A stretch of DNA of 64,000 bases from Candidatus Gastranaerophilales bacterium. Its GTDB lineage: Bacteria > Cyanobacteriota > Vampirovibrionia > Gastranaerophilales > Gastranaerophilaceae. The notes below the pieces were generated by a model. It was not told the DNA's origin and did no database searches. It saw nothing but the letters and a program-made list of their open reading frames with translations. Position 1 is the first letter of the stretch, and each line of letters starts with the position of its first letter. The translations under genes and the position numbers were made by a program. Of the stretch, positions 1-64,000 are shown piece by piece. The stretch spans positions 1-64,000 of the forward strand of contig CALUWJ010000009.1 of NCBI GenBank assembly GCA_944324455.1. The letters are read 5' to 3'.

Positions 1-134
1 AGATTAACTTTTCCTCCTTTACCAAAAATGCTTGATGAGAATTTTTTAGTAATCAGAGGGGTAAAAGCAGCCATGATAGATGCTATTACCATTAATGATA
101 TTACAAGTTCTAAGACTGAAAATGCTTTTTTCAT
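1..134 (-). CDS. Prepilin-like secreted protein, 3' part outside window
   Basis: Only the first 44 codons lie in the window; the gene runs off the left edge. The start is the ATG at 134-132, with AGGAGT a few bases upstream. The protein begins MKKAFSVLELVISLMVIAS: a short basic leader, then a hydrophobic helix with Glu at position 5 after the likely cleavage point (KKA/FSVLE). This is the class III signal used by type IV pilins and type II secretion pseudopilins, so prepilin peptidase should process it. The following segment (TPLITKKFSSSIFGKGG) closely matches the start of the complete gene on the right (328-2151), so the two are tandem paralogs. By analogy this one may also end in a variable lectin-like domain, but that part is not visible. 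Start and signal type are clear; function is inferred. Confidence 0.75.
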   Translation of the reverse strand, partial: MKKAFSVLELVISLMVIASIMAAFTPLITKKFSSSIFGKGGKVN

Positions 135-301
135 GTTTACTCCTGAAAAGTTCTATATTTTTTTGTGGTTTGAGAAATAATTTCAATCTCTCTATACTTG
201 TTGATATTTGTTCACTTTTCTTCTTTTTTCTCTCAGACGGCGAAATGAAAAAGAAGAAAAGTGAACCGAAAAGAAGAAAACTTCCGCCTGCCTCATAATT
301 A
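135..301. other. Intergenic segment with a long inverted repeat
   Basis: This gap lies between two tandem minus-strand prepilin-like genes. It holds a perfect 19-bp inverted repeat (listed separately), purine-rich GAAAAGAAGAAAA-type tracts on the plus strand and the ribosome binding site of the left gene near 139-146. Short open frames crossing it have no ribosome binding site and biased composition, so I do not call a gene. Confidence 0.5.
210..266. repeat. Perfect 19-bp inverted repeat (large hairpin)
   Basis: The arm at 210-228 (starts GTTCACTTTTC) is the exact reverse complement of 248-266 (ends GAAAAGTGAAC), separated by a 19-base loop. It sits between the DGR-type target gene and the next prepilin-like gene. 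As RNA it would form a long, mostly A-U stem that could act as terminator, processing site or attenuator. It lacks a clean T-run after a GC-rich stem, so it is not a textbook Rho-independent terminator. Confidence 0.7.
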
Positions 302-317
302 TTGGGCTTGCGCCCAA
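302..317 (-). promoter_or_regulatory. GC-rich hairpin with GCAA loop just after the variable-protein gene
   Basis: On the coding strand the sequence reads TTGGGC-GCAA-GCCCAA, a perfect 6-bp stem closed by a four-base loop, beginning 10 bases after the stop codon. No T-run follows, so it is not an ordinary terminator. In the Bordetella phage DGR a short GC-rich stem with a four-base loop just 3' of the variable region is needed for efficient retrohoming, and this element has the same position and shape. The sequence and structure are seen; the role is inferred. Confidence 0.55.
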
Positions 318-327
318 GTTATATATT

Positions 328-2151
328 TTACAACTCCGTGACACAGCGCACCGACAAAGCGTACGTACGGCGATAGCTATTCTGACCCCAACTACCACTA
401 TTCAAGTAGTAATAGTATGAATTAGAACCACTAACAGAACTACTCCACACGTCGGACGGGTAGCACTCAACACCGATCAACCCTGGGCACCTGTACGAAT
501 AGTTACAAAATGCGGACGAGTAACCCGACCAGTTGTCGCAAAGTTGAAGCCCGTTAACTCCTAACCCAATTGAATTAGTATCCCAATTAGACATTTCAGA
601 CTTTGTTGCTAATCTCCAAGTTCTACCTCCTGCAGTAAAATTTTTACAAATATAATCAGCAGCATACCAATCACAAACTGTTCTTCTGCAGCCGGAGTAG
701 GCGCCACCATTAGCATTATCGCAATTAGCTCCTGATGTAGCCCCCTTCCAACAGCATCTTTTTGAACTACTAATGTCACATGTTTGATTAACATTTGCAA
801 CAGCAACCCCACTTGGGATAGGTAAAGAAGTATGGTCACCCATATTAAATCTGGTAACTAACAAATTACCTATTTGCATAAAAGCTGGAACTTCACATGC
901 TGGGTTCGTTGTTGCATTTGTTAATTCATACCCGCCTTTACATGCGGTACATTTTGAAGTTGTACAACTTGTACAATTTGCTCCAAATTTAGAAGCGCAA
1001 TCAATTTCGCATTTACCATTTTTTAATACATATCCGCTAGCACATTTTAAACATGTATTTCCATCACACATTTCACACCCTGCGCTAATTTTATCAGCAC
1101 ATGATGTAACTTCAGCGACACAGCGCACCGAATCGGCGTAAAGCCTACCCTGGTTATTCTGATCCCAACTACCACCATTCAAGTTGTAACCGTATGAATT
1201 AGAACCACTAACAGAACTACTCCACACCTCACTCGGGTAGCAAAAGTCATCGGTCGACCCTGGGCAACTGTACGAACTGTCACAATACGCGGACGAGTAA
1301 CCCGACCAGTAGTCGCAAAGTTGTAGCCCGTTAACTCCTTTTCCAATTGAATTAGTTCCCCAATTAGACATTTCTGATTTAGTTGCTAATCTCCAAGTTC
1401 TACCCCCAGCTGTGAAATTTTTACAAATATAATCAGCAGCATACCAATCACATACTGTTCTATTGCAACCAGAGTAGGCGCCACCATTAGCATTATCACA
1501 ATTAGTTCCAGATGTAGCCCCCTTCCAACAGCATTTATTTGAACTGCTAGAGTTACATGTTTGATTAACATTTGCAACAGTAACCCCGCTTGGAATGGGT
1601 AGAGTTGAACTATCACCCATATTTTTCTTTGTGATACAAAGATTTCCAATCTGTATAAAGTCTGGGCTTGAACAACTAAAAGATGAACAAGGATTGCTTG
1701 ATGTCGGATTAGTTAAAACATATCCATCAGCGCATGATGTACATTCACTTTCAGTGCAACTTGCGCAATGGTTAAATTTATCTGAACATGATTGACAATT
1801 ATCATCACTATCAAGATACTCTCCATCAGGACAAGTTAAACATTTTTTCTCTGTGCATTTAGTGCAATCTTCGCCATATTTATCTTTGCATGGTAAACAT
1901 ATACAATTTTTAGTATCCATATATTCACCATCAGGACAAGAAATACCGCAATCAATACAACCGGCTGAAGTGCACAAAGTGCAATAATCACCGAATTTAT
2001 CAGAACAATCTGTTGTTAAATCGCCGGTGCCGCCTCCGCCAAAGACACCTGATGAAAATTTTTTAGTAATAATTGGCGTAAAAGCAGCTGTGATACAGCT
2101 TATTACGATTAAACTGATTAATAACTCGACTAATGAAAACCCTTTTTTCAA
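328..2151 (-). CDS. Prepilin-like protein with two variable lectin-like domains; probable DGR target
   Basis: About 607 residues, starting at TTG (2151-2149) behind a strong GGAGGA site. The ATG at 2190 would add 13 residues ahead of the KKG/FSLVE prepilin signal and has no such site, and the left paralog supports the shorter start. After the prepilin helix come Cys-rich modules (CSDKFG..C..C, CPDGEY). Then a domain with GGRTWRLATKSEM and WSSSVSGSNSY...SVRCV occurs twice (roughly residues 165-365 and 425-607), separated by more Cys-rich units. These motifs resemble DUF1566/Fib_succ_major domains with a C-type-lectin-like fold. The 3' ~70 codons of each copy differ at about 28 codons, mostly by amino acid replacement, while intervening codons are identical even at third positions. 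That is the pattern of DGR variable regions. Likely role: exported, displayed, diversified binding protein. No RT gene is in the window. Confidence 0.8.
   Translation of the reverse strand: MKKGFSLVELLISLIVISCITAAFTPIITKKFSSGVFGGGGTGDLTTDCSDKFGDYCTLCTSAGCIDCGISCPDGEYMDTKNCICLPCKDKYGEDCTKCTEKKCLTCPDGEYLDSDDNCQSCSDKFNHCASCTESECTSCADGYVLTNPTSSNPCSSFSCSSPDFIQIGNLCITKKNMGDSSTLPIPSGVTVANVNQTCNSSSSNKCCWKGATSGTNCDNANGGAYSGCNRTVCDWYAADYICKNFTAGGRTWRLATKSEMSNWGTNSIGKGVNGLQLCDYWSGYSSAYCDSSYSCPGSTDDFCYPSEVWSSSVSGSNSYGYNLNGGSWDQNNQGRLYADSVRCVAEVTSCADKISAGCEMCDGNTCLKCASGYVLKNGKCEIDCASKFGANCTSCTTSKCTACKGGYELTNATTNPACEVPAFMQIGNLLVTRFNMGDHTSLPIPSGVAVANVNQTCDISSSKRCCWKGATSGANCDNANGGAYSGCRRTVCDWYAADYICKNFTAGGRTWRLATKSEMSNWDTNSIGLGVNGLQLCDNWSGYSSAFCNYSYRCPGLIGVECYPSDVWSSSVSGSNSYYYYLNSGSWGQNSYRRTYALSVRCVTEL
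355..564 (-). repeat. Variable region copy 2 (C-terminal, at gene end)
   Basis: This segment encodes the end of the second lectin-like domain and aligns without gaps to 1132-1341. Differences fall in whole codons: GGT/GAT, CGC/GGT, TAT/CAG, AGC/AAC, TAT/GGT, TCC/AGT, and GAG/TTT. The constant blocks between, such as those coding WSSSVSGSNSY, are identical over more than 30 bases. The position at the 3' end, followed by a GC-rich invariant stretch (TCGGTGCGCTGTGTC) and a hairpin, matches a DGR variable region and its homing signal. Exact edges are uncertain by tens of bases because the template repeat is not visible. Confidence 0.65.
1132..1341 (-). repeat. Variable region copy 1 (internal)
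   Basis: Internal counterpart of the C-terminal variable region. It is the same length and in frame, with changed codons at the same sites and an identical GC-rich 3' flank. Unlike the C-terminal copy it is not followed by the TTGGGC hairpin. It may be a second homing site, or an older copy seeded by duplication of a diversified domain. Confidence 0.6.
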
Positions 2152-2190
2152 AGCTTCCTCCAGAAATTCGCGTAACAAATTAACGCGCAA

Positions 2191-2453
2191 AATGCCTTAT
2201 AGCATTAGCGCAATTTCTTTGCATAATAATATTTTGCTGTTATTTTTTGTGTATAAATAATCTTATAGACAAGATAACGACTTAATAAAAACTATACAAA
2301 TTTATGAGTATTTTTTGTGTATTTACCAAGAATATACTATTTTGTATTAATAAAGTCAATAGGTTGTTTAATTTATAAGAAAAATGTAAAATATGAATGT
2401 ATTTTTTGTAATTATCGTTTACGAATTATATTTCAAATTAAAAAGGAGGAATA
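2191..2453. other. Intergenic, AT-rich; probable divergent promoter region
   Basis: Between the variable-protein gene (leftward) and a decayed gene (rightward). Mostly A/T. Short imperfect inverted repeats near 2170-2215 lie just upstream of the leftward gene and could fold in its leader. A good ribosome binding site (AAGGAGGA) at about 2442-2449 belongs to the pseudogene. No gene seen. Confidence 0.4.
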
Positions 2454-2680
2454 ATGAAGCGTAGAGATTTTATTGTTAATTCTGCTTTATGTGTCTGAGC
2501 TGCTGCATTATTTTCAGGATGTAATAAAAAGATATAAAAAAATCTGATAAACAAGTTATTAGAAGATAATTTTAAAAAGGCTGTTAGATTAAGCGAAAAT
2601 ATTATAGATGAATTTAAAAAATATAATATAGATTACATCACTCTTGATTTAGAGGGCTTGAGAAATGGATCTATGGATAT
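2454..2680 (+). pseudogene. Decayed Tat-exported lipoprotein gene fragment
   Basis: A strong AAGGAGGA site precedes an ATG at 2454 that opens MKRRDFIVNSALCV, then a TGA, then AAALFSGCNKKI and a TAA. Read through the TGA, this is a twin-arginine signal (RRDF) followed by a lipobox (LFSGC), typical of Tat-exported lipoproteins. The TGA sits where glycine is usual (GGA to TGA would do it). Beyond the TAA the same frame continues with plausible protein (KLLEDNFKKAVRLSENII... DEFKKYNIDYITLDLEGL) up to the lepA end, with possibly a second shift near 2540. I read it as a broken, truncated gene. TGA is a normal stop elsewhere in the window, so a changed genetic code is not supported. Confidence 0.6.
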
Positions 2681-4486
2681 TTATTTATCCTCGTTTAAAG
2701 ATAGAACTGCCATAAAAGCTTCTTGCGGGATTTCTACTCTACCCACTGATTTCATACGTTTTTTACCACGCTTTTGTTTTTCTAGCAGTTTTCTTTTTCT
2801 TGAGATGTCGCCGCCATAGCATTTATCCAGTACGGATTTTCTTAGAGCTTTGATATTGGTTCTTGCAATAACTCTACCTCCGATAGCTGCTTGGATTGCA
2901 ACTTCAAACATCTGTCTTGGAATAATCTCTTTTAGTTTATTTGTTAATTTTTGACCGATATTATAAGCGCTATCTTTATGACAAATTACAGATAAAGCGT
3001 CAACTATTTCATTTGCTAATAAAATATCCATTTTAACTAAATCAGATTTTTTATAATCACAAAATTCATAATCTAAAGATGCATAGCCTCTTGAGCGAGA
3101 TTTTAGCTGGTCATAAAAATCAGTAATAACTTCTGACAATGGTAATTGATATTCTAAATTAACCCTAATATCATCAATATATTGCATATTGATAAATATA
3201 CCGCGCTTATCTTGGCACAATTCCATTAAAGTACCTACATAGTCATTTGGAGTAAAAATATTAACTCTAACATAAGGTTCTTCAATATATTCTCTATATT
3301 GAGGAGCAGGGAGTTCAGCGGGGTTATCAATTTCAACCATGGAACCATCAGTTTTATAAACTCTATAAATTACAGATGGTGCTGTGGTGATTAATGATAA
3401 GTCATATTCACGCTCTAAGCGCTCTTGAGCGATTTCCATATGAAGCATGCCCAAAAAACCGCATCTAAAACCAAATCCAAGAGCATTTGATGTTTCAGGT
3501 TCATAAGTAATTGAGCTATCAGATAATTTTAATTTTTCTAATGCTTCTTTTAATTCTTGGTAATCTTCATTATTAACGGGATATAAACCTGAAAATACCA
3601 TTGGTTTAGCTTCTTTATAGCCTTCAAGAGGTTCACTGGCAGGATTTTCAACATGGGTTATAGTATCACCAACAAAGCGTGTTATTTCTTTGATAGAACC
3701 AGCAAAATAGCCAACTTCTCCTGTTTTGAGCTCTTGTACTTGATTTCTGTTGGGGTTTAAAAAACCTAGTTCAATTACTTCAAACTCTTTGCCTGTTGCC
3801 ATAAATTTAATTTTATCGCCAAGTTTAATTGAGCCATCTACGACTTTAAAAAAGCATATTGTTCCTAAATACGCGTCATACGCACTATCAAAAACCAAGG
3901 CTCTTAAGGGTTTGTCTGATGTATCAACTGGTGCTGGTATATATTTAACAATTGCTTCTAATACATTATCGATTCCTTGTCCTGTTTTAGCACTAACAGG
4001 AATTGCCATTGAAGCATCAATTCCTAAAACATCTTCTATTTCTTTTTTAACTCTTTCAACATCAGCTGATGGAAGGTCGATTTTATTGATTATCGGAATG
4101 ATTTCAAGATTTTGTTCCATTGCAAGATATACATTTGCCAATGTTTGAGCTTCAACGCCTTGTGTAGCGTCAACTATAAGTAAAGCACCCTCACATGCTG
4201 CAAGTGAGCGTGAAACTTCATAAGAAAAGTCAACGTGTCCTGGGGTATCAATTAAATTTAAAATATATTCTTTATTATCTTTGCTTTTGTAGTTCATTTT
4301 TGCGGCATTGAGTTTAATTGTGATACCGCGTTCACGTTCAATATCCATAGTGTCAAGCAACTGATCCTGCATTTCTCTTTTGGATATTGTATTTGTTGCC
4401 TCTAAAAGTCTATCGGCTAAAGTTGATTTGCCGTGGTCAATATGAGCTATTATGCTAAAATTTCTTATGTTTTCAAGTCTTTTCAT
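2681..4486 (-). CDS. lepA: Elongation factor 4 (back-translocating GTPase LepA)
   Basis: 601 residues, the usual length for LepA/EF4, a ribosome-associated translational GTPase. The G-domain motifs are intact: [13 protein letters not shown] (P-loop) near residues 15-27, RGITIK (switch I), DTPGH, and NKIDLP. The central domains follow ([10 protein letters not shown]), and the LepA-specific C-terminal domain closes the protein with [20 protein letters not shown]. Start ATG at 4486. It is transcribed divergently from rpmE and converges on the decayed lipoprotein fragment. Identification is secure. Confidence 0.97.
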
Positions 4487-4548
4487 AAAATTTATTATAC
4501 AATAAACATAAGTTAATAAAAATATTTTTTCATGCTTGAAAATATTTT

Positions 4549-4576
4549 TTGAGCACCGTAAAATAATTACTATAAG
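4549..4576 (+). promoter_or_regulatory. Probable sigma-70 promoter of rpmE
   Basis: TTGAGC at 4549-4554 and TATAAG at 4571-4576 are separated by 16 bases, a reasonable -35/-10 pair. Transcription would start near 4583, about 20 bases before the rpmE start codon. Pattern match only. Confidence 0.4.
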
Positions 4577-4601
4577 ATATTATCACTATAAAGGAATGAA
4601 A

Positions 4602-4802
4602 ATGAAAAAAGATATTCATCCGGATTACAAAAAAACAACTATAAAATGTGTGTGTGGAAATGAAATCGAAACAGGTTCCGTTGAAGAAAACATCACAGTT
4701 GAAATTTGTAACGCTTGCCATCCTTTCTATACAGGAAATCAAAAAATTCTTGACTCTGAAGGTAGAGTTGAAAGATTTAAAAAACGTTACGAAAAAAAAT
4801 AG
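4602..4802 (+). CDS. rpmE: 50S ribosomal protein L31, zinc-binding form
   Basis: 66 residues starting [16 protein letters not shown]. The AAGGA site at 4591-4595 fits ATG 4602 best; ATG 4596 would add two residues, and the longer frame to 4536 is not part of the protein. The cysteines CVCGN and [10 protein letters not shown] form the CxC/CxxC zinc site of the C+ type of L31, followed by the conserved tail ([13 protein letters not shown]). L31 sits at the central protuberance bridging the subunits. Own promoter upstream; a hairpin follows. Secure. Confidence 0.95.
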
Positions 4803-4815
4803 TTGTAAAATGATT

Positions 4816-4838
4816 TTGGCTGGCTTATTACCAGCCAA
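4816..4838 (+). terminator. Hairpin after rpmE (possible weak terminator)
   Basis: TTGGCTGG (4816-4823) and CCAGCCAA (4831-4838) form a perfect 8-bp stem with a 7-base loop. The downstream tract is AAAATTTA rather than a T-run, so termination would be weak or it is a processing stem before thyX. Confidence 0.4.
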
Positions 4839-4879
4839 AAATTTATGTAATTTATTTGGGTTAGCAATGGGAGTAAATT

Positions 4880-5575
4880 ATGCCAAAGACAAATTTAGAA
4901 GTTATGCTTATATCAATTCCTGATAATCTTTTGGATGTAATTTACACTGCATGCAGAACCTGTTACAGTCCTGACGGTGCTGTTGATATATATGAAAATA
5001 TTACTGATGACAACGAGAAAAAACTTAATTTAATTAAAAGAGTAATTTCATCCGGTCATTATTCAACCATAGAACATATTCAAATTACTTTTGCAATAAA
5101 TAATATTTCTCGAGCTGCAACTCATCAATTGGTTCGCCATAGACACATGAGTTTTTCTCAAAAATCCCAAAGATATGTTAAAGAAAAAGGCGAATTTGAT
5201 TTTATTGTGCCATCAGCAATTGAAGCCAAAAAAGATTTATATGAAAAATTTTTATTACACATGGATGAAGTTGCAAAATTATATCAGGAATTTGTTGAAA
5301 ACGGCATAAAAAGCGAAGATGCAAGAGCAATTTTACCAAATGCAACAGCAAGTTCCATGGTTGTTAGTTTAAATTTAAGAGAATTAATTCACTTGGCAAA
5401 TTTAAGATTGTGTACAAGAGCGCAACTGGAAATTCGATTAGTTGTTAAAAAAATGTGTGCACTTGTCGAAGAAAAAGAACCTTGGCTTAAAGAACATTTA
5501 GTTCCAAAATGCGAAAGACTTGGTTATTGCGATGAAGATAAATCATGTGGAAGGATGAAAACAAAAAATGGATAA
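4880..5575 (+). CDS. thyX: Flavin-dependent thymidylate synthase
   Basis: 231 residues. ThyX makes dTMP from dUMP with FAD, NADPH and methylene-tetrahydrofolate, replacing ThyA. The signature RHRx7S is present (R86, R88, S96 in [11 protein letters not shown]), as are the upstream GHYSTIEH segment that binds FAD/dUMP and the C-terminal [12 protein letters not shown] helix. Start ATG at 4880 after GGGAG. The last 8 bases overlap prfA, suggesting translational coupling. Secure. Confidence 0.96.
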
Positions 5576-6659
5576 TTCAATGTTTGAAAAAGTAGAAAAA
5601 ATTGAAAAAAAATACCAAGAACTTGGTATTATTTTGTCTAAACCTGAAGTTATCCAAGATTATGAAAAATTCCGTGATTTGTCTAAGCAAAGAAAAACAA
5701 TGGAAGAAACCGTTAATATTTACTACCAATATAAAGCAGCGGTGGAAGCTATAAATGAAGCAAAAGAAATGCTTCATGGTGAAAAAGATACAACCATGAG
5801 AGAGTTTTTAAATAATGAAATTTCTTCTAATGAACAAAAAATTTCTGAATACGAACATCGTTTAAAAGTATTATTGCTTCCAAAAGATCCAATGGATGAA
5901 AAAGATATCATGCTTGAAATCAGAGGTTCTGCGGGTGGAGATGAAGCAAACATTTTTGCAGGCGACCTAATGAGAATGTATCTTAGATATGCTCAAACAA
6001 AAGGCTGGCAAACAAAAATTTTATCAATAAATGAGTGTGAAGCAGGCGGCGTATCTGAAGTTGTTATTTCTGTTAAAGGCGGAGATGATATATATTCAAG
6101 ATTAAAATACGAATCCGGCGTTCACAGAGTCCAAAGGGTTCCTCAAACAGAATCGCAAGGCAGGGTTCATACATCTACTGCTACTGTTGCTGTTATGCCC
6201 GAGGTTGACGATGTTGAAATTGAGCTTAATATGAATGATATTGAAATTACAACAGCTCGTTCAGGCGGTGCAGGCGGTCAAAATGTTAATAAGGTTGAAA
6301 CAGCTGCCAGAGTTTTTCATAAACCAACAGGTATAATGATATTTTGTACTGAAGAGCGTTCACAACTTCAAAATAAAGAAAGAGCTTTACAGATTTTAAA
6401 AGCTAAATTGTATGATATGGAAGTCCAAAAGCAAATGCAAGAAGTTACTGATTTGAGACGTTCTCAAGTTGGTACAGGTGATAGAAGTGAACGTATTAGA
6501 ACATACAACTTCCCGCAAGGCAGATTAACCGATCATCGAATAGGTCAAAATTTTGACGTTAGAGAAGTCATAGAAGGTAATTTAGATAAATTAATTGATG
6601 CGCTTGTTGAATATGACCAAAAAATTAAACTCGAAAAATTGGCTGAAGTAGATGAATAA
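5568..6659 (+). CDS. prfA: Peptide chain release factor 1
   Basis: 363 residues. RF1 reads UAA and UAG stops and triggers peptide release. The RF1-type PxT codon-recognition motif is present as PQT ([13 protein letters not shown]), and the catalytic GGQ lies in [14 protein letters not shown]. The start overlaps thyX by 8 bases; an alternative ATG at 5580 (MFEKVEK) is also possible because the spacing to GGAAGG is long for 5568. A hairpin terminator follows. Secure. Confidence 0.96.
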
Positions 6660-6667
6660 AATATATT

Positions 6668-6697
6668 AAAAAAGCAACTTTTAAAAGTTGCTTTTTT
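6668..6697. terminator. Bidirectional terminator between prfA and the SNF2 gene
   Basis: AAAGCAACTTTT and AAAAGTTGCTTTTTT form a stem flanked by A-tract and T-tract, so it can stop both convergent transcripts. It overlaps the last codon of the SNF2 gene. Confidence 0.8.
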
Positions 6698-9600
6698 AAA
6701 TTGAAAATATATCTTTGATATCTTGATACGTTAGTGATTTAACGATATTTCTATCAATTGAAATTACACTATCAACAAGCGAGCGTTTTTTAGATTTTAG
6801 CGCTTGGATTTTTTCTTCAACTGTATTTTTTGTAATCAAGCGATAAACAAACACTTTCTTTGTTTGACCGATACGATAGGCTCTATCTGTTGCTTGATCT
6901 TCAACAGCAGGATTCCACCATGGGTCGTAATGGATGACATAATCAGCACCTGTAAGATTTAAACCTGTACCGCCCGCTTTTAGCGAAACTAACATGATTG
7001 GAATTGTAGCATCCTCATTAAATCTCTCTACAACTGCTTGTCTATCTTTTGTTTTACCTGATAAGTATTCGTGTTTAATACCTTTCTTTTCAAGCCATTC
7101 TTGAATGATATCAAGCATTCCGACAAATTGAGAGAATAATAATATTCTGTGTTTTTCTGAAATTATTTCTTCTAACATTGATTGCAATTGTTCAAATTTG
7201 CCTGATTCATTTATACCTAATTTGCCTTCTTTGTCATATAAGCGAGGATGACAGCAAATTTGTCTTAAGCGCAATAGTGCAGAGAATATAGACATTCTTG
7301 ATTTTTCAAGACCCACCGTTTCAATTGATTTAAATAATTCTTCTTTTGTTGAATCGAGAACTTGCAAGTATAAATCTTTTTGATCGGGTGTAAGTTCGCA
7401 ATATGCAACTGATTCAATTTTATCGGGCAAGTCTTTTGCAACATCTCTTTTCATACGTCTTAAAATAAACGGATAGATTTGCGATTTTAGACGTTTTTGA
7501 ACTTCTGTATCTTCATTTTCTACAATAGGAGTTACAAATCTGTGTGTAAATTCATTTGTGTCGAATAAAAATCCGGGCATTAGAAAATCAAATACTGACC
7601 ATAATTCTTCCAGCTTATTTTCAATAGGTGTACCCGATAGCGCTAATCTATGTTTTGAATTTAGCATTTTGCATGCTTTTGATGTTTGACTTTGATAATT
7701 TTTAATGTTTTGTGATTCATCTAAAATTACATATCTAAACGTTTCTTTTTTTAATTCTTCGATATCTCGTCTAACTAAAGCATAGCTTGTTATTACAACA
7801 TCATATTTAGAAATTTCTGAGAATTTCTTTTTTCTTTCTGTTCCAGAAAGAGTTATGTATTTTAAATTTGGAGCAAATTTTTCGATTTCTTTTTCCCAGT
7901 TAAATACAACGCTTGTTGGGCAAACAACTAAACTGGGTTCTTTTTGATCTTTTTCTTTTGCTTTTTGGAGCAAAGCAAGTGTTTGAACGGTTTTTCCTAA
8001 CCCCATATCATCTGCCAGCACACCATTTAAGCCGTATTTATATAAAAACCATAGCCAGCTGAAGCCTTTTAGCTGATATTCACGTAAATCTGCTTTTAGA
8101 TTTTTTGGAAGCGGTGTTGTATCCATTGTAGAAAAAGTTGAAATTTCTTTCCAGAATTTTGAAAAACTGCGGCTCATTTTAAGCGTGATACCCATTTTCT
8201 CCATTTCCGAAACAACACCTGCACGATATGTTTTGACAATGTATTTGTCTTCATCGTTTTTATAGACATCATAAGTATTGAATGATTTTAGTAAAGATAA
8301 TACATCGTCTACAGGAATGGAAACTTGCCCTCCTTGTGGAATATTATAGTATTTTGCACCTTCATAGGTTAAATCTATAATCTTTTCAAAATCAACTTCT
8401 CTATCATCTGCTAGGCCTTTTAATTTAATTTCAAATTTATCTGTACCGTCTTGCGAAAAATCAATGTCTGCAATTAATTTAAGCCCTTTTTTGTTTAGTT
8501 TATAAAAAGATAAATCATCTTTTTCTATAAATTCCCAACCGTCTCCTGCTTTTGAAATGTAATAGTTATAAAAATCTATGGCATATTCTTTATCAAGAGC
8601 TAAGTTGTTTGACTGAACAGGGGCAAATCTACATGCTAAAAGCATTTGATATGCAGCTTGTTCAAATTGCATATCTCTTTTAATCCAATATAACAGGTCT
8701 TTTTGAGGATCCTTAATGGTAACATAGGGGCTTTTATATTGTTTTTGATATGGAACTCTAACACCATCATATTCAAATTCTAATGACGCTTTTAAGGACT
8801 GGTCATAATCAACACCAAGCTCCACAATGCATTTTGGAGGACGTTTTTCAAAAGTTAGTTTTTCCATTTCTTCTGACATGTTAACCGTCATAACTTCTTT
8901 TAATTTTGGAAGTTCTTCATAGACAAATTTGCCGCCGTCAGCATCTTTAATATCAGAAAAGCTTGATTTAGTTAAGTTTTGAGGAATTACACTTACTGAT
9001 GCGTCTGTTTGAAAAATAACATCTTTATATCTGCCCCATTTTAGTTGCCTTGAAAAATATCTGACTTCTTCAAAAGGATAAATTTCGTCAATGTCATTTC
9101 TTTTCCAATATAAACTCAATAAAACATTTCCAACATAAGAAACATTTACATCAAGACACAAATTCCAAATTGAGTCACTAAAACGAATTTTTTTATGGGT
9201 TTTTGCATCAATTACATCATCCATTTTGGAGAGCATTTTGAAAAATTCGTCGAATTTGTTTATTTGAATATCATACCAACCTGATTTTTTATCAAGTCTT
9301 GATTGACTCAAAAGCATTTTAAACATTACAACTTCAAGTTTTTGTGAGTTGTTTAATTCAAAATTTTCTTCTTCTCTCTGTTTTTGGATAATCTGTTTAA
9401 AGACAGCTTCTAAATCTCTTATGACTTTTTTTGTATGCCTGTTCATAACAAGTATTGAAAAGAAATTTTGTCTTCTTTTGGGATTGAAATGAAATATAAA
9501 ATCGCCCATAGGATTTTCATTCATGGGTAATTCTTCATCGATTAATTCAGGTTCAATATTTAATTTTTCGTATAAATATTCTTCCCAAAAGTGATTTTTT

Positions 9601-9863
9601 AAAGACGCAAACCCTAAAGCAATAGCATGTTTACACCATGGCTCATCTAAAGGGCAGTTGCAAGTTGGTTTTGCACCTGCCTTGGTAAATTTAATCCCTG
9701 TTTCATAGTGTGGTTTGAAATTACCTTTAATTTTGGCACGCACAATGTTTTCATTGAATTTTAAATCTTCAATCATGCCCTTCTGAAAGGTCTCATATCC
9801 ACGTCTGTATGAGCCGGGTTTTGAATTATCTTTTAAATATTTATTATTAAATGTGTATTTCAC
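6696..9863 (-). CDS. SWIM zinc-finger SNF2-family helicase
   Basis: 1,055 residues with a GTG start at 9863. Near residues 68-80 is a SWIM-type zinc finger (CNCPLDEPWCKH). A long middle region of the bacterial SNF2-associated type precedes the SNF2 ATPase (from about residue 600): DDMGLGKTVQT Walker A, the DESQ box in ILDESQNIKN, SGTPIEN, and the C-terminal helicase lobe with LVSLKAGGTGLNL and DRAYRIGQ. Such proteins are ATP-driven DNA translocases like RapA/HepA, and the SWIM finger probably binds nucleic acid. The exact job is unknown. Convergent with prfA and not obviously in an operon. Confidence 0.9.
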   Translation of the reverse strand: MKYTFNNKYLKDNSKPGSYRRGYETFQKGMIEDLKFNENIVRAKIKGNFKPHYETGIKFTKAGAKPTCNCPLDEPWCKHAIALGFASLKNHFWEEYLYEKLNIEPELIDEELPMNENPMGDFIFHFNPKRRQNFFSILVMNRHTKKVIRDLEAVFKQIIQKQREEENFELNNSQKLEVVMFKMLLSQSRLDKKSGWYDIQINKFDEFFKMLSKMDDVIDAKTHKKIRFSDSIWNLCLDVNVSYVGNVLLSLYWKRNDIDEIYPFEEVRYFSRQLKWGRYKDVIFQTDASVSVIPQNLTKSSFSDIKDADGGKFVYEELPKLKEVMTVNMSEEMEKLTFEKRPPKCIVELGVDYDQSLKASLEFEYDGVRVPYQKQYKSPYVTIKDPQKDLLYWIKRDMQFEQAAYQMLLACRFAPVQSNNLALDKEYAIDFYNYYISKAGDGWEFIEKDDLSFYKLNKKGLKLIADIDFSQDGTDKFEIKLKGLADDREVDFEKIIDLTYEGAKYYNIPQGGQVSIPVDDVLSLLKSFNTYDVYKNDEDKYIVKTYRAGVVSEMEKMGITLKMSRSFSKFWKEISTFSTMDTTPLPKNLKADLREYQLKGFSWLWFLYKYGLNGVLADDMGLGKTVQTLALLQKAKEKDQKEPSLVVCPTSVVFNWEKEIEKFAPNLKYITLSGTERKKKFSEISKYDVVITSYALVRRDIEELKKETFRYVILDESQNIKNYQSQTSKACKMLNSKHRLALSGTPIENKLEELWSVFDFLMPGFLFDTNEFTHRFVTPIVENEDTEVQKRLKSQIYPFILRRMKRDVAKDLPDKIESVAYCELTPDQKDLYLQVLDSTKEELFKSIETVGLEKSRMSIFSALLRLRQICCHPRLYDKEGKLGINESGKFEQLQSMLEEIISEKHRILLFSQFVGMLDIIQEWLEKKGIKHEYLSGKTKDRQAVVERFNEDATIPIMLVSLKAGGTGLNLTGADYVIHYDPWWNPAVEDQATDRAYRIGQTKKVFVYRLITKNTVEEKIQALKSKKRSLVDSVISIDRNIVKSLTYQDIKDIFSI

Positions 9864-9988
9864 AAATTATCCGTGATAAACTACTTGCGACATATAAATA
9901 AGCACTTAAAACTTAAAACCACACCAGACTTATTCCATCCAGCCTCGGTAATTATAAAATAGCATTAATATTTATAAATTGCAAGTAA

Positions 9989-12743
<2,755 letters not shown>

Positions 12744-12745
12744 TT

Positions 12746-14071
12746 ATGAGTATAATCAAATTGTTAAGCAAAAAGCTTGATAGAATTATTTTTACAACGC
12801 CGTCACACAATCAAAAAGCTGTTTTTTCTCAAGAGTATACCTCTTTTTATAAACAGGATTATTCTGAAATTGATGGTTTTGATAATCTTCAAAATCCTGT
12901 AAATTCAATTTTGATGGCGCAAGGAAAAGTTTCTGATATTTTAAAAACAAAACAAACTTTTTTTGTTGTACAAGGTGCAACAACTGCAATTTTAGCTGCA
13001 ATGAAAGCTTTAATTAAACCATCAGAAAGAGTTTTGGTTGCTAGAAATTGCCATAAAACAGTTTTTAGCGGGCTTATATTAACAGGCGGTGTTGTTGATT
13101 GGTTCATGCCTGAAACAGATGAAAAATGGGGAATATATACAAAAATTGACCCTAAAAAATTGGAATCTACTCTTGAGTTAAACCAATATAAAGTCTTTAT
13201 TATGACTTCGCCTACTTATGAGGGTGTTAATTCTGATATAAATGAAATTTCAAAAGTTTGCAAGAAACATAATGTATATTTAATTGTAGATGAAGCCCAT
13301 GGGGCATTGTATAATTTTTCTGATAAACTTCCAAAAACTGCTATTGAACAAGGTGCTGATGTTTCTGTTAATTCATTGCATAAAACAGCAGGTGCACTAA
13401 ATCAAACTGCAGTATTAAATATTTCAAATACAATTAATAATGTTGATGTAACTGTTTTTCAAGCTGCTCTTAATTTATTTCAAACAACTTCGCCTTCTTA
13501 TCCATTATTATCAAATATTGAAGCATGTTTTAATTTTTTAAATTCAAAAGACGGCAAAAAAGAAATTGATAATTTAATTTTAGAAATTGAAAAAACTAAA
13601 TCAGAACTAAAAAGGTTTGGGGTTGAATTTTATGATGATGAAAACCATGATTCAACTAAAATTTTATTAAGAAAAAATGGTATTTCAGGTTTTGACTTAT
13701 CTGATTCATTATTTAATGAATTTAATATTGAAGATGAGATGACAAATCAAAATTCTTGTTTATTTTTATCTGGAATTGGTACTACAAGACAAAAACTCGA
13801 TAAATTAAAACAAGCACTTAAAAAAATTCAAACAAATCCATCATTTGAATTTGAAAATATTGATTTTCAACCTTATCCGATTGTCAAATTGCAGCCTGTT
13901 GAAACTTTTAATCGCAATTTTATTTATGTAAATAAAAATAATTCTCTATTAAAAATTTCAAATAAAATGATTTTGCCATATCCACCAGGGATTGGTTTAT
14001 TATACCCGGGGGAAGCAATACAAAAATGGCATTTAACATATTTAAATAATGATGTAGAAGTTATAGCTTGA
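12746..14071 (+). CDS. PLP-dependent Orn/Lys/Arg decarboxylase-family enzyme
   Basis: 441 residues of fold-type I PLP enzyme. DEAHGALYNF supplies the PLP-binding Asp, and SVNSLHKTAGALNQTA carries the Schiff-base lysine in the SxHKTxG motif typical of the Orn/Lys/Arg decarboxylase major domain (SpeA/YaaO-like small forms). The substrate cannot be told from sequence; arginine or lysine decarboxylation feeding polyamines is the usual assignment. The stop is TGA, showing normal TGA use. Seven bases separate it from deoB, so the two are likely an operon. No clear Shine-Dalgarno is seen before the start. Confidence 0.85.
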   Translation: MSIIKLLSKKLDRIIFTTPSHNQKAVFSQEYTSFYKQDYSEIDGFDNLQNPVNSILMAQGKVSDILKTKQTFFVVQGATTAILAAMKALIKPSERVLVARNCHKTVFSGLILTGGVVDWFMPETDEKWGIYTKIDPKKLESTLELNQYKVFIMTSPTYEGVNSDINEISKVCKKHNVYLIVDEAHGALYNFSDKLPKTAIEQGADVSVNSLHKTAGALNQTAVLNISNTINNVDVTVFQAALNLFQTTSPSYPLLSNIEACFNFLNSKDGKKEIDNLILEIEKTKSELKRFGVEFYDDENHDSTKILLRKNGISGFDLSDSLFNEFNIEDEMTNQNSCLFLSGIGTTRQKLDKLKQALKKIQTNPSFEFENIDFQPYPIVKLQPVETFNRNFIYVNKNNSLLKISNKMILPYPPGIGLLYPGEAIQKWHLTYLNNDVEVIA

Positions 14072-14078
14072 GGTAGAT

Positions 14079-15212
14079 ATGAAAAAAAGAGCAATTGTTG
14101 TGGTTGTTGATTCAATGGGTTGTGGTGCAATGCCTGATGCTGTTGAATATAATGATGATTTATCTTGTAACACATTAGCAAATATTGCAATTAAAGAAAA
14201 CGGGTTAAATGTTCCTAATTTTGAAAAATGGGGTTTAGGAAATATTATTGATATTAAAGGAGTTAATAAAACCGATAAAAATATTGCAAGTTATGCAAAA
14301 TTAATGCTCAAATCCAAAGGAAAAGATACGACAACCGGTCATTGGGAGATGATGGGGCTTGTTTTGGATAATCCTTTTAAAACATATTTAAAATTTGATG
14401 ATGATTTAATTAATGAATTTGTTAAACAAACTAATTGCAAAGGAATTTTAGGAAATTATCCTGCTTCTGGGACTAAAATAATTGAAGAATTAAATGATGA
14501 ACATCAAAAAACCCATTTTCCTATTATTTATACATCAGCAGATAGTGTATTTCAAATTGCACTTGATATTGATTTAATTCCTGTTGAAACACTTTATGAC
14601 TGGTGTAAAATAGCAAGAAAAATATTAGATGAAAAAAATTATGGTATTTCAAGAGTTATTGCCCGCCCTTATAGAGTAATTGATAGAAAGCCGACAAGAA
14701 TTGGCAGCCTAAGACATGATTATTCAGTTGAGCCGCCGAGAGATACTCTATTAAATATTTTAGAAAAAAATAATAAAAAAGTTCTTGGAATTGGTAAAAT
14801 TTATGATATTTTTGTAGGTTCTGGAGTGAGTGAAAAAATTCTTACAAAAGGAAATACGGATGGATTAAATAAGACTCTTGAAGCTATTAAAACTTCAGAT
14901 GCTGATTTAATTTTTGTAAATCTAGTTGATACAGATATGCTTTATGGACATAGGCGTGATTCTTTGGGATATAAAAAAGCTATTGAAGAAATTGATTTAT
15001 ATCTTGATAAATTTTTAAATGCAATAACTGATGATGATATGATTATAATTACAGCTGACCATGGGTGTGATCCTACATTTAGAGGTACTGATCACACTAG
15101 AGAAATGGTTCCTTATTTAATGTATTCAAAAAATATTGAACCGCAAAATCTTGGTTTAAAAGAGTCTTTATCTTATGTTAGTGAAATTGTTGGAGATTAT
15201 CTTTTAAAATAA
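14079..15212 (+). CDS. deoB: Phosphopentomutase
   Basis: 377 residues. DeoB interconverts (deoxy)ribose 1- and 5-phosphates in nucleoside salvage. It is an alkaline-phosphatase-superfamily enzyme with two Mn sites. Metal ligands and active site are visible: VVVDSMGCGAMPDA at the start, TTGHWEMMG (phosphorylated Thr region), and ADHGCDPTFRGTDHTREMVP near the end. GAGG overlaps the stop of the upstream PLP gene and serves as ribosome binding site. A terminator follows. Secure. Confidence 0.95.
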   Translation: MKKRAIVVVVDSMGCGAMPDAVEYNDDLSCNTLANIAIKENGLNVPNFEKWGLGNIIDIKGVNKTDKNIASYAKLMLKSKGKDTTTGHWEMMGLVLDNPFKTYLKFDDDLINEFVKQTNCKGILGNYPASGTKIIEELNDEHQKTHFPIIYTSADSVFQIALDIDLIPVETLYDWCKIARKILDEKNYGISRVIARPYRVIDRKPTRIGSLRHDYSVEPPRDTLLNILEKNNKKVLGIGKIYDIFVGSGVSEKILTKGNTDGLNKTLEAIKTSDADLIFVNLVDTDMLYGHRRDSLGYKKAIEEIDLYLDKFLNAITDDDMIIITADHGCDPTFRGTDHTREMVPYLMYSKNIEPQNLGLKESLSYVSEIVGDYLLK

Positions 15213-15227
15213 TTTTAAAATGATTTT

Positions 15228-15255
15228 AAAAAAGGAGCCATTTGGCTCCTTTTTT
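15228..15255. terminator. Bidirectional terminator between deoB and leuS
   Basis: AAAAAAGGAGCCA (15228-15240) pairs with TGGCTCCTTTTTT (15243-15255) around a two-base centre. A- and T-tracts on both sides suit both convergent transcripts. Confidence 0.85.
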
Positions 15256-17719
15256 ATTTAACAACGATATTTACCAGTTTATTTGGAACAACGATTGTTT
15301 TAACTATTGATTTTCCTTCTATTGCTTCTTGAACTTTAATTGAAGTTTTAGCCAGTTTTTCTAATTCATCATTTGACAAACCCTCGTCAGCTTCAATTTT
15401 ATCCTTAATTTTTCCGTTTACTTGAACAATTAAAGTTATGGATGATGATTTAGCTAAATTATCATCATATTTTGGCCATAGAAGATTATGGATTGATTCT
15501 TTTGCACCTAGTGAAGAATAGATTTCTTCACTCATAAATACGCATACGGGTGAAATTAATTTTAATAATGTTAAAAGTGCAAAACTCAAAACATCATAAT
15601 TAATTGAATTTTCATCTTTAATGTATTCATAAATAGCATTTGTAAATTCACGATATCTTGAAATTACTGTGTTGAATTGAAATTCATTTTCTATATCATT
15701 TGTGATTTTTTTAATTGAAATATGAACTTCTCTAACCATATTTTCATCTTTTTTGGATAGTGAATTTATATCAAAATTGTAATCCAATTTTATTTTATCT
15801 TGGAATTTTGAATATAGGCGATAAACTCTTGAGATGAATTTATAGCATCCTTCTACACCAGCATCAGTCCAATCGAAATCACGAGCCGGCGGTGAATCTG
15901 ATAAAATAAATAGTCTTGCAGTGTCTGCGCCATAGTTTTTATATATATCATCAGGATCAACCGTATTTCCTTTAGATTTAGACATTTTTGACCCGTCTTT
16001 TAAAACCATACCTTGAGTTAAAAGGTTTGAAAACGGTTCATCAAAATCAAGCAGTTTACAATCCCTTAGGGCTTTTGTGAAAAATCTTGAATATAATAAA
16101 TGTAAAATTGCATGCTCAATACCGCCAATATACTGATCAACCGGCAGCCATTTATTTACTTTTTCGCGATTAAAACATTCTTTGTCGTTATTTGCGTCAG
16201 CATATCTCATATAATACCAGCTTGAACACATAAATGTATCCATGGTATCAGTATCTCTCTGAGCTTTTGCTCCGCATTTTGGACAAGTTGTATATTTAAA
16301 TGTCGGGCTTGTTTCTATTGGTGATTTACCTTGAACAGAGAAGTCAACATCCTCAGGCAATAAAACAGGTAAATCTTTTTCATCAACTGCAACTTCACCG
16401 CAATTAGGGCAATACATAACAGGAATGGGTGCTCCCCAATATCTTTGGCGAGAAATCAACCAGTCACGCAATCTATATTGAGTTTTAAAATCACCAAAGC
16501 CTTGTTCTTTTGCAAATTGGGTGATTTTATCTCTGGCGTCAGTTGCTTTTATGCCGTCAAATTGAGCACTGTTTATTAATGTTCCTTTTTCAATATAGCA
16601 TTTGCCTTCTTCAAAGTCTTCCCCTGTGATAACTTGAATCATTGGAAGATTGTATTTTTTTGCAAAATCAAAATCGCGCTCATCATGATATGGAACCGCC
16701 ATAACTGCTCCTGTTCCATAATCAACTAAAGCATAATCAGCAACCCAAATTGGGCAAACTCTGCCTGTAAAAGGATTTATAATATGAGTTCCTAAAGGCA
16801 CACCCGTTTTGGTTCTTTCTGTTGAAAGTCTTTCAATTTCAGAAAGTTTTTTAGCATTTTCTCTATATTGTTTGACAGCTTCAAGGTTTTCAGGTGTTGT
16901 TAATTTTTCAATATCTTTATATTCAGGAGCTACAACAAGATAAGTTATGCCATATACGGTATCTGCTCTTGTGGTATATACAGGGATTTCAAGCCCTTCT
17001 ATTTCTTTTACTTTGAATTTTAAAATAGCACCTGTGGATTTTCCAATCCAATTTGCCTGCATTGTTTTAACGTTATCTCCCCAGCCTTTCAAAAGGTCTA
17101 AATCTTTTAAAAGTTCTTCTGAATAATCGGTTATTTTTAAAAACCATTGAGATAAATTTTTCTTTGTAACTTCACTGTCACATCTCCAGCATTTGCCGTC
17201 TATAACTTGTTCATTAGCTAATACTGTATGGCATTTTTCACACCAATTTACGGGTGCTGTCTTTTTATAGGCAAGCCCTTTTTTATATAGTTGTAAAAAT
17301 AGCCATTGAGTCCATTTGTAGTAATCGGGAAGGCATGTTGTAACTTCTCTTGACCAATCGACTGATAAACCGAGCATTTTAAGCTGTTTTTTCATGTAAG
17401 CTATATTATCGAGAGTCCATTTTTGAGGGTTTGCGCCATGTTGAATTGCAGCATTTTCAGCAGGTAAGCCAAAGCTATCCCAGCCCATTGGATGTAATAC
17501 ATTATAGCCTTGGGCTTTTTTAAATCTTGCTACAACATCTGTAATTGTGTAGTTTCTAACATGACCCATGTGTAATTTTCCTGATGGGTATGGAAACATT
17601 GATAGCGCATAATATTTTGGTTTGTCTGAATTGTCATCAACTTTATAAGGGTTAGTTTCTTCCCATATATCAAACCATTTTTTTTCTATTTTTGGAGCAA
17701 AATATTCTTTTTCCAACAT
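15254..17719 (-). CDS. leuS: Leucyl-tRNA synthetase
   Basis: 821 residues. Class I synthetase with the HIGH-type motif in MFPYPSGKLHMGHVRNY and KMSKS in GSKMSKSKGNTVDPDD. The CP1 editing domain lies between (TTRADTVYGITYLV). Zinc-type cysteines are seen at CEKCHTVL...CWRC and CPNCGEV/CPKCGAK. Nine bases downstream of thrC on the same strand, it ends the hom-thrC-leuS run. Secure. Confidence 0.97.
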   Translation of the reverse strand: MLEKEYFAPKIEKKWFDIWEETNPYKVDDNSDKPKYYALSMFPYPSGKLHMGHVRNYTITDVVARFKKAQGYNVLHPMGWDSFGLPAENAAIQHGANPQKWTLDNIAYMKKQLKMLGLSVDWSREVTTCLPDYYKWTQWLFLQLYKKGLAYKKTAPVNWCEKCHTVLANEQVIDGKCWRCDSEVTKKNLSQWFLKITDYSEELLKDLDLLKGWGDNVKTMQANWIGKSTGAILKFKVKEIEGLEIPVYTTRADTVYGITYLVVAPEYKDIEKLTTPENLEAVKQYRENAKKLSEIERLSTERTKTGVPLGTHIINPFTGRVCPIWVADYALVDYGTGAVMAVPYHDERDFDFAKKYNLPMIQVITGEDFEEGKCYIEKGTLINSAQFDGIKATDARDKITQFAKEQGFGDFKTQYRLRDWLISRQRYWGAPIPVMYCPNCGEVAVDEKDLPVLLPEDVDFSVQGKSPIETSPTFKYTTCPKCGAKAQRDTDTMDTFMCSSWYYMRYADANNDKECFNREKVNKWLPVDQYIGGIEHAILHLLYSRFFTKALRDCKLLDFDEPFSNLLTQGMVLKDGSKMSKSKGNTVDPDDIYKNYGADTARLFILSDSPPARDFDWTDAGVEGCYKFISRVYRLYSKFQDKIKLDYNFDINSLSKKDENMVREVHISIKKITNDIENEFQFNTVISRYREFTNAIYEYIKDENSINYDVLSFALLTLLKLISPVCVFMSEEIYSSLGAKESIHNLLWPKYDDNLAKSSSITLIVQVNGKIKDKIEADEGLSNDELEKLAKTSIKVQEAIEGKSIVKTIVVPNKLVNIVVK

Positions 17720-17728
17720 TTTATATTC

Positions 17729-18781
17729 CTATTCCTTTATAACTTTAATAATATCATCAATAGAGCTAGTTGTTTTATGAACAGTGGCGTTAGAGTGTTC
17801 AATAGCTGTTGTCGGGTCTTTTAAGCCATTACCTGTTAATATACAAACAATTTTTGAGCCTGATTTAATTTTGTCTTTTAATTTAATTAATCCTGCAATA
17901 GAAGCAATTGAACCCGGTTCAGCAAATATACCTTCTGTTTTAGCTAGTAATCTGTATGCAGATAATATTTCTTCATCATCAACCATATCAATGGTGCCTG
18001 AGGATTCATTTTTGGCGTTTAGTGCATATTCCCAGCTTGCAGGATTTCCTATTCTAATTGCAGTTGCAATTGTTTCAGGGTTTTCAACTTTGTGTCCTAA
18101 AACAATAGGAGCAGCACCTTTAGCTTGAATACCCATCATTTTAGGAAGTTTTGTGCATTTATTATCTTTATAATATTCTTTATATCCTTTCCAATATGCG
18201 GTGATATTTCCTGCATTTCCAACAGGGATAAAATGATAATCAGGTGCATCATTAAGTGCATCTACAATTTCAAAAGCGCCTGTTTTTTGCCCTTCAATTC
18301 TATATGGATTAACTGAGTTAACAAGGGTTATTGGGTATTTTGATGAAATTTCACGAACTGCATCTAATGCAGCGTCAAAATTTCCATTAATTGCAATAAC
18401 TTTAGCTCCGTACATCATTGCTTGAGATAATTTACCCATTGCAATATGACCATCGGGAATTAAAACATAACATTTTATTTTAGCTCTTGCAGCATAAGCT
18501 GCAGCTGATGCTGAGGTGTTACCCGTAGAAGCGCAGATTATGGCATTTGAGCCATCTTCAACAGCTTTTGTTACTGCCATTGTCATGCCTCTATCTTTAA
18601 AGCTTCCTGTTGGGTTCAAGCCCTCATATTTAAAATATATTTCAGCATCAAGTCCGATTTCTTTAGCAAAATTTTTTGCTTTGATTAAAGGGGTGTTACC
18701 TTCACAAAGACTTATGATTGGAGTATTTTCATTTACGGGTAAATATTTTCTATATTTTTCAATTAATCCTAAATATCTCAT
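17729..18781 (-). CDS. thrC: Threonine synthase
   Basis: 350 residues, the short bacterial form. It converts O-phosphohomoserine to threonine with PLP. The Schiff-base lysine is in [11 protein letters not shown], the phosphate-binding loop is [10 protein letters not shown], and [14 protein letters not shown] is typical. Three bases after hom, it is clearly operonic with it: hom and thrC are consecutive steps of threonine synthesis. Secure. Confidence 0.95.
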
Positions 18782-18784
18782 AAC

Positions 18785-20044
18785 TTACATAACCCTTATT
18801 TTATTTTCAACTCTAATGTTATTATCTTTTGATATTTTATCAATCATTGAATTTACATCTTTTTCATAGCAGCTTTCTGTTATTACAATTATTGTTGCGT
18901 TAGGGTTATCTATGACTCCTTTTTGAATAATACATGAAAGATTGATTTTAAATTCTCCGCAAGCAGAGCCTATTTTACCAATTACCCCCGGTTCATTATT
19001 GGCGCTGATTCTTAAGTAATAGCAGTTTTTTGTGTCATTAATGTTTATTAAATTGGCATATTCATTATGGTTACACATTGTCATAGGTAATACCTTTGAA
19101 TTTGTGCCAAGTTCTGCTTTTATAGATAAAATATCCCCGACAACAGAGCTTGCTGTTGGGAATTGCCCCGCTCCGGGGCCTACAAACATAACTTTATCAA
19201 CAGGAAAACCTGATAACAAAACTGCATTTGTTGCATTTTTAATTTCTGATATCGATTTTTTCTTATCAACAAGCATTGGATGGACCCTGATATCAAGTTT
19301 ATCGGAATTTTCAACTTTTTTTGCTTGTGCAATAAGTTTAATTTTATATCCCAATTCATCTGCAATTTGTATGTCGCCTGCTGAAATTTTTGTAATACCT
19401 TCTCGATAGATTTTTGTATAATCAATTCTTTTATTAAATACAATATTGGCTAAAATTGCTATTTTATACATAGCATCATAACCCTCAACATCTCCAGTTG
19501 GGTCAGTTTCGGCGTAGCCAAGTTTTTGCGCTTTTGATAAACATTCTTCATATGAAAGATTTTCTTCTTCCATTTTAGTTAAGATATAGTTTGTTGTACC
19601 GTTTAATATGCCTGCAACAGAGTTAAAGTCATTAGCTTTTAAGCTTGTTTTAATGGGAAGTATTATAGGAATACCTCCTGCAACCGCTGCTTCATACATT
19701 ATTACAACGTTGTTTTCTCGAGCTAAATCAAATAATTCAGCGCCATGTTTTGCTAAAAGTTCCTTATTAGCTGTTACAATATGTTTTTTGTTTTTAATTG
19801 CTTCAATTAAAACATCTTTAACATAAACTGACCCTGCAACTTCGACCACAATATCTATTTCAGGGTTTTTTGCAATTTCAAAAGGGTCTGTTGTGATGTG
19901 TTTAACTTCAACTTCTCTTTTTTTATCTAGATTTTTTACAGCTGCTGAAGTTATTTCAATATCTTTGAACTTTGATAGTACCTTAACAACTCCGCTGCCA
20001 ACGGTGCCTAAACCGATTATTCCAATTTTAATTTTATTTTCCAT
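18785..20044 (-). CDS. hom: Homoserine dehydrogenase with ACT domain
   Basis: 419 residues. It reduces aspartate semialdehyde to homoserine. NAD(P)-binding GLGTVGSGVVKVL is at the N-terminus; catalytic-domain motifs include ANKELLAKHG, GILNGTTNYILTKM and GYAETDPTGDVEGYDA. The C-terminal ~80 residues (YYLRISANNEPGVIGKIG...) form an ACT domain, commonly the site of threonine feedback. First gene of hom-thrC-leuS; divergent from gltX across 71 bases. Secure. Confidence 0.96.
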   Translation of the reverse strand: MENKIKIGIIGLGTVGSGVVKVLSKFKDIEITSAAVKNLDKKREVEVKHITTDPFEIAKNPEIDIVVEVAGSVYVKDVLIEAIKNKKHIVTANKELLAKHGAELFDLARENNVVIMYEAAVAGGIPIILPIKTSLKANDFNSVAGILNGTTNYILTKMEEENLSYEECLSKAQKLGYAETDPTGDVEGYDAMYKIAILANIVFNKRIDYTKIYREGITKISAGDIQIADELGYKIKLIAQAKKVENSDKLDIRVHPMLVDKKKSISEIKNATNAVLLSGFPVDKVMFVGPGAGQFPTASSVVGDILSIKAELGTNSKVLPMTMCNHNEYANLININDTKNCYYLRISANNEPGVIGKIGSACGEFKINLSCIIQKGVIDNPNATIIVITESCYEKDVNSMIDKISKDNNIRVENKIRVM

Positions 20045-20115
20045 AAGAAAATAATAACATAAATTTATTTTTGTTGTAATATTGTTGCATAAAGAATATT
20101 TATGAGGATTAAAAA

Positions 20116-21555
20116 ATGAGTGAAGACAAAATAAGAGTTAGGATTGCTCCTTCTCCATCAGGTAATTTGCACATAGGAACAGCAAGAACTGCTCTTTTTA
20201 ATTATTTATTTGCTAAAAAAACAGGCGGAGAATACGTTTTAAGAATTGAAGATACAGATTTAGATAGATCATCTGAAGCATATAAACAAAATATATTTGA
20301 TTCACTAAAGGCTCTGGGTCTTAATTGGGATGAAGGTCCTGATGTAGGCGGGCCCTATGGACCATATAAACAATCAGAAAGATTTGATATATATCCCAAA
20401 TACGCTCAAATGCTTATTGATAAAGGTTATGCGTATGAATGTTTTTGCTCTAATGAAGACTTGGATGAAGAACACAGAATCGCTGAAGAAAAGAAAATTC
20501 CATATAAATATTCAAGAAAATGTTTAAATTTAACTAAAGAACAAAAAGATGAGCTTAAAGCAAAAGGAATTAAACCTTCAATCAGATTTAAAGTTGATGC
20601 AAAAGAATTAATTTTTAATGATTTAGTTAAGGGCGAATTAAAATTTGATACAGGTTTAATTGGCGATTTTGCAATAATGAAATCAAATGGCACACCTACA
20701 TATAATTTTGCCGTTGTAATTGATGATATGTTGATGAAAATCAGCCATGTAATAAGAGGAGAAGACCACATTTCAAATACTCCAAAACAAATTTTGATTT
20801 ATGAAGCATTGGGTGCTCCTGTTCCTAAATTTGGACATTTGGGCATGATTTTAGCTCCAGACAGGAGTAAATTATCAAAAAGACATGGTGCAACTGCTGT
20901 TTCAGATTTTATTAAAGAAGGCTATTTAACAGAGGCTTTATTAAATTTTGTTGCTTTATTAGGCTGGGCGCCATCAGACGGTGTTGAAATTAAAAATGTT
21001 GATGAAATTGCAGCAGATTTCAGAATAAATGAAGTTTCAAGTTCTAATTCAATTTTTGAATATGAAAAATTAAACTGGATGAACGGTCAATATATAAAAC
21101 ATATGGATATTTCTAAATTAACAGATTTAGCTATACCATTTTTAAATATGTATGATCTAAATAAATATTCAAGAAAACAACTTGAACACATTATTGAAGT
21201 AACAAGAGAACCAATTACGTTATTAAAAGATCTTGTCAACGATACGCAATATTTCTTTGAAGAACCAAAGTATGATGAAGTTGAAGAAATCTTAAAAGGT
21301 GATGTTGCTAAACTTGTTCTTCCGAAGTTTAAAAATGATGTTGAAACTTATGATTTTAATAATGAAGAAGATATTCACGATAAATTAGCTGATTTAAGAA
21401 CTTACTTTAAAGAAAACCACGGTTTTAAACCCAAAGAAACAATGTGGGCAATAAGAAGCGCTCTAACCGGCAGAACAAGAGGCGCTGATATGGTTGCAAC
21501 AATTCAGATTTTAGGAAAAGACGAAGTTCTAAAAAGATTAGAAAAATTAATATAA
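20116..21555 (+). CDS. gltX: Glutamyl-tRNA synthetase
   Basis: 479 residues. Class I synthetase: the HIGH-type motif is in APSPSGNLHIGTARTALF and the KMSKS-type motif in DRSKLSKRHGA. The DTDLDRSS segment and the internal CFC...C cysteines are usual for bacterial GluRS. GAGGA precedes ATG 20116. In organisms lacking GlnRS it also charges tRNA-Gln for amidation; the window cannot decide that. Followed by two hairpins. Secure. Confidence 0.96.
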   Translation: MSEDKIRVRIAPSPSGNLHIGTARTALFNYLFAKKTGGEYVLRIEDTDLDRSSEAYKQNIFDSLKALGLNWDEGPDVGGPYGPYKQSERFDIYPKYAQMLIDKGYAYECFCSNEDLDEEHRIAEEKKIPYKYSRKCLNLTKEQKDELKAKGIKPSIRFKVDAKELIFNDLVKGELKFDTGLIGDFAIMKSNGTPTYNFAVVIDDMLMKISHVIRGEDHISNTPKQILIYEALGAPVPKFGHLGMILAPDRSKLSKRHGATAVSDFIKEGYLTEALLNFVALLGWAPSDGVEIKNVDEIAADFRINEVSSSNSIFEYEKLNWMNGQYIKHMDISKLTDLAIPFLNMYDLNKYSRKQLEHIIEVTREPITLLKDLVNDTQYFFEEPKYDEVEEILKGDVAKLVLPKFKNDVETYDFNNEEDIHDKLADLRTYFKENHGFKPKETMWAIRSALTGRTRGADMVATIQILGKDEVLKRLEKLI

Positions 21556-21557
21556 TT

Positions 21558-21583
21558 AAAATGAGCCAATTTTGGCTCATTTT
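21558..21583 (+). terminator. gltX terminator
   Basis: AAAATGAGCCAA (21558-21569) pairs with TTGGCTCATTTT (21572-21583), with a continuing T-run. Confidence 0.9.
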
Positions 21584-21598
21584 TTTGTATAAAAAAAT

Positions 21599-21616
21599 CC
21601 TCGCTAAAAAGCGAGG
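21599..21616. terminator. Second hairpin, good terminator for the minus strand
   Basis: CCTCGCT (21599-21605), loop AAAA, AGCGAGG (21610-21616). On the minus strand it is followed by ATTTTTTTA, so it would end a leftward transcript; on the plus strand it backs up the gltX terminator. Its orientation implies a transcript coming from the right (21,650-21,900). Confidence 0.65.
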
Positions 21617-22002
21617 CTTTTCTATCTGGTACATAGAAAGGATGGAAAGGTTAGGAAAAATGTAGGTGTGTGTAAATCTAAGTTAAAGTACAAAATATAT
21701 AAGCATATCTTGTATCAGTTGTATAATACTCCTAAAAATAATCTCATATAGTATATAAATGCCAATAATAGAAATTTTATAACCAAAAAAATCTTTATTT
21801 TTTTCATTTTTACATTTCTTAATGTATGATTTTACACTTATTTTTGCTTGTTTTTTAATGTTTGCCATTTAGTGCGCTTTTGCTAAATAGTATTTACTAC
21901 ACTTAAAAATATCCTCAAAATTCAAGCTATTCAATAATTTTAGGGGTTTTTATTTTGTGGAATTAAATATATAGATAGGTCATACTAACAAGCATAGGTG
22001 AA
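21617..22002. other. Gene-poor 386-bp gap
   Basis: AT-rich stretch holding one weak minus-strand open frame (listed separately) and a plausible AGGTGAA ribosome binding site for the following gene. I see no tRNA, repeat array or riboswitch. Confidence 0.4.
21683..21868 (-). other. Doubtful 61-residue frame with an S20-like start
   Basis: The frame begins MANIKKQAKISVKSYIKK, reminiscent of the start of ribosomal protein S20 (MANIK...). It then turns into unrelated hydrophobic sequence and stops at 61 residues, whereas S20 is about 85-95 residues. No Shine-Dalgarno is visible. A minus-strand terminator hairpin sits just downstream (21599-21616), so something may be transcribed. It could be a small membrane protein, a degraded rpsT copy or chance. 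Low confidence. Confidence 0.2.
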
Positions 22003-23313
22003 ATGATGATAAGATCAGGGACAGACGATTATTATCGGGCTTACTTTGGCTACCATTTTTCCGAATATTTATCTCATAAGGAAAAACAGGATGCCAGAAT
22101 AAACGCTATTATAATATTGTTTATCATAAGTTTATTATTAGCAATTTTAGGAATTTCAAAACCAATATTTGCAAACACTCAGCATATTGATGATGTTAAA
22201 TTGACTCAGGATACAGAAAAGATATATTTACAGGAAAACTTTGAAAAGAATATAAAAAATAAGTATTCAGGCTCCTATATAACATTTCCGACAAAAGGAG
22301 TTGCGCATATTAAAAAGGTTAAATATATCAATTCAAAACCGATTAAAATTAATATTGTTGAATTAAACACCAATGTAAATCCATATTTAAAAATACAACC
22401 GCAAATCGCAAGTAATAAATTAAATTCAAAATCAAGTGTTAGGAAAATAGCTCAAAGACAAGGGGCAACCATAGCAATTAATGGAGGATTTTTTAAACCA
22501 CAGACTGGTGTACCTTTAGGGGCGTTAATGATAAATGGAGAGGTATTGACAGGTCCAATTTATAATAGAGTAGGAATTGCCATATTTGAGGATAGTGGAA
22601 AAACTTATTTTAAAATGGATAATATTGCTTTTGATATTAAAGCATATACTAATAATGCAACTGTTCAAATAGACAATATTAATCAACCAAGAATGCTTTT
22701 AACTCATACATTGTTATATACTCCGATTTGGGGTGTAAAATCTCCCTATGCGCCCCAAAATGGTTACAATATTTTGGTTAGCGGAAATATAATTAAAAAA
22801 ATTTCCGCTAATCCAATCGAAATGGGTGAAAATGATTTTGTGATTTCTGCACCTAAATCAGTGGTATCAAAGCTTGCAAAAAATAATAACAATATTTCTG
22901 TCAAAATTAATGTACCTGATAATTTAAAAGGCGCTCAGCATATTATTGGCGCAGGACCTTATCTTGTTAAGGATTCTCAGATTTATGTTGATTATAAAAC
23001 CCAGAAATTGCAGGCAATTTCAGGAAAAAATCCAAGGAGCGCGGTAGGATATAAAAATGATGGTACATTTATAATTGTTACGATTGATGGCAGGGAAAAA
23101 GCTTCTGTGGGTATGACGTTATATGAATTGGCTAAATTAATGAAAAATATAGGTTGTGAATATGCTATGAATTTTGATGGCGGTTCATCAAGTGCTATGT
23201 ATGTAAAAGGCAGGATTGTAAATTCAGCTGTTAACCAAGAGGGAATTGCTGTTTCAAATGCTTTAGTGGTATCTGAAATGTATCCTGATGAATATCAGCT
23301 ATCCAGTCTTTAG
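22003..23313 (+). CDS. Membrane-anchored phosphodiester glycosidase-like (NAGPA domain) protein
   Basis: 436 residues. A cytoplasmic N-terminus of about 35 residues is followed by one transmembrane helix (INAIIILFIISLLLAILGI). The outer part carries NAGPA/DUF2233 motifs: ATIAINGGFFKPQTGVPLGAL, VGYKNDGTFIIVTIDGR and MNFDGGSSSAMYVKG. This family includes the lysosomal 'uncovering enzyme' and bacterial envelope glycosidases; it removes sugar phosphodiesters or acts on exopolysaccharide or teichoic-like polymers. AGGTGAA precedes the double ATG at 22003. Its 3' end overlaps the convergent nnrD by 4 bases. Family is well supported; substrate unknown. Confidence 0.88.
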   Translation: MMIRSGTDDYYRAYFGYHFSEYLSHKEKQDARINAIIILFIISLLLAILGISKPIFANTQHIDDVKLTQDTEKIYLQENFEKNIKNKYSGSYITFPTKGVAHIKKVKYINSKPIKINIVELNTNVNPYLKIQPQIASNKLNSKSSVRKIAQRQGATIAINGGFFKPQTGVPLGALMINGEVLTGPIYNRVGIAIFEDSGKTYFKMDNIAFDIKAYTNNATVQIDNINQPRMLLTHTLLYTPIWGVKSPYAPQNGYNILVSGNIIKKISANPIEMGENDFVISAPKSVVSKLAKNNNNISVKINVPDNLKGAQHIIGAGPYLVKDSQIYVDYKTQKLQAISGKNPRSAVGYKNDGTFIIVTIDGREKASVGMTLYELAKLMKNIGCEYAMNFDGGSSSAMYVKGRIVNSAVNQEGIAVSNALVVSEMYPDEYQLSSL

Positions 23314-24209
23314 TTTGGATTTAAGATAGATTTAAAGGCATAGGGTATATATTTAACTAAATCGCTTGCCAAAACGCAATATTCACTCATTGCTTTTGAT
23401 GCAATTTCGCTTGTTAAGCCATGCATATAAACTGCAGTGCATACTGCTGATTCTAATGATAAGCCTTGAGCGCAAAAGCCTGCTATCATTCCTGTTAAAA
23501 CATCTCCGCTTCCTGCTTTAGCTAGTGCTGAGTTGCCTGTATGATTAATAAATATCTTGCCGTTTGGTATTGCAATAACGGATTCATGACCTTTTAATAA
23601 GACGATACAATCAAATTCTCTGCTTGCTTCCCAAGCCCATTTGGCTCTATTTTGTTGTATTTCTTGTACATCAACTCCTAAAAGTCTTGATAGTTCCAGT
23701 GGATGTGGTGTGATTACTGAATTTAGCGGAAAAGAAAAATTATTTGTTTCAGATAGTGTATTAATTGCATCTGCATCAATAATTATTGGAGTGTAGGACT
23801 TACAGTTTTTTTTAATGAAATTTAAAATAAAATCTTTAACCCCGCCTATTAAATTCAATCCGCAACCGATAGAAACAACATCATAATTTGCAATTGCAGA
23901 AATATATTTAAGTGAATCTTTTGGAATAGTTCCATAGTTAGATTGACCTAAATCTAGAAAAGTTATATCAGGGCACATTGATGAAATTGTGCTTATAACA
24001 TCGGAGCAACTTGCAAGCATTGTATAACCTGCGCCGACTCTTAATGATGCAATAGAACTCAAATATGCAGCTCCAGTGAATTGTGTTGAGCCTGCTATAT
24101 TTAGCACATGTCCATAAGTGCCTTTATGGGAATTTTGTACTCTTTTAGGTAGCAAATTAAGAATAATTTCTTTTCCCAAAACTTGAATATTGGCATTTTG
24201 TTGCGTCAT
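23310..24209 (-). CDS. nnrD: ADP/ATP-dependent NAD(P)H-hydrate dehydratase
   Basis: 299 residues of the YjeF C-terminal/NnrD ribokinase-like fold. It repairs hydrated NAD(P)H using a nucleotide. Key motifs: GHVLNIAGS at the start, IDADAIN in the middle, and the anion hole/catalytic loop GSGDVLTGMIAGF. The epimerase half (NnrE) is not fused here. GGAGA precedes ATG 24209. Last gene of the lptC-to-nnrD leftward run. Secure. Confidence 0.92.
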   Translation of the reverse strand: MTQQNANIQVLGKEIILNLLPKRVQNSHKGTYGHVLNIAGSTQFTGAAYLSSIASLRVGAGYTMLASCSDVISTISSMCPDITFLDLGQSNYGTIPKDSLKYISAIANYDVVSIGCGLNLIGGVKDFILNFIKKNCKSYTPIIIDADAINTLSETNNFSFPLNSVITPHPLELSRLLGVDVQEIQQNRAKWAWEASREFDCIVLLKGHESVIAIPNGKIFINHTGNSALAKAGSGDVLTGMIAGFCAQGLSLESAVCTAVYMHGLTSEIASKAMSEYCVLASDLVKYIPYAFKSILNPN

Positions 24210-24212
24210 TTG

Positions 24213-24695
24213 TTAATCTCCAAAATCATTTAAACTAACCCCAAATTGCCTAAAAGCCTCATAGGCTGCTATTGCAACAGAGTTTGATAAATTCAGGCTT
24301 CTTGTATTTTTTTTCATAGGAATTGTAGCGCAAAATTCAGAATTTTTATTTAAAATTTCTTCTGGTATTCCTCTTGTTTCAGGTCCAAAAACCAAGAAAT
24401 CCCCTTGCTTGTATTCTATATTTGTATATATGTTATTTGTTTTAGTTGTGAAATAATAAAAATTTGAATTTTTGTTATTTTCTAATAACGTATCTAAATT
24501 TTCAACATGTTCAATTTCCAGTTTATCCCAATAATCAAGCCCTGCTCTTTTAAGGTATTTATCTGATAAAATAAAACCCAATCTGCCCACAAGATATAAT
24601 TTTGCTCCAAGACAGGCGCATAATCTGGCAATATTTCCTGTGTTTTGCGGAATTTCTGGTTCATATAAGACTATATTTAAAAAATCTGATTTCAT
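24213..24695 (-). CDS. trmL: tRNA (cytidine/uridine-34-2'-O)-methyltransferase
   Basis: 160 residues, single-domain SpoU-class (SPOUT) methyltransferase. Conserved EPEIPQNTGNIARLCA, RAGLDYWDKLE, FGPETRGIP and IPMKKNTRSLNLSNSVAIA are the TrmL motifs, including the trefoil-knot SAM-binding loop. It methylates the wobble base of tRNA-Leu. The ATG overlaps the pgsA-like stop by one base (TAATG), so the two are coupled. Secure. Confidence 0.93.
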   Translation of the reverse strand: MKSDFLNIVLYEPEIPQNTGNIARLCACLGAKLYLVGRLGFILSDKYLKRAGLDYWDKLEIEHVENLDTLLENNKNSNFYYFTTKTNNIYTNIEYKQGDFLVFGPETRGIPEEILNKNSEFCATIPMKKNTRSLNLSNSVAIAAYEAFRQFGVSLNDFGD

Positions 24696-25309
24696 TATTG
24701 ATTTTGATTATCCTCAAAAAATCTTTTAGATTCAAATATTACGGGTAACCCTCTTAAAACACAAAATGCAACTGAAATATAAGCGCAAATTAAACCAATA
24801 TTAAAAATTAAATCTTTATTTTGATATTCAAGAGGTATGTTTCCTGCAATTAACAAGAAGAAAGCTATTGCTTTACATACTGCATAAGTGAACCTTGAAA
24901 AATTTGATGCAACAATGAATTTCGCAATTTTTCCTTGCATCATGGTTGTTTTACCAAAGGCAGTGTAACCTTTTTCAAAAGCAAGTGTTCTTAGAGAATC
25001 TGTTATAATGCCTCTTGTTAAAACAATTAAAGGGATTATAACATTTATCCAGCCAAGCGCACAAAATGAAATCCAAAAAGCATTTTCAACTATTCTATCG
25101 CCCATGATATCTAAAAGTGCACCAAAGCGAGATGATATATTAAATTTACGTGCTACAAAACCATCAAGACCATCAAACCACATTAAAATTGCCGTTAAAA
25201 AAAGTGCAGCATAATATGAAGTTGGACACTCTGTGCAATATAGTAAACCAATTACCACAAAAACAAAACATATTCTTGATAGTGTTATAATATTTGCTAA
25301 ATTTTTCAT
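24695..25309 (-). CDS. pgsA: CDP-alcohol phosphatidyltransferase (PgsA-like)
   Basis: 204 residues from ATG 25309, which follows GAGGAGG at correct spacing; the longer frame to 25324 overlaps lpxB and lacks a site. The CDP-alcohol transferase signature DGx2ARx8Gx3Dx3D is complete in DGLDGFVARKFNISSRFGAL followed by LDIMGDR. Several transmembrane helices follow. The most likely activity is phosphatidylglycerophosphate synthesis; other CDP-alcohol transferases cannot be excluded. Set between lpxB and trmL. Confidence 0.85.
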   Translation of the reverse strand: MKNLANIITLSRICFVFVVIGLLYCTECPTSYYAALFLTAILMWFDGLDGFVARKFNISSRFGALLDIMGDRIVENAFWISFCALGWINVIIPLIVLTRGIITDSLRTLAFEKGYTAFGKTTMMQGKIAKFIVASNFSRFTYAVCKAIAFFLLIAGNIPLEYQNKDLIFNIGLICAYISVAFCVLRGLPVIFESKRFFEDNQNQ

Positions 25310-25310
25310 T

Positions 25311-26423
25311 TTATGCCTCCTCAAGCTCTTTTTTGATGCTTTGTGCTACTTTTAATACACAATGTGAATTTGTTAATAATTCTTTTGTTTTTTTACAGCC
25401 TTCTAATATATATTCTCTTTTTTTATTGTCATCTAAAATTTGATTTATGCATTTTGCTATTTTTTCAGGTCTTGCTTCATACATTAAAAATTCATCTATA
25501 TAGTCTTTTTTTGTGATTATATTAACAAGGCATGCTTTTTTAATGTTTCTAACTAAAAGATAAACTAAATAGAAAAACAATGGACCTTTATATGCTATTA
25601 GCATGGGAGTTTCATACATTGCAGCCTCTAGGGCAACTGTTCCTGAGGCTAAAATTAAAGCATCAGAATATGCCAAAAGTTGATGGTTTTCATCTTTTAG
25701 TTCTTTGTAAGGAATTTTAAAATCAACATCTGATAAGCTTTTTGCATGTGAAAAAACAAATTGTATGTCATCTCTTGTTTTTTCAATTAGTTTTGCTGCT
25801 TTTATAAAAATATTTAATAGAAAATGTATTTCAAAAATTCTTGAACCGGGGAAAATTCCAATTAATTTCTTGTTTAAATCTAAATTATGTTTTTTAAAAA
25901 AAACTTCTCTGTGATTGCATATAGGCAATTCTGACACCAAAGGATGTCCTACAAACTCAGCTTTAATTCCTTCTTTGTCATAAAACTCTTTTTCAAAAGG
26001 AAATATTGTAAAAACTTTATCTATATTTTTTTTGATTGTTTTTAATCTATGTTTTCTTGAAGCCCAAACTTGGGGCGGGATAAAATAGAATGTTTTAATA
26101 CCTGCTTTTTTTAAATGCTTTGAAATTTGCAGATTAAAAGCACCGTAATCCACTAATAAAACTAAGTCTGGCTTAAATTCTTCTTTTAGATATTTAACTA
26201 TTTTTAAACCTAATGACAGATGATTTATGATTGTTTTTGGAGTTAAACCGACTTTTCCCATTTTTTTATGGTTGCAAAATAGTTTCACTCCCTCATTTTC
26301 AAGGTTTGATTCGCCAACACCTTCAATTATTACATTAGGATATATTTTTTTTAATTCCCTAACTACTCCTGAAGCGTGCTTGTCCCCTGAATATTCTCCT
26401 GTAATTATAAAGATTTTTTTCAT
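25311..26423 (-). CDS. lpxB: Lipid-A-disaccharide synthase
   Basis: 370 residues. LpxB (GT19) joins UDP-diacylglucosamine and lipid X on the inner-membrane face. The start IFIITGEYSGDKHASGVVRE is the typical LpxB N-terminus. PPQVWASRKHRLKTI, FVGHPLV and FPGSRIFEI are conserved, and the C-terminal acceptor region has ALILASGTVALEAA. Begins one base after lpxI, the enzyme making its lipid X substrate. Secure, and evidence for an outer membrane with lipid A. Confidence 0.95.
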   Translation of the reverse strand: MKKIFIITGEYSGDKHASGVVRELKKIYPNVIIEGVGESNLENEGVKLFCNHKKMGKVGLTPKTIINHLSLGLKIVKYLKEEFKPDLVLLVDYGAFNLQISKHLKKAGIKTFYFIPPQVWASRKHRLKTIKKNIDKVFTIFPFEKEFYDKEGIKAEFVGHPLVSELPICNHREVFFKKHNLDLNKKLIGIFPGSRIFEIHFLLNIFIKAAKLIEKTRDDIQFVFSHAKSLSDVDFKIPYKELKDENHQLLAYSDALILASGTVALEAAMYETPMLIAYKGPLFFYLVYLLVRNIKKACLVNIITKKDYIDEFLMYEARPEKIAKCINQILDDNKKREYILEGCKKTKELLTNSHCVLKVAQSIKKELEEA

Positions 26424-26424
26424 A

Positions 26425-27246
26425 TTAAAGTGCTACAATTACCATTTTATGTTTATTTGCAAAGTCAACCATTTTTTCTTTATCTACAATAATAGTTTCC
26501 CCGCTTTCAAGCGCTAAAAGATTTGCGCCGTATTTTTTCATTGTTTTTATTGTTCTTAAACCAACTGCCGGTATATCAAAGCGTTTATCTTGAGCGGGTT
26601 TTGAAACTTTTACCACTATTGCATTTTTTCTTTTTGCCAGTTTTGCTCCGCGTTTAATGCATCTATCTGTACCTTCAATGGCTTCTATTGCCATAATCAT
26701 TCTATCTTTCATAACAACAGATTGGCCTATATCTAGCCCGCCCATTTGTTTTGCAATTTTAAAGCCATATTCTATGTCTGCATTTTGAGCTTCTGTTGGT
26801 GCAATATTTGTTAAAACGCCTTTTTGAATCATTAAGTTTTTAATGAAAATAGTCTGATCCAGTATTGTTATTCCAATATTTTCCAATTGTTCAACTATTT
26901 TTAGCATTATTGCATCATCATTTAGCTTTTTCATTTCTTTTAGAAGCTCAATAGCTGTCTTTTCAAGTTTTGGGCGTTTAACAAGCATCGTTTTAGAAAC
27001 TTTGCCTAAAAAAGTTAGTTGTTTTATTTCTTCATCTTTAAGAAATTTTTTAATTGAATCAACTTGCCCGGGGCCATAAGAAACAACTTTTGAACAGTAT
27101 TTTTTTAATTCTTTGTAGTTATCAGATGATAAAGAAATGCAGATAACTTCAAAACCGTTCTGTTTGGCGCTTTTTGCCATATTGACAGGTAACTGCCCAT
27201 CTCCTGCTATTAAGCATTGTTTATGTTCAAGAACTATATTTGACAT
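26425..27246 (-). CDS. lpxI: UDP-2,3-diacylglucosamine diphosphatase LpxI
   Basis: 273 residues, DUF1009 family. LpxI makes lipid X from UDP-2,3-diacylglucosamine, replacing LpxH. N-terminal GDGQLPVNMAKSAKQNG and LGKVSKTMLV, and C-terminal GTDRCIKRGAKLAKRKN plus KPAQDKRFDIPAVGLRTI, are LpxI hallmarks. Placed directly before lpxB, the next pathway enzyme. Secure. Confidence 0.93.
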   Translation of the reverse strand: MSNIVLEHKQCLIAGDGQLPVNMAKSAKQNGFEVICISLSSDNYKELKKYCSKVVSYGPGQVDSIKKFLKDEEIKQLTFLGKVSKTMLVKRPKLEKTAIELLKEMKKLNDDAIMLKIVEQLENIGITILDQTIFIKNLMIQKGVLTNIAPTEAQNADIEYGFKIAKQMGGLDIGQSVVMKDRMIMAIEAIEGTDRCIKRGAKLAKRKNAIVVKVSKPAQDKRFDIPAVGLRTIKTMKKYGANLLALESGETIIVDKEKMVDFANKHKMVIVAL

Positions 27247-27248
27247 TT

Positions 27249-28232
27249 TTATAAGCTAAACTCCATTTTGTTGTCTTTTTCTTTTGTAGTATTTTGTTCA
27301 ATATTTGTTTTAACATTGCCAACCGCTTCAAAAGTTTTAGGCTGCATTGTCATGGTGATTTTATCTGCTTCAACAGAATTTACACCTTTTTCTACAATTT
27401 TTGATCTTCCTGTAAAGATAATTTTTTCTGGCTTATTTGTTTTTGCGTTTATGTGCATAATCGCTTTTGGTCCGTCTGCTACATAATCGCCGTAATCAAC
27501 ATGTACTGCACCTGAAGCCATCATTGTATTTCCTTTTCTGTCGTATTGTTGGCTGCGGGCGGTAATAATTACTCTATCACCATTTTCAAACGTTACATCA
27601 GAAAGAGTGTTGCCGTTTACTATTATATCTTGTCTTAATTTTGAATATCTGATTTCATCACCTTTGATTATGCTTTTATCTTGTTTGATTATTGCTCTGG
27701 AGGATAGTTTAAGATTATGAACATCTCCTTTTTTATCTAAAAGAGCATAAGCATTATCTGATGTTGCTACCATATCTTCATAGTTAATTACTACATTACC
27801 AATTGCTTTCATTAGGTTTGTATTTGTATCATATTCTTGCATATTAGCTGTAATAATTATTGTAGGTTTTTTATTTTCTAATATGTTTGTTTGTGTATTT
27901 CCTTGTGCTGTAATAATCTTTTTGATTAAAGAAACTTTGATTATATCTGCTTTGACTTCGTGTTTTTTATTATCTTTTATTTGATGTGCGTAGGGTTTAT
28001 CAAAAAAAGTTGCTAAAGATGGTTTTTTTGTTTGAGGTTCAAGGTCAAGATCAGCTCTTGGTGATTGGACAACTACATCCCCAACTTGAACCTTAACATC
28101 TCCTGTAAAATAACCTTTGTTTTTATCCATTTGTATTTCTTGTTTTTTAGATTCAATTGTAATTGCAAAAACACTGCTTGCAAAAAGTAGAACAAAAAAT
28201 ACTATTATAAATTTTATATTTATCTTTTTCAT
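27249..28232 (-). CDS. lptA: LptA/OstA-like periplasmic LPS transport protein
   Basis: 327 residues. A Sec signal peptide (IIVFFVLLFASSVFA) precedes repeated OstA-type beta strands: GYFTGDVKVQVGDVVVQSP, TNLMKAIGNVVINYEDM and NTMMASGAVHVDYGDYVADG. It is much longer than E. coli LptA (185 residues), with about three OstA repeats, so it may form a longer stretch of the LPS bridge. It lies between lptC and lpxI, which fits LPS export. LptA is the best call, but an organism-specific OstA protein is possible. Confidence 0.82.
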   Translation of the reverse strand: MKKINIKFIIVFFVLLFASSVFAITIESKKQEIQMDKNKGYFTGDVKVQVGDVVVQSPRADLDLEPQTKKPSLATFFDKPYAHQIKDNKKHEVKADIIKVSLIKKIITAQGNTQTNILENKKPTIIITANMQEYDTNTNLMKAIGNVVINYEDMVATSDNAYALLDKKGDVHNLKLSSRAIIKQDKSIIKGDEIRYSKLRQDIIVNGNTLSDVTFENGDRVIITARSQQYDRKGNTMMASGAVHVDYGDYVADGPKAIMHINAKTNKPEKIIFTGRSKIVEKGVNSVEADKITMTMQPKTFEAVGNVKTNIEQNTTKEKDNKMEFSL

Positions 28233-28253
28233 AATTAATAATCTAGCATAAAA

Positions 28254-28844
28254 TTAAAGCTGTGTATATTTTTTCTTTGCATTATCATCTGCATAAACTT
28301 TTGAAATTGTGTTATCAAAAATTTTAAAATTAGTAAGTGTGGAATTAAAAACCGCCCTTTTTGCTTTTGCAATAAATTGGTCATTATGGATAAATTGCAC
28401 ATTACCGTTAGCAAGGATATCTTTATCTTCTCCTTGCCATATTAATTCATCAGCATATAGCTGAGAGCCGTCTTTTCCAACAAAAAGATTATCTCCGTTT
28501 AGAATAACTTTTTTGGTTTTTTCGTCATAAGTTCCTTTGTTAGATCTGAAACTTACAACAACTTCGCCATTTTTATCGTAAAAATTTCCGATAACATCAT
28601 TTAATAGTACGCTATTGTATTCAGAATTGTATTCGCCTGATTTTGCGTAAAATTCCCAATATTTTTTTTGGTCTTGTGTTTCTGTAACAATGATATTTTT
28701 AACAATGGCATGCTGATTTTTCATTGAATTATCGTCTGAGTTTTTGCGCACGGTTCTTGTTATGAACCAAGACCACACAACCCCCCAGCCGATAAGCAGT
28801 ATCATTGCAAGAATGAAAAATTTTACTATCTTTTTTCTTTTCAT
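28254..28844 (-). CDS. lptC: LPS export system protein LptC
   Basis: 196 residues. One N-terminal transmembrane helix (FFILAMILLIGWGVVWSWF) is followed by a periplasmic beta-jellyroll: KKYWEFYAKSGEYN, VVVSFRSNKGTYDEKTKKV and DELIWQGEDKDILANGNVQF. This is the LptC arrangement, passing LPS from the LptBFG transporter to LptA. First gene of the run lptC-lptA-lpxI-lpxB-pgsA-trmL-nnrD. No strong Shine-Dalgarno before the ATG. Confidence 0.85.
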   Translation of the reverse strand: MKRKKIVKFFILAMILLIGWGVVWSWFITRTVRKNSDDNSMKNQHAIVKNIIVTETQDQKKYWEFYAKSGEYNSEYNSVLLNDVIGNFYDKNGEVVVSFRSNKGTYDEKTKKVILNGDNLFVGKDGSQLYADELIWQGEDKDILANGNVQFIHNDQFIAKAKRAVFNSTLTNFKIFDNTISKVYADDNAKKKYTQL

Positions 28845-28902
28845 ACAAAGATAATAGCATAAATAATATCAATTGGGCTAATTTATCTTTTGTTTATCTG
28901 GT

Positions 28903-30636
28903 TTAGATAGCCATAATATCACTTTTCTTTTCTTGCAATTTTTCTATGTTTGCAATTTTTTCAAGGCAGCTATTTTTTATCTCAGATGAAAATATTTTTT
29001 CAATATCTTTTTTGATATCTGCATTATTATTTATTTCAGGATATGCTTTTATAATTTGTGCAATTAATTCATCGCTTGATGTATTAAATAATCTTGTAAT
29101 ATAGTCATCAGAACCGCCCAATCTAATTCCTGTTGAGCTTTTTAATTCTTTTGTTAAAAGATTAATGGCGTTATCGTTGCCGTTTTCTGCTTGAGAAATT
29201 AGAATATCTGCGAATTGATTTATATGATTTGTTCTATCATCTAATAGATAGTTTGAATCTATTGCATTAAAGAAACTGCCGTTATTTTCATTAAATGTTT
29301 CTAAAATTTTAACAATGTCAGCTTGTGAATACTCATTATTATTTAATAGATTGTTTATATTTTCTTTATTTATTTGACCATTTGACACTAATTCACTTGC
29401 AATCGTAAGCGCCTCTTTATCTGATATTACATTTTCATTTAAAGTTTCACTTGCTGTCGGGTTAGTGTTTTCAGCTTCACCTGTTTCATTTGGTGTCGGG
29501 TCCATAGCTTCAGATTCATTTGTTTTATCCGTTGTTATTTCACCATTTGTCATGGTTTTAAAAATTGCATCTAAATATTGCTTTTGAATATCATCATTAT
29601 ATTTTGTAACTTCATCAATTATATTTTCGATACCGCCTTTATCTTTAATTAATTCTTTCATGTCGGCATTTGTGTAGTTGCCTTCTGATAGCAAATCAAG
29701 TGCTTCTTGGGTATCATATTTTGACCAATCAACCCCGCTTGATTTTGATTCAACTTCCATTGAATTTAGTGTGTCAAAGAAATTATCGAATTTTTGATTT
29801 CTTAAATCTTGGTCGTTAAATGAATTTATTATTAAATCTGTTAATTTGACATCATCATTTAATTCTTTTAATTGTTCCATGTTTGGATTATTTGAATTTA
29901 TATAGCTTTCATATAATTTTGTAGCGCTATCAATAAATTCTGACCTATATTTAACTTCATCAGCTGATGAAGTTTCGTTTTCTAAGAGTTTATTAAAATC
30001 ATAATTTTTTGCAAAGTTTATTATATCATCTGAACTATAATCACCTGATTCAAGTAATGTATTAAGTTCATCTGTAAATTCACTCATTAAATTGGTTAAT
30101 TCAATATTTGCAGCATCGGAATTAGAGTCCCCTGAATCTGATGTTGATGGAGTTATATTATCTTCATCCTCTGCTTTGGGTGTTTCTTCGTTTTCTTTAT
30201 TTTCGGCACCTGTAATATCTAAATCATCTGACGAAGAATCTATTTCGCCTTCTGTTTCTCTAGGGGCATTAATAAATGTATATAAACTGCCAACGGTTAT
30301 TTTATTAATTTCATCACCTTTTTCACCGTTGAAATCTGAACCATACATTAAAAGCAGTTGTTCTAATTCATCTTCATCTATCACATCTTTTGAATCATCA
30401 TCTGTGTTATAATTCAAAATTTCCCAGCATGCATTTGCTATATTTGAATCAAAGCCGATTTCTGTAATTCTGTCAATAAAATCTTCTTTTGTTGCTCCTG
30501 CTTGTAAACCGTCTTCACCAAAAATAGAGACATTTCTTACACTGCCTTTTCCAAATTTTGTTAAGCCAGTGTCTTTCATGGCTTTTTCTAAGTCACTTGT
30601 TGAATTAAATCCATATTGTGAGATTGAGTTATCCAT
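28903..30636 (-). CDS. Acidic hypothetical protein with EF-hand-like loop
   Basis: About 577 residues from ATG 30636, which has GGAG six bases upstream; the ATG 12 bases further up lacks one. No signal peptide. The N-terminal ~110 residues hold FIDRITEIGFDSNIANACWEIL followed by the acidic loop DDDSKDVIDEDE, which fits an EF-hand calcium loop (Asp 1, Ile 8, Glu 12). The rest is very acidic, rich in Asp/Glu/Asn/Ser, with low-complexity linkers and repeated short helical units (for example LLSEGNYTNADMKELI, LLNNNEYSQADIVKIL). It shares its first module with the small upstream gene. I do not recognise the family; calcium binding is inferred. Confidence 0.7.
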   Translation of the reverse strand: MDNSISQYGFNSTSDLEKAMKDTGLTKFGKGSVRNVSIFGEDGLQAGATKEDFIDRITEIGFDSNIANACWEILNYNTDDDSKDVIDEDELEQLLLMYGSDFNGEKGDEINKITVGSLYTFINAPRETEGEIDSSSDDLDITGAENKENEETPKAEDEDNITPSTSDSGDSNSDAANIELTNLMSEFTDELNTLLESGDYSSDDIINFAKNYDFNKLLENETSSADEVKYRSEFIDSATKLYESYINSNNPNMEQLKELNDDVKLTDLIINSFNDQDLRNQKFDNFFDTLNSMEVESKSSGVDWSKYDTQEALDLLSEGNYTNADMKELIKDKGGIENIIDEVTKYNDDIQKQYLDAIFKTMTNGEITTDKTNESEAMDPTPNETGEAENTNPTASETLNENVISDKEALTIASELVSNGQINKENINNLLNNNEYSQADIVKILETFNENNGSFFNAIDSNYLLDDRTNHINQFADILISQAENGNDNAINLLTKELKSSTGIRLGGSDDYITRLFNTSSDELIAQIIKAYPEINNNADIKKDIEKIFSSEIKNSCLEKIANIEKLQEKKSDIMAI

Positions 30637-30687
30637 ATTTGTCTCCATTGCGTTAGTATTTTTGCTTTAATGTAAAAATTAATATTT

Positions 30688-31002
30688 CTATTCTTCAGAT
30701 GAAAATGCGCCAATTAATCTTTCTAATTCACTATCATCAATGTTATCTGAATCATCATTCGGGTCTATGTTTAATACATCCCAGCAAGCGTTTGCAATTT
30801 CGTCATCAAATCCGAAATCAGCAAATCTTTCCATAAATTCTTCTTTTGTTGTTTCTTTTTGTTCATTGCCTTGGCCAAAAATTGAACCATAGTCTTTTGA
30901 TTGCTCTAAAACTCCTGATGCGTTTTTAGAAGAAGCTTGTTTTAAATCCATATTGGGTTTAAAATCATGCGCACCAATCATGTTAATACTTTCATTACCC
31001 AT
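30688..31002 (-). CDS. Small EF-hand-like hypothetical protein
   Basis: About 104 residues from ATG 31002 (AAAGGTG six bases upstream); the frame could extend to 31023. It shares FMERFADFGFDDEIANACWDVL and an acidic loop (PNDDSDNIDDSE) with the longer downstream protein, so the two are paralogs in tandem. The loop is a weaker EF-hand match, with no Asp at position 1. Function unknown. Confidence 0.65.
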   Translation of the reverse strand: MGNESINMIGAHDFKPNMDLKQASSKNASGVLEQSKDYGSIFGQGNEQKETTKEEFMERFADFGFDDEIANACWDVLNIDPNDDSDNIDDSELERLIGAFSSEE

Positions 31003-31096
31003 ACCATTCACCTTTATCATCATATGTACAAAGTTAATTACGGCTTAATTAATCCAAAACTTAAATGAAATTAAAAAATATTTACATAAGTTAATA

Positions 31097-31909
31097 TTAA
31101 TTTAATATGTGCTTGAGAAGATTGGATAGAGTATTATTATGATTTAAAAATTCTTCTTTGGACATTTTTTTATATTCATCCGGTGTCCAAGAATTATGCA
31201 GTAATAAAACAATTTTGCTGTTATTTAGTATAAATTTTGAGTTATCATTTTTAAAATAAAAATCAACGTAATTTTCAACTAGATTAAATTGCTTTAGTTT
31301 TGTATTTTTATTAATTAATTCAGGTAGAGCATTGATTTCTTCAGAATTTAGCTTATAGAAAATATTTTTATTTTTTATTTTTAATAAGTCTTTTAAAATC
31401 TTATTTCCAAGGCAATCCCAGCTATAAAAATATTTATAAAAATAAATATTAAAAAGTGTTTTAAGCGGTCTTAACTTAATTTTTTTATAGAAAAAATTTG
31501 ATATTTTTAAATGTCTTAAAATGCCTTTTTGCCATTTATTTAAAATTAAAGCATTTTTTTTGGCTTTAATAAAAGCTATATGTTCATTTATTAGAAGAAA
31601 TTGTGTATTTGTATCAAAAATTTTTTCTATATTGTTTGAAAGAATTATTGTATCTATATCAAACCAAATACCGCCATATTTATTTAATATTGCACATCTT
31701 ATTGCATCAGATTGAATAGTTTTAGAATATTTTTCAAATAAAATTTCGGGATAGAAGTTGTCCCTAAGCCAATAATTTAAATTTGAGTAATTAAGAATAA
31801 TTATCTTGTAGTCGGGAAGAAATTTTTTCCAAGTTTCAATGCAAAGTTCTAAATATGCAGGTATTTTGTTTTTAGGTTCCCAAAATGTGAAAATTCTTTT
31901 ATTTTCCAT
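31097..31909 (-). CDS. GT32-type glycosyltransferase
   Basis: 270 residues. The opening KRIFTFWEPKNKIPAYLELCIETW, QSDAIRCAILNKYGG and the DXD motif in IWFDIDTII are typical of GT32/DXD capsular sugar transferases, and HNSW near the C-terminus is also usual. AAGGAG precedes ATG 31909. It overlaps the preceding GT2 gene by 11 bases. It would add a hexose-type sugar to the cluster's glycan; the donor is unknown. Last gene of the surface-glycan cluster. Confidence 0.85.
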   Translation of the reverse strand: MENKRIFTFWEPKNKIPAYLELCIETWKKFLPDYKIIILNYSNLNYWLRDNFYPEILFEKYSKTIQSDAIRCAILNKYGGIWFDIDTIILSNNIEKIFDTNTQFLLINEHIAFIKAKKNALILNKWQKGILRHLKISNFFYKKIKLRPLKTLFNIYFYKYFYSWDCLGNKILKDLLKIKNKNIFYKLNSEEINALPELINKNTKLKQFNLVENYVDFYFKNDNSKFILNNSKIVLLLHNSWTPDEYKKMSKEEFLNHNNTLSNLLKHILN

Positions 31910-32576
31910 AGGACTCCTTATTTATTTTAAGGCGTTCTCTTAATAATTTTGCATAGTCTTTATATTCATCTTTTTGGTTTGTTTTGCCAAAGTTATTATC
32001 GTGAATACGTCGATAACAGGAAACAAAATCTATTTTTTTTATTTTAATTTCTGTATTAATTAATCGATTTTCTAAATCAATAACATCTCCTGTTATAATT
32101 CCTTTTTTCCAAAAGCCGATTTTATTAAATATTTCAGTTTTAAATAATGTGGTGCCTGTTAAAATTCCATAGTAGGGTTTAGTTTTGCAGTATTTTTTTT
32201 GCTCAGGCGTATCTATTGAACAAAAATCCTTTAATTTTGCCATAACGATATAATTATCATTATTTTTTTCTATTTCATAAACCAGTTTTTTAAGCGCATT
32301 TTTAGCAAGAATATCATCTTGATCAATAGTTAGCCAATATTTGCCTTTTGCTTCTTTAATTCCTGTATTTTTAGCAATAATTTGCCCTTGTCTTGTTTTG
32401 TTTATTATAACTCTGCAATTTAGAGATTTTGCTATTTCTATTGTTTTATCATCTGAAATATCATCTATTACGATAATTTCAGTATTCATATTTTGATTTT
32501 GGATACTTTTAATACAATCTTTTATATATTTTTCTCCATTGTATGTTGGTATGATTATTGAAATTAAATCAGACAT
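31899..32576 (-). CDS. GT2 family glycosyltransferase
   Basis: 225 residues, GT-A fold. SIIIPTYNGEKYIKDCI opens the protein, IVIDDISDDKT binds the nucleotide, and WLTIDQDDIL carries the DXD-like metal site. It is shorter than the other GT2 proteins here and lacks an extra C-terminal domain. AGGAT precedes the ATG. Sugar specificity unknown. Confidence 0.88.
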   Translation of the reverse strand: MSDLISIIIPTYNGEKYIKDCIKSIQNQNMNTEIIVIDDISDDKTIEIAKSLNCRVIINKTRQGQIIAKNTGIKEAKGKYWLTIDQDDILAKNALKKLVYEIEKNNDNYIVMAKLKDFCSIDTPEQKKYCKTKPYYGILTGTTLFKTEIFNKIGFWKKGIITGDVIDLENRLINTEIKIKKIDFVSCYRRIHDNNFGKTNQKDEYKDYAKLLRERLKINKESYGK

Positions 32577-32592
32577 TTTTAATCCTATTTGA

Positions 32593-33336
32593 TTAATATT
32601 TCCAAGTTATTCCATGTTTTACTGTTTTTGCAGGTGTACCTGCAATAATACAATTATTTTCATTGAATTTTTTATTTACAAACGAATTTGCACCCACTAC
32701 GCAATTATCTGGTATATATGAACCTTTATTAATTGTTGCATTTCTCCCAATCCAAACATGGTTTCCAATATATACATCTTTATCGTTATTTATTTTTTGG
32801 TTGGTATTTATATCAAAAATACTGTGTGAATCGGTTGTCCAAATATATATTCCATAAGAAAAAAGACAATTATCGCCGATTATTATTTTTTTGTTTGAAT
32901 CGATTATTCTAAAGTTAACATTTCCTATTAATTCGCAATTGCCGATAGATAATTCTCTGTTGTCGTTGTTTTTTTCAAACACGCAATAAATTTTAGAGGG
33001 TCTTTTTACTCCTTTAATTTCAATTTTATTAAAATTTCCGTTGATTTCAATAAAGCAATCCAAGTTTTTTGTATCGGGTAAAATAATTGTATTATTTTCT
33101 CCATTTATTTTTATTGAACCGTATTTTTTTATTTCTTCATAATTTGTAAATGGTATATGGTTTTTATTACTGTCTAATTTAAATATTTTATTTGAGGAGT
33201 TATTTGTGTAATATATTGTTTTTTTAAATTTAATAAAAAATATTTTATATTCTTTTATTGTTATTCCGAAATTTGCAATTTCATTTTTAAAAATTGTTTT
33301 TGATGAATATAAAAGTTTCATTATTTTTTTATACAT
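32593..33336 (-). CDS. Hexapeptide-repeat acyltransferase
   Basis: About 247 residues from ATG 33336 (GGTG upstream); the longer frame to 33399 overlaps the radical SAM gene and is unlikely. The C-terminal half is a left-handed beta-helix: IIIGDNCLFSYGIYIWTTDSHSI, VYIGNHVWIGRNATI and IPDNCVVGANSFVNKKF, ending IIAGTPAKTVKHGI. These match the WbbJ/CysE-like O-acetyltransferases that decorate glycans. The N-terminal half has beta-rich N/I-repeats not seen in short family members. Confidence 0.85.
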   Translation of the reverse strand: MYKKIMKLLYSSKTIFKNEIANFGITIKEYKIFFIKFKKTIYYTNNSSNKIFKLDSNKNHIPFTNYEEIKKYGSIKINGENNTIILPDTKNLDCFIEINGNFNKIEIKGVKRPSKIYCVFEKNNDNRELSIGNCELIGNVNFRIIDSNKKIIIGDNCLFSYGIYIWTTDSHSIFDINTNQKINNDKDVYIGNHVWIGRNATINKGSYIPDNCVVGANSFVNKKFNENNCIIAGTPAKTVKHGITWKY

Positions 33337-33338
33337 AA

Positions 33339-34313
33339 CTACACCTGTTCCCCGCATGGTAAATTGGTTTCTATTTTGGTTGCGTGGCAATAATTGCAAA
33401 ATTGTGAATATGGTTTTGAATAAAATTTAATAATATCTTTAGCAAGTTTTTTACTTGAATTGTAATTTCTTATGTTGATGATTTCATCTTTTATTTCAGG
33501 GATTAGTTCAATATTTCTTAAAATGTATAATGCAGGCATGCAAATAACAAGTTTTCCCTCTGTTAATCCTGAACAGTATCTTGCAAAACAATTTTTGAAT
33601 TGATTTTCAAGATGGGTGCTATTTTGTTTATCTTTATATATTTCAGGCATGGTAAACCAAGTTTTTGCACCTTTTTTTTCTTGATAGTTATTATAGATTA
33701 TATTGTTATCTGCTAAAATTTGTTTAAATTCATCATATTTAACAACTACACCATTTTTGATATTTTTTACATTTCTATAATCGCTGATTTGAACAGAAAT
33801 TTTTTTATTTTTCATTGCATTAATAAGTTCTTTTGATGGTAGAATGGTGCAGTTTGTTGGAAGAACTATATGCTTAATTTGATGTTTTTTTGCTGCATAT
33901 TGGAGCATTTTAGCTAAATCTTTTGCTAATAGAGGTTCTCCTCCAACGATTTCTAAAATTTGAATATAATCAACAGCTTTTAAAAGTTTATCTAAATCCT
34001 TTTTAAATTCATCAAAATTCATAATTTTTGTGTGGGTTTCATTTGTGAATTTTGATAAAAATGTATTACAGTGTTTGCAATTCATTGTGCAGCGGGTAGT
34101 TAAATATATTTTCATCCAAGGGAGTCCTGCTTTTTGTTTTATTAAAAATCTTAGTTTTGAAAATATATAAAAAAGTTTTTCTCCTTTTTTAAAATTATTT
34201 AAAAAATTAATAACAGGAAAATTAAAAAGCTCTTGAATGAAATTTAAATTAGAAACTCTCCATACTTCTTTTAAAATTCTTATTCTAAAATTTTTTTCTT
34301 CTGATTTATTCAT
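33339..34313 (-). CDS. Radical SAM protein with SPASM-like cysteines
   Basis: 324 residues. The radical SAM cluster motif CxxxCxxC is C75, C79, C82 in TTRCTMNCKHCNTFL, and IVGGEPLLAKDL is the GGE SAM-binding motif. Near the C-terminus are further cysteines (CFARYCSGL, LVICMPAL, FCNYCHATK, and LPCGE) that could bind one or two auxiliary Fe-S clusters as in SPASM/twitch proteins. The ATG directly follows the GT8 stop. Radical SAM proteins of this sort occur in polysaccharide loci with unknown reactions. With a PqqD-like protein in the same cluster, peptide modification is also possible. Confidence 0.85.
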   Translation of the reverse strand: MNKSEEKNFRIRILKEVWRVSNLNFIQELFNFPVINFLNNFKKGEKLFYIFSKLRFLIKQKAGLPWMKIYLTTRCTMNCKHCNTFLSKFTNETHTKIMNFDEFKKDLDKLLKAVDYIQILEIVGGEPLLAKDLAKMLQYAAKKHQIKHIVLPTNCTILPSKELINAMKNKKISVQISDYRNVKNIKNGVVVKYDEFKQILADNNIIYNNYQEKKGAKTWFTMPEIYKDKQNSTHLENQFKNCFARYCSGLTEGKLVICMPALYILRNIELIPEIKDEIINIRNYNSSKKLAKDIIKFYSKPYSQFCNYCHATKIETNLPCGEQV

Positions 34314-35210
34314 TTATAGCTCTCGTTTGAATCTTTTTGCTATTTGTTTTGTAAAAACACTTTTATTGATATTTTTATTATACATGTTTTTGATTTCATC
34401 TTTAAATTCTGTCATATTTGCATATTTCCAAAAATCATCAAAATTTTTTAAAGGTGTAATTTTTTTATTTAATATTGAAAAATTAGCTGTCCAAGGTTTT
34501 ATGCTGGATGCAAAATGTCTGATAACAATATCATTTGTTGGATGATTTAATACATCATAGTCTGTGTAGTTAAATTTTATATCAAAAATTTTATAATTAT
34601 TGTCAAAATATTTGTTTAATAGCGTTTCATCAGCGTGTAAAATATTCTTTTTATATTTTTTTTCAAGCTCAAATAACTGATTAGTAACTTTATTTTTATT
34701 CCATTTTGGTATATCAATTAATAAAACTCCTGCATTAAAATATTTGTAATTATCTGATAATTCCATTAATTCTTTTGTATCTGTATTATATAAAGCTCTG
34801 CTTTTATCCCAAGCAGCTCCAATAATATATTGTTCAAGATTAATGTCATATAGTTTTTGGATATCACCGAGCACAATTATATCAATATCTAAATATAGAG
34901 CTTTTTTTAATTCCGGTTTTAAATTTGGGATTAAAAGTCGATTATAGGTTGCAAGAGAAATATACTCGTTGTTTTTATAATCTATATTTTTAAAAATTTT
35001 TTGTGTATCTATCTTTATATATTCGATTGAAAAGTTATTAAATTGTTCTTTGAGCTTTCCTATTTTTGTTTTGTTTTTTAGTTCTATTTCGTTATCTAAG
35101 ATATAAAAATTGCAAAATGATTTTGTATTATCGCAGATACTTGCAATGGTTGTTGCAATAAAAGGTGAATAGTTGTTATCTGAAGATAAAAAAATCGGAA
35201 TATTATTCAT
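34314..35210 (-). CDS. GT8 family glycosyltransferase
   Basis: 298 residues. IPIFLSSDNNYSPFIATTI at the start, the DXD site in ALYLDIDIIVLGDI, FNAGVLLIDI and HADETLLNKYF are GT8 hallmarks (LPS galactosyl/glucosyltransferases). HFASSIKPW near the end is the usual donor-site His. AAGGAAA precedes the ATG, and the start overlaps the MptE-like gene by 8 bases. The acceptor is probably the surface glycan of this cluster. Confidence 0.9.
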   Translation of the reverse strand: MNNIPIFLSSDNNYSPFIATTIASICDNTKSFCNFYILDNEIELKNKTKIGKLKEQFNNFSIEYIKIDTQKIFKNIDYKNNEYISLATYNRLLIPNLKPELKKALYLDIDIIVLGDIQKLYDINLEQYIIGAAWDKSRALYNTDTKELMELSDNYKYFNAGVLLIDIPKWNKNKVTNQLFELEKKYKKNILHADETLLNKYFDNNYKIFDIKFNYTDYDVLNHPTNDIVIRHFASSIKPWTANFSILNKKITPLKNFDDFWKYANMTEFKDEIKNMYNKNINKSVFTKQIAKRFKREL

Positions 35211-35961
35211 TAAAAATTTCCTTGTAATTGATTTTTGGCATGCAATCTACAACACCACAAGGTGATACATTAAAGATTTCAACATTGTTTTTATTGAGCC
35301 ATTTAGTGCATAACTCTAATCCTTTAAGCATTTTTGGTGCATTAATTATAGAAATATTTTCTCTTTCTTTTTCTCCTTGTGTTTCATTATAGATATGACC
35401 TTTGTTTTCCTTAAAATCTAAATCAATACCTAAAAGGTATATTTTATTAAAACCTAAGTAATATGCAATTTGTATTATAAAATGCACAACAGATTGATAA
35501 GCTATCAAGGGCTTAGTTAAATCATCTTGAAAACATATATCTTTTTTTAATTCCGATTGAATATAATCAAAGTAGATTGTATCAATAGTAATATTATTTT
35601 TTATTCCTGCATAGCAAAATAATTTATCTGAATAATTTTTTAATAATTCTTTTTTTGAATTTTTGTCATTAAATATATTAATATCCGATATTGCATGGAA
35701 AGTTGAATGTAAAAGCCCCTTTTCTTTTAGCAAGTATCCTCGATTTAGTGTAAAAGTATATTTATTATTTAATTTTGTTAAATCAAGCAAATTTAGCGAT
35801 GGAGATGAGCCAATAATAAAGCAGGTTTCTTTAGCGTATTTATTTTTTAGAGATTGAATTTTTCTTTTGTTATCTATTGTCAAATTGATTAATTTATTTT
35901 TTCTTTCATCTTGATTGCAAAGTAAAAAATTCAATCTTTCTTGTAGTTTATTGTTTTTCAT
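35203..35961 (-). CDS. MptE-like (DUF115) protein
   Basis: 252 residues. CFIIGSSPSLNLLDLTKLNN and IYLLGIDLDFKENKGHIYNE match the MptE-like/DUF115 fold (6-hydroxymethylpterin diphosphokinase-like). In bacteria such proteins occur in glycan and flagellin-glycosylation loci (Maf-type) and are suspected sugar transferases. Here it lies between GT2 and GT8 genes, supporting a glycan role rather than pterin synthesis. Function inferred. Confidence 0.75.
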   Translation of the reverse strand: MKNNKLQERLNFLLCNQDERKNKLINLTIDNKRKIQSLKNKYAKETCFIIGSSPSLNLLDLTKLNNKYTFTLNRGYLLKEKGLLHSTFHAISDINIFNDKNSKKELLKNYSDKLFCYAGIKNNITIDTIYFDYIQSELKKDICFQDDLTKPLIAYQSVVHFIIQIAYYLGFNKIYLLGIDLDFKENKGHIYNETQGEKERENISIINAPKMLKGLELCTKWLNKNNVEIFNVSPCGVVDCMPKINYKEIFNE

Positions 35962-36017
35962 TTATTTTTGCTCTTTTTTAAATATTATAAATATTTAAGC
36001 CGTTATTTGTATAGTTT

Positions 36018-36869
36018 TTATTGAATTATTTTTTTATATTGCAACAAAATCTCAATATATAGTTTTGTTAGTTCATTATAGTATTTATCATTTTTTTTCG
36101 TATGAAGTTCTCTAAAGGCAAATATTTGTTTATATAGCATATTTAAAATAAAGCTATAATCTTTGTTGTTAAGTTTAGATTTAAAAAAATTCATTATTTT
36201 TTCAACATATAAAATAAAATCTTTTATTTGTTTTTCTTTTATATTTCTGCTAAGTGAATTATCTCTTATTAAAACGTGATATTGAGCTGTATTTTCTGTT
36301 ACAATATTTTTTGAATAATAAATAGCTAAAAGTATAAAATATGGGTCTTCATGGAATATTAAATCTGTTGGAAATTTTATTGAATTTTTTTCTAAAAATT
36401 CAAGCTTATATATTGCGCTTGTGTATTGTTTATTAAATTCATATTTATTTTTTGGAATTTTTGAATTTAAATCAGGATAGTTTATATATTTGTCATTATA
36501 ATATCCTTTAAGATTTGCACCTTTAATTATATCTGCTTTAGTTTTAATTGCTTTATTGTATAATTTTTCATAAAAATCTAAATCAATCCAATCGTCGCTA
36601 TCAATAAAACTAATATATTCACCTTTAGCAATATTTAAGGCTTCATTTCTTGCGCTTGCAGGGCCTTTATTTTCTGTAAAATCAATAATTTTAACTCTTT
36701 TATCCTTTTTTGAATATTTTTTTAAAATTTCAAGTGAATTATCTTTTGAACAATCGTTAACACATATTATTTCAATATCTTTAAATGTTTGATTAATAAC
36801 ACTATCAAGACATTTTTTAAGATAGTTTTCGCTGTTATATATAGGTATTATTGCTGTTATTTTAGGCAT
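36018..36869 (-). CDS. GT2 family glycosyltransferase (tandem copy A)
   Basis: 283 residues. Starts MPKITAIIPIYNSENYLKKC and has IICVNDCSKDNSLEIL plus the metal-binding ISFIDSDDWID. The first ~100 codons are nearly identical in DNA to the third tandem copy (38601-38899), while the segment just after resembles the middle copy, so the gene looks like a mosaic of its neighbours. Overlaps the middle copy by 8 bases. Sugar unknown. Confidence 0.9.
   Translation of the reverse strand: MPKITAIIPIYNSENYLKKCLDSVINQTFKDIEIICVNDCSKDNSLEILKKYSKKDKRVKIIDFTENKGPASARNEALNIAKGEYISFIDSDDWIDLDFYEKLYNKAIKTKADIIKGANLKGYYNDKYINYPDLNSKIPKNKYEFNKQYTSAIYKLEFLEKNSIKFPTDLIFHEDPYFILLAIYYSKNIVTENTAQYHVLIRDNSLSRNIKEKQIKDFILYVEKIMNFFKSKLNNKDYSFILNMLYKQIFAFRELHTKKNDKYYNELTKLYIEILLQYKKIIQ
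36571..36869 (-). repeat. 299-bp repeat, GT2 5' segment, copy A
   Basis: Aligns without gaps to 38601-38899. I count about 7 mismatches over the first 259 bases, with most other differences in the last 40 bases at the start codon end. Such similarity at synonymous sites points to recent duplication or gene conversion. Confidence 0.85.
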
Positions 36870-37881
36870 TAAGGTTACTTTTTATTTTATGGTTTAGTCT
36901 TAGATTTTCTATGAACATTTTTTTAGGAGTATTATTTTTTAAATATAGTTCTTTTAATTTTTCTTTATTATTTGATTTTAGATAGCTTAAATGTATTTCA
37001 TCTATATTTGAATTTATTTTTATATATTTATTAATTTTAGTATAAATTAAAATTGTTTTATCTATTATATATTCAAGCTCTTTTGAATTTTTCGTTCTAT
37101 AACAACAATTTAGAATTGATTTAATATGCCATATAAATATGTCATTAATTATTTTATCTGATAATTTATCAAAATCTTCATAATTTAGAATATTATTTAT
37201 AATTATTTCTCTTATATTGATTATTGATTTAATTTTTTCATAGTTCAATATTTTTGAATCGGTGCTATTTTCTCTTTTGTGGTAATGATAATACGTGTTA
37301 TCTATAATTTCCAGTTTTTTACAATTTAATATTGCTTGGTTTAAAAAGAGGATATCTTCTCCTATTTCATATTTTTCTAAAAATTTTATATTGTTTTCTT
37401 TTATAAGTGATGATTTATAGATAGCGCTCCACCAATAATGTGTAAAATATAGTTTAGAATTATTTTGTTTGATTAATTCATTTAAATTGTCTTTTTGATG
37501 TTTTTTATCATAGTTAATTATATCTACTCCAGCTTTAACTATATCAGAATTTGTTTTAATCGCTTTATTATATAGTTTTTCATAAAAATCTAAATCTATT
37601 TCATCATCATTATCTAAAAAAGCAATGTATTCGCTATTTGTGTTATCTAAACCAATGTTTCTTGCTTTTGATTCACCTTTGTTTTCTTTTAGATTAATTA
37701 TTTTAATCCTGTTATCTTTTTTTGAATATTCTTTTAAGATTTCAAGTGAATTATCTTTTGAGCAATCGTTAATACAAATTATTTCAATATCTTTTAGTGT
37801 TTGATTAACAACACTATTAAGACATCTTTTTAAATAATTTTCTGCATTATAAATTGGTATTATTATGCTAATTTTTGGCAT
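36862..37881 (-). CDS. GT2 family glycosyltransferase (tandem copy B)
   Basis: 339 residues. MPKISIIIPIYNAENYLKRC, IICINDCSKDNSLEIL and IAFLDNDDEIDLDFYEKLY are GT2 motifs, with DND in place of the DSD of its neighbours. The C-terminal ~140 residues are Asn/Ile/Lys-rich helical sequence without a recognised domain. It overlaps both neighbours (8 and 14 bases), a tight translational chain. Sugar unknown. Confidence 0.9.
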   Translation of the reverse strand: MPKISIIIPIYNAENYLKRCLNSVVNQTLKDIEIICINDCSKDNSLEILKEYSKKDNRIKIINLKENKGESKARNIGLDNTNSEYIAFLDNDDEIDLDFYEKLYNKAIKTNSDIVKAGVDIINYDKKHQKDNLNELIKQNNSKLYFTHYWWSAIYKSSLIKENNIKFLEKYEIGEDILFLNQAILNCKKLEIIDNTYYHYHKRENSTDSKILNYEKIKSIINIREIIINNILNYEDFDKLSDKIINDIFIWHIKSILNCCYRTKNSKELEYIIDKTILIYTKINKYIKINSNIDEIHLSYLKSNNKEKLKELYLKNNTPKKMFIENLRLNHKIKSNLNA

Positions 37882-38899
37882 AATTATCCTTTATGTTTTC
37901 TCTTATTTTTTTTAGTATGGTTTGATTTTGTATTTTTTTTAATTCCAAAATCAGTTTTTCTTTGTTTTGGTTTTTATTATATTCATTTATGATTTTTAAT
38001 AGTTCATTTTCTTTGTTTACGGGATATTTTATAGATTTATGTATATCGATAACTGTTTGAATTAAATCTAATTCATTATTATAGTAATACTTGATTATGT
38101 TAAATAAATCATTTTGTGGAATATAATTTTCAACAATATAATTATAATATTCTTTATTTATTGGTATATTATTTATAAAATCCAGTATATTTTTTTGCGC
38201 TAAATAATAGTTTTTTGGGTTTTTATTGTCATTATTTAAAGATAAGGAGTTATTTTTTCTTAAATAATGATATTTTGTGTTTTTAATTATTTTTATTTTG
38301 TTTGCAAAAAAAGCAGATTTTATTGGTATAATTAAATCTTCACCGCAGGTGCAATTTTCAATAAATCTTATATTGTATTTATCAAGCAGGGATTTTTTAT
38401 AAATAGCACTTGTAAACATACATCTAAAATACATTTTATTTTCAGGTATTTTATTATCTAAATCCTGCATTATTTTTTGTTCTTGTATCACAATTTTTTT
38501 TGTTTTATCTGATAGAGGAGTCATATCATCAAAATAAAAGTTAATTGTGCCTTTTATTATATCTATAAAAGAATTTTGTGATGAAAAATAAAGTTTTTCA
38601 AAAAAATCTAAATCAATCCAATCATCGCTATCAATAAAACCAATATATTCACCTTTAGCAATATTTAAGGCTTCATTTCTTGCGCTTGCAGGGCCTTTAT
38701 TTTCTTTAAAATCAATAATTTTAATTCTTTTATCTTTTTTTGAATATTTTTTTAAAATTTCAAGTGAATTATCTTTTGAACAATCATTAACACATATTAT
38801 TTCAATATCTTTAAATGTTTGATTAATAACACTATCAAGACATTTTTCAAGATGGTTTTGAGTGTTATATATGGGTATAATAACAGAAATTTTTGGCAT
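37868..38899 (-). CDS. GT2 family glycosyltransferase (tandem copy C)
   Basis: 343 residues. MPKISVIIPIYNTQNHLEKC, IICVNDCSKDNSLEIL and IGFIDSDDWIDLDFFEKLY define GT2. The 5' 299 bases repeat in copy A. The C-terminal region diverges from the other two, suggesting different acceptors with a homogenised catalytic N-terminus. Follows the PqqD-like gene by 5 bases. Confidence 0.9.
   Translation of the reverse strand: MPKISVIIPIYNTQNHLEKCLDSVINQTFKDIEIICVNDCSKDNSLEILKKYSKKDKRIKIIDFKENKGPASARNEALNIAKGEYIGFIDSDDWIDLDFFEKLYFSSQNSFIDIIKGTINFYFDDMTPLSDKTKKIVIQEQKIMQDLDNKIPENKMYFRCMFTSAIYKKSLLDKYNIRFIENCTCGEDLIIPIKSAFFANKIKIIKNTKYHYLRKNNSLSLNNDNKNPKNYYLAQKNILDFINNIPINKEYYNYIVENYIPQNDLFNIIKYYYNNELDLIQTVIDIHKSIKYPVNKENELLKIINEYNKNQNKEKLILELKKIQNQTILKKIRENIKDNYAKN
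38601..38899 (-). repeat. 299-bp repeat, GT2 5' segment, copy C
   Basis: Partner of 36571-36869; the offset is exactly 2,030 bases without gaps. Confidence 0.85.
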
Positions 38900-38904
38900 G
38901 AATT

Positions 38905-39375
38905 TTATTGTTCCATTTTTTCTTCACGTTTTTTGGTTTCTTCTTTATTGTATGCTATTGAATTTTTTTCAGGAGTCCAGCCTGTTTCCTCACTAACTTC
39001 GTGGATTGGATCAGCCAATAATAGTTCTTGTGCGTCATCATAGGATTTTATTTCAAAAATAAAATTTGCTTCAGTCGCAATTTTTTGGTCTATATTAGCT
39101 TCTTTATCATTTTTTGATGCTTCTTTTATTAATTCAAAATCCAGCATTGATTTTATAAAATTGTTTAATCTTTCTTCAATATCAGATGGGCAATTATTAA
39201 TGGTTTTAAGGTTATTTAGTATGTTTTTTATATTAACTCCGTTAATAAGATTTTCAAAAACCAATGTTGCAAGGCAATTTAGTCCATAATAAATTCCTGT
39301 TTGCGTATTTATTATTATAGCTATATTATCTGAAATATCTCCAAACATTTTTTCTTCATTTAATTTATAATTCAT
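38905..39375 (-). CDS. PqqD-like peptide-binding protein with acidic C-terminal tail
   Basis: 156 residues. The first ~90 residues resemble a PqqD/RRE winged helix: DNIAIIINTQTGIYYGLN, LATLVFENLINGVNIKNIL, then IEERLNNFIKSMLDFELI. PqqD domains bind leader peptides for modifying enzymes. The remaining ~65 residues are an extension with LLLADPIHEVSEETGWTPE (D122 to E136), then a Lys/Glu-rich end. This tail could be a substrate segment or an interaction tail. A strong AAGGAG precedes the ATG. It is followed by the GT2 run and preceded by an HprK-like/PqqD fusion and a nucleotidyltransferase, a trio seen in some peptide-modification loci. Family good; role inferred. Confidence 0.75.
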   Translation of the reverse strand: MNYKLNEEKMFGDISDNIAIIINTQTGIYYGLNCLATLVFENLINGVNIKNILNNLKTINNCPSDIEERLNNFIKSMLDFELIKEASKNDKEANIDQKIATEANFIFEIKSYDDAQELLLADPIHEVSEETGWTPEKNSIAYNKEETKKREEKMEQ

Positions 39376-39378
39376 TTT

Positions 39379-40875
39379 TTAATTCTCCTTGATTAGTTGA
39401 GTATATTTTTCATTATTGTATTCAATTAATGATAGTTTATAGTTATCTTCTTTTATTAAATGAATGTTTAAATCCGGTTTATTAAAAGTTGGTTTGATTT
39501 CATCTATAATACCTTTTTCTTTTAGTTTTTCAACTAATAATTTAATATTATCATTAATATTGTTTGGAATGTCAGGGAGTTTTATTAGTTCTGATATTAT
39601 ATTTTCTATTGATATTCCATTTAATATATTTTCAAATATGTTTGTTGTAAATTTGTTCATTGTATAAATTGCACCTGTTTTAGAATTAAGAATATTTGCG
39701 CTATTAAAAGTAATATCAATACAAATTTCATCAAGCCCTATTATTGGAGCACTTTCAATACTAAACTTATTCATAAAATCAAATAAAATTTCAGTGTTTT
39801 TATTTATATCAAAAGATAAATTAAATTTATAAAACGGTAAATTTTTTAGCATATTTATAATTTTTTTAGCTGTTTGATTTTCTGCTAAATCTTGGGTTTG
39901 TGATAGCGTTGATTGTATCAGCTGAACTATTGCTCTATTTTTTTCTTTTTGGGTGCAGGGATTTATGTTTGGATTTGAATTTTTGGTGATTTCAGGGAAA
40001 ATACACAGTTTAATCGGGTAGTTTGTTTTAAATTTGTCATGAAAATTTGAAATATTAAACACATATTTATCTTTTCTTGCATTATTTGAGACAAATTGAG
40101 AGTTTTTTAAATTTTTATATAATTTATCATACATTTGAGGAGAAAGTGTAATTATCGAATATATTGGGTTTGCAAACAGTTCTTTATTTTCTTGATTGAG
40201 AATTAAATAATCATCTGATACATAATCAAACCCTTTTATTATTGATGATACACAAAGCGTTGATTTGCCTCTTTGTCCTCTGGCGCAAATGCAAATTCCG
40301 TTATTATTTAAGCCAATTACTGCCCCATGGATTAAATTTGATGCATTGGATTTTAAAATATTATTTAAAAATTGAATAAATAAATGTCCTTCTTTTATTA
40401 ATTCTTCTGTTTCAAGGTTTTTAACACCATAGTAATATGTGTTTTTATCTTTATTGTTTCCTATAAAAAATCCTCTTTTAATTTGAATATCTATTATGGG
40501 TTTTGTTTTAGAAAAATTATTGCCATAAATATCAATTTGATTAATTATTCTATCTTTGTTATATAGGGTTTCAAGCCTTATTCTAAGGTTTTTTTTAGGA
40601 TTAAATTCATCAGATATATGATTGCAGAGGTTTTGAAAATCGTCTTCTTTCCACAATATTATTGTTGCATCATATTTGGTTGAATTCTCTTTTAAGCAAA
40701 ATGTAAGCTGTTTTTCAATATGGGGTAAAAATTCATTGTTATAGCCTATCAAGCGCACAATTTTACAATTTAAATCAATATATTTAGTCCACAATTTATC
40801 TTTTTTTGATAAATAGTTGTCTATATTTTTAAAGTATTCTATTTCTTTTTCTTTTGTTAAATTTTTTATTTGCAT
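39379..40875 (-). CDS. HPr-kinase-like P-loop protein fused to a PqqD-like domain
   Basis: 498 residues. Residues ~180-300 hold the HprK-like kinase core: HGAVIGLNNNGICICARG, P-loop GQRGKST (200-206) and YVSDDYLIL (Walker B-like). The N-terminal ~150 residues match the region that precedes the kinase in HprK-related proteins. From about residue 385, ICIDITFNSANILNSKTGAI and FTTNIFENILNGISIENII closely parallel the stand-alone PqqD-like protein next door, so this is a kinase-PqqD fusion. HprK-related kinases in lasso-peptide clusters phosphorylate the peptide. The substrate here is unknown: a peptide or a sugar. Abuts the nucleotidyltransferase gene (1-base overlap). Confidence 0.78.
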   Translation of the reverse strand: MQIKNLTKEKEIEYFKNIDNYLSKKDKLWTKYIDLNCKIVRLIGYNNEFLPHIEKQLTFCLKENSTKYDATIILWKEDDFQNLCNHISDEFNPKKNLRIRLETLYNKDRIINQIDIYGNNFSKTKPIIDIQIKRGFFIGNNKDKNTYYYGVKNLETEELIKEGHLFIQFLNNILKSNASNLIHGAVIGLNNNGICICARGQRGKSTLCVSSIIKGFDYVSDDYLILNQENKELFANPIYSIITLSPQMYDKLYKNLKNSQFVSNNARKDKYVFNISNFHDKFKTNYPIKLCIFPEITKNSNPNINPCTQKEKNRAIVQLIQSTLSQTQDLAENQTAKKIINMLKNLPFYKFNLSFDINKNTEILFDFMNKFSIESAPIIGLDEICIDITFNSANILNSKTGAIYTMNKFTTNIFENILNGISIENIISELIKLPDIPNNINDNIKLLVEKLKEKGIIDEIKPTFNKPDLNIHLIKEDNYKLSLIEYNNEKYTQLIKEN

Positions 40876-42029
40876 TAATTTTCCTTGATTTTACAGTTAT
40901 TTAAATTTTTAATAAAAGTTTCAATTAATAATGGGTGCCCTTGGAGCATTTTAAGTAAATAAAATTTAGGTTTTAATTTTATGTAGTTAATAAAATTTTC
41001 AAAACTATCAAAAATTTTATTAATCGGTATTTTAGCACATTTATTTCTTAAATCTTCAAGATAAAATTTTTCGTATAAAATTGTATTAGAATAATCTTTT
41101 ATTTCTTTTTTAAACATTTCATTATTTTTAATGTAGTCAGGAAGTAAATCAGGTGAAATTTTTTCAATAAATTTAATTGCAAAATTAATTTGAATTTGCG
41201 TATTGGTTAATTTTGAATTTTCTTTTATTATTGACCAATTAAAATCAGGTTTATTATCAAGTATATATTTGCAATCAAATATTGCATATAATAATCCTAT
41301 TTGACTTGTTTTATTTTTTAAATTTTTTGCTAAATTAATTAAAATGATAAAAAATAAATCTTCCATTGATGGAATTAAGCAATTTATTCCAAATGCTCTA
41401 ACTTCTTTTGAGCGAGAGAATAATATTGGTATGAATTTTTTTTCTTTTTTTGTATTCATATCAATATATTTATGTATATCAACCCCGCTATCATTTGAAT
41501 TAATTGGGTGTAAATCGATTGAATGTTTATTATTTTCTTTTTGATAATCAACTAGAGAATTAATTATTTTTTCACATTTTTTATGGTCTTTTTTTTGAAT
41601 TAATATATCACAATCACCCATAGCTCTTGGAAGGTCAGGGCGCAAATATTTCATCAAAACCCCTTTTATAATCATTGGAGTAATATTGTTTTGATTTAAA
41701 ATTTTAACTATTTTTACAAAATGCGAAATTGTTTTTAAATTATGAAATCTGTAATAATTCAATAATCCTTTTAATCTTGGTTCATTATATGGATTAAATT
41801 TTAAATCAGGATGATTTTTTAGAATATATGCAAGTATTAAAGATTTTGCTCCGCCTTTTATTTCTATATCCCAATTTTTTAACAGTTTGTTAAGTTCATC
41901 TTGTTTTGGGTTTTTATTAAAAGATAGCTTTAATAGTTCTATTTCATTTTTTTTTAAAATAGAATTGTAATAAATTTCAATTAAATTATCAATAACATCG
42001 TATTTATACATTCCAGCTAATTTAAGCAT
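40875..42029 (-). CDS. Nucleotidyltransferase-family protein (NTP_transf_5-like)
   Basis: 384 residues. PMIIKGVLMKYLRPDLPRAM followed by GDCDILI is the nucleotidyltransferase core (paired Asp), and HSIDLHPINSNDSGVDIH gives the third acidic strand with conserved His. This resembles the uncharacterised nucleotidyltransferase family found beside HprK-like kinases and PqqD proteins in RiPP loci. It overlaps both the kinase-PqqD gene and the FkbM gene by a few bases, so the three are one translational unit. Activity unknown. Confidence 0.78.
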   Translation of the reverse strand: MLKLAGMYKYDVIDNLIEIYYNSILKKNEIELLKLSFNKNPKQDELNKLLKNWDIEIKGGAKSLILAYILKNHPDLKFNPYNEPRLKGLLNYYRFHNLKTISHFVKIVKILNQNNITPMIIKGVLMKYLRPDLPRAMGDCDILIQKKDHKKCEKIINSLVDYQKENNKHSIDLHPINSNDSGVDIHKYIDMNTKKEKKFIPILFSRSKEVRAFGINCLIPSMEDLFFIILINLAKNLKNKTSQIGLLYAIFDCKYILDNKPDFNWSIIKENSKLTNTQIQINFAIKFIEKISPDLLPDYIKNNEMFKKEIKDYSNTILYEKFYLEDLRNKCAKIPINKIFDSFENFINYIKLKPKFYLLKMLQGHPLLIETFIKNLNNCKIKEN

Positions 42030-43177
42030 AATTCTTTTGGTATTGCATATAAAACTGTTTCAGGAACCCATGCTGAGTAGTGTCCTATTGCATAAGTGTA
42101 ATTTGAAAGATTTTCTTTAAGATATAAGGGTATATCAATAAAATCATCTATTCCATGGTATATAGATATAGCAAGCTGTGGACGATATTTGATGATAGAA
42201 TTAATTCCGCCTTTTAGTGCTGAAAGTTCAGCACCTTCTATATCCATTTTAATTAAATCAGGTCTTATGTTGTTGTTTTCACAATATGAATCCATTGTTA
42301 TTACATCAACAAATCTATGTTCAAGATTTGAATCAATCGTGCTTTTTGTTGGTGCAAGTTCTGATACAAATGACCCCGGCAGATGATTTCTGTTTATATA
42401 AAAATTTAGTTTTTTACATTCATTTCCAAGGGCATAAGGTACAATTTCAAGTTTTTCTTTTGGAAAAAAGTCTTCAATATATTTTTTTCTTACAACATCA
42501 TATATAACTTCAAAGCCGTATATTTTTTCTAAATTAGGTAATAATTTATCGTAAGCAACTACATTAAAGCCATCATGAAAACCTACATCAAAAAGGTTTT
42601 TAACAGCATTTTTATTGATATTATCCATATATTGATTTTTAATCAGGCAATAAGTATGGTATTTATTTATTGGCTGATCTAAAAAGAATGTTTCTAGTAA
42701 TTCGACATCTTCTTCATTTCTTCTTATTTTATAAAGCATTTCAAAAATTTCTTTGTCTTTTTGATTGTGAAACATATCCATAATTTTTGAAAATGCGTTT
42801 TCGTATTTAGAATTTTGTTCTTCATTTAATGGCGCAACCTTATGACGATAATATTTGCTAACGTATGGAGTTTGAGGTAAAACAGGGATATCATATACAT
42901 CAAGACAATTAATAATTATATCGCTGTTTGTTTGTGTTGCCATTATGACTAAATCGCAATTTAGATTTAATTTTACAAATTCACTTAAAGTCCAAACAGG
43001 TAAATTGCAATATGGACCCTTGATTAAGTTATCAATAAAACCAAGCATTTGTGTTTTTGGTTTATATATTTTTAAATCATTTAAAATATCAGCTCCTGTT
43101 TTACATGCGCCAAAAATAACAAGTGAGCCGTTTTCAGGTATTTTATTAAATAATTCATCAAATATTTTTTCTTTCAT
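42017..43177 (-). CDS. FkbM-type methyltransferase with N-terminal Rossmann module
   Basis: 386 residues. The C-terminal half is an FkbM methyltransferase: FDVGFHDGFNVVAYDKL (SAM loop), GFEVIYDVV, VITMDSYCENN and DLIKMDIEGAELSALKGG. The N-terminal ~100 residues (SLVIFGACKTGADIL, MLGFIDN, and LVIMATQTN) resemble the C-terminal WGAS module of three neighbouring transferases, here at the other end. It probably O-methylates a sugar of the surface glycan. AAAGGA precedes ATG 43177. Confidence 0.85.
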   Translation of the reverse strand: MKEKIFDELFNKIPENGSLVIFGACKTGADILNDLKIYKPKTQMLGFIDNLIKGPYCNLPVWTLSEFVKLNLNCDLVIMATQTNSDIIINCLDVYDIPVLPQTPYVSKYYRHKVAPLNEEQNSKYENAFSKIMDMFHNQKDKEIFEMLYKIRRNEEDVELLETFFLDQPINKYHTYCLIKNQYMDNINKNAVKNLFDVGFHDGFNVVAYDKLLPNLEKIYGFEVIYDVVRKKYIEDFFPKEKLEIVPYALGNECKKLNFYINRNHLPGSFVSELAPTKSTIDSNLEHRFVDVITMDSYCENNNIRPDLIKMDIEGAELSALKGGINSIIKYRPQLAISIYHGIDDFIDIPLYLKENLSNYTYAIGHYSAWVPETVLYAIPKELCLN

Positions 43178-43202
43178 AGTTCATCCTTTTGTTTGTTTAA
43201 TT

Positions 43203-45671
43203 TTAATCGAAAATATCCGGCATTAATTTTATATTCGGATAATTTTCTTCAAGATATTTTTTAATATCGTAGTGCACTTTTTCGTGGTTATTTTTTATTG
43301 TTGAAATTATAATGTTTGGATTAAGTTCTCCCAGTTTTTCAGGTGGATATACAATTGTGCCATGGAAATTTTTATAATGCATTGCTTTATTTTTATCTAT
43401 AATTCCAAGTATGTTTTTTGCAATTTTAGGGTTTTTATTTAGAAAATCATCTAAATATAAGCTTGCTCCCCACATAACAATTTTTGCATTTTTATTATTG
43501 CATAAATAATAAAATTTTATGTTGTAGCAGAAATTTAAAAATTTTTCAAAATATTTGAATATTTTATAATCTATTTCTGCTAATATTTTTTTTAAGGTTA
43601 TTTTTTTCTTGTCTGTTATATTGTTTTTAAACCAAATGTCGGCTCTTTTTCTTTCTGCTTCTATAATTTCTGATAATTTGTTATAGTCGTATTCTTTAAA
43701 AAGTTCTTCTTTTGAAAAAATTTTATTGTATGAATTTATAGTCAAATTATCTATATTAAAAATTTTTTTCAAGGATTGAAATCTTGAATCGTTTGAATTA
43801 ATGTTTGTTATTGTGAGAAATTTTTTATTAAAAATTAATGAAAAACAGGTTGCATGGAATGAATTTGTTATAACTGCATAGCAATCTTTAATTGCTGATA
43901 TAAATTCTTCAGTAGGAATTTTATTATTTTCAATTTTAACAACTTCTTTATTGTATATTTTTTCAATATGTTGTTTAATTTTTTCAAATTCACAATTTTC
44001 CACTTGAAACATATAGCATACAATTTTATCTTTATATTTTTCTTTTGTGTCAGGAGCTATTTGTAGCCATTTGTTTTTATCTATTAAAAATACAGGGTCA
44101 ATTATGTAATCTGAATTAATAGAAAATTCTTTTTTGCAGATTTCCTTGCCTTCAATTTCTCTTGTTGAAATACAATCAAATCTTTTTATTAGTTTTGAAT
44201 ATTTGAGTTTACCTATTTTATCGATGTTTTTTAGTCTATCAAAACCAAAGCTGCCAGAAAATACTATTCTGTTTTTATTGAAATCAGTATATTCATATAA
44301 ATCTTTTCCAATTTTTCCTTCCATAAAATCAGGTCTTAAGACTTGGTCTGTTCCTAATACAAAGTTATTTGTACATTTATTTAATTCTTTAAATTGATTT
44401 TCGCTAAAAACTAAATGTGTTGTTTTTAGGTATTTATCTGCAAATTCTTTTGTGTAGTCTGTGGGGTTGGAATTTAATAATAAATAATATTTTTTTCTTC
44501 TTTCTAAAAAATATTGTTGAATTGCATAAGCAGATAGCGTTGCTCCAAAGTTATGATAGCCCCAAAAATTTCTTATTATGCCATCATATTTTGGACAAAG
44601 ACATTCTTTTATATTTTCTTTTGCAGGAAGCTTGTATATGTTTTTAATAAAGAAATCATGTGAAATGTGTGCTTTGGATTTTTTTTCAAGTCGAGGGTTT
44701 CCTGCTGTTGCCGCTTTTATATCATATTCTCTATATTTTAAAAGTGTGTTTTTGTGTTTATCAAATGCTTTTTGACCTTTAATAGAATTTATCGTTAGGA
44801 CTGATACGCCGAGTTTATCATTCATTTCTGAATCTATTTTATCAATTCCCCAAAAATCTCCTGCGGTTAAATCTGCGGTTCTATTTAAGCTTGCATATTT
44901 ACAATCATGGCAAGTAGTGTTTGTTGTTATGTATTCTAAAAAGCCTCTAAAATATAAGCTATCTGTTATTTTTTTATTAAATATTCTATTTTTAACAATA
45001 AATTCTAATGATTGAGATTTATGCCAAGTTCTTTTTTTGTTTCTAAAATATGCGTTTATTATTTTTTTATTGTTTGTAATTTCATTGGTATATTTTTCCC
45101 AAAAATATGGCGAGGGTATTCCAAAACAAATTAAATCCATTGTTAAAAGATTGCTATATTCTTTATTTAAAAAATTATTTAATCCTGCAACCTGACATGG
45201 TGTTCCGCAGAAAAAAACTTCTTTTTTGTTATTCAATAGTTTTTTTATTTCTTTAAATGTATTTCCTATATTGCTTTGAATGTATTTTGAATTTTGCAAT
45301 TTAATTAAATCTTCTGATTTAGATATGATGATGTGATTAACTTTTTTAAAATCATCAGAAAAACTTGCTGCGCAAACATATCCTCCATTTTTAAGGTATT
45401 CTTTTGCAATGAGCGCAAATATTCCTCCAGAGGCACTATTTTTTCTTAGCTCGTCATTTGCAATAATCGCATAGCATTTTTGAGGTTTGTCATGGAGTTT
45501 TATAGGTTGTATTTGCGGGCAAATTGAACTACATAAACCGCAATTTGTGCATTTTGAATTATCTATTTTTGGTCCGTAAAATCCAAATTCATTATATTCA
45601 ATTGTGATTGCATTATTTGGACAAATATTATAGCAAGCCATACATCCTGTACAATTTTTTGTTAATTCCAT
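43203..45671 (-). CDS. Ferredoxin/FrhB-like domain fused to polysaccharide pyruvyltransferase
   Basis: 822 residues in four parts. (1) Two 4Fe-4S motifs, CTGCMACYNICP and CTNCGLCSSICP (~1-55). (2) A FrhB/FdhB-like F420-hydrogenase beta domain (~70-340) with SASGGIFALIAKEYL and FFCGTPCQVAGL. (3) A polysaccharide pyruvyltransferase domain (~360-690) starting FWGYHNFGATLSAYAIQQYF, with CYAVITNSFHATCFSLIF near its end. (4) A C-terminal module (~730-822) with VMWGASLYLDDFL and NILGIIDKN. FrhB-PSPT pairs occur in glycan loci, and the redox partner is unclear. It would add pyruvate ketals or carry out a related redox step. Fusion plus the WGAS module is unusual. Confidence 0.85.
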   Translation of the reverse strand: MELTKNCTGCMACYNICPNNAITIEYNEFGFYGPKIDNSKCTNCGLCSSICPQIQPIKLHDKPQKCYAIIANDELRKNSASGGIFALIAKEYLKNGGYVCAASFSDDFKKVNHIIISKSEDLIKLQNSKYIQSNIGNTFKEIKKLLNNKKEVFFCGTPCQVAGLNNFLNKEYSNLLTMDLICFGIPSPYFWEKYTNEITNNKKIINAYFRNKKRTWHKSQSLEFIVKNRIFNKKITDSLYFRGFLEYITTNTTCHDCKYASLNRTADLTAGDFWGIDKIDSEMNDKLGVSVLTINSIKGQKAFDKHKNTLLKYREYDIKAATAGNPRLEKKSKAHISHDFFIKNIYKLPAKENIKECLCPKYDGIIRNFWGYHNFGATLSAYAIQQYFLERRKKYYLLLNSNPTDYTKEFADKYLKTTHLVFSENQFKELNKCTNNFVLGTDQVLRPDFMEGKIGKDLYEYTDFNKNRIVFSGSFGFDRLKNIDKIGKLKYSKLIKRFDCISTREIEGKEICKKEFSINSDYIIDPVFLIDKNKWLQIAPDTKEKYKDKIVCYMFQVENCEFEKIKQHIEKIYNKEVVKIENNKIPTEEFISAIKDCYAVITNSFHATCFSLIFNKKFLTITNINSNDSRFQSLKKIFNIDNLTINSYNKIFSKEELFKEYDYNKLSEIIEAERKRADIWFKNNITDKKKITLKKILAEIDYKIFKYFEKFLNFCYNIKFYYLCNNKNAKIVMWGASLYLDDFLNKNPKIAKNILGIIDKNKAMHYKNFHGTIVYPPEKLGELNPNIIISTIKNNHEKVHYDIKKYLEENYPNIKLMPDIFD

Positions 45672-45680
45672 AATATCTTT

Positions 45681-46928
45681 CTATAATTTAATTAATTTAG
45701 CGTTTTCAAATTTGTTTTCTTTTAAATATTTTTTAACTTGTTTATATCTAATATCTTGAGCATTGACTACGGTTAATATAATTTCATCATATTGTGTCGT
45801 TTTTAATATATCAGGTGAAAATATTTCGTATTTTTTGATATATTTACCGTGTTTATTTTTATTGATATCAATTATACCCAGTATATTTTTTGAAAGCATT
45901 TTGTAATTTTCAAAAAAGTACTCCAAAAATATGCTTGCACCCCAGAGAAACACTTTTTTATTTTCTTGAAGTTTCATATATAAATTCATTGCAAATCTTG
46001 ATTGTGCAATTTGATTTTCATACATTGCATGAAGAATTTGTTCATAGTAATCTGTTTTTCTTGCGTAGCGCCAAAAGTCAACAGCTAATATTGTTTTTGG
46101 ATTGTTCCAGGGCTTTTGTGGCGAAGTATAATGTATTATAGCGGGGTTGTTAAATGCTTTATTATATTTATCTAGACTTTTTTTATCAAATTTTTCAATT
46201 TGTTCATTGTATAAAATTGGGATATGATATTGTAAATTCCAGCTTAAATCTGCATATTTAATTTCATTTTTGAAAATGTAATTTAATACATCTTGGTCAG
46301 GACAATTTGTTAATTCTATTTCAAAAGCTTTTTTAAGCTTATCTATATATGAATTCGGGTCAATTTTTTGAATGTTAAATAATATTACTCCTGAATTAAA
46401 ATAATGATTAACATCATCAACTTTTAGAGATTTTAAAATATATTCTTTTGTTTCCCTGCAATCATCTAAGTTTGAAATAAGATTAAAAGCATCTTTTATT
46501 GCGATTATTTTTTTATTTTCAAAATTTAAATTGAATAATTCTGAAATATCTTTTTTGCATATTGTATCAGAATCAAGATATAGGACTTTATCATATTTTC
46601 TCATAATGAGTGGGATTGCAATTCTATAATACATTTCAACGGACCAATATTTAAAGCCTTTTAAATTTATGCCATTTAGTGCTTCTTTTAAATATTTTGA
46701 AATATCTATAAAACGGATATTAAAATTTTGAGGCAGCATATCAGACAAAAGTCTTTTATTCCATTCGGTTATGTCTGAGCTAAAAACAATAATATCGTAG
46801 AATATTTCTTTTTTAGAATTTTCTATTAATGATTTAAGGGCAGTTGAAAAATACATACTATATGTATCATTAAAAGAATAGACTATTGTAATTGTATTAT
46901 TGTTATTTTTAATTGGTTCTATCTGCAT
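45681..46928 (-). CDS. GT8 glycosyltransferase with C-terminal WGAS module
   Basis: About 415 residues from ATG 46928 (GAGG upstream); the frame extends to 46964 but that start lacks a site. GT8 motifs: TIVYSFNDTYSMYFSTAL, the DXD in VLYLDSDTICKKDI, YFNSGVILFNI, CPDQDVLNYIF and HYTSPQKPW. The last ~100 residues hold KVFLWGASIFLEYFF, NILGIIDINK and YDEIILTVVN, the same module as in the neighbouring GT2 and pyruvyltransferase proteins. Overlaps the upstream GT2 gene by 20 bases. Confidence 0.87.
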   Translation of the reverse strand: MQIEPIKNNNNTITIVYSFNDTYSMYFSTALKSLIENSKKEIFYDIIVFSSDITEWNKRLLSDMLPQNFNIRFIDISKYLKEALNGINLKGFKYWSVEMYYRIAIPLIMRKYDKVLYLDSDTICKKDISELFNLNFENKKIIAIKDAFNLISNLDDCRETKEYILKSLKVDDVNHYFNSGVILFNIQKIDPNSYIDKLKKAFEIELTNCPDQDVLNYIFKNEIKYADLSWNLQYHIPILYNEQIEKFDKKSLDKYNKAFNNPAIIHYTSPQKPWNNPKTILAVDFWRYARKTDYYEQILHAMYENQIAQSRFAMNLYMKLQENKKVFLWGASIFLEYFFENYKMLSKNILGIIDINKNKHGKYIKKYEIFSPDILKTTQYDEIILTVVNAQDIRYKQVKKYLKENKFENAKLIKL

Positions 46929-48162
46929 TTGGGCCTCTTTCAAATATATTGGGTAAAAGTTCAATATTAGGATATTTTATTTTAAATTCTTTTTTTAAGG
47001 ATTGGTAAATTGTTTCATTGTTTGAATAAACCGTTAATATCACTCCATTTGGTTTTATTTTATTTATATCAGATGGTGAATAAATTAGATAATCCTGAAA
47101 TTTTTTGCCTTTTAAAGTTGGATTTTTATCTATTATTCCTAGGATATTTGGATTTTTTTCTTTTTTATCTAAGAGTTGTTCTAAAAATAAGCTTGCTCCC
47201 CATAGCATTACTTTTTTGTTTCCGATTATATGATTCAGATATTCATAAGTAATTTCGTTTTTTTGTAAAGCAGATTTATAATTTTGCCAATCATAAGGCA
47301 ATAATTTTTTAAAGTCTTTTAAAAATTGTTCATATTCATCATTATTGCAATATGAAAGCTCTGCTCTAATATGATTTATAAAAGCTTTTTTATATGCTTT
47401 TTCATATTTTGGCAAGTATCCTTTTTCTTTTAAAAATTCTTTTAAATATACGCACGACTTAATTGCTTCTATTGTATTTTTGTTTCTGTTATTTGAAAGA
47501 CTTCTTGTATGGCACCTGTAATTAATTAATTCTTCATCAAATGCAACGATTTTATCAGCACAAATTACTAGGCTGTGCACAAATGATATATCTTCATATA
47601 TTTTAAGAGGAGGAAATTCTATTGAATTATCAATCAATAGCGTTTTTTTTATTAGTTTATTCCAGACAACCGTTGAAAATAATGAAAAAATATCATCTTT
47701 GAAATCTTTTTTGTTGAAAACTTTTTTAAATGGTGTTATTTGTTTATTAATTGGAAAAGTTGGCGATAAGCTTTCAATTATATTATTATTTTCATCAATT
47801 TTTTTTGAAGAACATACAACTAAATCGGCATTGTATTTTTTAGCGTAATCATACATATTATTAAGCAAATCTTTTTCAAAATAATCATCCGAATCAAGAA
47901 ATTGTATATATTCTCCTTTTGCTTTTTTAATGCCTAAATTTCTAGCTATTGAAGCTCCTTGATGATTTTGTTTATATATATAAAATCTATCATCTTTTTT
48001 TTGAAATTCATTTAAAATGCCAAATGAATTGTCGTTTGAACCATCATCAATACAAATTACTTCAAAATTTTGAAAACTTTGATTGAGTATGCTCCAAAGA
48101 CATTTTTCAAGATGTCTTTGCGCATTAAAAATTGGAATAATAATACTGATTTTTACTTCCAT
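46909..48162 (-). CDS. GT2 glycosyltransferase with C-terminal WGAS module
   Basis: About 417 residues from ATG 48162 (MEVKISIIIPIFNAQRHLEKC); longer frames to 48231 lack a site and add non-GT2 sequence. GT2 motifs: VICIDDGSNDNSFGIL and IQFLDSDDYFE. The last ~110 residues (KVMLWGASLFLEQLL, NILGIIDKN, and GVILTVYSNN) are the shared WGAS module. First gene of the 15-gene leftward glycan cluster, next to a candidate promoter. Confidence 0.88.
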   Translation of the reverse strand: MEVKISIIIPIFNAQRHLEKCLWSILNQSFQNFEVICIDDGSNDNSFGILNEFQKKDDRFYIYKQNHQGASIARNLGIKKAKGEYIQFLDSDDYFEKDLLNNMYDYAKKYNADLVVCSSKKIDENNNIIESLSPTFPINKQITPFKKVFNKKDFKDDIFSLFSTVVWNKLIKKTLLIDNSIEFPPLKIYEDISFVHSLVICADKIVAFDEELINYRCHTRSLSNNRNKNTIEAIKSCVYLKEFLKEKGYLPKYEKAYKKAFINHIRAELSYCNNDEYEQFLKDFKKLLPYDWQNYKSALQKNEITYEYLNHIIGNKKVMLWGASLFLEQLLDKKEKNPNILGIIDKNPTLKGKKFQDYLIYSPSDINKIKPNGVILTVYSNNETIYQSLKKEFKIKYPNIELLPNIFERGPNADRTN

Positions 48163-48191
48163 ACCCCTCGATTTTAAAAAGACTTTAGTAA

Positions 48192-48220
48192 ATCTTATCA
48201 TTTTAGAATTGAATTTACAA
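48192..48220 (-). promoter_or_regulatory. Candidate promoter of the glycan cluster
   Basis: On the minus strand TTGTAA (48220-48215) and TAAGAT (48197-48192) are spaced by 17 bases, just upstream of the first glycan gene and downstream of the tRNA-Gln terminator. A pattern match to sigma-70, not proof. Confidence 0.4.
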
Positions 48221-48230
48221 CTTTGTAACA

Positions 48231-48259
48231 AAAAAAGACCTCATAGAGAGGTCTTTTTT
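48231..48259 (-). terminator. tRNA-Gln terminator
   Basis: AAAAAAGACCTC pairs with GAGGTCTTTTTT around the loop ATAGA. On the minus strand it directly follows the tRNA 3' end and ends in a T-run, separating the tRNA from the glycan cluster. Confidence 0.85.
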
Positions 48260-48260
48260 A

Positions 48261-48336
48261 TGGCTGGGGCGGAAGGATTCGAACCTCCGAAATGCCTGGA
48301 CCAAAACCAGGTGCCTTACCACTTGGCGACGCCCCA
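48261..48336 (-). tRNA. tRNA-Gln (anticodon TTG)
   Basis: 76 bases including an encoded CCA. The acceptor arms TGGGGCG and CGCCCCA pair, followed by discriminator G and CCA. The D-arm contains AAGTGGTAAGGC. The anticodon stem CCTGG/CCAGG closes the loop TTTTGGT, giving anticodon TTG (glutamine). The T-arm is GGAGGTTCGAATCCTTC. The T-run hairpin follows. Confidence 0.96.
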
Positions 48337-48389
48337 AGGACAATTACTATATTAATATATAAATGAAAATTGTCAAGATAAATTTGTAA

Positions 48390-49241
48390 TTAAAGTGATA
48401 AATGCTTATTTGATGTAACGCTTGTAATTGCTTCAATTAATTGATGTATAAAATCTTCAATATATTCTTGTGTTGTCATACCATTTATTACAACATCAGC
48501 TATATCCATAGTGGGCCTTATGTGTCTAAAGGCTGTTTGATTAACGTCATGGAACTGCATTTGCGCAGCTAAACCCGTTTTTCCTCTGCTTGCCGCACGT
48601 GCAAACCATCTGTCTTTTATGACTTCAAAAGGCGTATATACATATATTTTTACATCAATTATATCCCTTAAAATCTCATGAAGAACATATAAACCTTCAT
48701 TTAAAATTAACTTAGCAGGTTTTTTTAATACTGAATTTTTTTTACTTTCACAAGTAATGAAATTATATAATGGTGAATATATTTCTTTTCCGTGTTTTAG
48801 CTCTTTTAAGTGTTCTTTCATTAGATTAAGGTCAATTGCATCAGGAGTATCAAAACTAAATCCTGATTCAAAGAGTTTTTCATAATTCCCTGCTTGGGAT
48901 AGTTCTTTTGATGCGTCTTTATAATAGTCATCGCAGCAAATAACTGTATAAACATTATCTGTATCTGATTTAAGACACGCTTTTGCAGCATTTTTAACAA
49001 GAGTTGTTTTTCCTGAAGCACTTTCTCCTGCAATTGACATAATGAATGTTGAATTTTTTTCTGATATCGCTTTTCTTGCGATGTTAAAAATAAACGCTTC
49101 ATTAATTCTTAAAATAAGCGGCTGTTTTTGTTTTCTATCCAGTGCAATTACTTCTCTAATATTTTCTAAAATTTTAGAAATTTTAGACATATTGGCAAGT
49201 TTTTTTGCTTGTTCAAGCTCATTTTTGTTTAATTCAGTCAT
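48390..49241 (-). CDS. P-loop kinase of the uridine kinase/phosphoribulokinase family
   Basis: 283 residues. Walker A is SIAGESASGKTTLVKNA (about residues 70-86), followed by VICCDDYYKD, FDTPDAIDLNLM, ILNEGLYVL and RDIIDVKIYVYT, the layout of uridine kinase/PRK-type enzymes. The C-terminal RHIRPTMDIADVVING is also typical. The N-terminal ~60 residues are an extra helical segment. Likely substrate is a nucleoside or sugar; not settled. Groups with a small gene and thiC on the same strand. Confidence 0.85.
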   Translation of the reverse strand: MTELNKNELEQAKKLANMSKISKILENIREVIALDRKQKQPLILRINEAFIFNIARKAISEKNSTFIMSIAGESASGKTTLVKNAAKACLKSDTDNVYTVICCDDYYKDASKELSQAGNYEKLFESGFSFDTPDAIDLNLMKEHLKELKHGKEIYSPLYNFITCESKKNSVLKKPAKLILNEGLYVLHEILRDIIDVKIYVYTPFEVIKDRWFARAASRGKTGLAAQMQFHDVNQTAFRHIRPTMDIADVVINGMTTQEYIEDFIHQLIEAITSVTSNKHLSL

Positions 49242-49255
49242 GATTAATCCAAACT

Positions 49256-49513
49256 TTATTCTTCATCTTCTTTAGCGGAGTCAAAATCTAATATTCCACC
49301 TTCATTTTCAAGCAATTTATAAGCCATATATGCACCTGTAGCAACTGCTTTTGGGTCTAAATCTGTTTTTTGGGCAATTTCAATGATGGCACTATTTAAT
49401 TCAGGGTTTTCATCTTTAATGTAATGAATCATATCCTTTCTCCAATTGCTTAAATCAGATAAGATTTCATTTATTACATTTTCTACATTTTCGGGTGAAA
49501 TTAGAGGTTGCAT
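49256..49513 (-). CDS. Conserved-looking small protein of unknown function
   Basis: 85 residues, soluble and acidic, starting MQPLISPENVENVINEILSD. Predicted helical with no cysteines or signal. Fourteen bases upstream of the kinase gene and probably co-transcribed with it. I do not recognise the family. Confidence 0.6.
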   Translation of the reverse strand: MQPLISPENVENVINEILSDLSNWRKDMIHYIKDENPELNSAIIEIAQKTDLDPKAVATGAYMAYKLLENEGGILDFDSAKEDEE

Positions 49514-49556
49514 AAATTAATTATATTAAAAGTATGCAACCTCGTCAATTTTATTT

Positions 49557-50834
49557 TTATTTATCAAAATGTTGTTTGAATAATTTCATAGAGCAGTATG
49601 AACCGCACATTGTACAGGGTTTTCCTTCTTTTGCTACATTTACTCCGTCAAAAGCGCTCTTATCTATGCAATTTTCAATTTGATCTTTCCAGTTCAATTC
49701 AACTCTTGCTTTTGAGATTAAAAAGTTTTTTTCTATTGCTTCTTTGTTTCCTCTTGCTAAGTCAGCACAATGCGCAGCAATTTTTGCTGTTATTATTCCT
49801 TCTCTAACTTGAGACGAATTAGGCAAGCTTATGTGTTCAGCTGGGGTTACATAACATAGAAAATCAGCGCCATGGTAAGCTGCTAGAGTTCCCCCGATAG
49901 CTGAAGTTATATGATCATACCCAGGAGCGCAATCACAAGCTAAAGGCCCTAGAACATATAATGGAGCATATTCTGTTAATTCTTTTATTGTTTTAATCAT
50001 TGATGGAATTTTATCTAATGAAACATGTCCAGGGCCTTCTACCATTGCTTGAACACCGGCATTTTTGGCTCTTTTAACAAGTTCACCCAATACTATAGTT
50101 TCAGCAACTTGTGCTCTATCTCCAGCATCGGCTGTACATCCAGGTCTTAAACCATCTCCAAGAGATAAAGTAACATCATATTGTTTAACTAAATCTAAAA
50201 GTTCATCATAGTATTGATATAATGGGTTTTCTAAGCCTGTTTTTTTAATCCAGCAAGCAAGCATAGAACCGCCTCTTGAAACAATACCTGTTAATCTTTT
50301 TTGTTTTTCTAATTGATCTATTACAAATTTTGTTACTCCGCAATGAACTGTTATAAAATCAACTCCGTCATTACATTGTTTTTCAATATCAGAAAACAGT
50401 TTATCTTTTGATAATTTAGCAATATCTTTAAATTCATCAAGCGCTTCTTTTCCTGCTTGATACATAGGAACTGTACCAATAGGAAGTTTTGTAGCTGCTA
50501 TAATAGCTTGTCTTGTTTCATCAACGTATTTACCTGTTGACAAATCCATTAGTACATCTGCTCCTGCTTGTTCTATTACTCTTGTTTTATCTAATTCTTC
50601 ATCAATGGATGATTTTTCGTTTGATGTACCTATATTTGCATTAATTTTAACTTTTAAACCTTCACCAACTGCAACCGGTGTTGAGTTTTTTCTTTTGTTG
50701 TTTTTTAGTATTACAATTCTTCCTTGTGCAATTTTTTCTCTTATATATTCAACATCTACTTTTTCCATTCTCGCTACTTGATACATTTCATCAGTAACAA
50801 TTCCTTGCTTGGCTTGTAGTATCTGCGTTGTCAT
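49557..50834 (-). CDS. thiC: Phosphomethylpyrimidine synthase
   Basis: 425 residues, the short anaerobe-type ThiC. It converts aminoimidazole ribotide to HMP-P for thiamine using a non-canonical radical SAM cluster; the CX2CX4C ligands are in CTMCGSYCSMK at the C-terminus. VKINANIGTSNEKSS, LGDGLRPGCTADAGDRAQ and EGPGHVSLDKIP are diagnostic. AGGAG precedes the ATG. I do not see a TPP riboswitch in the 9-base gap to the upstream aldolase gene. Secure. Confidence 0.96.
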   Translation of the reverse strand: MTTQILQAKQGIVTDEMYQVARMEKVDVEYIREKIAQGRIVILKNNKRKNSTPVAVGEGLKVKINANIGTSNEKSSIDEELDKTRVIEQAGADVLMDLSTGKYVDETRQAIIAATKLPIGTVPMYQAGKEALDEFKDIAKLSKDKLFSDIEKQCNDGVDFITVHCGVTKFVIDQLEKQKRLTGIVSRGGSMLACWIKKTGLENPLYQYYDELLDLVKQYDVTLSLGDGLRPGCTADAGDRAQVAETIVLGELVKRAKNAGVQAMVEGPGHVSLDKIPSMIKTIKELTEYAPLYVLGPLACDCAPGYDHITSAIGGTLAAYHGADFLCYVTPAEHISLPNSSQVREGIITAKIAAHCADLARGNKEAIEKNFLISKARVELNWKDQIENCIDKSAFDGVNVAKEGKPCTMCGSYCSMKLFKQHFDK

Positions 50835-50843
50835 ATTTATCTC

Positions 50844-51482
50844 CTATTTTTTTATGTAAAGTTGTCTAATTTCAGCTATTTGTTTTTTGTTTAATGATTT
50901 TGCGCTAGAAATAATTTCTGCACCAAAATAAGTTTGTATATATGCTCTTAGTGATTCAAGCTGATAAAATGCATTTTGTAGTGTATCAGCACCTAAAACC
51001 ACACCATGGTTTTGCAATAATACAACATTGTTGTTTTCAAAGTATTTACCGACTATATCTGCTAACTCTATTGTTGATGGGCAATAATAAGGAATTAGGG
51101 GGATTTCATTGTACATTAAGGCAAAATCAGGTAATATAGCTTTTGTTATTGGTTTTCCTGCAACACAAAAAGCTGTAATTACAGGACAATGACAATGAAT
51201 AATTGCATTAATATCATCCCTTTTTGTATATATTTCAGTGTGCATTATTTTTTCGCTGGAGGCTTTTTTATTTCCCTCTATTAAATTGCCGTTGTAATCT
51301 ATTAAGACTATATCATTTTCATCCATGTCATTTAAGCATACTCCGCTTGCGGTGATTAAGATACCATTATTAGTTCTTGTTGAAACATTTCCACTTGTAG
51401 ATGGCGACATTTCTTTTTGATAAAGTCTTTTTGACCAATATAATATGTCGCTTTTTGAGCCGTGTTCTTTAAATTCCATCAT
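50844..51482 (-). CDS. Class II aldolase/adducin-family protein
   Basis: 212 residues. Zinc ligands and catalytic residues typical of fuculose-phosphate aldolase-type enzymes are visible: SPSTSGNVSTR, ASSEKIMHTEIY (catalytic Glu), NAIIHCHCP and LLQNHGVVLG. It may act on a fuculose-, rhamnulose- or ribulose-phosphate, or be a MtnB-like dehydratase. Two ATGs (51482 and 51479) follow AAGGAGTT; the second is better spaced. Nine bases before thiC. Confidence 0.87.
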   Translation of the reverse strand: MMEFKEHGSKSDILYWSKRLYQKEMSPSTSGNVSTRTNNGILITASGVCLNDMDENDIVLIDYNGNLIEGNKKASSEKIMHTEIYTKRDDINAIIHCHCPVITAFCVAGKPITKAILPDFALMYNEIPLIPYYCPSTIELADIVGKYFENNNVVLLQNHGVVLGADTLQNAFYQLESLRAYIQTYFGAEIISSAKSLNKKQIAEIRQLYIKK

Positions 51483-51589
51483 AACTCCTTTTTTATAATT
51501 ATTATTGTACTAAAAAAATGTTTATGTTTAAATAGAATTAGCAATATTATTTTTTAATATTGACTCTATAAGAAAGTTGGTTTAAAACC

Positions 51590-52465
51590 ATTAAAAATAT
51601 CAAATTAGCTAAAAATGCCGGTTTTTGTTATGGCGTTAAAAGAGCCGTTGAGACTACAAAGAAAATAAAAAAAGAAAACCCGAATAAAAAAGTTTCAGTT
51701 TTGGGTGAATTGATACATAATTCGCATGTTATTTCTGAGTTAGAAAATTTAGGCATAGAAACAATATATGAGCCTGAGCAAAATGCTTGTGGAATTTGTA
51801 TTATAAGAAGCCATGGTGAAAGTATTGACGTATTTAATAAGGTTCAAAGCTGCGGTTATGAACTTGTTGATTTAACATGTTTTGATGTTAAAAAAGTACA
51901 GCAAAAAGCCATGGAAATGGCTAAAGAAGGTTTTTTTGTAATTATTTTAGGAAAAAAAGAGCACCCTGAAGTAAAAGCAATTTGTGCTAATGCAAAGGAT
52001 GTCGCGCTAAATCCGGATAATATTTTTGTAGCATCAAATGTGCAAGCACTTAAAGATATTGAATTTAAAATTAAATCAGTTAAAAAAGTGGGAGTAGTTT
52101 TGCAAACTACTCAAACATTTGAGTATCTTTTAGATGTTATTGATTATTTATCTTGTATTTGTAAAGTGTTAAAAATCGAAAATACAATTTGTCCTTCAAC
52201 CTCATTAAGGCAAAATGAAGCAAAAAAATTAGCCCAAGAATCCGATTTAATGGTGGTTGTTGGTTCTAAAAAAAGTGCGAACACCACACATCTTGCTGAA
52301 ATATTACAAAAAATTACTAAGACTATTCATATTGAACATCAAGAAGAATTAAAAAATTATACCGAATTAATAAAAACATCGGTAAATATAGGTGTAACAG
52401 CCGGTGCTTCAACACCTGATTCTATAATAAACGAAGTAATAATAAAATTAGAAAATATAAATTAG
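51590..52465 (+). CDS. ispH: 4-hydroxy-3-methylbut-2-enyl diphosphate reductase, ATT start
   Basis: 291 residues if started at ATT 51590. IspH (LytB) makes IPP/DMAPP in the last MEP-pathway step with a 4Fe-4S cluster. The essential N-terminal motif KLAKNAGFCYGVKRAVE, with the first cluster cysteine, lies upstream of the first usual start codon (TTG 51701), so that start would delete it. An in-frame TAA is at 51569-51571 and no ATG, GTG or TTG is well placed; ATT gives the expected MKNIKLAK-type opening. Other ligands: LTCFDVKKVQ (second Cys) and NTICPSTSLRQ (third Cys); C-terminal GVTAGASTPDSIINEV. Thirteen bases precede rpsA. Confidence 0.88.
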   Translation: MKNIKLAKNAGFCYGVKRAVETTKKIKKENPNKKVSVLGELIHNSHVISELENLGIETIYEPEQNACGICIIRSHGESIDVFNKVQSCGYELVDLTCFDVKKVQQKAMEMAKEGFFVIILGKKEHPEVKAICANAKDVALNPDNIFVASNVQALKDIEFKIKSVKKVGVVLQTTQTFEYLLDVIDYLSCICKVLKIENTICPSTSLRQNEAKKLAQESDLMVVVGSKKSANTTHLAEILQKITKTIHIEHQEELKNYTELIKTSVNIGVTAGASTPDSIINEVIIKLENIN

Positions 52466-52478
52466 AAAGGAAAAATAA

Positions 52479-53546
52479 ATGTCAAACGAAACAATGACTA
52501 ATGATGAATTTGAACAATTGTTGCTAAATTCATACACTTACAAAATCAACGTTGCTGACGTTGTAAAAGGCGTAGTTGTAAAAAAAGAAAAAGATGGCTA
52601 CTTAGTTGATATCGGTGCTAAAACTGAAGCATTTTTACCAAATAGAGAAATTTCTAATTTCCCAGATAAAAATGTTGACGATATCATTAAACTTTGGGAT
52701 GAAAAAGAATTTTACATCATCAAGGATGAAGAAGATGATGAAGTTGCCATTCTTTCATTGAAAAAAGTTTCATGCGCGCAAGCTTGGCAAAAACTTGCCG
52801 AAATTAAAAACAACAATGAAAACTGCATTGCAAAAGTTCTTTCTTCTGTTAAAGGTGGTTTAATTGCTGAAATCGAAGGATTAAGAGGATTTATTCCATC
52901 TAGCCAATTAAGAACTGGTGCACCATCTGAAATGCAAGTTGGACAAGAAATTGAAGTTAAAATTCTTGAAGCTGACCCAAAAAGAAATAAACTTATCTTA
53001 TCTCAGAGACAAGTTTATACTCAACAAAGAGAAATGGTTGCTGATGAAATTATTTCAAAATTAGCAGTTGACCAAGTTGTTGAAGGTGAAGTAGTTAGAA
53101 TTGCTGATTTTGGTGCTTTTGTTGATATTGAAGGAATTGACGGTTTACTTCCAATTTCTGAAATTTCATGGGAAAGAATCAAACATCCTTCTGATGTTAT
53201 TCAATTAGGCCAAAAAATTCAAGTTAAAATTATTAAAATTGATGAAGACCTAAAAAGAATTTCTCTTTCACTCAAGAGAATGGGTGCAAATCCTTGGGAA
53301 GAAATTGTTGATAAATTTAAAGAAGGTGATGTTATTAAAGGTACAATTAATAAAATAACTTCTTTTGGTGCTTTTATTAATATCTACCCTGGTGTTGAAG
53401 CACTATTACCTTCATCAGAAATTGGTGATGGACAAGTAAACATTAATTCTATGTTTAACTTAGGTGATGAAGTTGAAGTTTTAATTAAAAAATTCACTCC
53501 TCAAGAACATAGAATTGGTTTATCAATGAAAGATATTCAAAAATAA
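52479..53546 (+). CDS. rpsA: 30S ribosomal protein S1 homolog (four S1 domains)
   Basis: 355 residues. S1 OB-folds start near residues 21 (VVKGVVVKKEKDGYLVDIG), 111 (CIAKVLSSVKGGLIAEIEG), 199 (VVEGEVVRIADFGAFVDIEG) and 285 (VIKGTINKITSFGAFINI). The third is the most canonical. It binds mRNA near the ribosome platform; shorter S1 proteins of this kind are usual outside Proteobacteria. AAAGGA precedes the ATG. The ispH-rpsA order is common in anaerobes. Confidence 0.9.
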   Translation: MSNETMTNDEFEQLLLNSYTYKINVADVVKGVVVKKEKDGYLVDIGAKTEAFLPNREISNFPDKNVDDIIKLWDEKEFYIIKDEEDDEVAILSLKKVSCAQAWQKLAEIKNNNENCIAKVLSSVKGGLIAEIEGLRGFIPSSQLRTGAPSEMQVGQEIEVKILEADPKRNKLILSQRQVYTQQREMVADEIISKLAVDQVVEGEVVRIADFGAFVDIEGIDGLLPISEISWERIKHPSDVIQLGQKIQVKIIKIDEDLKRISLSLKRMGANPWEEIVDKFKEGDVIKGTINKITSFGAFINIYPGVEALLPSSEIGDGQVNINSMFNLGDEVEVLIKKFTPQEHRIGLSMKDIQK

Positions 53547-53559
53547 TTTTTTTATTATT

Positions 53560-53590
53560 AAAAGAGCAACTTTTTTAGTTGCTCTTTTTT
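53560..53590. terminator. rpsA terminator (bidirectional)
   Basis: AAAGAGCAACT and AGTTGCTCTTT form the stem with a T-run beyond; A-tract on the other side. It lies between rpsA and a convergent hypothetical gene. Confidence 0.85.
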
Positions 53591-54540
53591 TATTCAAAAT
53601 CATCTAAATCTTCATCTAATTCTTCATCCATTTCCATCAATTCTTGAATTGTTTCCATTGGAATTTCATTATCTGATATATATGTAAGCGTTAACGGATT
53701 TTCAAAACGTAAAAAATCCATAAGCTCACATGTTGTAAATTCTTCATTATTTATAAAAAAATCTTGTTCTTCTTCAATTAATCTCTCTATCATTTTAATG
53801 TTTTCTTGGTTTGCTTCTGAAATCATAATGGCTAAAGGAAAGCTAAATTCTTTATTATAGCCATTTTTTTGCGCAATTTGCAAAACTTTTTGTCCATACG
53901 CTGATTTTTCTTTGCTGTCTATTCCCAAAAGGGCGGTATTTATGTCCAAATTATTAAAATTTTCATCATTTAATAATGCTTCGGCTATATTTCCATTTTT
54001 ACTGTTGGTTGCACTAAGGATATGTAACATCATTCCTCGTATTGGTTCATTTTCATCACAAGGAGCATCATTGAACATTTTTTTTAGGTCGTTCATTAAT
54101 TTTTGTGTTTCTTTGTTGTATTGAATAACATCATTTGAAGCAAATTTTTCTTTTAATTGTTTGTATAATTTTATCATTGCTTTTATGTCTTCTTGGGATT
54201 TTGGCTTGTAGTCAAACATTTGTGCTTTAATTTGGTTGATATAATTATCTGGTGTTCTATCCAAACCCATTAACATATATGTATCAAAATCAGGGTTCAT
54301 ATTTATTGTTTGAAATATTTTTGTTTTCTTTAGTTCTTCTGTTTTAAAACCATCTTTAATTAATTGCGTATATAAATTGACCATGGGGTTGTTTAAAAAT
54401 GATTGCATATCTATTTGACAATATGGGATTTTTGAACTTTCTTTATCATTAGTTTGTCCTTTGAAAGACAACTGTGTGTTGGATGACTTTTTGATGTTTT
54501 TCGCATTGTTTAGTGACATCGTAACTGGTGAAATTTGCAT
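53590..54540 (-). CDS. Hypothetical protein with N-terminal LSFKG segment
   Basis: 316 residues. It begins MQISPVTMSLNNAKNIKK, then NTQLSFKGQ near residue 24-30; otherwise soluble, helical and Asp/Glu-rich, ending in a run of acidic residues. No signal peptide and no domain recognised. From memory, an N-terminal S-F-K-G element is common in gut Melainabacteria proteins of unknown function, which I use only as a weak lineage hint. A GGAAGG site precedes ATG 54540. Confidence 0.65.
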   Translation of the reverse strand: MQISPVTMSLNNAKNIKKSSNTQLSFKGQTNDKESSKIPYCQIDMQSFLNNPMVNLYTQLIKDGFKTEELKKTKIFQTINMNPDFDTYMLMGLDRTPDNYINQIKAQMFDYKPKSQEDIKAMIKLYKQLKEKFASNDVIQYNKETQKLMNDLKKMFNDAPCDENEPIRGMMLHILSATNSKNGNIAEALLNDENFNNLDINTALLGIDSKEKSAYGQKVLQIAQKNGYNKEFSFPLAIMISEANQENIKMIERLIEEEQDFFINNEEFTTCELMDFLRFENPLTLTYISDNEIPMETIQELMEMDEELDEDLDDFE

Positions 54541-54630
54541 AAAATAACCTTCCTTTTTTATTGAATAATTATAAAAAATTGGAAGGTTAAAAAAGTTGCT
54601 ATTATTTTAACAAAACTTAATTTTTATTTC

Positions 54631-54828
54631 TTATCCTCTTTTGACAACTGTTGTTAGCGGTTCGCCATAACTATCGAAATGTCCTGTTGTTTCTTCAATT
54701 GTATATGTAATTGTTCCGTCTTTTTCTTTTAAGTCATTTGCCAATTTAATTGCATCGTTAATGTTTGAAAATTCTCCCGCTAAATCAGGATTATATGAAC
54801 CTTGTTTTTTGATAAATACATTATACAT
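54631..54828 (-). CDS. Small hypothetical protein
   Basis: 65 residues starting MYNVFIKKQGSYNPDLAGEF. A strong AAGGAG site sits upstream of ATG 54828, supporting it as a real gene. The content (INDAIKLANDLKEKDGTITYTI) suggests a small alpha/beta fold. No family recognised. Confidence 0.6.
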   Translation of the reverse strand: MYNVFIKKQGSYNPDLAGEFSNINDAIKLANDLKEKDGTITYTIEETTGHFDSYGEPLTTVVKRG

Positions 54829-54861
54829 AATATTATCTCCTTGTTTTACAATATTAAAATA

Positions 54862-55215
54862 TCACTCTATTATTACAAATGCAATGGATTTTTCTTTTTC
54901 ATGTGAAATTGATAGTTGAATTTTGTATTTTTTTAATTCTTCAATTAAAATATTAACAAATACCGAGCCATTGTCGTTTTTTAAAATTTCTATTTTTGAA
55001 TATGGGATTAATTTGTTGTAAATATTAGAAAAAGCTTTAACAACTGCTTCTTTAGCGCAATATCTGGCGCAAAGATGAGGGGCGGGGGTTTTGTTTTTAA
55101 AGCAATATTCAAGTTCATTTTGAGTAAAGATTTTTTTTAAGAATTTTATATCTTTCTCAAGAACTTTATCTTCAAATCGTGAATTGTCTTCAATATCTAC
55201 GCCTATATTTAACAT
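54862..55215 (-). CDS. acpS: Holo-[acyl-carrier-protein] synthase
   Basis: 117 residues. AcpS loads 4'-phosphopantetheine onto ACP. IGVDIEDNSRFED (Mg-binding Asp) and FTQNELEYCF, LCARYCAKEAVVKAFSN (catalytic Glu/Lys) and SISHEKEKSIAFVI are the family motifs. ATG start at 55215. Secure. Confidence 0.93.
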   Translation of the reverse strand: MLNIGVDIEDNSRFEDKVLEKDIKFLKKIFTQNELEYCFKNKTPAPHLCARYCAKEAVVKAFSNIYNKLIPYSKIEILKNDNGSVFVNILIEELKKYKIQLSISHEKEKSIAFVIIE

Positions 55216-55392
55216 ACAAAAATAATAGCATAAAAATATTATAAAAATTAATTGTTATAAAGCTCAAATTTATCGATAACATATGAAATTGTTTTGGAAA
55301 AATTTTTTAACAAGCAGTTTAAAAAATATTGTTTTTTTATTAATTAATAAAAGAGTTCTGTAAATTATTTGTTTAAAAAATTAAAAGAAAAC
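55216..55392. other. AT-rich intergenic region
   Basis: Between acpS and the rpsR terminator. Homopolymer-rich (runs of A or T) with no open frame, tRNA or obvious structure. Confidence 0.4.
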
Positions 55393-55416
55393 AAAAAACA
55401 CCTGATTTTATATCAG
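55393..55416 (-). terminator. rpsF-ssb-rpsR operon terminator
   Basis: AACACCTGAT pairs with ATCAGGTGTT around a short T-rich loop, flanked by A- and T-tracts, 27 bases beyond the rpsR stop. Confidence 0.85.
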
Positions 55417-55442
55417 GTGTTTTTTGTAATTAAAAATTAAAA

Positions 55443-55676
55443 TTAATTATCAAAAACGTATGCCATTAAGCCTGATTCTCTTGCTTTTTTAACAGCATTT
55501 GATAACATTCTTTGATGTTTTGCACATGTTCCTGTAATTCTTCTTGGAAGAATTTTGCCGGCTTCTGATAAAAATCTTTTCAATTTAGAAACATCTTTAT
55601 AATCTAAACAATCGATTTTATCATTGCAAAAAGAACAATTTTTTTTCTTTTTAACATCTTTTAAATCTTTAGCCAT
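55443..55676 (-). CDS. rpsR: 30S ribosomal protein S18
   Basis: 77 residues. The N-terminus carries [16 protein letters not shown], the cysteine-bearing form, followed by the S18 core [19 protein letters not shown] and [17 protein letters not shown]18 pairs with S6 on the platform. Third gene of rpsF-ssb-rpsR. Secure. Confidence 0.96.
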
Positions 55677-55712
55677 TTTTATTTATTTTCCTTTTCTAGT
55701 TTTCGACCACCG

Positions 55713-56114
55713 TTAGAACGGTATTTCATCTTCATCTATTAAATCTTGTGCTATTTCATCTTGGTTAAATGAAACAATATTTTCTGAATTTTGCACTGCT
55801 GCGGTTGCTTTTGATGAACCTGCACCCATTTTTTCAACTGCATTTGCATTAATTTCAAAAACTTTCTTGTCTTTTCCGTTTGGAAGTTTATATGTATTGA
55901 TTTGCAATCTGCCTTCTACTATAACTTCATCACCTTGCGCAACGGTAGCAGAAATATTTTCTGCCAAATTTCCGAAAGCAACAACTCTCAAAATTGTTTC
56001 ATTTTGAGGGTCAATATTCAAGCTAAAGCCGGCAATTGCCATATCATTTTGTGTAAATCTTTTTTCGGGCGCTTTAACAACTGTGCCTGAAACAAATGCT
56101 TTTGCAAATGACAT
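55713..56114 (-). CDS. ssb: Single-stranded DNA-binding protein
   Basis: 133 residues. OB-fold motifs VSGTVVKAPEKRFTQND, LRVVAFGNLAENI and QGDEVIVEGRLQINTY are present, and the C-terminus ends DLIDEDEIPF, the acidic tip that recruits partners. The ATG follows the rpsF stop directly, with AAGGA inside rpsF. The link of ssb with rpsF and rpsR is ancient and common. Secure. Confidence 0.95.
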   Translation of the reverse strand: MSFAKAFVSGTVVKAPEKRFTQNDMAIAGFSLNIDPQNETILRVVAFGNLAENISATVAQGDEVIVEGRLQINTYKLPNGKDKKVFEINANAVEKMGAGSSKATAAVQNSENIVSFNQDEIAQDLIDEDEIPF

Positions 56115-56405
56115 TTATGCGCATTCCTTTTTAGTAAACATAATACGGATAACAGAATCGTTAAGTTTCAATTGTCTTTTTAATTCTGTAATTTTATCTG
56201 ATGGAATAGTAATAACTTGATTAACCATAAAACCATCACTGAAGCCTTGTACTTCGTAAGCAAGTTTTTTTCTTCCCATTTTGTCACAATTTGAAACTTG
56301 TCCGCCTAGTGTTGTAATGATTTCTTCAACGCGAGCGATAACTTTATCAGCTTCTTCGTTATCAAGATTTGGTTTGATTATTGTGAATAATTCGTAATTT
56401 TTCAT
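56115..56405 (-). CDS. rpsF: 30S ribosomal protein S6
   Basis: 96 residues. YELFTIIKPNLDNEEADKVI, GRKKLAYEVQGFSDGFMVNQ and LNDSVIRIMFTKKE are S6 motifs. AAAGGAG precedes the ATG at 56405. First gene of the operon, with a leader hairpin upstream. Secure. Confidence 0.96.
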   Translation of the reverse strand: MKNYELFTIIKPNLDNEEADKVIARVEEIITTLGGQVSNCDKMGRKKLAYEVQGFSDGFMVNQVITIPSDKITELKRQLKLNDSVIRIMFTKKECA

Positions 56406-56423
56406 TTTTTCTCCTTTGGTGAT

Positions 56424-56456
56424 TATGTATGTTAGATATTAACACGAACATACATA
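56424..56456 (-). promoter_or_regulatory. Inverted repeat in the rpsF leader
   Basis: TATGTATGTT and AACATACATA form a perfect 10-bp stem with a 13-base loop, just upstream of the rpsF ribosome binding site. S6:S18 complexes regulate rpsF operons through a leader RNA in several bacteria; this may be such an element or a different repressor site. I cannot see the known CCG-bulge motif clearly. Confidence 0.4.
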
Positions 56457-56507
56457 CAAAACAAGAAAAAAATTGATTTTTTCGATATTTATAAAGTTTT
56501 GTTTTGT

Positions 56508-57302
56508 TTATGGCTCATATTCGCCATAAAATACAAATTTTGCAGGTCCTTGCATGTATACATGGTTATCTTCTCTATATTCTATATTCAATACACCCCC
56601 TGGAAGTACCACATCACATTTCCTGCCTATTAAACCTCTTTTAACCCCCGCTACAACGCTTGCACAAGCTCCTGTGCCGCAAGCTAGAGTTATTCCGCAG
56701 CCTCTTTCCCAAACATTCATTTTAATTCTGTTTGATGAAATTATATTTACAAATTCAACATTTGTTTTTTCGGGAAAAATTGGGTCGTTTTCGATTGAAG
56801 AACCAAAAGCTCGTGCTTGAATTTCTGCGTCTTCTTCGCAAAATATTACGCAATGCGGATTTCCCATTGAAACAGCAGTGGCACTATAACTTTGGACTTG
56901 AAAATTAATCGGATTTTCGCAATTTACAGGTATTGAGGATGGCTCTAATATGGGTTCACCCATATCAACTAACACATTTCCATTAGGAAGTATTTCGGGT
57001 GTTATTATTCCTGCCAGTGTTTCAGTGCTAAATTTATCTTTTGATATTAAATTATGCTTTTTAACAAAATTTGCAAAACACCTAATTCCATTTCCGCACA
57101 TTTGTGCAATAGTTCCATCGGAATTAAAAAATTTCCAGCCAATATCTGCTATTTGTGATTCTGTTGGGCAAAATAATCCATCAGCCCCAACTCCAAAGTT
57201 TCTATCACACATTTTAGAGGCTAAATCTGATGTTGCAATGTCATCAAACAAGATTATAAAATCGTTTCCTAAACCTTGCCATTTTTCAAATTTTATCGAC
57301 AT
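56508..57302 (-). CDS. dapF: Diaminopimelate epimerase
   Basis: 264 residues. Converts LL- to meso-diaminopimelate for lysine and peptidoglycan. Both catalytic cysteines are present: MCGNGIRCFANF (about residue 70) and LACGTGACASVVAG (about residue 208). QGLGNDFIILFDD opens the protein. AAGGGA precedes the ATG. Ten bases after the M20 peptidase gene. Secure. Confidence 0.95.
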   Translation of the reverse strand: MSIKFEKWQGLGNDFIILFDDIATSDLASKMCDRNFGVGADGLFCPTESQIADIGWKFFNSDGTIAQMCGNGIRCFANFVKKHNLISKDKFSTETLAGIITPEILPNGNVLVDMGEPILEPSSIPVNCENPINFQVQSYSATAVSMGNPHCVIFCEEDAEIQARAFGSSIENDPIFPEKTNVEFVNIISSNRIKMNVWERGCGITLACGTGACASVVAGVKRGLIGRKCDVVLPGGVLNIEYREDNHVYMQGPAKFVFYGEYEP

Positions 57303-57312
57303 AATTTCCCTT

Positions 57313-58530
57313 TTATTTGTTGTATTCTAAAAATATTTCTTTTATAAATTCATAACCTTTTTTAAGGCTTTCTATATCCATTTTTTCGTTTGGTGAGTGC
57401 ATAGAATAAATGTCTGCTACGCCAACTAAAACAGGAGAGAATTTTTTATTATATTTATTTAATTGATTTGCGTATATATGAGTTTCGGCTCCTGCGTGGA
57501 ATGATTGGACTTTTACATCTATGTTCAATTTTGAGCCTGCAATTTTGGCAATTTTAGCCATTTCTTGGTTCTGTGATTTTTCAAAAGGCAGCATATGTAT
57601 TGTTACATCCATTTTTGCATTTGCCCATTCTTTATATTTTGAATTAAATTTATCAATTTTCTTTTGGAATTTATTTAATAAATCTTGTTCATATTTTTTA
57701 ACTGAGCTTCTTAGAGAATAATGGGCATAAGCTTTTGTGTTGATAACGTTATCAGCTGATAGTGATACTAATGTTTTAGAATATGGTTTTTCAACTTCAT
57801 TTTTTTCTAGTAATCTTTCTATTCCGATTTCTGTTGCTCCTGCAACAATTGAACCAAGATTGCAAGATGTTATTGTAAAACCGTTTTCTGTTTTATAAAC
57901 ACCATTAGGTAATTTTGAAACTAAATCCGCAATTAATTTTGCTGCATTATAGCGCTTTTTATCTTGAATATCGTTTCCGCTGTGGCCTCCTAATTTTGTT
58001 GTAACTTCAATATCAATTTTAGTATAACCTGCACCTGCAATTTCAAAATTTCCAAGTTTATCAGAATCCAAAACAAGAACGTTTTCGCTTTCAAGCTCGT
58101 TAAACTTAACATTTTTAATTCCTGTCATTGATGTTTCTTCATCTCTTGTTAAGACGATTTCCAAACCGCCATGTTTAATATTAGGGTTTTTTGCTATATA
58201 TATTGCTAGAGCCAATGCAGCTGAGATACCTGCTTTATCATCAGCTCCAAGTGTTCTTGTTTTATCTGTTTCAAAAAACTTATTGTCATCGCTGATTTTT
58301 AGGTTTATTGGGCTTGAATTTCCTACAACATCCATGTGTGCTGACAGTAAAAGCGGTTTTTTGTTATCACAATTGGAAGGTATTCTTATGATTAAATTTC
58401 GATAATCATCATAGTATGCATTTATACCATTATTGTATGTATATTCCAGTATTTTATTTGAAACATTGATTTCATTAAGTGATGGAGATGGGATTGTTAC
58501 TAATTCTTTAAAAATACTAATTACATCCAT
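57313..58530 (-). CDS. M20-family metallopeptidase (PepT-like)
   Basis: 405 residues. LLLSAHMDVVG (first Zn His and Asp), TLGADDKAGISAAL (bridging Asp), LTRDEETSMTGIK (catalytic Glu pair) and AGYTKIDIEVTTKLGGHSG are M20 motifs; the late HAGAETHIYA and MHSPNEKMDI complete the metal sites. Closest to PepT/tripeptidase-like enzymes, though other M20 exopeptidases fit. GAGG precedes the ATG, 11 bases after trpS. Confidence 0.85.
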   Translation of the reverse strand: MDVISIFKELVTIPSPSLNEINVSNKILEYTYNNGINAYYDDYRNLIIRIPSNCDNKKPLLLSAHMDVVGNSSPINLKISDDNKFFETDKTRTLGADDKAGISAALALAIYIAKNPNIKHGGLEIVLTRDEETSMTGIKNVKFNELESENVLVLDSDKLGNFEIAGAGYTKIDIEVTTKLGGHSGNDIQDKKRYNAAKLIADLVSKLPNGVYKTENGFTITSCNLGSIVAGATEIGIERLLEKNEVEKPYSKTLVSLSADNVINTKAYAHYSLRSSVKKYEQDLLNKFQKKIDKFNSKYKEWANAKMDVTIHMLPFEKSQNQEMAKIAKIAGSKLNIDVKVQSFHAGAETHIYANQLNKYNKKFSPVLVGVADIYSMHSPNEKMDIESLKKGYEFIKEIFLEYNK

Positions 58531-58541
58531 TTTATACCTCT

Positions 58542-59552
58542 TTATTTATACATTTTAACTACATCTATTACGCCATCAAGAACTTCTTTGGCTTTTGTTC
58601 TTGCTTTTTTAGAACCTTCATAAATTATTTCTTTAATTAATTTATCATTGTTTTCGTATTTTGCTCTTTTTTCTCTTATGGGTTCAAGTGTTTCATTGAT
58701 TTTTTGTGCTAATCTTTTTTTGCATTCAGCACAGCCTATTGTTGCATTTTTACAGTTTTCGCAAATTTCTGATATTTCATTTTCTGAACCAAAAATTTTC
58801 CAATAATCAAAAATCACTTCGCAATTATCAGGGTTTCCTTTGTCATCTTTTTTAATTCTATTTCTGTCTGTTATGCCTGTTTTAATTTTCTTTTCCGTAA
58901 TTTCTTTGCTATCTGATATTTTAATATCATTATTAAATGATTTACCCATTTTGTTTCCATCCAAACCTTTTAATAAAGGAATTTTGGTTAATAATGGCTG
59001 CGGTTCGATAAAGAAATCGGTTTTGTAGATATTATTAAATCTTCTTGCAATATCTCTTGATAATTCAACATGGGCAACTTGATCTATTCCGACAGGAACA
59101 AAATGAGTGTTGAATGTTAAAATATCTGCCGTCATTAAAACAGGATATCCAAATAGACCATAAGACAAGTTGGACATATTTTCTTGTTTATCTTTCATGA
59201 TTTTTGCTAAATCTTTTAAAGTTGGGTCTCTTTCCACCCAATTTTGCGGCGTAATCATAGATAAATATATATGAAGCATTGCAGTTTCAGGTACAAAAGA
59301 TTGTAAATATATAGTTGATTTATCAGGGTCAATCCCTGCTGCTATCCAATCAAGGAGTACATTTTTAACATTTTCTTTTAAATCATCAGTTTGATTGTAT
59401 TTTGTTGTTAGCGCATGCCAGTCTGCTATAAAAAAATAACTTTCATATTTTTCTTGCAATTCAACCCAGTTTTTTAAAACACCAAAATAATGTCCAAGGT
59501 GCAGTTTTCCTGTTGGGCGCATTCCTGACATTATTCTTTTTTTATTTTCCAC
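58542..59552 (-). CDS. trpS: Tryptophanyl-tRNA synthetase
   Basis: 336 residues from GTG 59552, with GGAGGAG upstream inside the TPR gene; the ATG frame to 59597 would add unrelated residues. MSGMRPTGKLHLGHYFG holds the HIGH-type motif, GNKMGKSFNN the KMSKS-type, and VPVGIDQVAHVELSRDIARR binds substrate. Overlaps the TPR gene by 11 bases. Some bacteria have extra cysteines as here (CENCKNATIGCAECKKRL). Secure. Confidence 0.95.
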   Translation of the reverse strand: MENKKRIMSGMRPTGKLHLGHYFGVLKNWVELQEKYESYFFIADWHALTTKYNQTDDLKENVKNVLLDWIAAGIDPDKSTIYLQSFVPETAMLHIYLSMITPQNWVERDPTLKDLAKIMKDKQENMSNLSYGLFGYPVLMTADILTFNTHFVPVGIDQVAHVELSRDIARRFNNIYKTDFFIEPQPLLTKIPLLKGLDGNKMGKSFNNDIKISDSKEITEKKIKTGITDRNRIKKDDKGNPDNCEVIFDYWKIFGSENEISEICENCKNATIGCAECKKRLAQKINETLEPIREKRAKYENNDKLIKEIIYEGSKKARTKAKEVLDGVIDVVKMYK

Positions 59553-61323
59553 AGTTAATCTCCTCCAATAAATCAAGAGCTTCTTGGTAATCATCAAATA
59601 TCATTAAGGCTTGCCTTATGTGCTCTTGTGCTTCATTTTTTTTGTCGCATTTTAGTTCGCATTTAGCTAAATTTGTTAAAAGTATGTGATTATCAGGATA
59701 ACTTAAGGCTAATTTATAAAAAATACCCATGGCGTTTTCATATTCTTTTAATTCCATATAGCAAACAGCAAGCATATTGAGTGTTTCATCGTCTTTTGTT
59801 GTTTGAGTAATGTCTAATAAGAATTGTATAGCTATATCATATTTTTTTTCTTGAAAATAATATTTTGCAATATGTGTTTTTGCAAGAAAATTGTTAGAAT
59901 CAATTTTTAGCGCTTTTTGTAATGTTTCTAATGCTTGATTTTTATCTTTTTCAAATAGATATATGTACCCTAAATATGCTAATGCATCAGCATTATTTGA
60001 ATCATATTTAATTGCGTTTAAAAATGCTCCTTTTGCTTCTGTTATTCTGCTTAACATCATATATGCAACACCTAGCGAATAATGAAATTCTGATACATCA
60101 TTTTCTAATTTGATTGCTTCTTGCATTTCATCAACTGCCCAGTCGTAGCAATTCATTTTTAAATATAGCACGCCTAAATCTTTATGGGCATAAGGGTTTT
60201 GCGGCTCTAGTGTGATACATTTTTTAAACATTTCTTTCGCATTATCAAAATCATTCATTTCAATATAGTTGAATGCTAAATTATAATATACCTCAACATC
60301 TATTTTTCCTCTGTTTAAAAGAATAGTAAATGTTTCGATTGATTCTTCATATCTGCCTAATTTTCTTAATAGAGTTCCTTTTTTCTTTGTTAAATCAATG
60401 TTTTTTTCATCTAGAGTTAACAATTGATTAACATTATCTAAGGCAGTATCATATTGGAGTGTATTCATTAAACATTCAACATAAGAGTATCGATATTGTG
60501 AATTATTTGGATATGTCATAACAAGGTTTTGATATAGCGTGCTTGCCAGTTGATATTGTTGCGCTTCAAGAGCACATTTTGCCAGTGTTGCAAGCATTGT
60601 TATAGATGGGTCTATCGAATATGAGATTTGGAAAAACTTTAAGGCTTGATTATATTCGCCCATTGTTTGATACAAAATTCCAAGATTATAGACAGTTAGT
60701 GAATTTTTTTCGTCTGATAAAAATGCTTTTTGCAGGGTAACAAGAGCTTTATCGTATTCTTTTAAATTCATATAACATACACCAAGGCTATTTAGCATTG
60801 ATATATGATCAGGATTTAATTCAAGTGCTTTTTCAAGATAAATTGAAGCATTTTTATAGTCTTTTTTCATAATGTATGAAGTTGATAAAATATAATAAAA
60901 AGTGTAATCTGCTTCAAGCTCGCTGTTTTTTAGAGCATTTTCTAAAAGGTTTATTGCATTATCGTATTCTGTAAATTCAACATAAATCATACCGAGATTT
61001 TTATAGGCATCAAGAAAATTTGGTCGTAATTCTATTACTTTATTAAAATTTTCAATGGCTGTTTTTTTGTCGCCTGTTCTTGTATAACAACTGGCAAGGT
61101 AAAATAAACTTGTTGCATCGTTTTTATCAAGTTCAACTGCTTTTTTAAAAGCTTTAATAGCTAAAATAGGGTTATCAAGATTAACTTCACACAATCCTAG
61201 GTTTTTATATGCTTCTATATTATTTTCGTCATTTTTAATAATTTGTTCTAATAATGCCTTAGCTTGTATATAATCTTCTTTTTCAATTAAATCAAGCACT
61301 TTATTCATTTCTGTATTTTCCAT
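59542..61323 (-). CDS. Large tetratricopeptide-repeat protein
   Basis: 593 residues made almost entirely of ~34-residue TPR units, roughly 15 in a row. Examples are AYKNLGLCEVNLDNPILAIK, NLGMIYVEFTEYDNAINLLE and DLGVLYLKMNCYDWAVDEMQ. No signal peptide or enzymatic domain is seen, so it is probably a cytoplasmic scaffold. Partner unknown. Translationally coupled to trpS. Confidence 0.85.
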   Translation of the reverse strand: MENTEMNKVLDLIEKEDYIQAKALLEQIIKNDENNIEAYKNLGLCEVNLDNPILAIKAFKKAVELDKNDATSLFYLASCYTRTGDKKTAIENFNKVIELRPNFLDAYKNLGMIYVEFTEYDNAINLLENALKNSELEADYTFYYILSTSYIMKKDYKNASIYLEKALELNPDHISMLNSLGVCYMNLKEYDKALVTLQKAFLSDEKNSLTVYNLGILYQTMGEYNQALKFFQISYSIDPSITMLATLAKCALEAQQYQLASTLYQNLVMTYPNNSQYRYSYVECLMNTLQYDTALDNVNQLLTLDEKNIDLTKKKGTLLRKLGRYEESIETFTILLNRGKIDVEVYYNLAFNYIEMNDFDNAKEMFKKCITLEPQNPYAHKDLGVLYLKMNCYDWAVDEMQEAIKLENDVSEFHYSLGVAYMMLSRITEAKGAFLNAIKYDSNNADALAYLGYIYLFEKDKNQALETLQKALKIDSNNFLAKTHIAKYYFQEKKYDIAIQFLLDITQTTKDDETLNMLAVCYMELKEYENAMGIFYKLALSYPDNHILLTNLAKCELKCDKKNEAQEHIRQALMIFDDYQEALDLLEEINCGK

Positions 61324-61359
61324 AGGTTAATTATACTTTAAAAATTAAAAATTGCCAAA

Positions 61360-61389
61360 AAAATAAGACCCTCGAAAGGGTCTTATTTT
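61360..61389. terminator. ppdK terminator
   Basis: AAAATAAGACCCT and AGGGTCTTATTTT form a 13-bp stem with loop CGAA; T-run on the minus strand. Separates ppdK from the TPR gene. Confidence 0.88.
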
Positions 61390-61402
61390 ATTTGCTGTTA
61401 TT

Positions 61403-64000
61403 TTATTTATTTTCAATAACTGCTTGCGCTGCAGCTAATGCTGCTTGCGGAATTCTAAACGGAGAGCATGATACATAGTTTAATCCAATTTTGTGTGCAA
61501 ATTTAACGCTATCAGGATCACCGCCATGTTCACCGCAAATACCGCCGATTAATTTTGGATTAACTGCTTTACCTTTTTGCATTGAAATTTCAATTAACTG
61601 ACCAACGCCTTTGAAATCAAGGGTATCAAAAGGATTATACGGAAGGATTTTTTGTTCAACATAGCGTTTTAAGAATTTACCTTCAGCATCATCTCTTGAA
61701 TAACCGAATGTCATTTGTGTTAAGTCATTTGTACCAAATGAGAAGAATTCTGCATAAGGTGCAATTTCGTCTGCTGTTAGAGCTGCGCGAGGTATCTCAA
61801 TCATTGTGCCGAATTTATATTCAACTTCAACGCCTTTTTCTTTCATTACATCTTGTGCAACTTTAACTAGAATTTCTTTAGCTGTTTTAAGCTCGTTAAC
61901 ATGTCCGATTAAAGGAATCATAACGTAAGGCATTACATTAATTCCTTCTTTTTTAACGTCACATGCTGCTTCAAAAATAGCTCTAACTTGCATTTCATTA
62001 ATTTCAGGATAAGTTAAGCCTAAACGGCAACCACGAAGACCCATCATAGGATTTGATTCAGATAGACCTTCAACAATTGTCAATAGGGCTTGTTCTTCAG
62101 TGCAATCCTGTTTTAGAACTTTTTTAGCTGCAACTTCTGCTATTAATTCTTCTTTAGATGGTAAAAATTCATGCAATGGAGGATCAAGAAGACGAATTGT
62201 AAGCGGTTTTTCGCCTAGTGCTTTAAACATACCGTAGAAATCTTGATATTGCATTGGAAGCAGTTTATCAAGTGCTTCTTTTCTTGCTTCTTTTGTTCCC
62301 GCAATAATCATTTTTTGAACCCAAGGAAGTCTGTCTGGATCCATAAACATGTGTTCTGTTCTGCATAAACCTACGCCTTCAGCGTGGAACATTAAAGCAT
62401 TTTCAACATCTTTAACAGTATCAGCGTTAGCTTCAATTGTCATTGTTTTAATTTCATTAACCCAAGAGAAGAAAGTCTTAAAGTTATCGTCAATTTGAGC
62501 TTCAGCTAATTTAACAGCTCCATCCATAACAAGACCTTTACCGCCATCAAGCGAAATTACGTCATCTTTATGGTAAACTGTGCCATCAGCACCTGTTAGA
62601 GTTTCTTTTTCAAGGTCGATTTTCATATCTTCACAACCTGCAACACATGGTTTACCCATGCCTTTTGCAACTACGGCTGCGTGAGATGTAGCTCCGCCTC
62701 TTAGTGTTAAAACGCCTTGAGCAACTGCCATACCGTGAATATCATCTGGGCATGTTTCAATTCTAACTAATATTACTTTTTCGCCATTTTCGCCACGTTG
62801 TGCTGCTTCATCAGTATTAAATACGATTTTACCAACAGCAGCTCCAGGAGATGCATTAACACCATGAGCTACAACGTGTGCTTCTTTTAGAGCTTGCGGG
62901 TCAAAACAAGGTAATAGGATTTGATTTACCGTATATGGGTCAACTAATTGAATAGCTCTTTCTTTTGTAATAATTCCTTCTTTTTCCATTTCAACGGCAA
63001 TTCTAACAGCTGCTGTTGCTGTTCTTTTACCGCTTCTTGTTTGAAGAATATATAATTTACCTTTTTCAATTGTAAATTCCATATCTTGAACGTCTTTATA
63101 TCCATGTTCAAGTTTTTTTGCTATATCAACATATTGGCGATATAAATCAGGCATTTCTGTTTCAAGCTCACAAATTGGTTTTGGGGTTCTGATACCTGCA
63201 ACAACATCTTCACCTTGCGCATTTGTTAAATATTCACCATAGAATTTATTTTCACCTGTTGCAGGGTTTCTTGTAAATGAAACACCGGTAGCACAGTCAT
63301 CTCCCATATTTCCAAATACCATTGTTTGAACGTTAACAGCAGTACCAAAATTATGGTCAATTTTATTCATTGTTCTATAAGCAACTGCACGAGGAATATT
63401 CCATGAGCGGAATACTGCTTCAATTGCTTCTTGTAGCTGTATAAAAGGATCTTGAGGGAATTCTTTTCCTGTTACTTCTTTAATAACATTTTTATAAATT
63501 GGAATTAATGATTTCCAGCCTTCAGCTGAAATTTCTGTATCTTCTTTAACATTTTCACGTTCTTTTAATTTATCAACTTCTGATTCAAAATATTTTTGTC
63601 TATCCATATCCCACGCAACAGAACCAAACATTGTTAAGAATCTTCTATAGCTGTCATAACAAAAACGTGGGTTATTTGTTAATTTAACCATGGCTTCAAC
63701 TGTTTCATCGTTTAAACCAAGATTTAATATTGTTTCCATCATACCTGGCATAGAAACGCGAGCGCCTGAACGAACTGAAACAAGCAGGGGATTTTGTGTG
63801 TCACCAAATTTTTTACCTGTTTGATTTTCAACATCATTTAAGGCTTGTCTTACTTCATCCATTAAGCCGTCCGGCATTTTATTTCCGTTATTTATGTATT
63901 CCATACATACTTCTGTGGTAATTGTTAACCCCGGAGGTACAGGCAAACCTAAGTTTGTCATTTCAGCTAAGTTAGCACCTTTACCACCAAGGAGGTTTCT
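61403..64000 (-). CDS. ppdK: Pyruvate phosphate dikinase, N-terminus beyond window
   Basis: 865 residues visible; the frame stays open through base 64000 (RNLLGGKGANLAEMTNLGLP), so perhaps 10-15 N-terminal residues are missing; the internal ATG at 63961 is not the start. PPDK interconverts pyruvate and PEP with ATP or PPi. The phosphohistidine loop GGATSHAAVVAKGMG and the C-terminal catalytic GGICGEHGGDP are intact, as is GLCRTEHMF. Important in anaerobic glycolysis or gluconeogenesis. Secure. Confidence 0.96.
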   Translation of the reverse strand, partial: RNLLGGKGANLAEMTNLGLPVPPGLTITTEVCMEYINNGNKMPDGLMDEVRQALNDVENQTGKKFGDTQNPLLVSVRSGARVSMPGMMETILNLGLNDETVEAMVKLTNNPRFCYDSYRRFLTMFGSVAWDMDRQKYFESEVDKLKERENVKEDTEISAEGWKSLIPIYKNVIKEVTGKEFPQDPFIQLQEAIEAVFRSWNIPRAVAYRTMNKIDHNFGTAVNVQTMVFGNMGDDCATGVSFTRNPATGENKFYGEYLTNAQGEDVVAGIRTPKPICELETEMPDLYRQYVDIAKKLEHGYKDVQDMEFTIEKGKLYILQTRSGKRTATAAVRIAVEMEKEGIITKERAIQLVDPYTVNQILLPCFDPQALKEAHVVAHGVNASPGAAVGKIVFNTDEAAQRGENGEKVILVRIETCPDDIHGMAVAQGVLTLRGGATSHAAVVAKGMGKPCVAGCEDMKIDLEKETLTGADGTVYHKDDVISLDGGKGLVMDGAVKLAEAQIDDNFKTFFSWVNEIKTMTIEANADTVKDVENALMFHAEGVGLCRTEHMFMDPDRLPWVQKMIIAGTKEARKEALDKLLPMQYQDFYGMFKALGEKPLTIRLLDPPLHEFLPSKEELIAEVAAKKVLKQDCTEEQALLTIVEGLSESNPMMGLRGCRLGLTYPEINEMQVRAIFEAACDVKKEGINVMPYVMIPLIGHVNELKTAKEILVKVAQDVMKEKGVEVEYKFGTMIEIPRAALTADEIAPYAEFFSFGTNDLTQMTFGYSRDDAEGKFLKRYVEQKILPYNPFDTLDFKGVGQLIEISMQKGKAVNPKLIGGICGEHGGDPDSVKFAHKIGLNYVSCSPFRIPQAALAAAQAVIENK

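Follow-up and report, generated by a model that had tools for sequence, protein, structure and literature searches.

Introduction

The reverse transcriptases (RTs) of diversity-generating retroelements (DGRs) are marked by the motifs (I/V/L)GxxxSQ (PMC3521204) and YxDD. In the Bordetella phage BPP-1 a structured spacer RNA, which recruits RT-Avd, lies 3' of the template repeat (TR) (PMC12875486), and in DGR targets a hairpin or cruciform with a GRNA loop is expected after the variable repeat (VR) (PMC3240598). Remote VRs of cyanobacterial DGRs occur only near gene 3' ends, often with kinase domains (PMC7517822), and in Thiohalocapsa PB-PSB1 the nine loci with their 15 targets are linked to NACHT and conflict systems (PMC10907252). 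DGR targets of the Lcl_C (DUF1566) type include putative pilins and lipoproteins; the same work reported cases with two TRs, with more than one VR and with several VRs in a single ORF (PMC6642488). Systems with several TRs, several VRs, two VRs in one protein, multiple targets and action in trans are already published. Our literature search, which covered the main texts of freely accessible papers, found none joining DGRs with Gastranaerophilales or Melainabacteria; large DGR surveys may mention such cases.

Here we describe a gene from a gut Gastranaerophilales bacterium that is almost certainly a trans target of a cellular DGR. The apparently intact, multi-target system belongs to an uncultured gut lineage related to cyanobacteria and is aimed at pilin-type binding proteins.

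Results

The target gene

The window, the whole stretch of 64,000 nucleotides that was analysed, is G000:C9:1-64000, that is, contig 9 of the MAG G000 (1.76 Mb, 40 contigs), whose named relatives are Candidatus Gastranaerophilales gut MAGs; the contig starts at window base 1, and the assembly therefore holds no sequence for the leftward extension that an initial annotation had asked for. The gene of interest (Table 1), whose coordinates had been given correctly in this initial annotation of the sequence, encodes a prepilin-type N terminus followed by Cys-rich repeats, lectin domain A, further Cys-rich repeats and lectin domain B. The ORF (328-2190, minus strand) opens with another TTG, but the TTG at 2151, giving MKKGFSLVELL..., is the better start because a ribosome-binding site precedes it. 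A prepilin-like protein had been proposed, and a prepilin motif is indeed present: PF07963 (N_methyl, 22.4 bits against a cut-off of 21.2) and TIGR02532 both score above cut-off for the class III signal peptide and hydrophobic helix of type IV prepilins. The genome encodes a prepilin peptidase (PF01478, 44.1 bits, C8:82007-82339), and a termite-gut relative encodes pilA, pilB, pilC, pilT and pilD (PMC5877343).

Table 1. Features of the target gene and its surroundings (window coordinates).
Feature	Position	Strand	Basis or remark
Second prepilin-type paralogue, 5' end (MKKAFSVLELVISLMVIASIMAAFTPLITKKFSS...), cut at contig end	1..134	-	sequence
Inverted repeat TTGGGC-GCAA-GCCCAA	302..317	-	23 bp past VR-B homing end
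DGR target gene	328..2151	-	profile matches and sequence
C-type-lectin-like domain B, C-terminal	331..885	-	AlphaFold2 pLDDT 93
Variable repeat VR-B, 3' end of gene	332..545	-	TR1 comparison
GC-rich 3' end of VR-B, invariant, TCGGTGCGCTGTGT	341..354	-	
C-type-lectin-like domain A, internal	1111..1662	-	
Variable repeat VR-A, internal	1117..1325	-	TR1 homology from AACTTTGCGAC up to GC-rich end
GC-rich 3' end of VR-A, invariant, TCGGTGCGCTGTGT	1118..1131	-	candidate initiation-of-mutagenic-homing site
Prepilin N-terminal cleavage/methylation motif KKGFSLVELLISLIVISCITAA	2083..2148	-	TIGR02532 18.1 bits, cut-off 16.3
GGAGG ribosome-binding site before TTG 2151	2157..2161	-	sequence

The structural model of the domain (pLDDT 93.1, pTM 0.91) shows the kind of fold that the initial annotation had linked to DGR targets. 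It matches the C-terminal domain of Lcl (8q4e; Z 10.7, rmsd 2.1, 101 aligned) and the DGR targets TvpA of Treponema (Z 9.1) and Mtd (Z 8.4), and a C-type-lectin fold is thus predicted. At the level of profiles, Lcl_C matches the protein in two stretches with an E-value of 5e-8, its 33.6 bits lying slightly below the cut-off of 34.9.

Comparison of the two domain copies over 70 codons (1132-1341 and 355-564) gave 26 differing codons with 21 replacements, and the changes fall 14, 14 and 13 times on the three codon positions. This pattern, including the three-base Ser switch TCC/AGT, had been described before with slightly different counts (about 28 codons, some 22 replacements). In the 240 bp 5' of the variable parts the relation reverses (Fisher p = 0.003), as had also been noted, although the dozen silent changes and handful of replacements reported there turned out to be 14 and 8, at 22 codons and chiefly in third positions.

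Two further observations concern the neighbourhood of the gene. The paralogue at the contig end has a full-length homologue elsewhere (L023 7277-8764) and may run on into contig C15 (L021 1-1896), which begins inside a like gene; the join is unproven. Just past the target gene, at 2455-2700, lies an ORF remnant (MKRRDFIVNSALCV, then TGA) that is apparently a decayed lipoprotein-like gene.

The DGR cassette

The initial annotation had called for a search for a DGR RT and a hidden, adenine-rich template. Both are present in the genome, on contig C12. The sole RT match in the MAG has an intact open frame of 387 amino acids, and the RT of 381 amino acids carries the motifs IGNLTSQ and YVDD (RVT_1, 51.7 bits). 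Read on the minus strand from the contig end, which truncates a cis target VR and leaves its 3' part, the order continues with avd, RT, TR2, TR1 and a terminator, beyond which ruvB lies in convergent orientation. The avd gene is also intact; its product matches Pfam bAvd with 42.7 bits (cut-off 40) and NCBIfam DivGenRetAVD with an E-value of 7e-13, yet below that model's cut-off of 80. Compared with PDB sequences, the RT is most similar to the 8ub7 series (E 7e-28), the BPP-1 RT-Avd-RNA complex, and Avd gave no meaningful match. The GC-rich end TCGGTGCGCTGTGT is identical in the two tandem TRs and in most VRs.

VRs or targets sit at the ends of contigs C9, C12, C15 and C21, a pattern of breaks that repeats produce when short reads are assembled, and the repeats and contig breaks could be artefacts of mixed strains in the MAG. 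We consider this highly improbable, since the VR/avd/RT/TR order is kept across relatives and the RT-avd-TR linkage recurs in independently assembled genomes, open frames continue through the VRs, and the MAG is 99.4% complete with 0.76% contamination. A phage origin was also rejected: a pattern-based search of viral contigs turned up relatives of neither the RT nor the target domain.

TR2 (L002 8199-8540) is the first template after the RT; its leader is nearly identical to that of TR1, and it is an orphan over its 3' half. No VR partner for this distinctive half was found in the genus sample. With 36 non-adenine mismatches to each of the window VRs, TR2 was ruled out as their template. Small ORFs run across the TRs (MKKYKENELM...), but the start is out of frame in the sister species G007, G022 has not kept the frame, and an in-frame stop interrupts the TR of G002. 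The TRs are therefore read as noncoding.

Adenine-specific variation

Each VR was compared with TR1, and mismatches were counted at template adenines and at other bases. As the initial annotation had anticipated for a template repeat, they concentrate on adenines. VR-A differs at 22/54 adenines and 19/150 other positions (p 2.7e-5), VR-B at 21/54 and 12/150 (p 8e-7). The cleanest case is the VR on C21 (18/52 against 0/124), and the partial cis VR is equally free of other changes (6/25 against 0/66). Corresponding values are 25/55 and 4/152 for C20_A, 17/53 and 11/151 for C20_B, 24/55 and 8/152 for C17_A, 30/55 and 6/152 for C17_B, 25/55 and 8/152 for C15_A, 20/55 and 10/152 for C8_1, and 16/55 and 7/152 for the VR on C3; the lowest p in these tests was 2e-15. 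Two copies, C15_B and C8_2, lack the bias and seem to be of old origin and to have drifted since. When ten VRs are taken together, columns with all four bases number 14/55 at template adenines and 0/152 elsewhere, and columns with at least three bases 36/55 and 8/152 respectively (p 8e-19). Substitutions at template adenines were A>G (112), A>T (74) and A>C (32). Of the TR1 adenines, 36/55 fall in 18 AAY codons, which are unable to mutate to stops; 53% of the cells for these adenines are mutated, compared with 14% for other adenines, an excess that may reflect template design, selection or both. Sister species repeat the pattern independently: in G017 the cis VR shows 24/56 adenine and 0/151 other changes, and 10 of 11 VRs are adenine-biased in G007.

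These numbers bear on the proposal that no retroelement is involved and that the copies arose by ordinary duplication, with positive selection or gene conversion on the binding surface. The ordinary divergence of the upstream domain halves, the two unbiased copies and the diversity of copies in genomes without an RT would all suit that proposal. We nevertheless regard it as next to impossible: the variation tracks the adenines of a separate TR, not one non-adenine position is changed in the cis VR of G017, and adenine-only differences already refute it. Gene conversion among the VRs was considered separately. Sharing of derived states at adenine sites is not above expectation (mean observed minus expected -0.009), which disfavours gene conversion as the main source; the most alike pair, C9_A (VR-A) and C9_B (VR-B), shares 9 derived states where 4.8 are expected.

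Against the DGR explanation stand the 19 and 12 non-adenine differences of VR-A and VR-B from TR1. In part they form shared blocks: the two VRs have five changes in common in columns 137-163 (the C9 block, TGGAGTAGTTCTGTTAGTGGTTCTAATTCATAC), and C15_A, C17_A, C8_1, C20_B and C9_B have common changes at columns 109 and 112, columns at which G007's own TR reads AATTGG. Such blocks suggest templates that have since been replaced or that the assembly lacks. The simplest reading of these sequences would be that there were, or still are, additional templates beyond the assembled contigs; one TR encoding AATTGG and one matching the C9 block are predicted.

A family of targets

The proposal that a DGR diversifies a protein with two variable sites was thus supported, but it was incomplete, as the cassette lies on a separate contig, appears to act in trans and has about eight targets, a count in which cut genes on separate contigs could be pieces of one gene. 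No fewer than 11 VRs, spread over 8 contigs, appear to be served in trans or in cis. The eleven biased VRs belong to prepilin-type genes on C9, C20, C3, C15, C17, C8, C21 and C12; the genes on C15 and C12 have lost their 5' ends to contig breaks, and a prepilin start is assumed for them. Family members share a plan of prepilin helix, Cys-rich repeats and lectin domain with VR, to which several add a second Cys-rich stretch and a second VR-bearing lectin domain.

The inverted repeat TTGGGC-GCAA-GCCCAA lies 23 bp after the C-terminal VRs of C9, C20, C3 and C17 and after C8_2. It does not follow the five internal VRs (C9_A, C20_A, C15_A, C17_A and C8_1), where coding sequence continues; no hairpin was found downstream of the GC-rich end of VR-A, and none after the cis VR. 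Since the internal VRs are as adenine-biased as the rest, the hairpin is presumably dispensable here or replaced by another feature.

A structured leader 5' of the template repeats

Between the RT stop and the TR lies a leader of ∼ 160 nt that is conserved in both units of G000 and in G017, G007 and G022. An alignment built from sequence only gave 39 pairs with 97.9% of cells paired and compensatory changes in 11 pairs; shuffled controls had a mean of 2.9 such pairs and slid versions 0-4. In the model-fitted alignment 34/39 pairs covary, but this alignment leans to the model and takes in a probable false match (L135) and a weak one (L036). The L135 match (23 bits) has no TR after it and was taken as chance. 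The leader has no match in Rfam. Searching 28 genus genomes with the covariance model at E 0.01 matched only these TR leaders; the model finds template repeats without the position of the RT. Looser or family-wide searches added a match in G002 and two tandem leaders in G220, from another genus. In G002 leader and TR are opposite in direction to the RT, and in G220 the leaders are on a contig other than that of the RT; because of these arrangements we assign the leader to the template rather than the RT mRNA. An intact TR follows directly on the G002 leader and on one of the two in G220; the TR that follows the second G220 leader is truncated. A terminator stem starts 54 (G000), 58 (G007), 101 (G017) and 19 nt (G220) after the homing end of the TR; the same scan called none in G022, G002 or G026.

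The leader would serve RT-Avd docking, priming or cDNA stopping. A broader proposal, which we make tentatively and with somewhat more doubt than confidence, is that DGRs here use a different template-RNA architecture, in which one self-contained RNA unites a folded 5' leader of ∼ 160 nt with the TR and, where one was called, with a terminator close behind it. In RT-Avd docking, and perhaps in the priming or stopping of cDNA, the leader would take the part of the 3' spacer of BPP-1; modules of leader and TR could thus be duplicated, placed anywhere in the genome and serve many targets in trans.

Distribution

Relatives of the RT occur in 39 of 288 sampled family genomes and in 13 of 41 genera. 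Within the genus the RT family is found in just 7/28 genomes, whereas the target domain is found in 19/28, also where no RT was found. This difference is what a past DGR, now inactive or being lost, with its domains as a frozen repertoire, might leave behind; it would fit, too, that only the C21 VR and the partial cis VR show zero non-adenine change from TR1 and that the distinctive half of TR2 is without a VR partner. On the other hand, RT and avd are intact, a covarying fold is kept in the TR leaders, and the same two VRs, being free of non-adenine changes, argue for recent homing. We consider the loss of the system unlikely, and it may be active today.

Several genomes of the sample are unusual in other ways. 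G022, a genome of ∼ 1.8 Mb, has the highest number of lectin-domain copies, 97, of which about eight are near the TR at the DNA level. Its RT-adjacent repeat (L028 7274-7490) differs from the cis VR (5136-5348) at 16/213 sites without adenine bias and reads TAC/CTT in place of the expected AAC, as if the template copy had been overwritten. G009, G019 and G027 have 20-27 target-domain copies, several per polypeptide, and no RT was found in them; we read these targets as having outlasted an RT or never had one. In genus g26, the cis VR on L142 (G184) differs from its TR at 8/37 adenines and 0/99 other positions; the TR is on the strand opposite the RT, and the locus represents another family DGR with a different layout.

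Discussion

We propose the following route for the diversification of the window gene. Both TR units on C12 would be transcribed into template RNAs, which the RT, together with its partner Avd, would copy while misreading adenines. The mutated cDNA, held at the invariant GC-rich end, would then replace the 3' ends of the lectin domains that about eight prepilin-type genes encode. By this route the ∼ 18 asparagine (AAY) codons of TR1 could become nearly any residue and no stop codon, so that the presumed binding face would change on a constant fold. By its prepilin motif the protein would be anchored or assembled in a type IV filament, and two variable binding sites would therefore be presented per polypeptide. 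Filament display is the reading that the motif suggests; the protein could also stay membrane-anchored through its N-terminal helix. The system is a real DGR whose core is of a known kind, and its template-RNA architecture looks like a new variant; with the leader, the question of whether recruitment of RT-Avd can occur 5' of a template becomes accessible to experiment.

The system resembles the DGR of BPP-1 in its Avd and SQ-motif RT, adenine mutagenesis, C-type-lectin target (the match to Mtd), GC-rich VR end and, after C-terminal VRs, a hairpin. BPP-1 is a phage, whereas the DGR described here is cellular and its VRs are dispersed in trans. The TRs are located 3' of the RT, unlike those of BPP-1, and the structured RNA lies 5' of the TR, the reverse of the BPP-1 arrangement (PMC12875486). 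The hairpin loop is GCAA here and GRNA in BPP-1 (PMC3240598), and the internal VRs are without the downstream hairpin that the BPP-1 target needs, which counts against the DGR explanation. Cyanobacterial DGRs (Vallota-Eastman 2020, PMC7517822), from the same broad phylum, likewise act in trans on dispersed C-type-lectin paralogues, but here about half of the VRs lie inside their genes, and prepilins are the targets. Action in trans and several VRs per target protein are shared with Thiohalocapsa PB-PSB1 (PMC10907252), from which the present system differs in having one RT found and pilin-type surface targets. The target domain is Lcl_C-like by Pfam and by fold, yet differs from described Lcl_C targets (PMC6642488) by its prepilin leader and its two lectin domains linked by Cys-rich repeats. 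Finally, modular type IV pilins such as PilB of Streptococcus sanguinis (PMC8179133) also join a binding module to a pilin N terminus, so that the filament presents it; the vWA module of PilB is fixed, whereas the module described here is hypervariable and occurs twice per protein.
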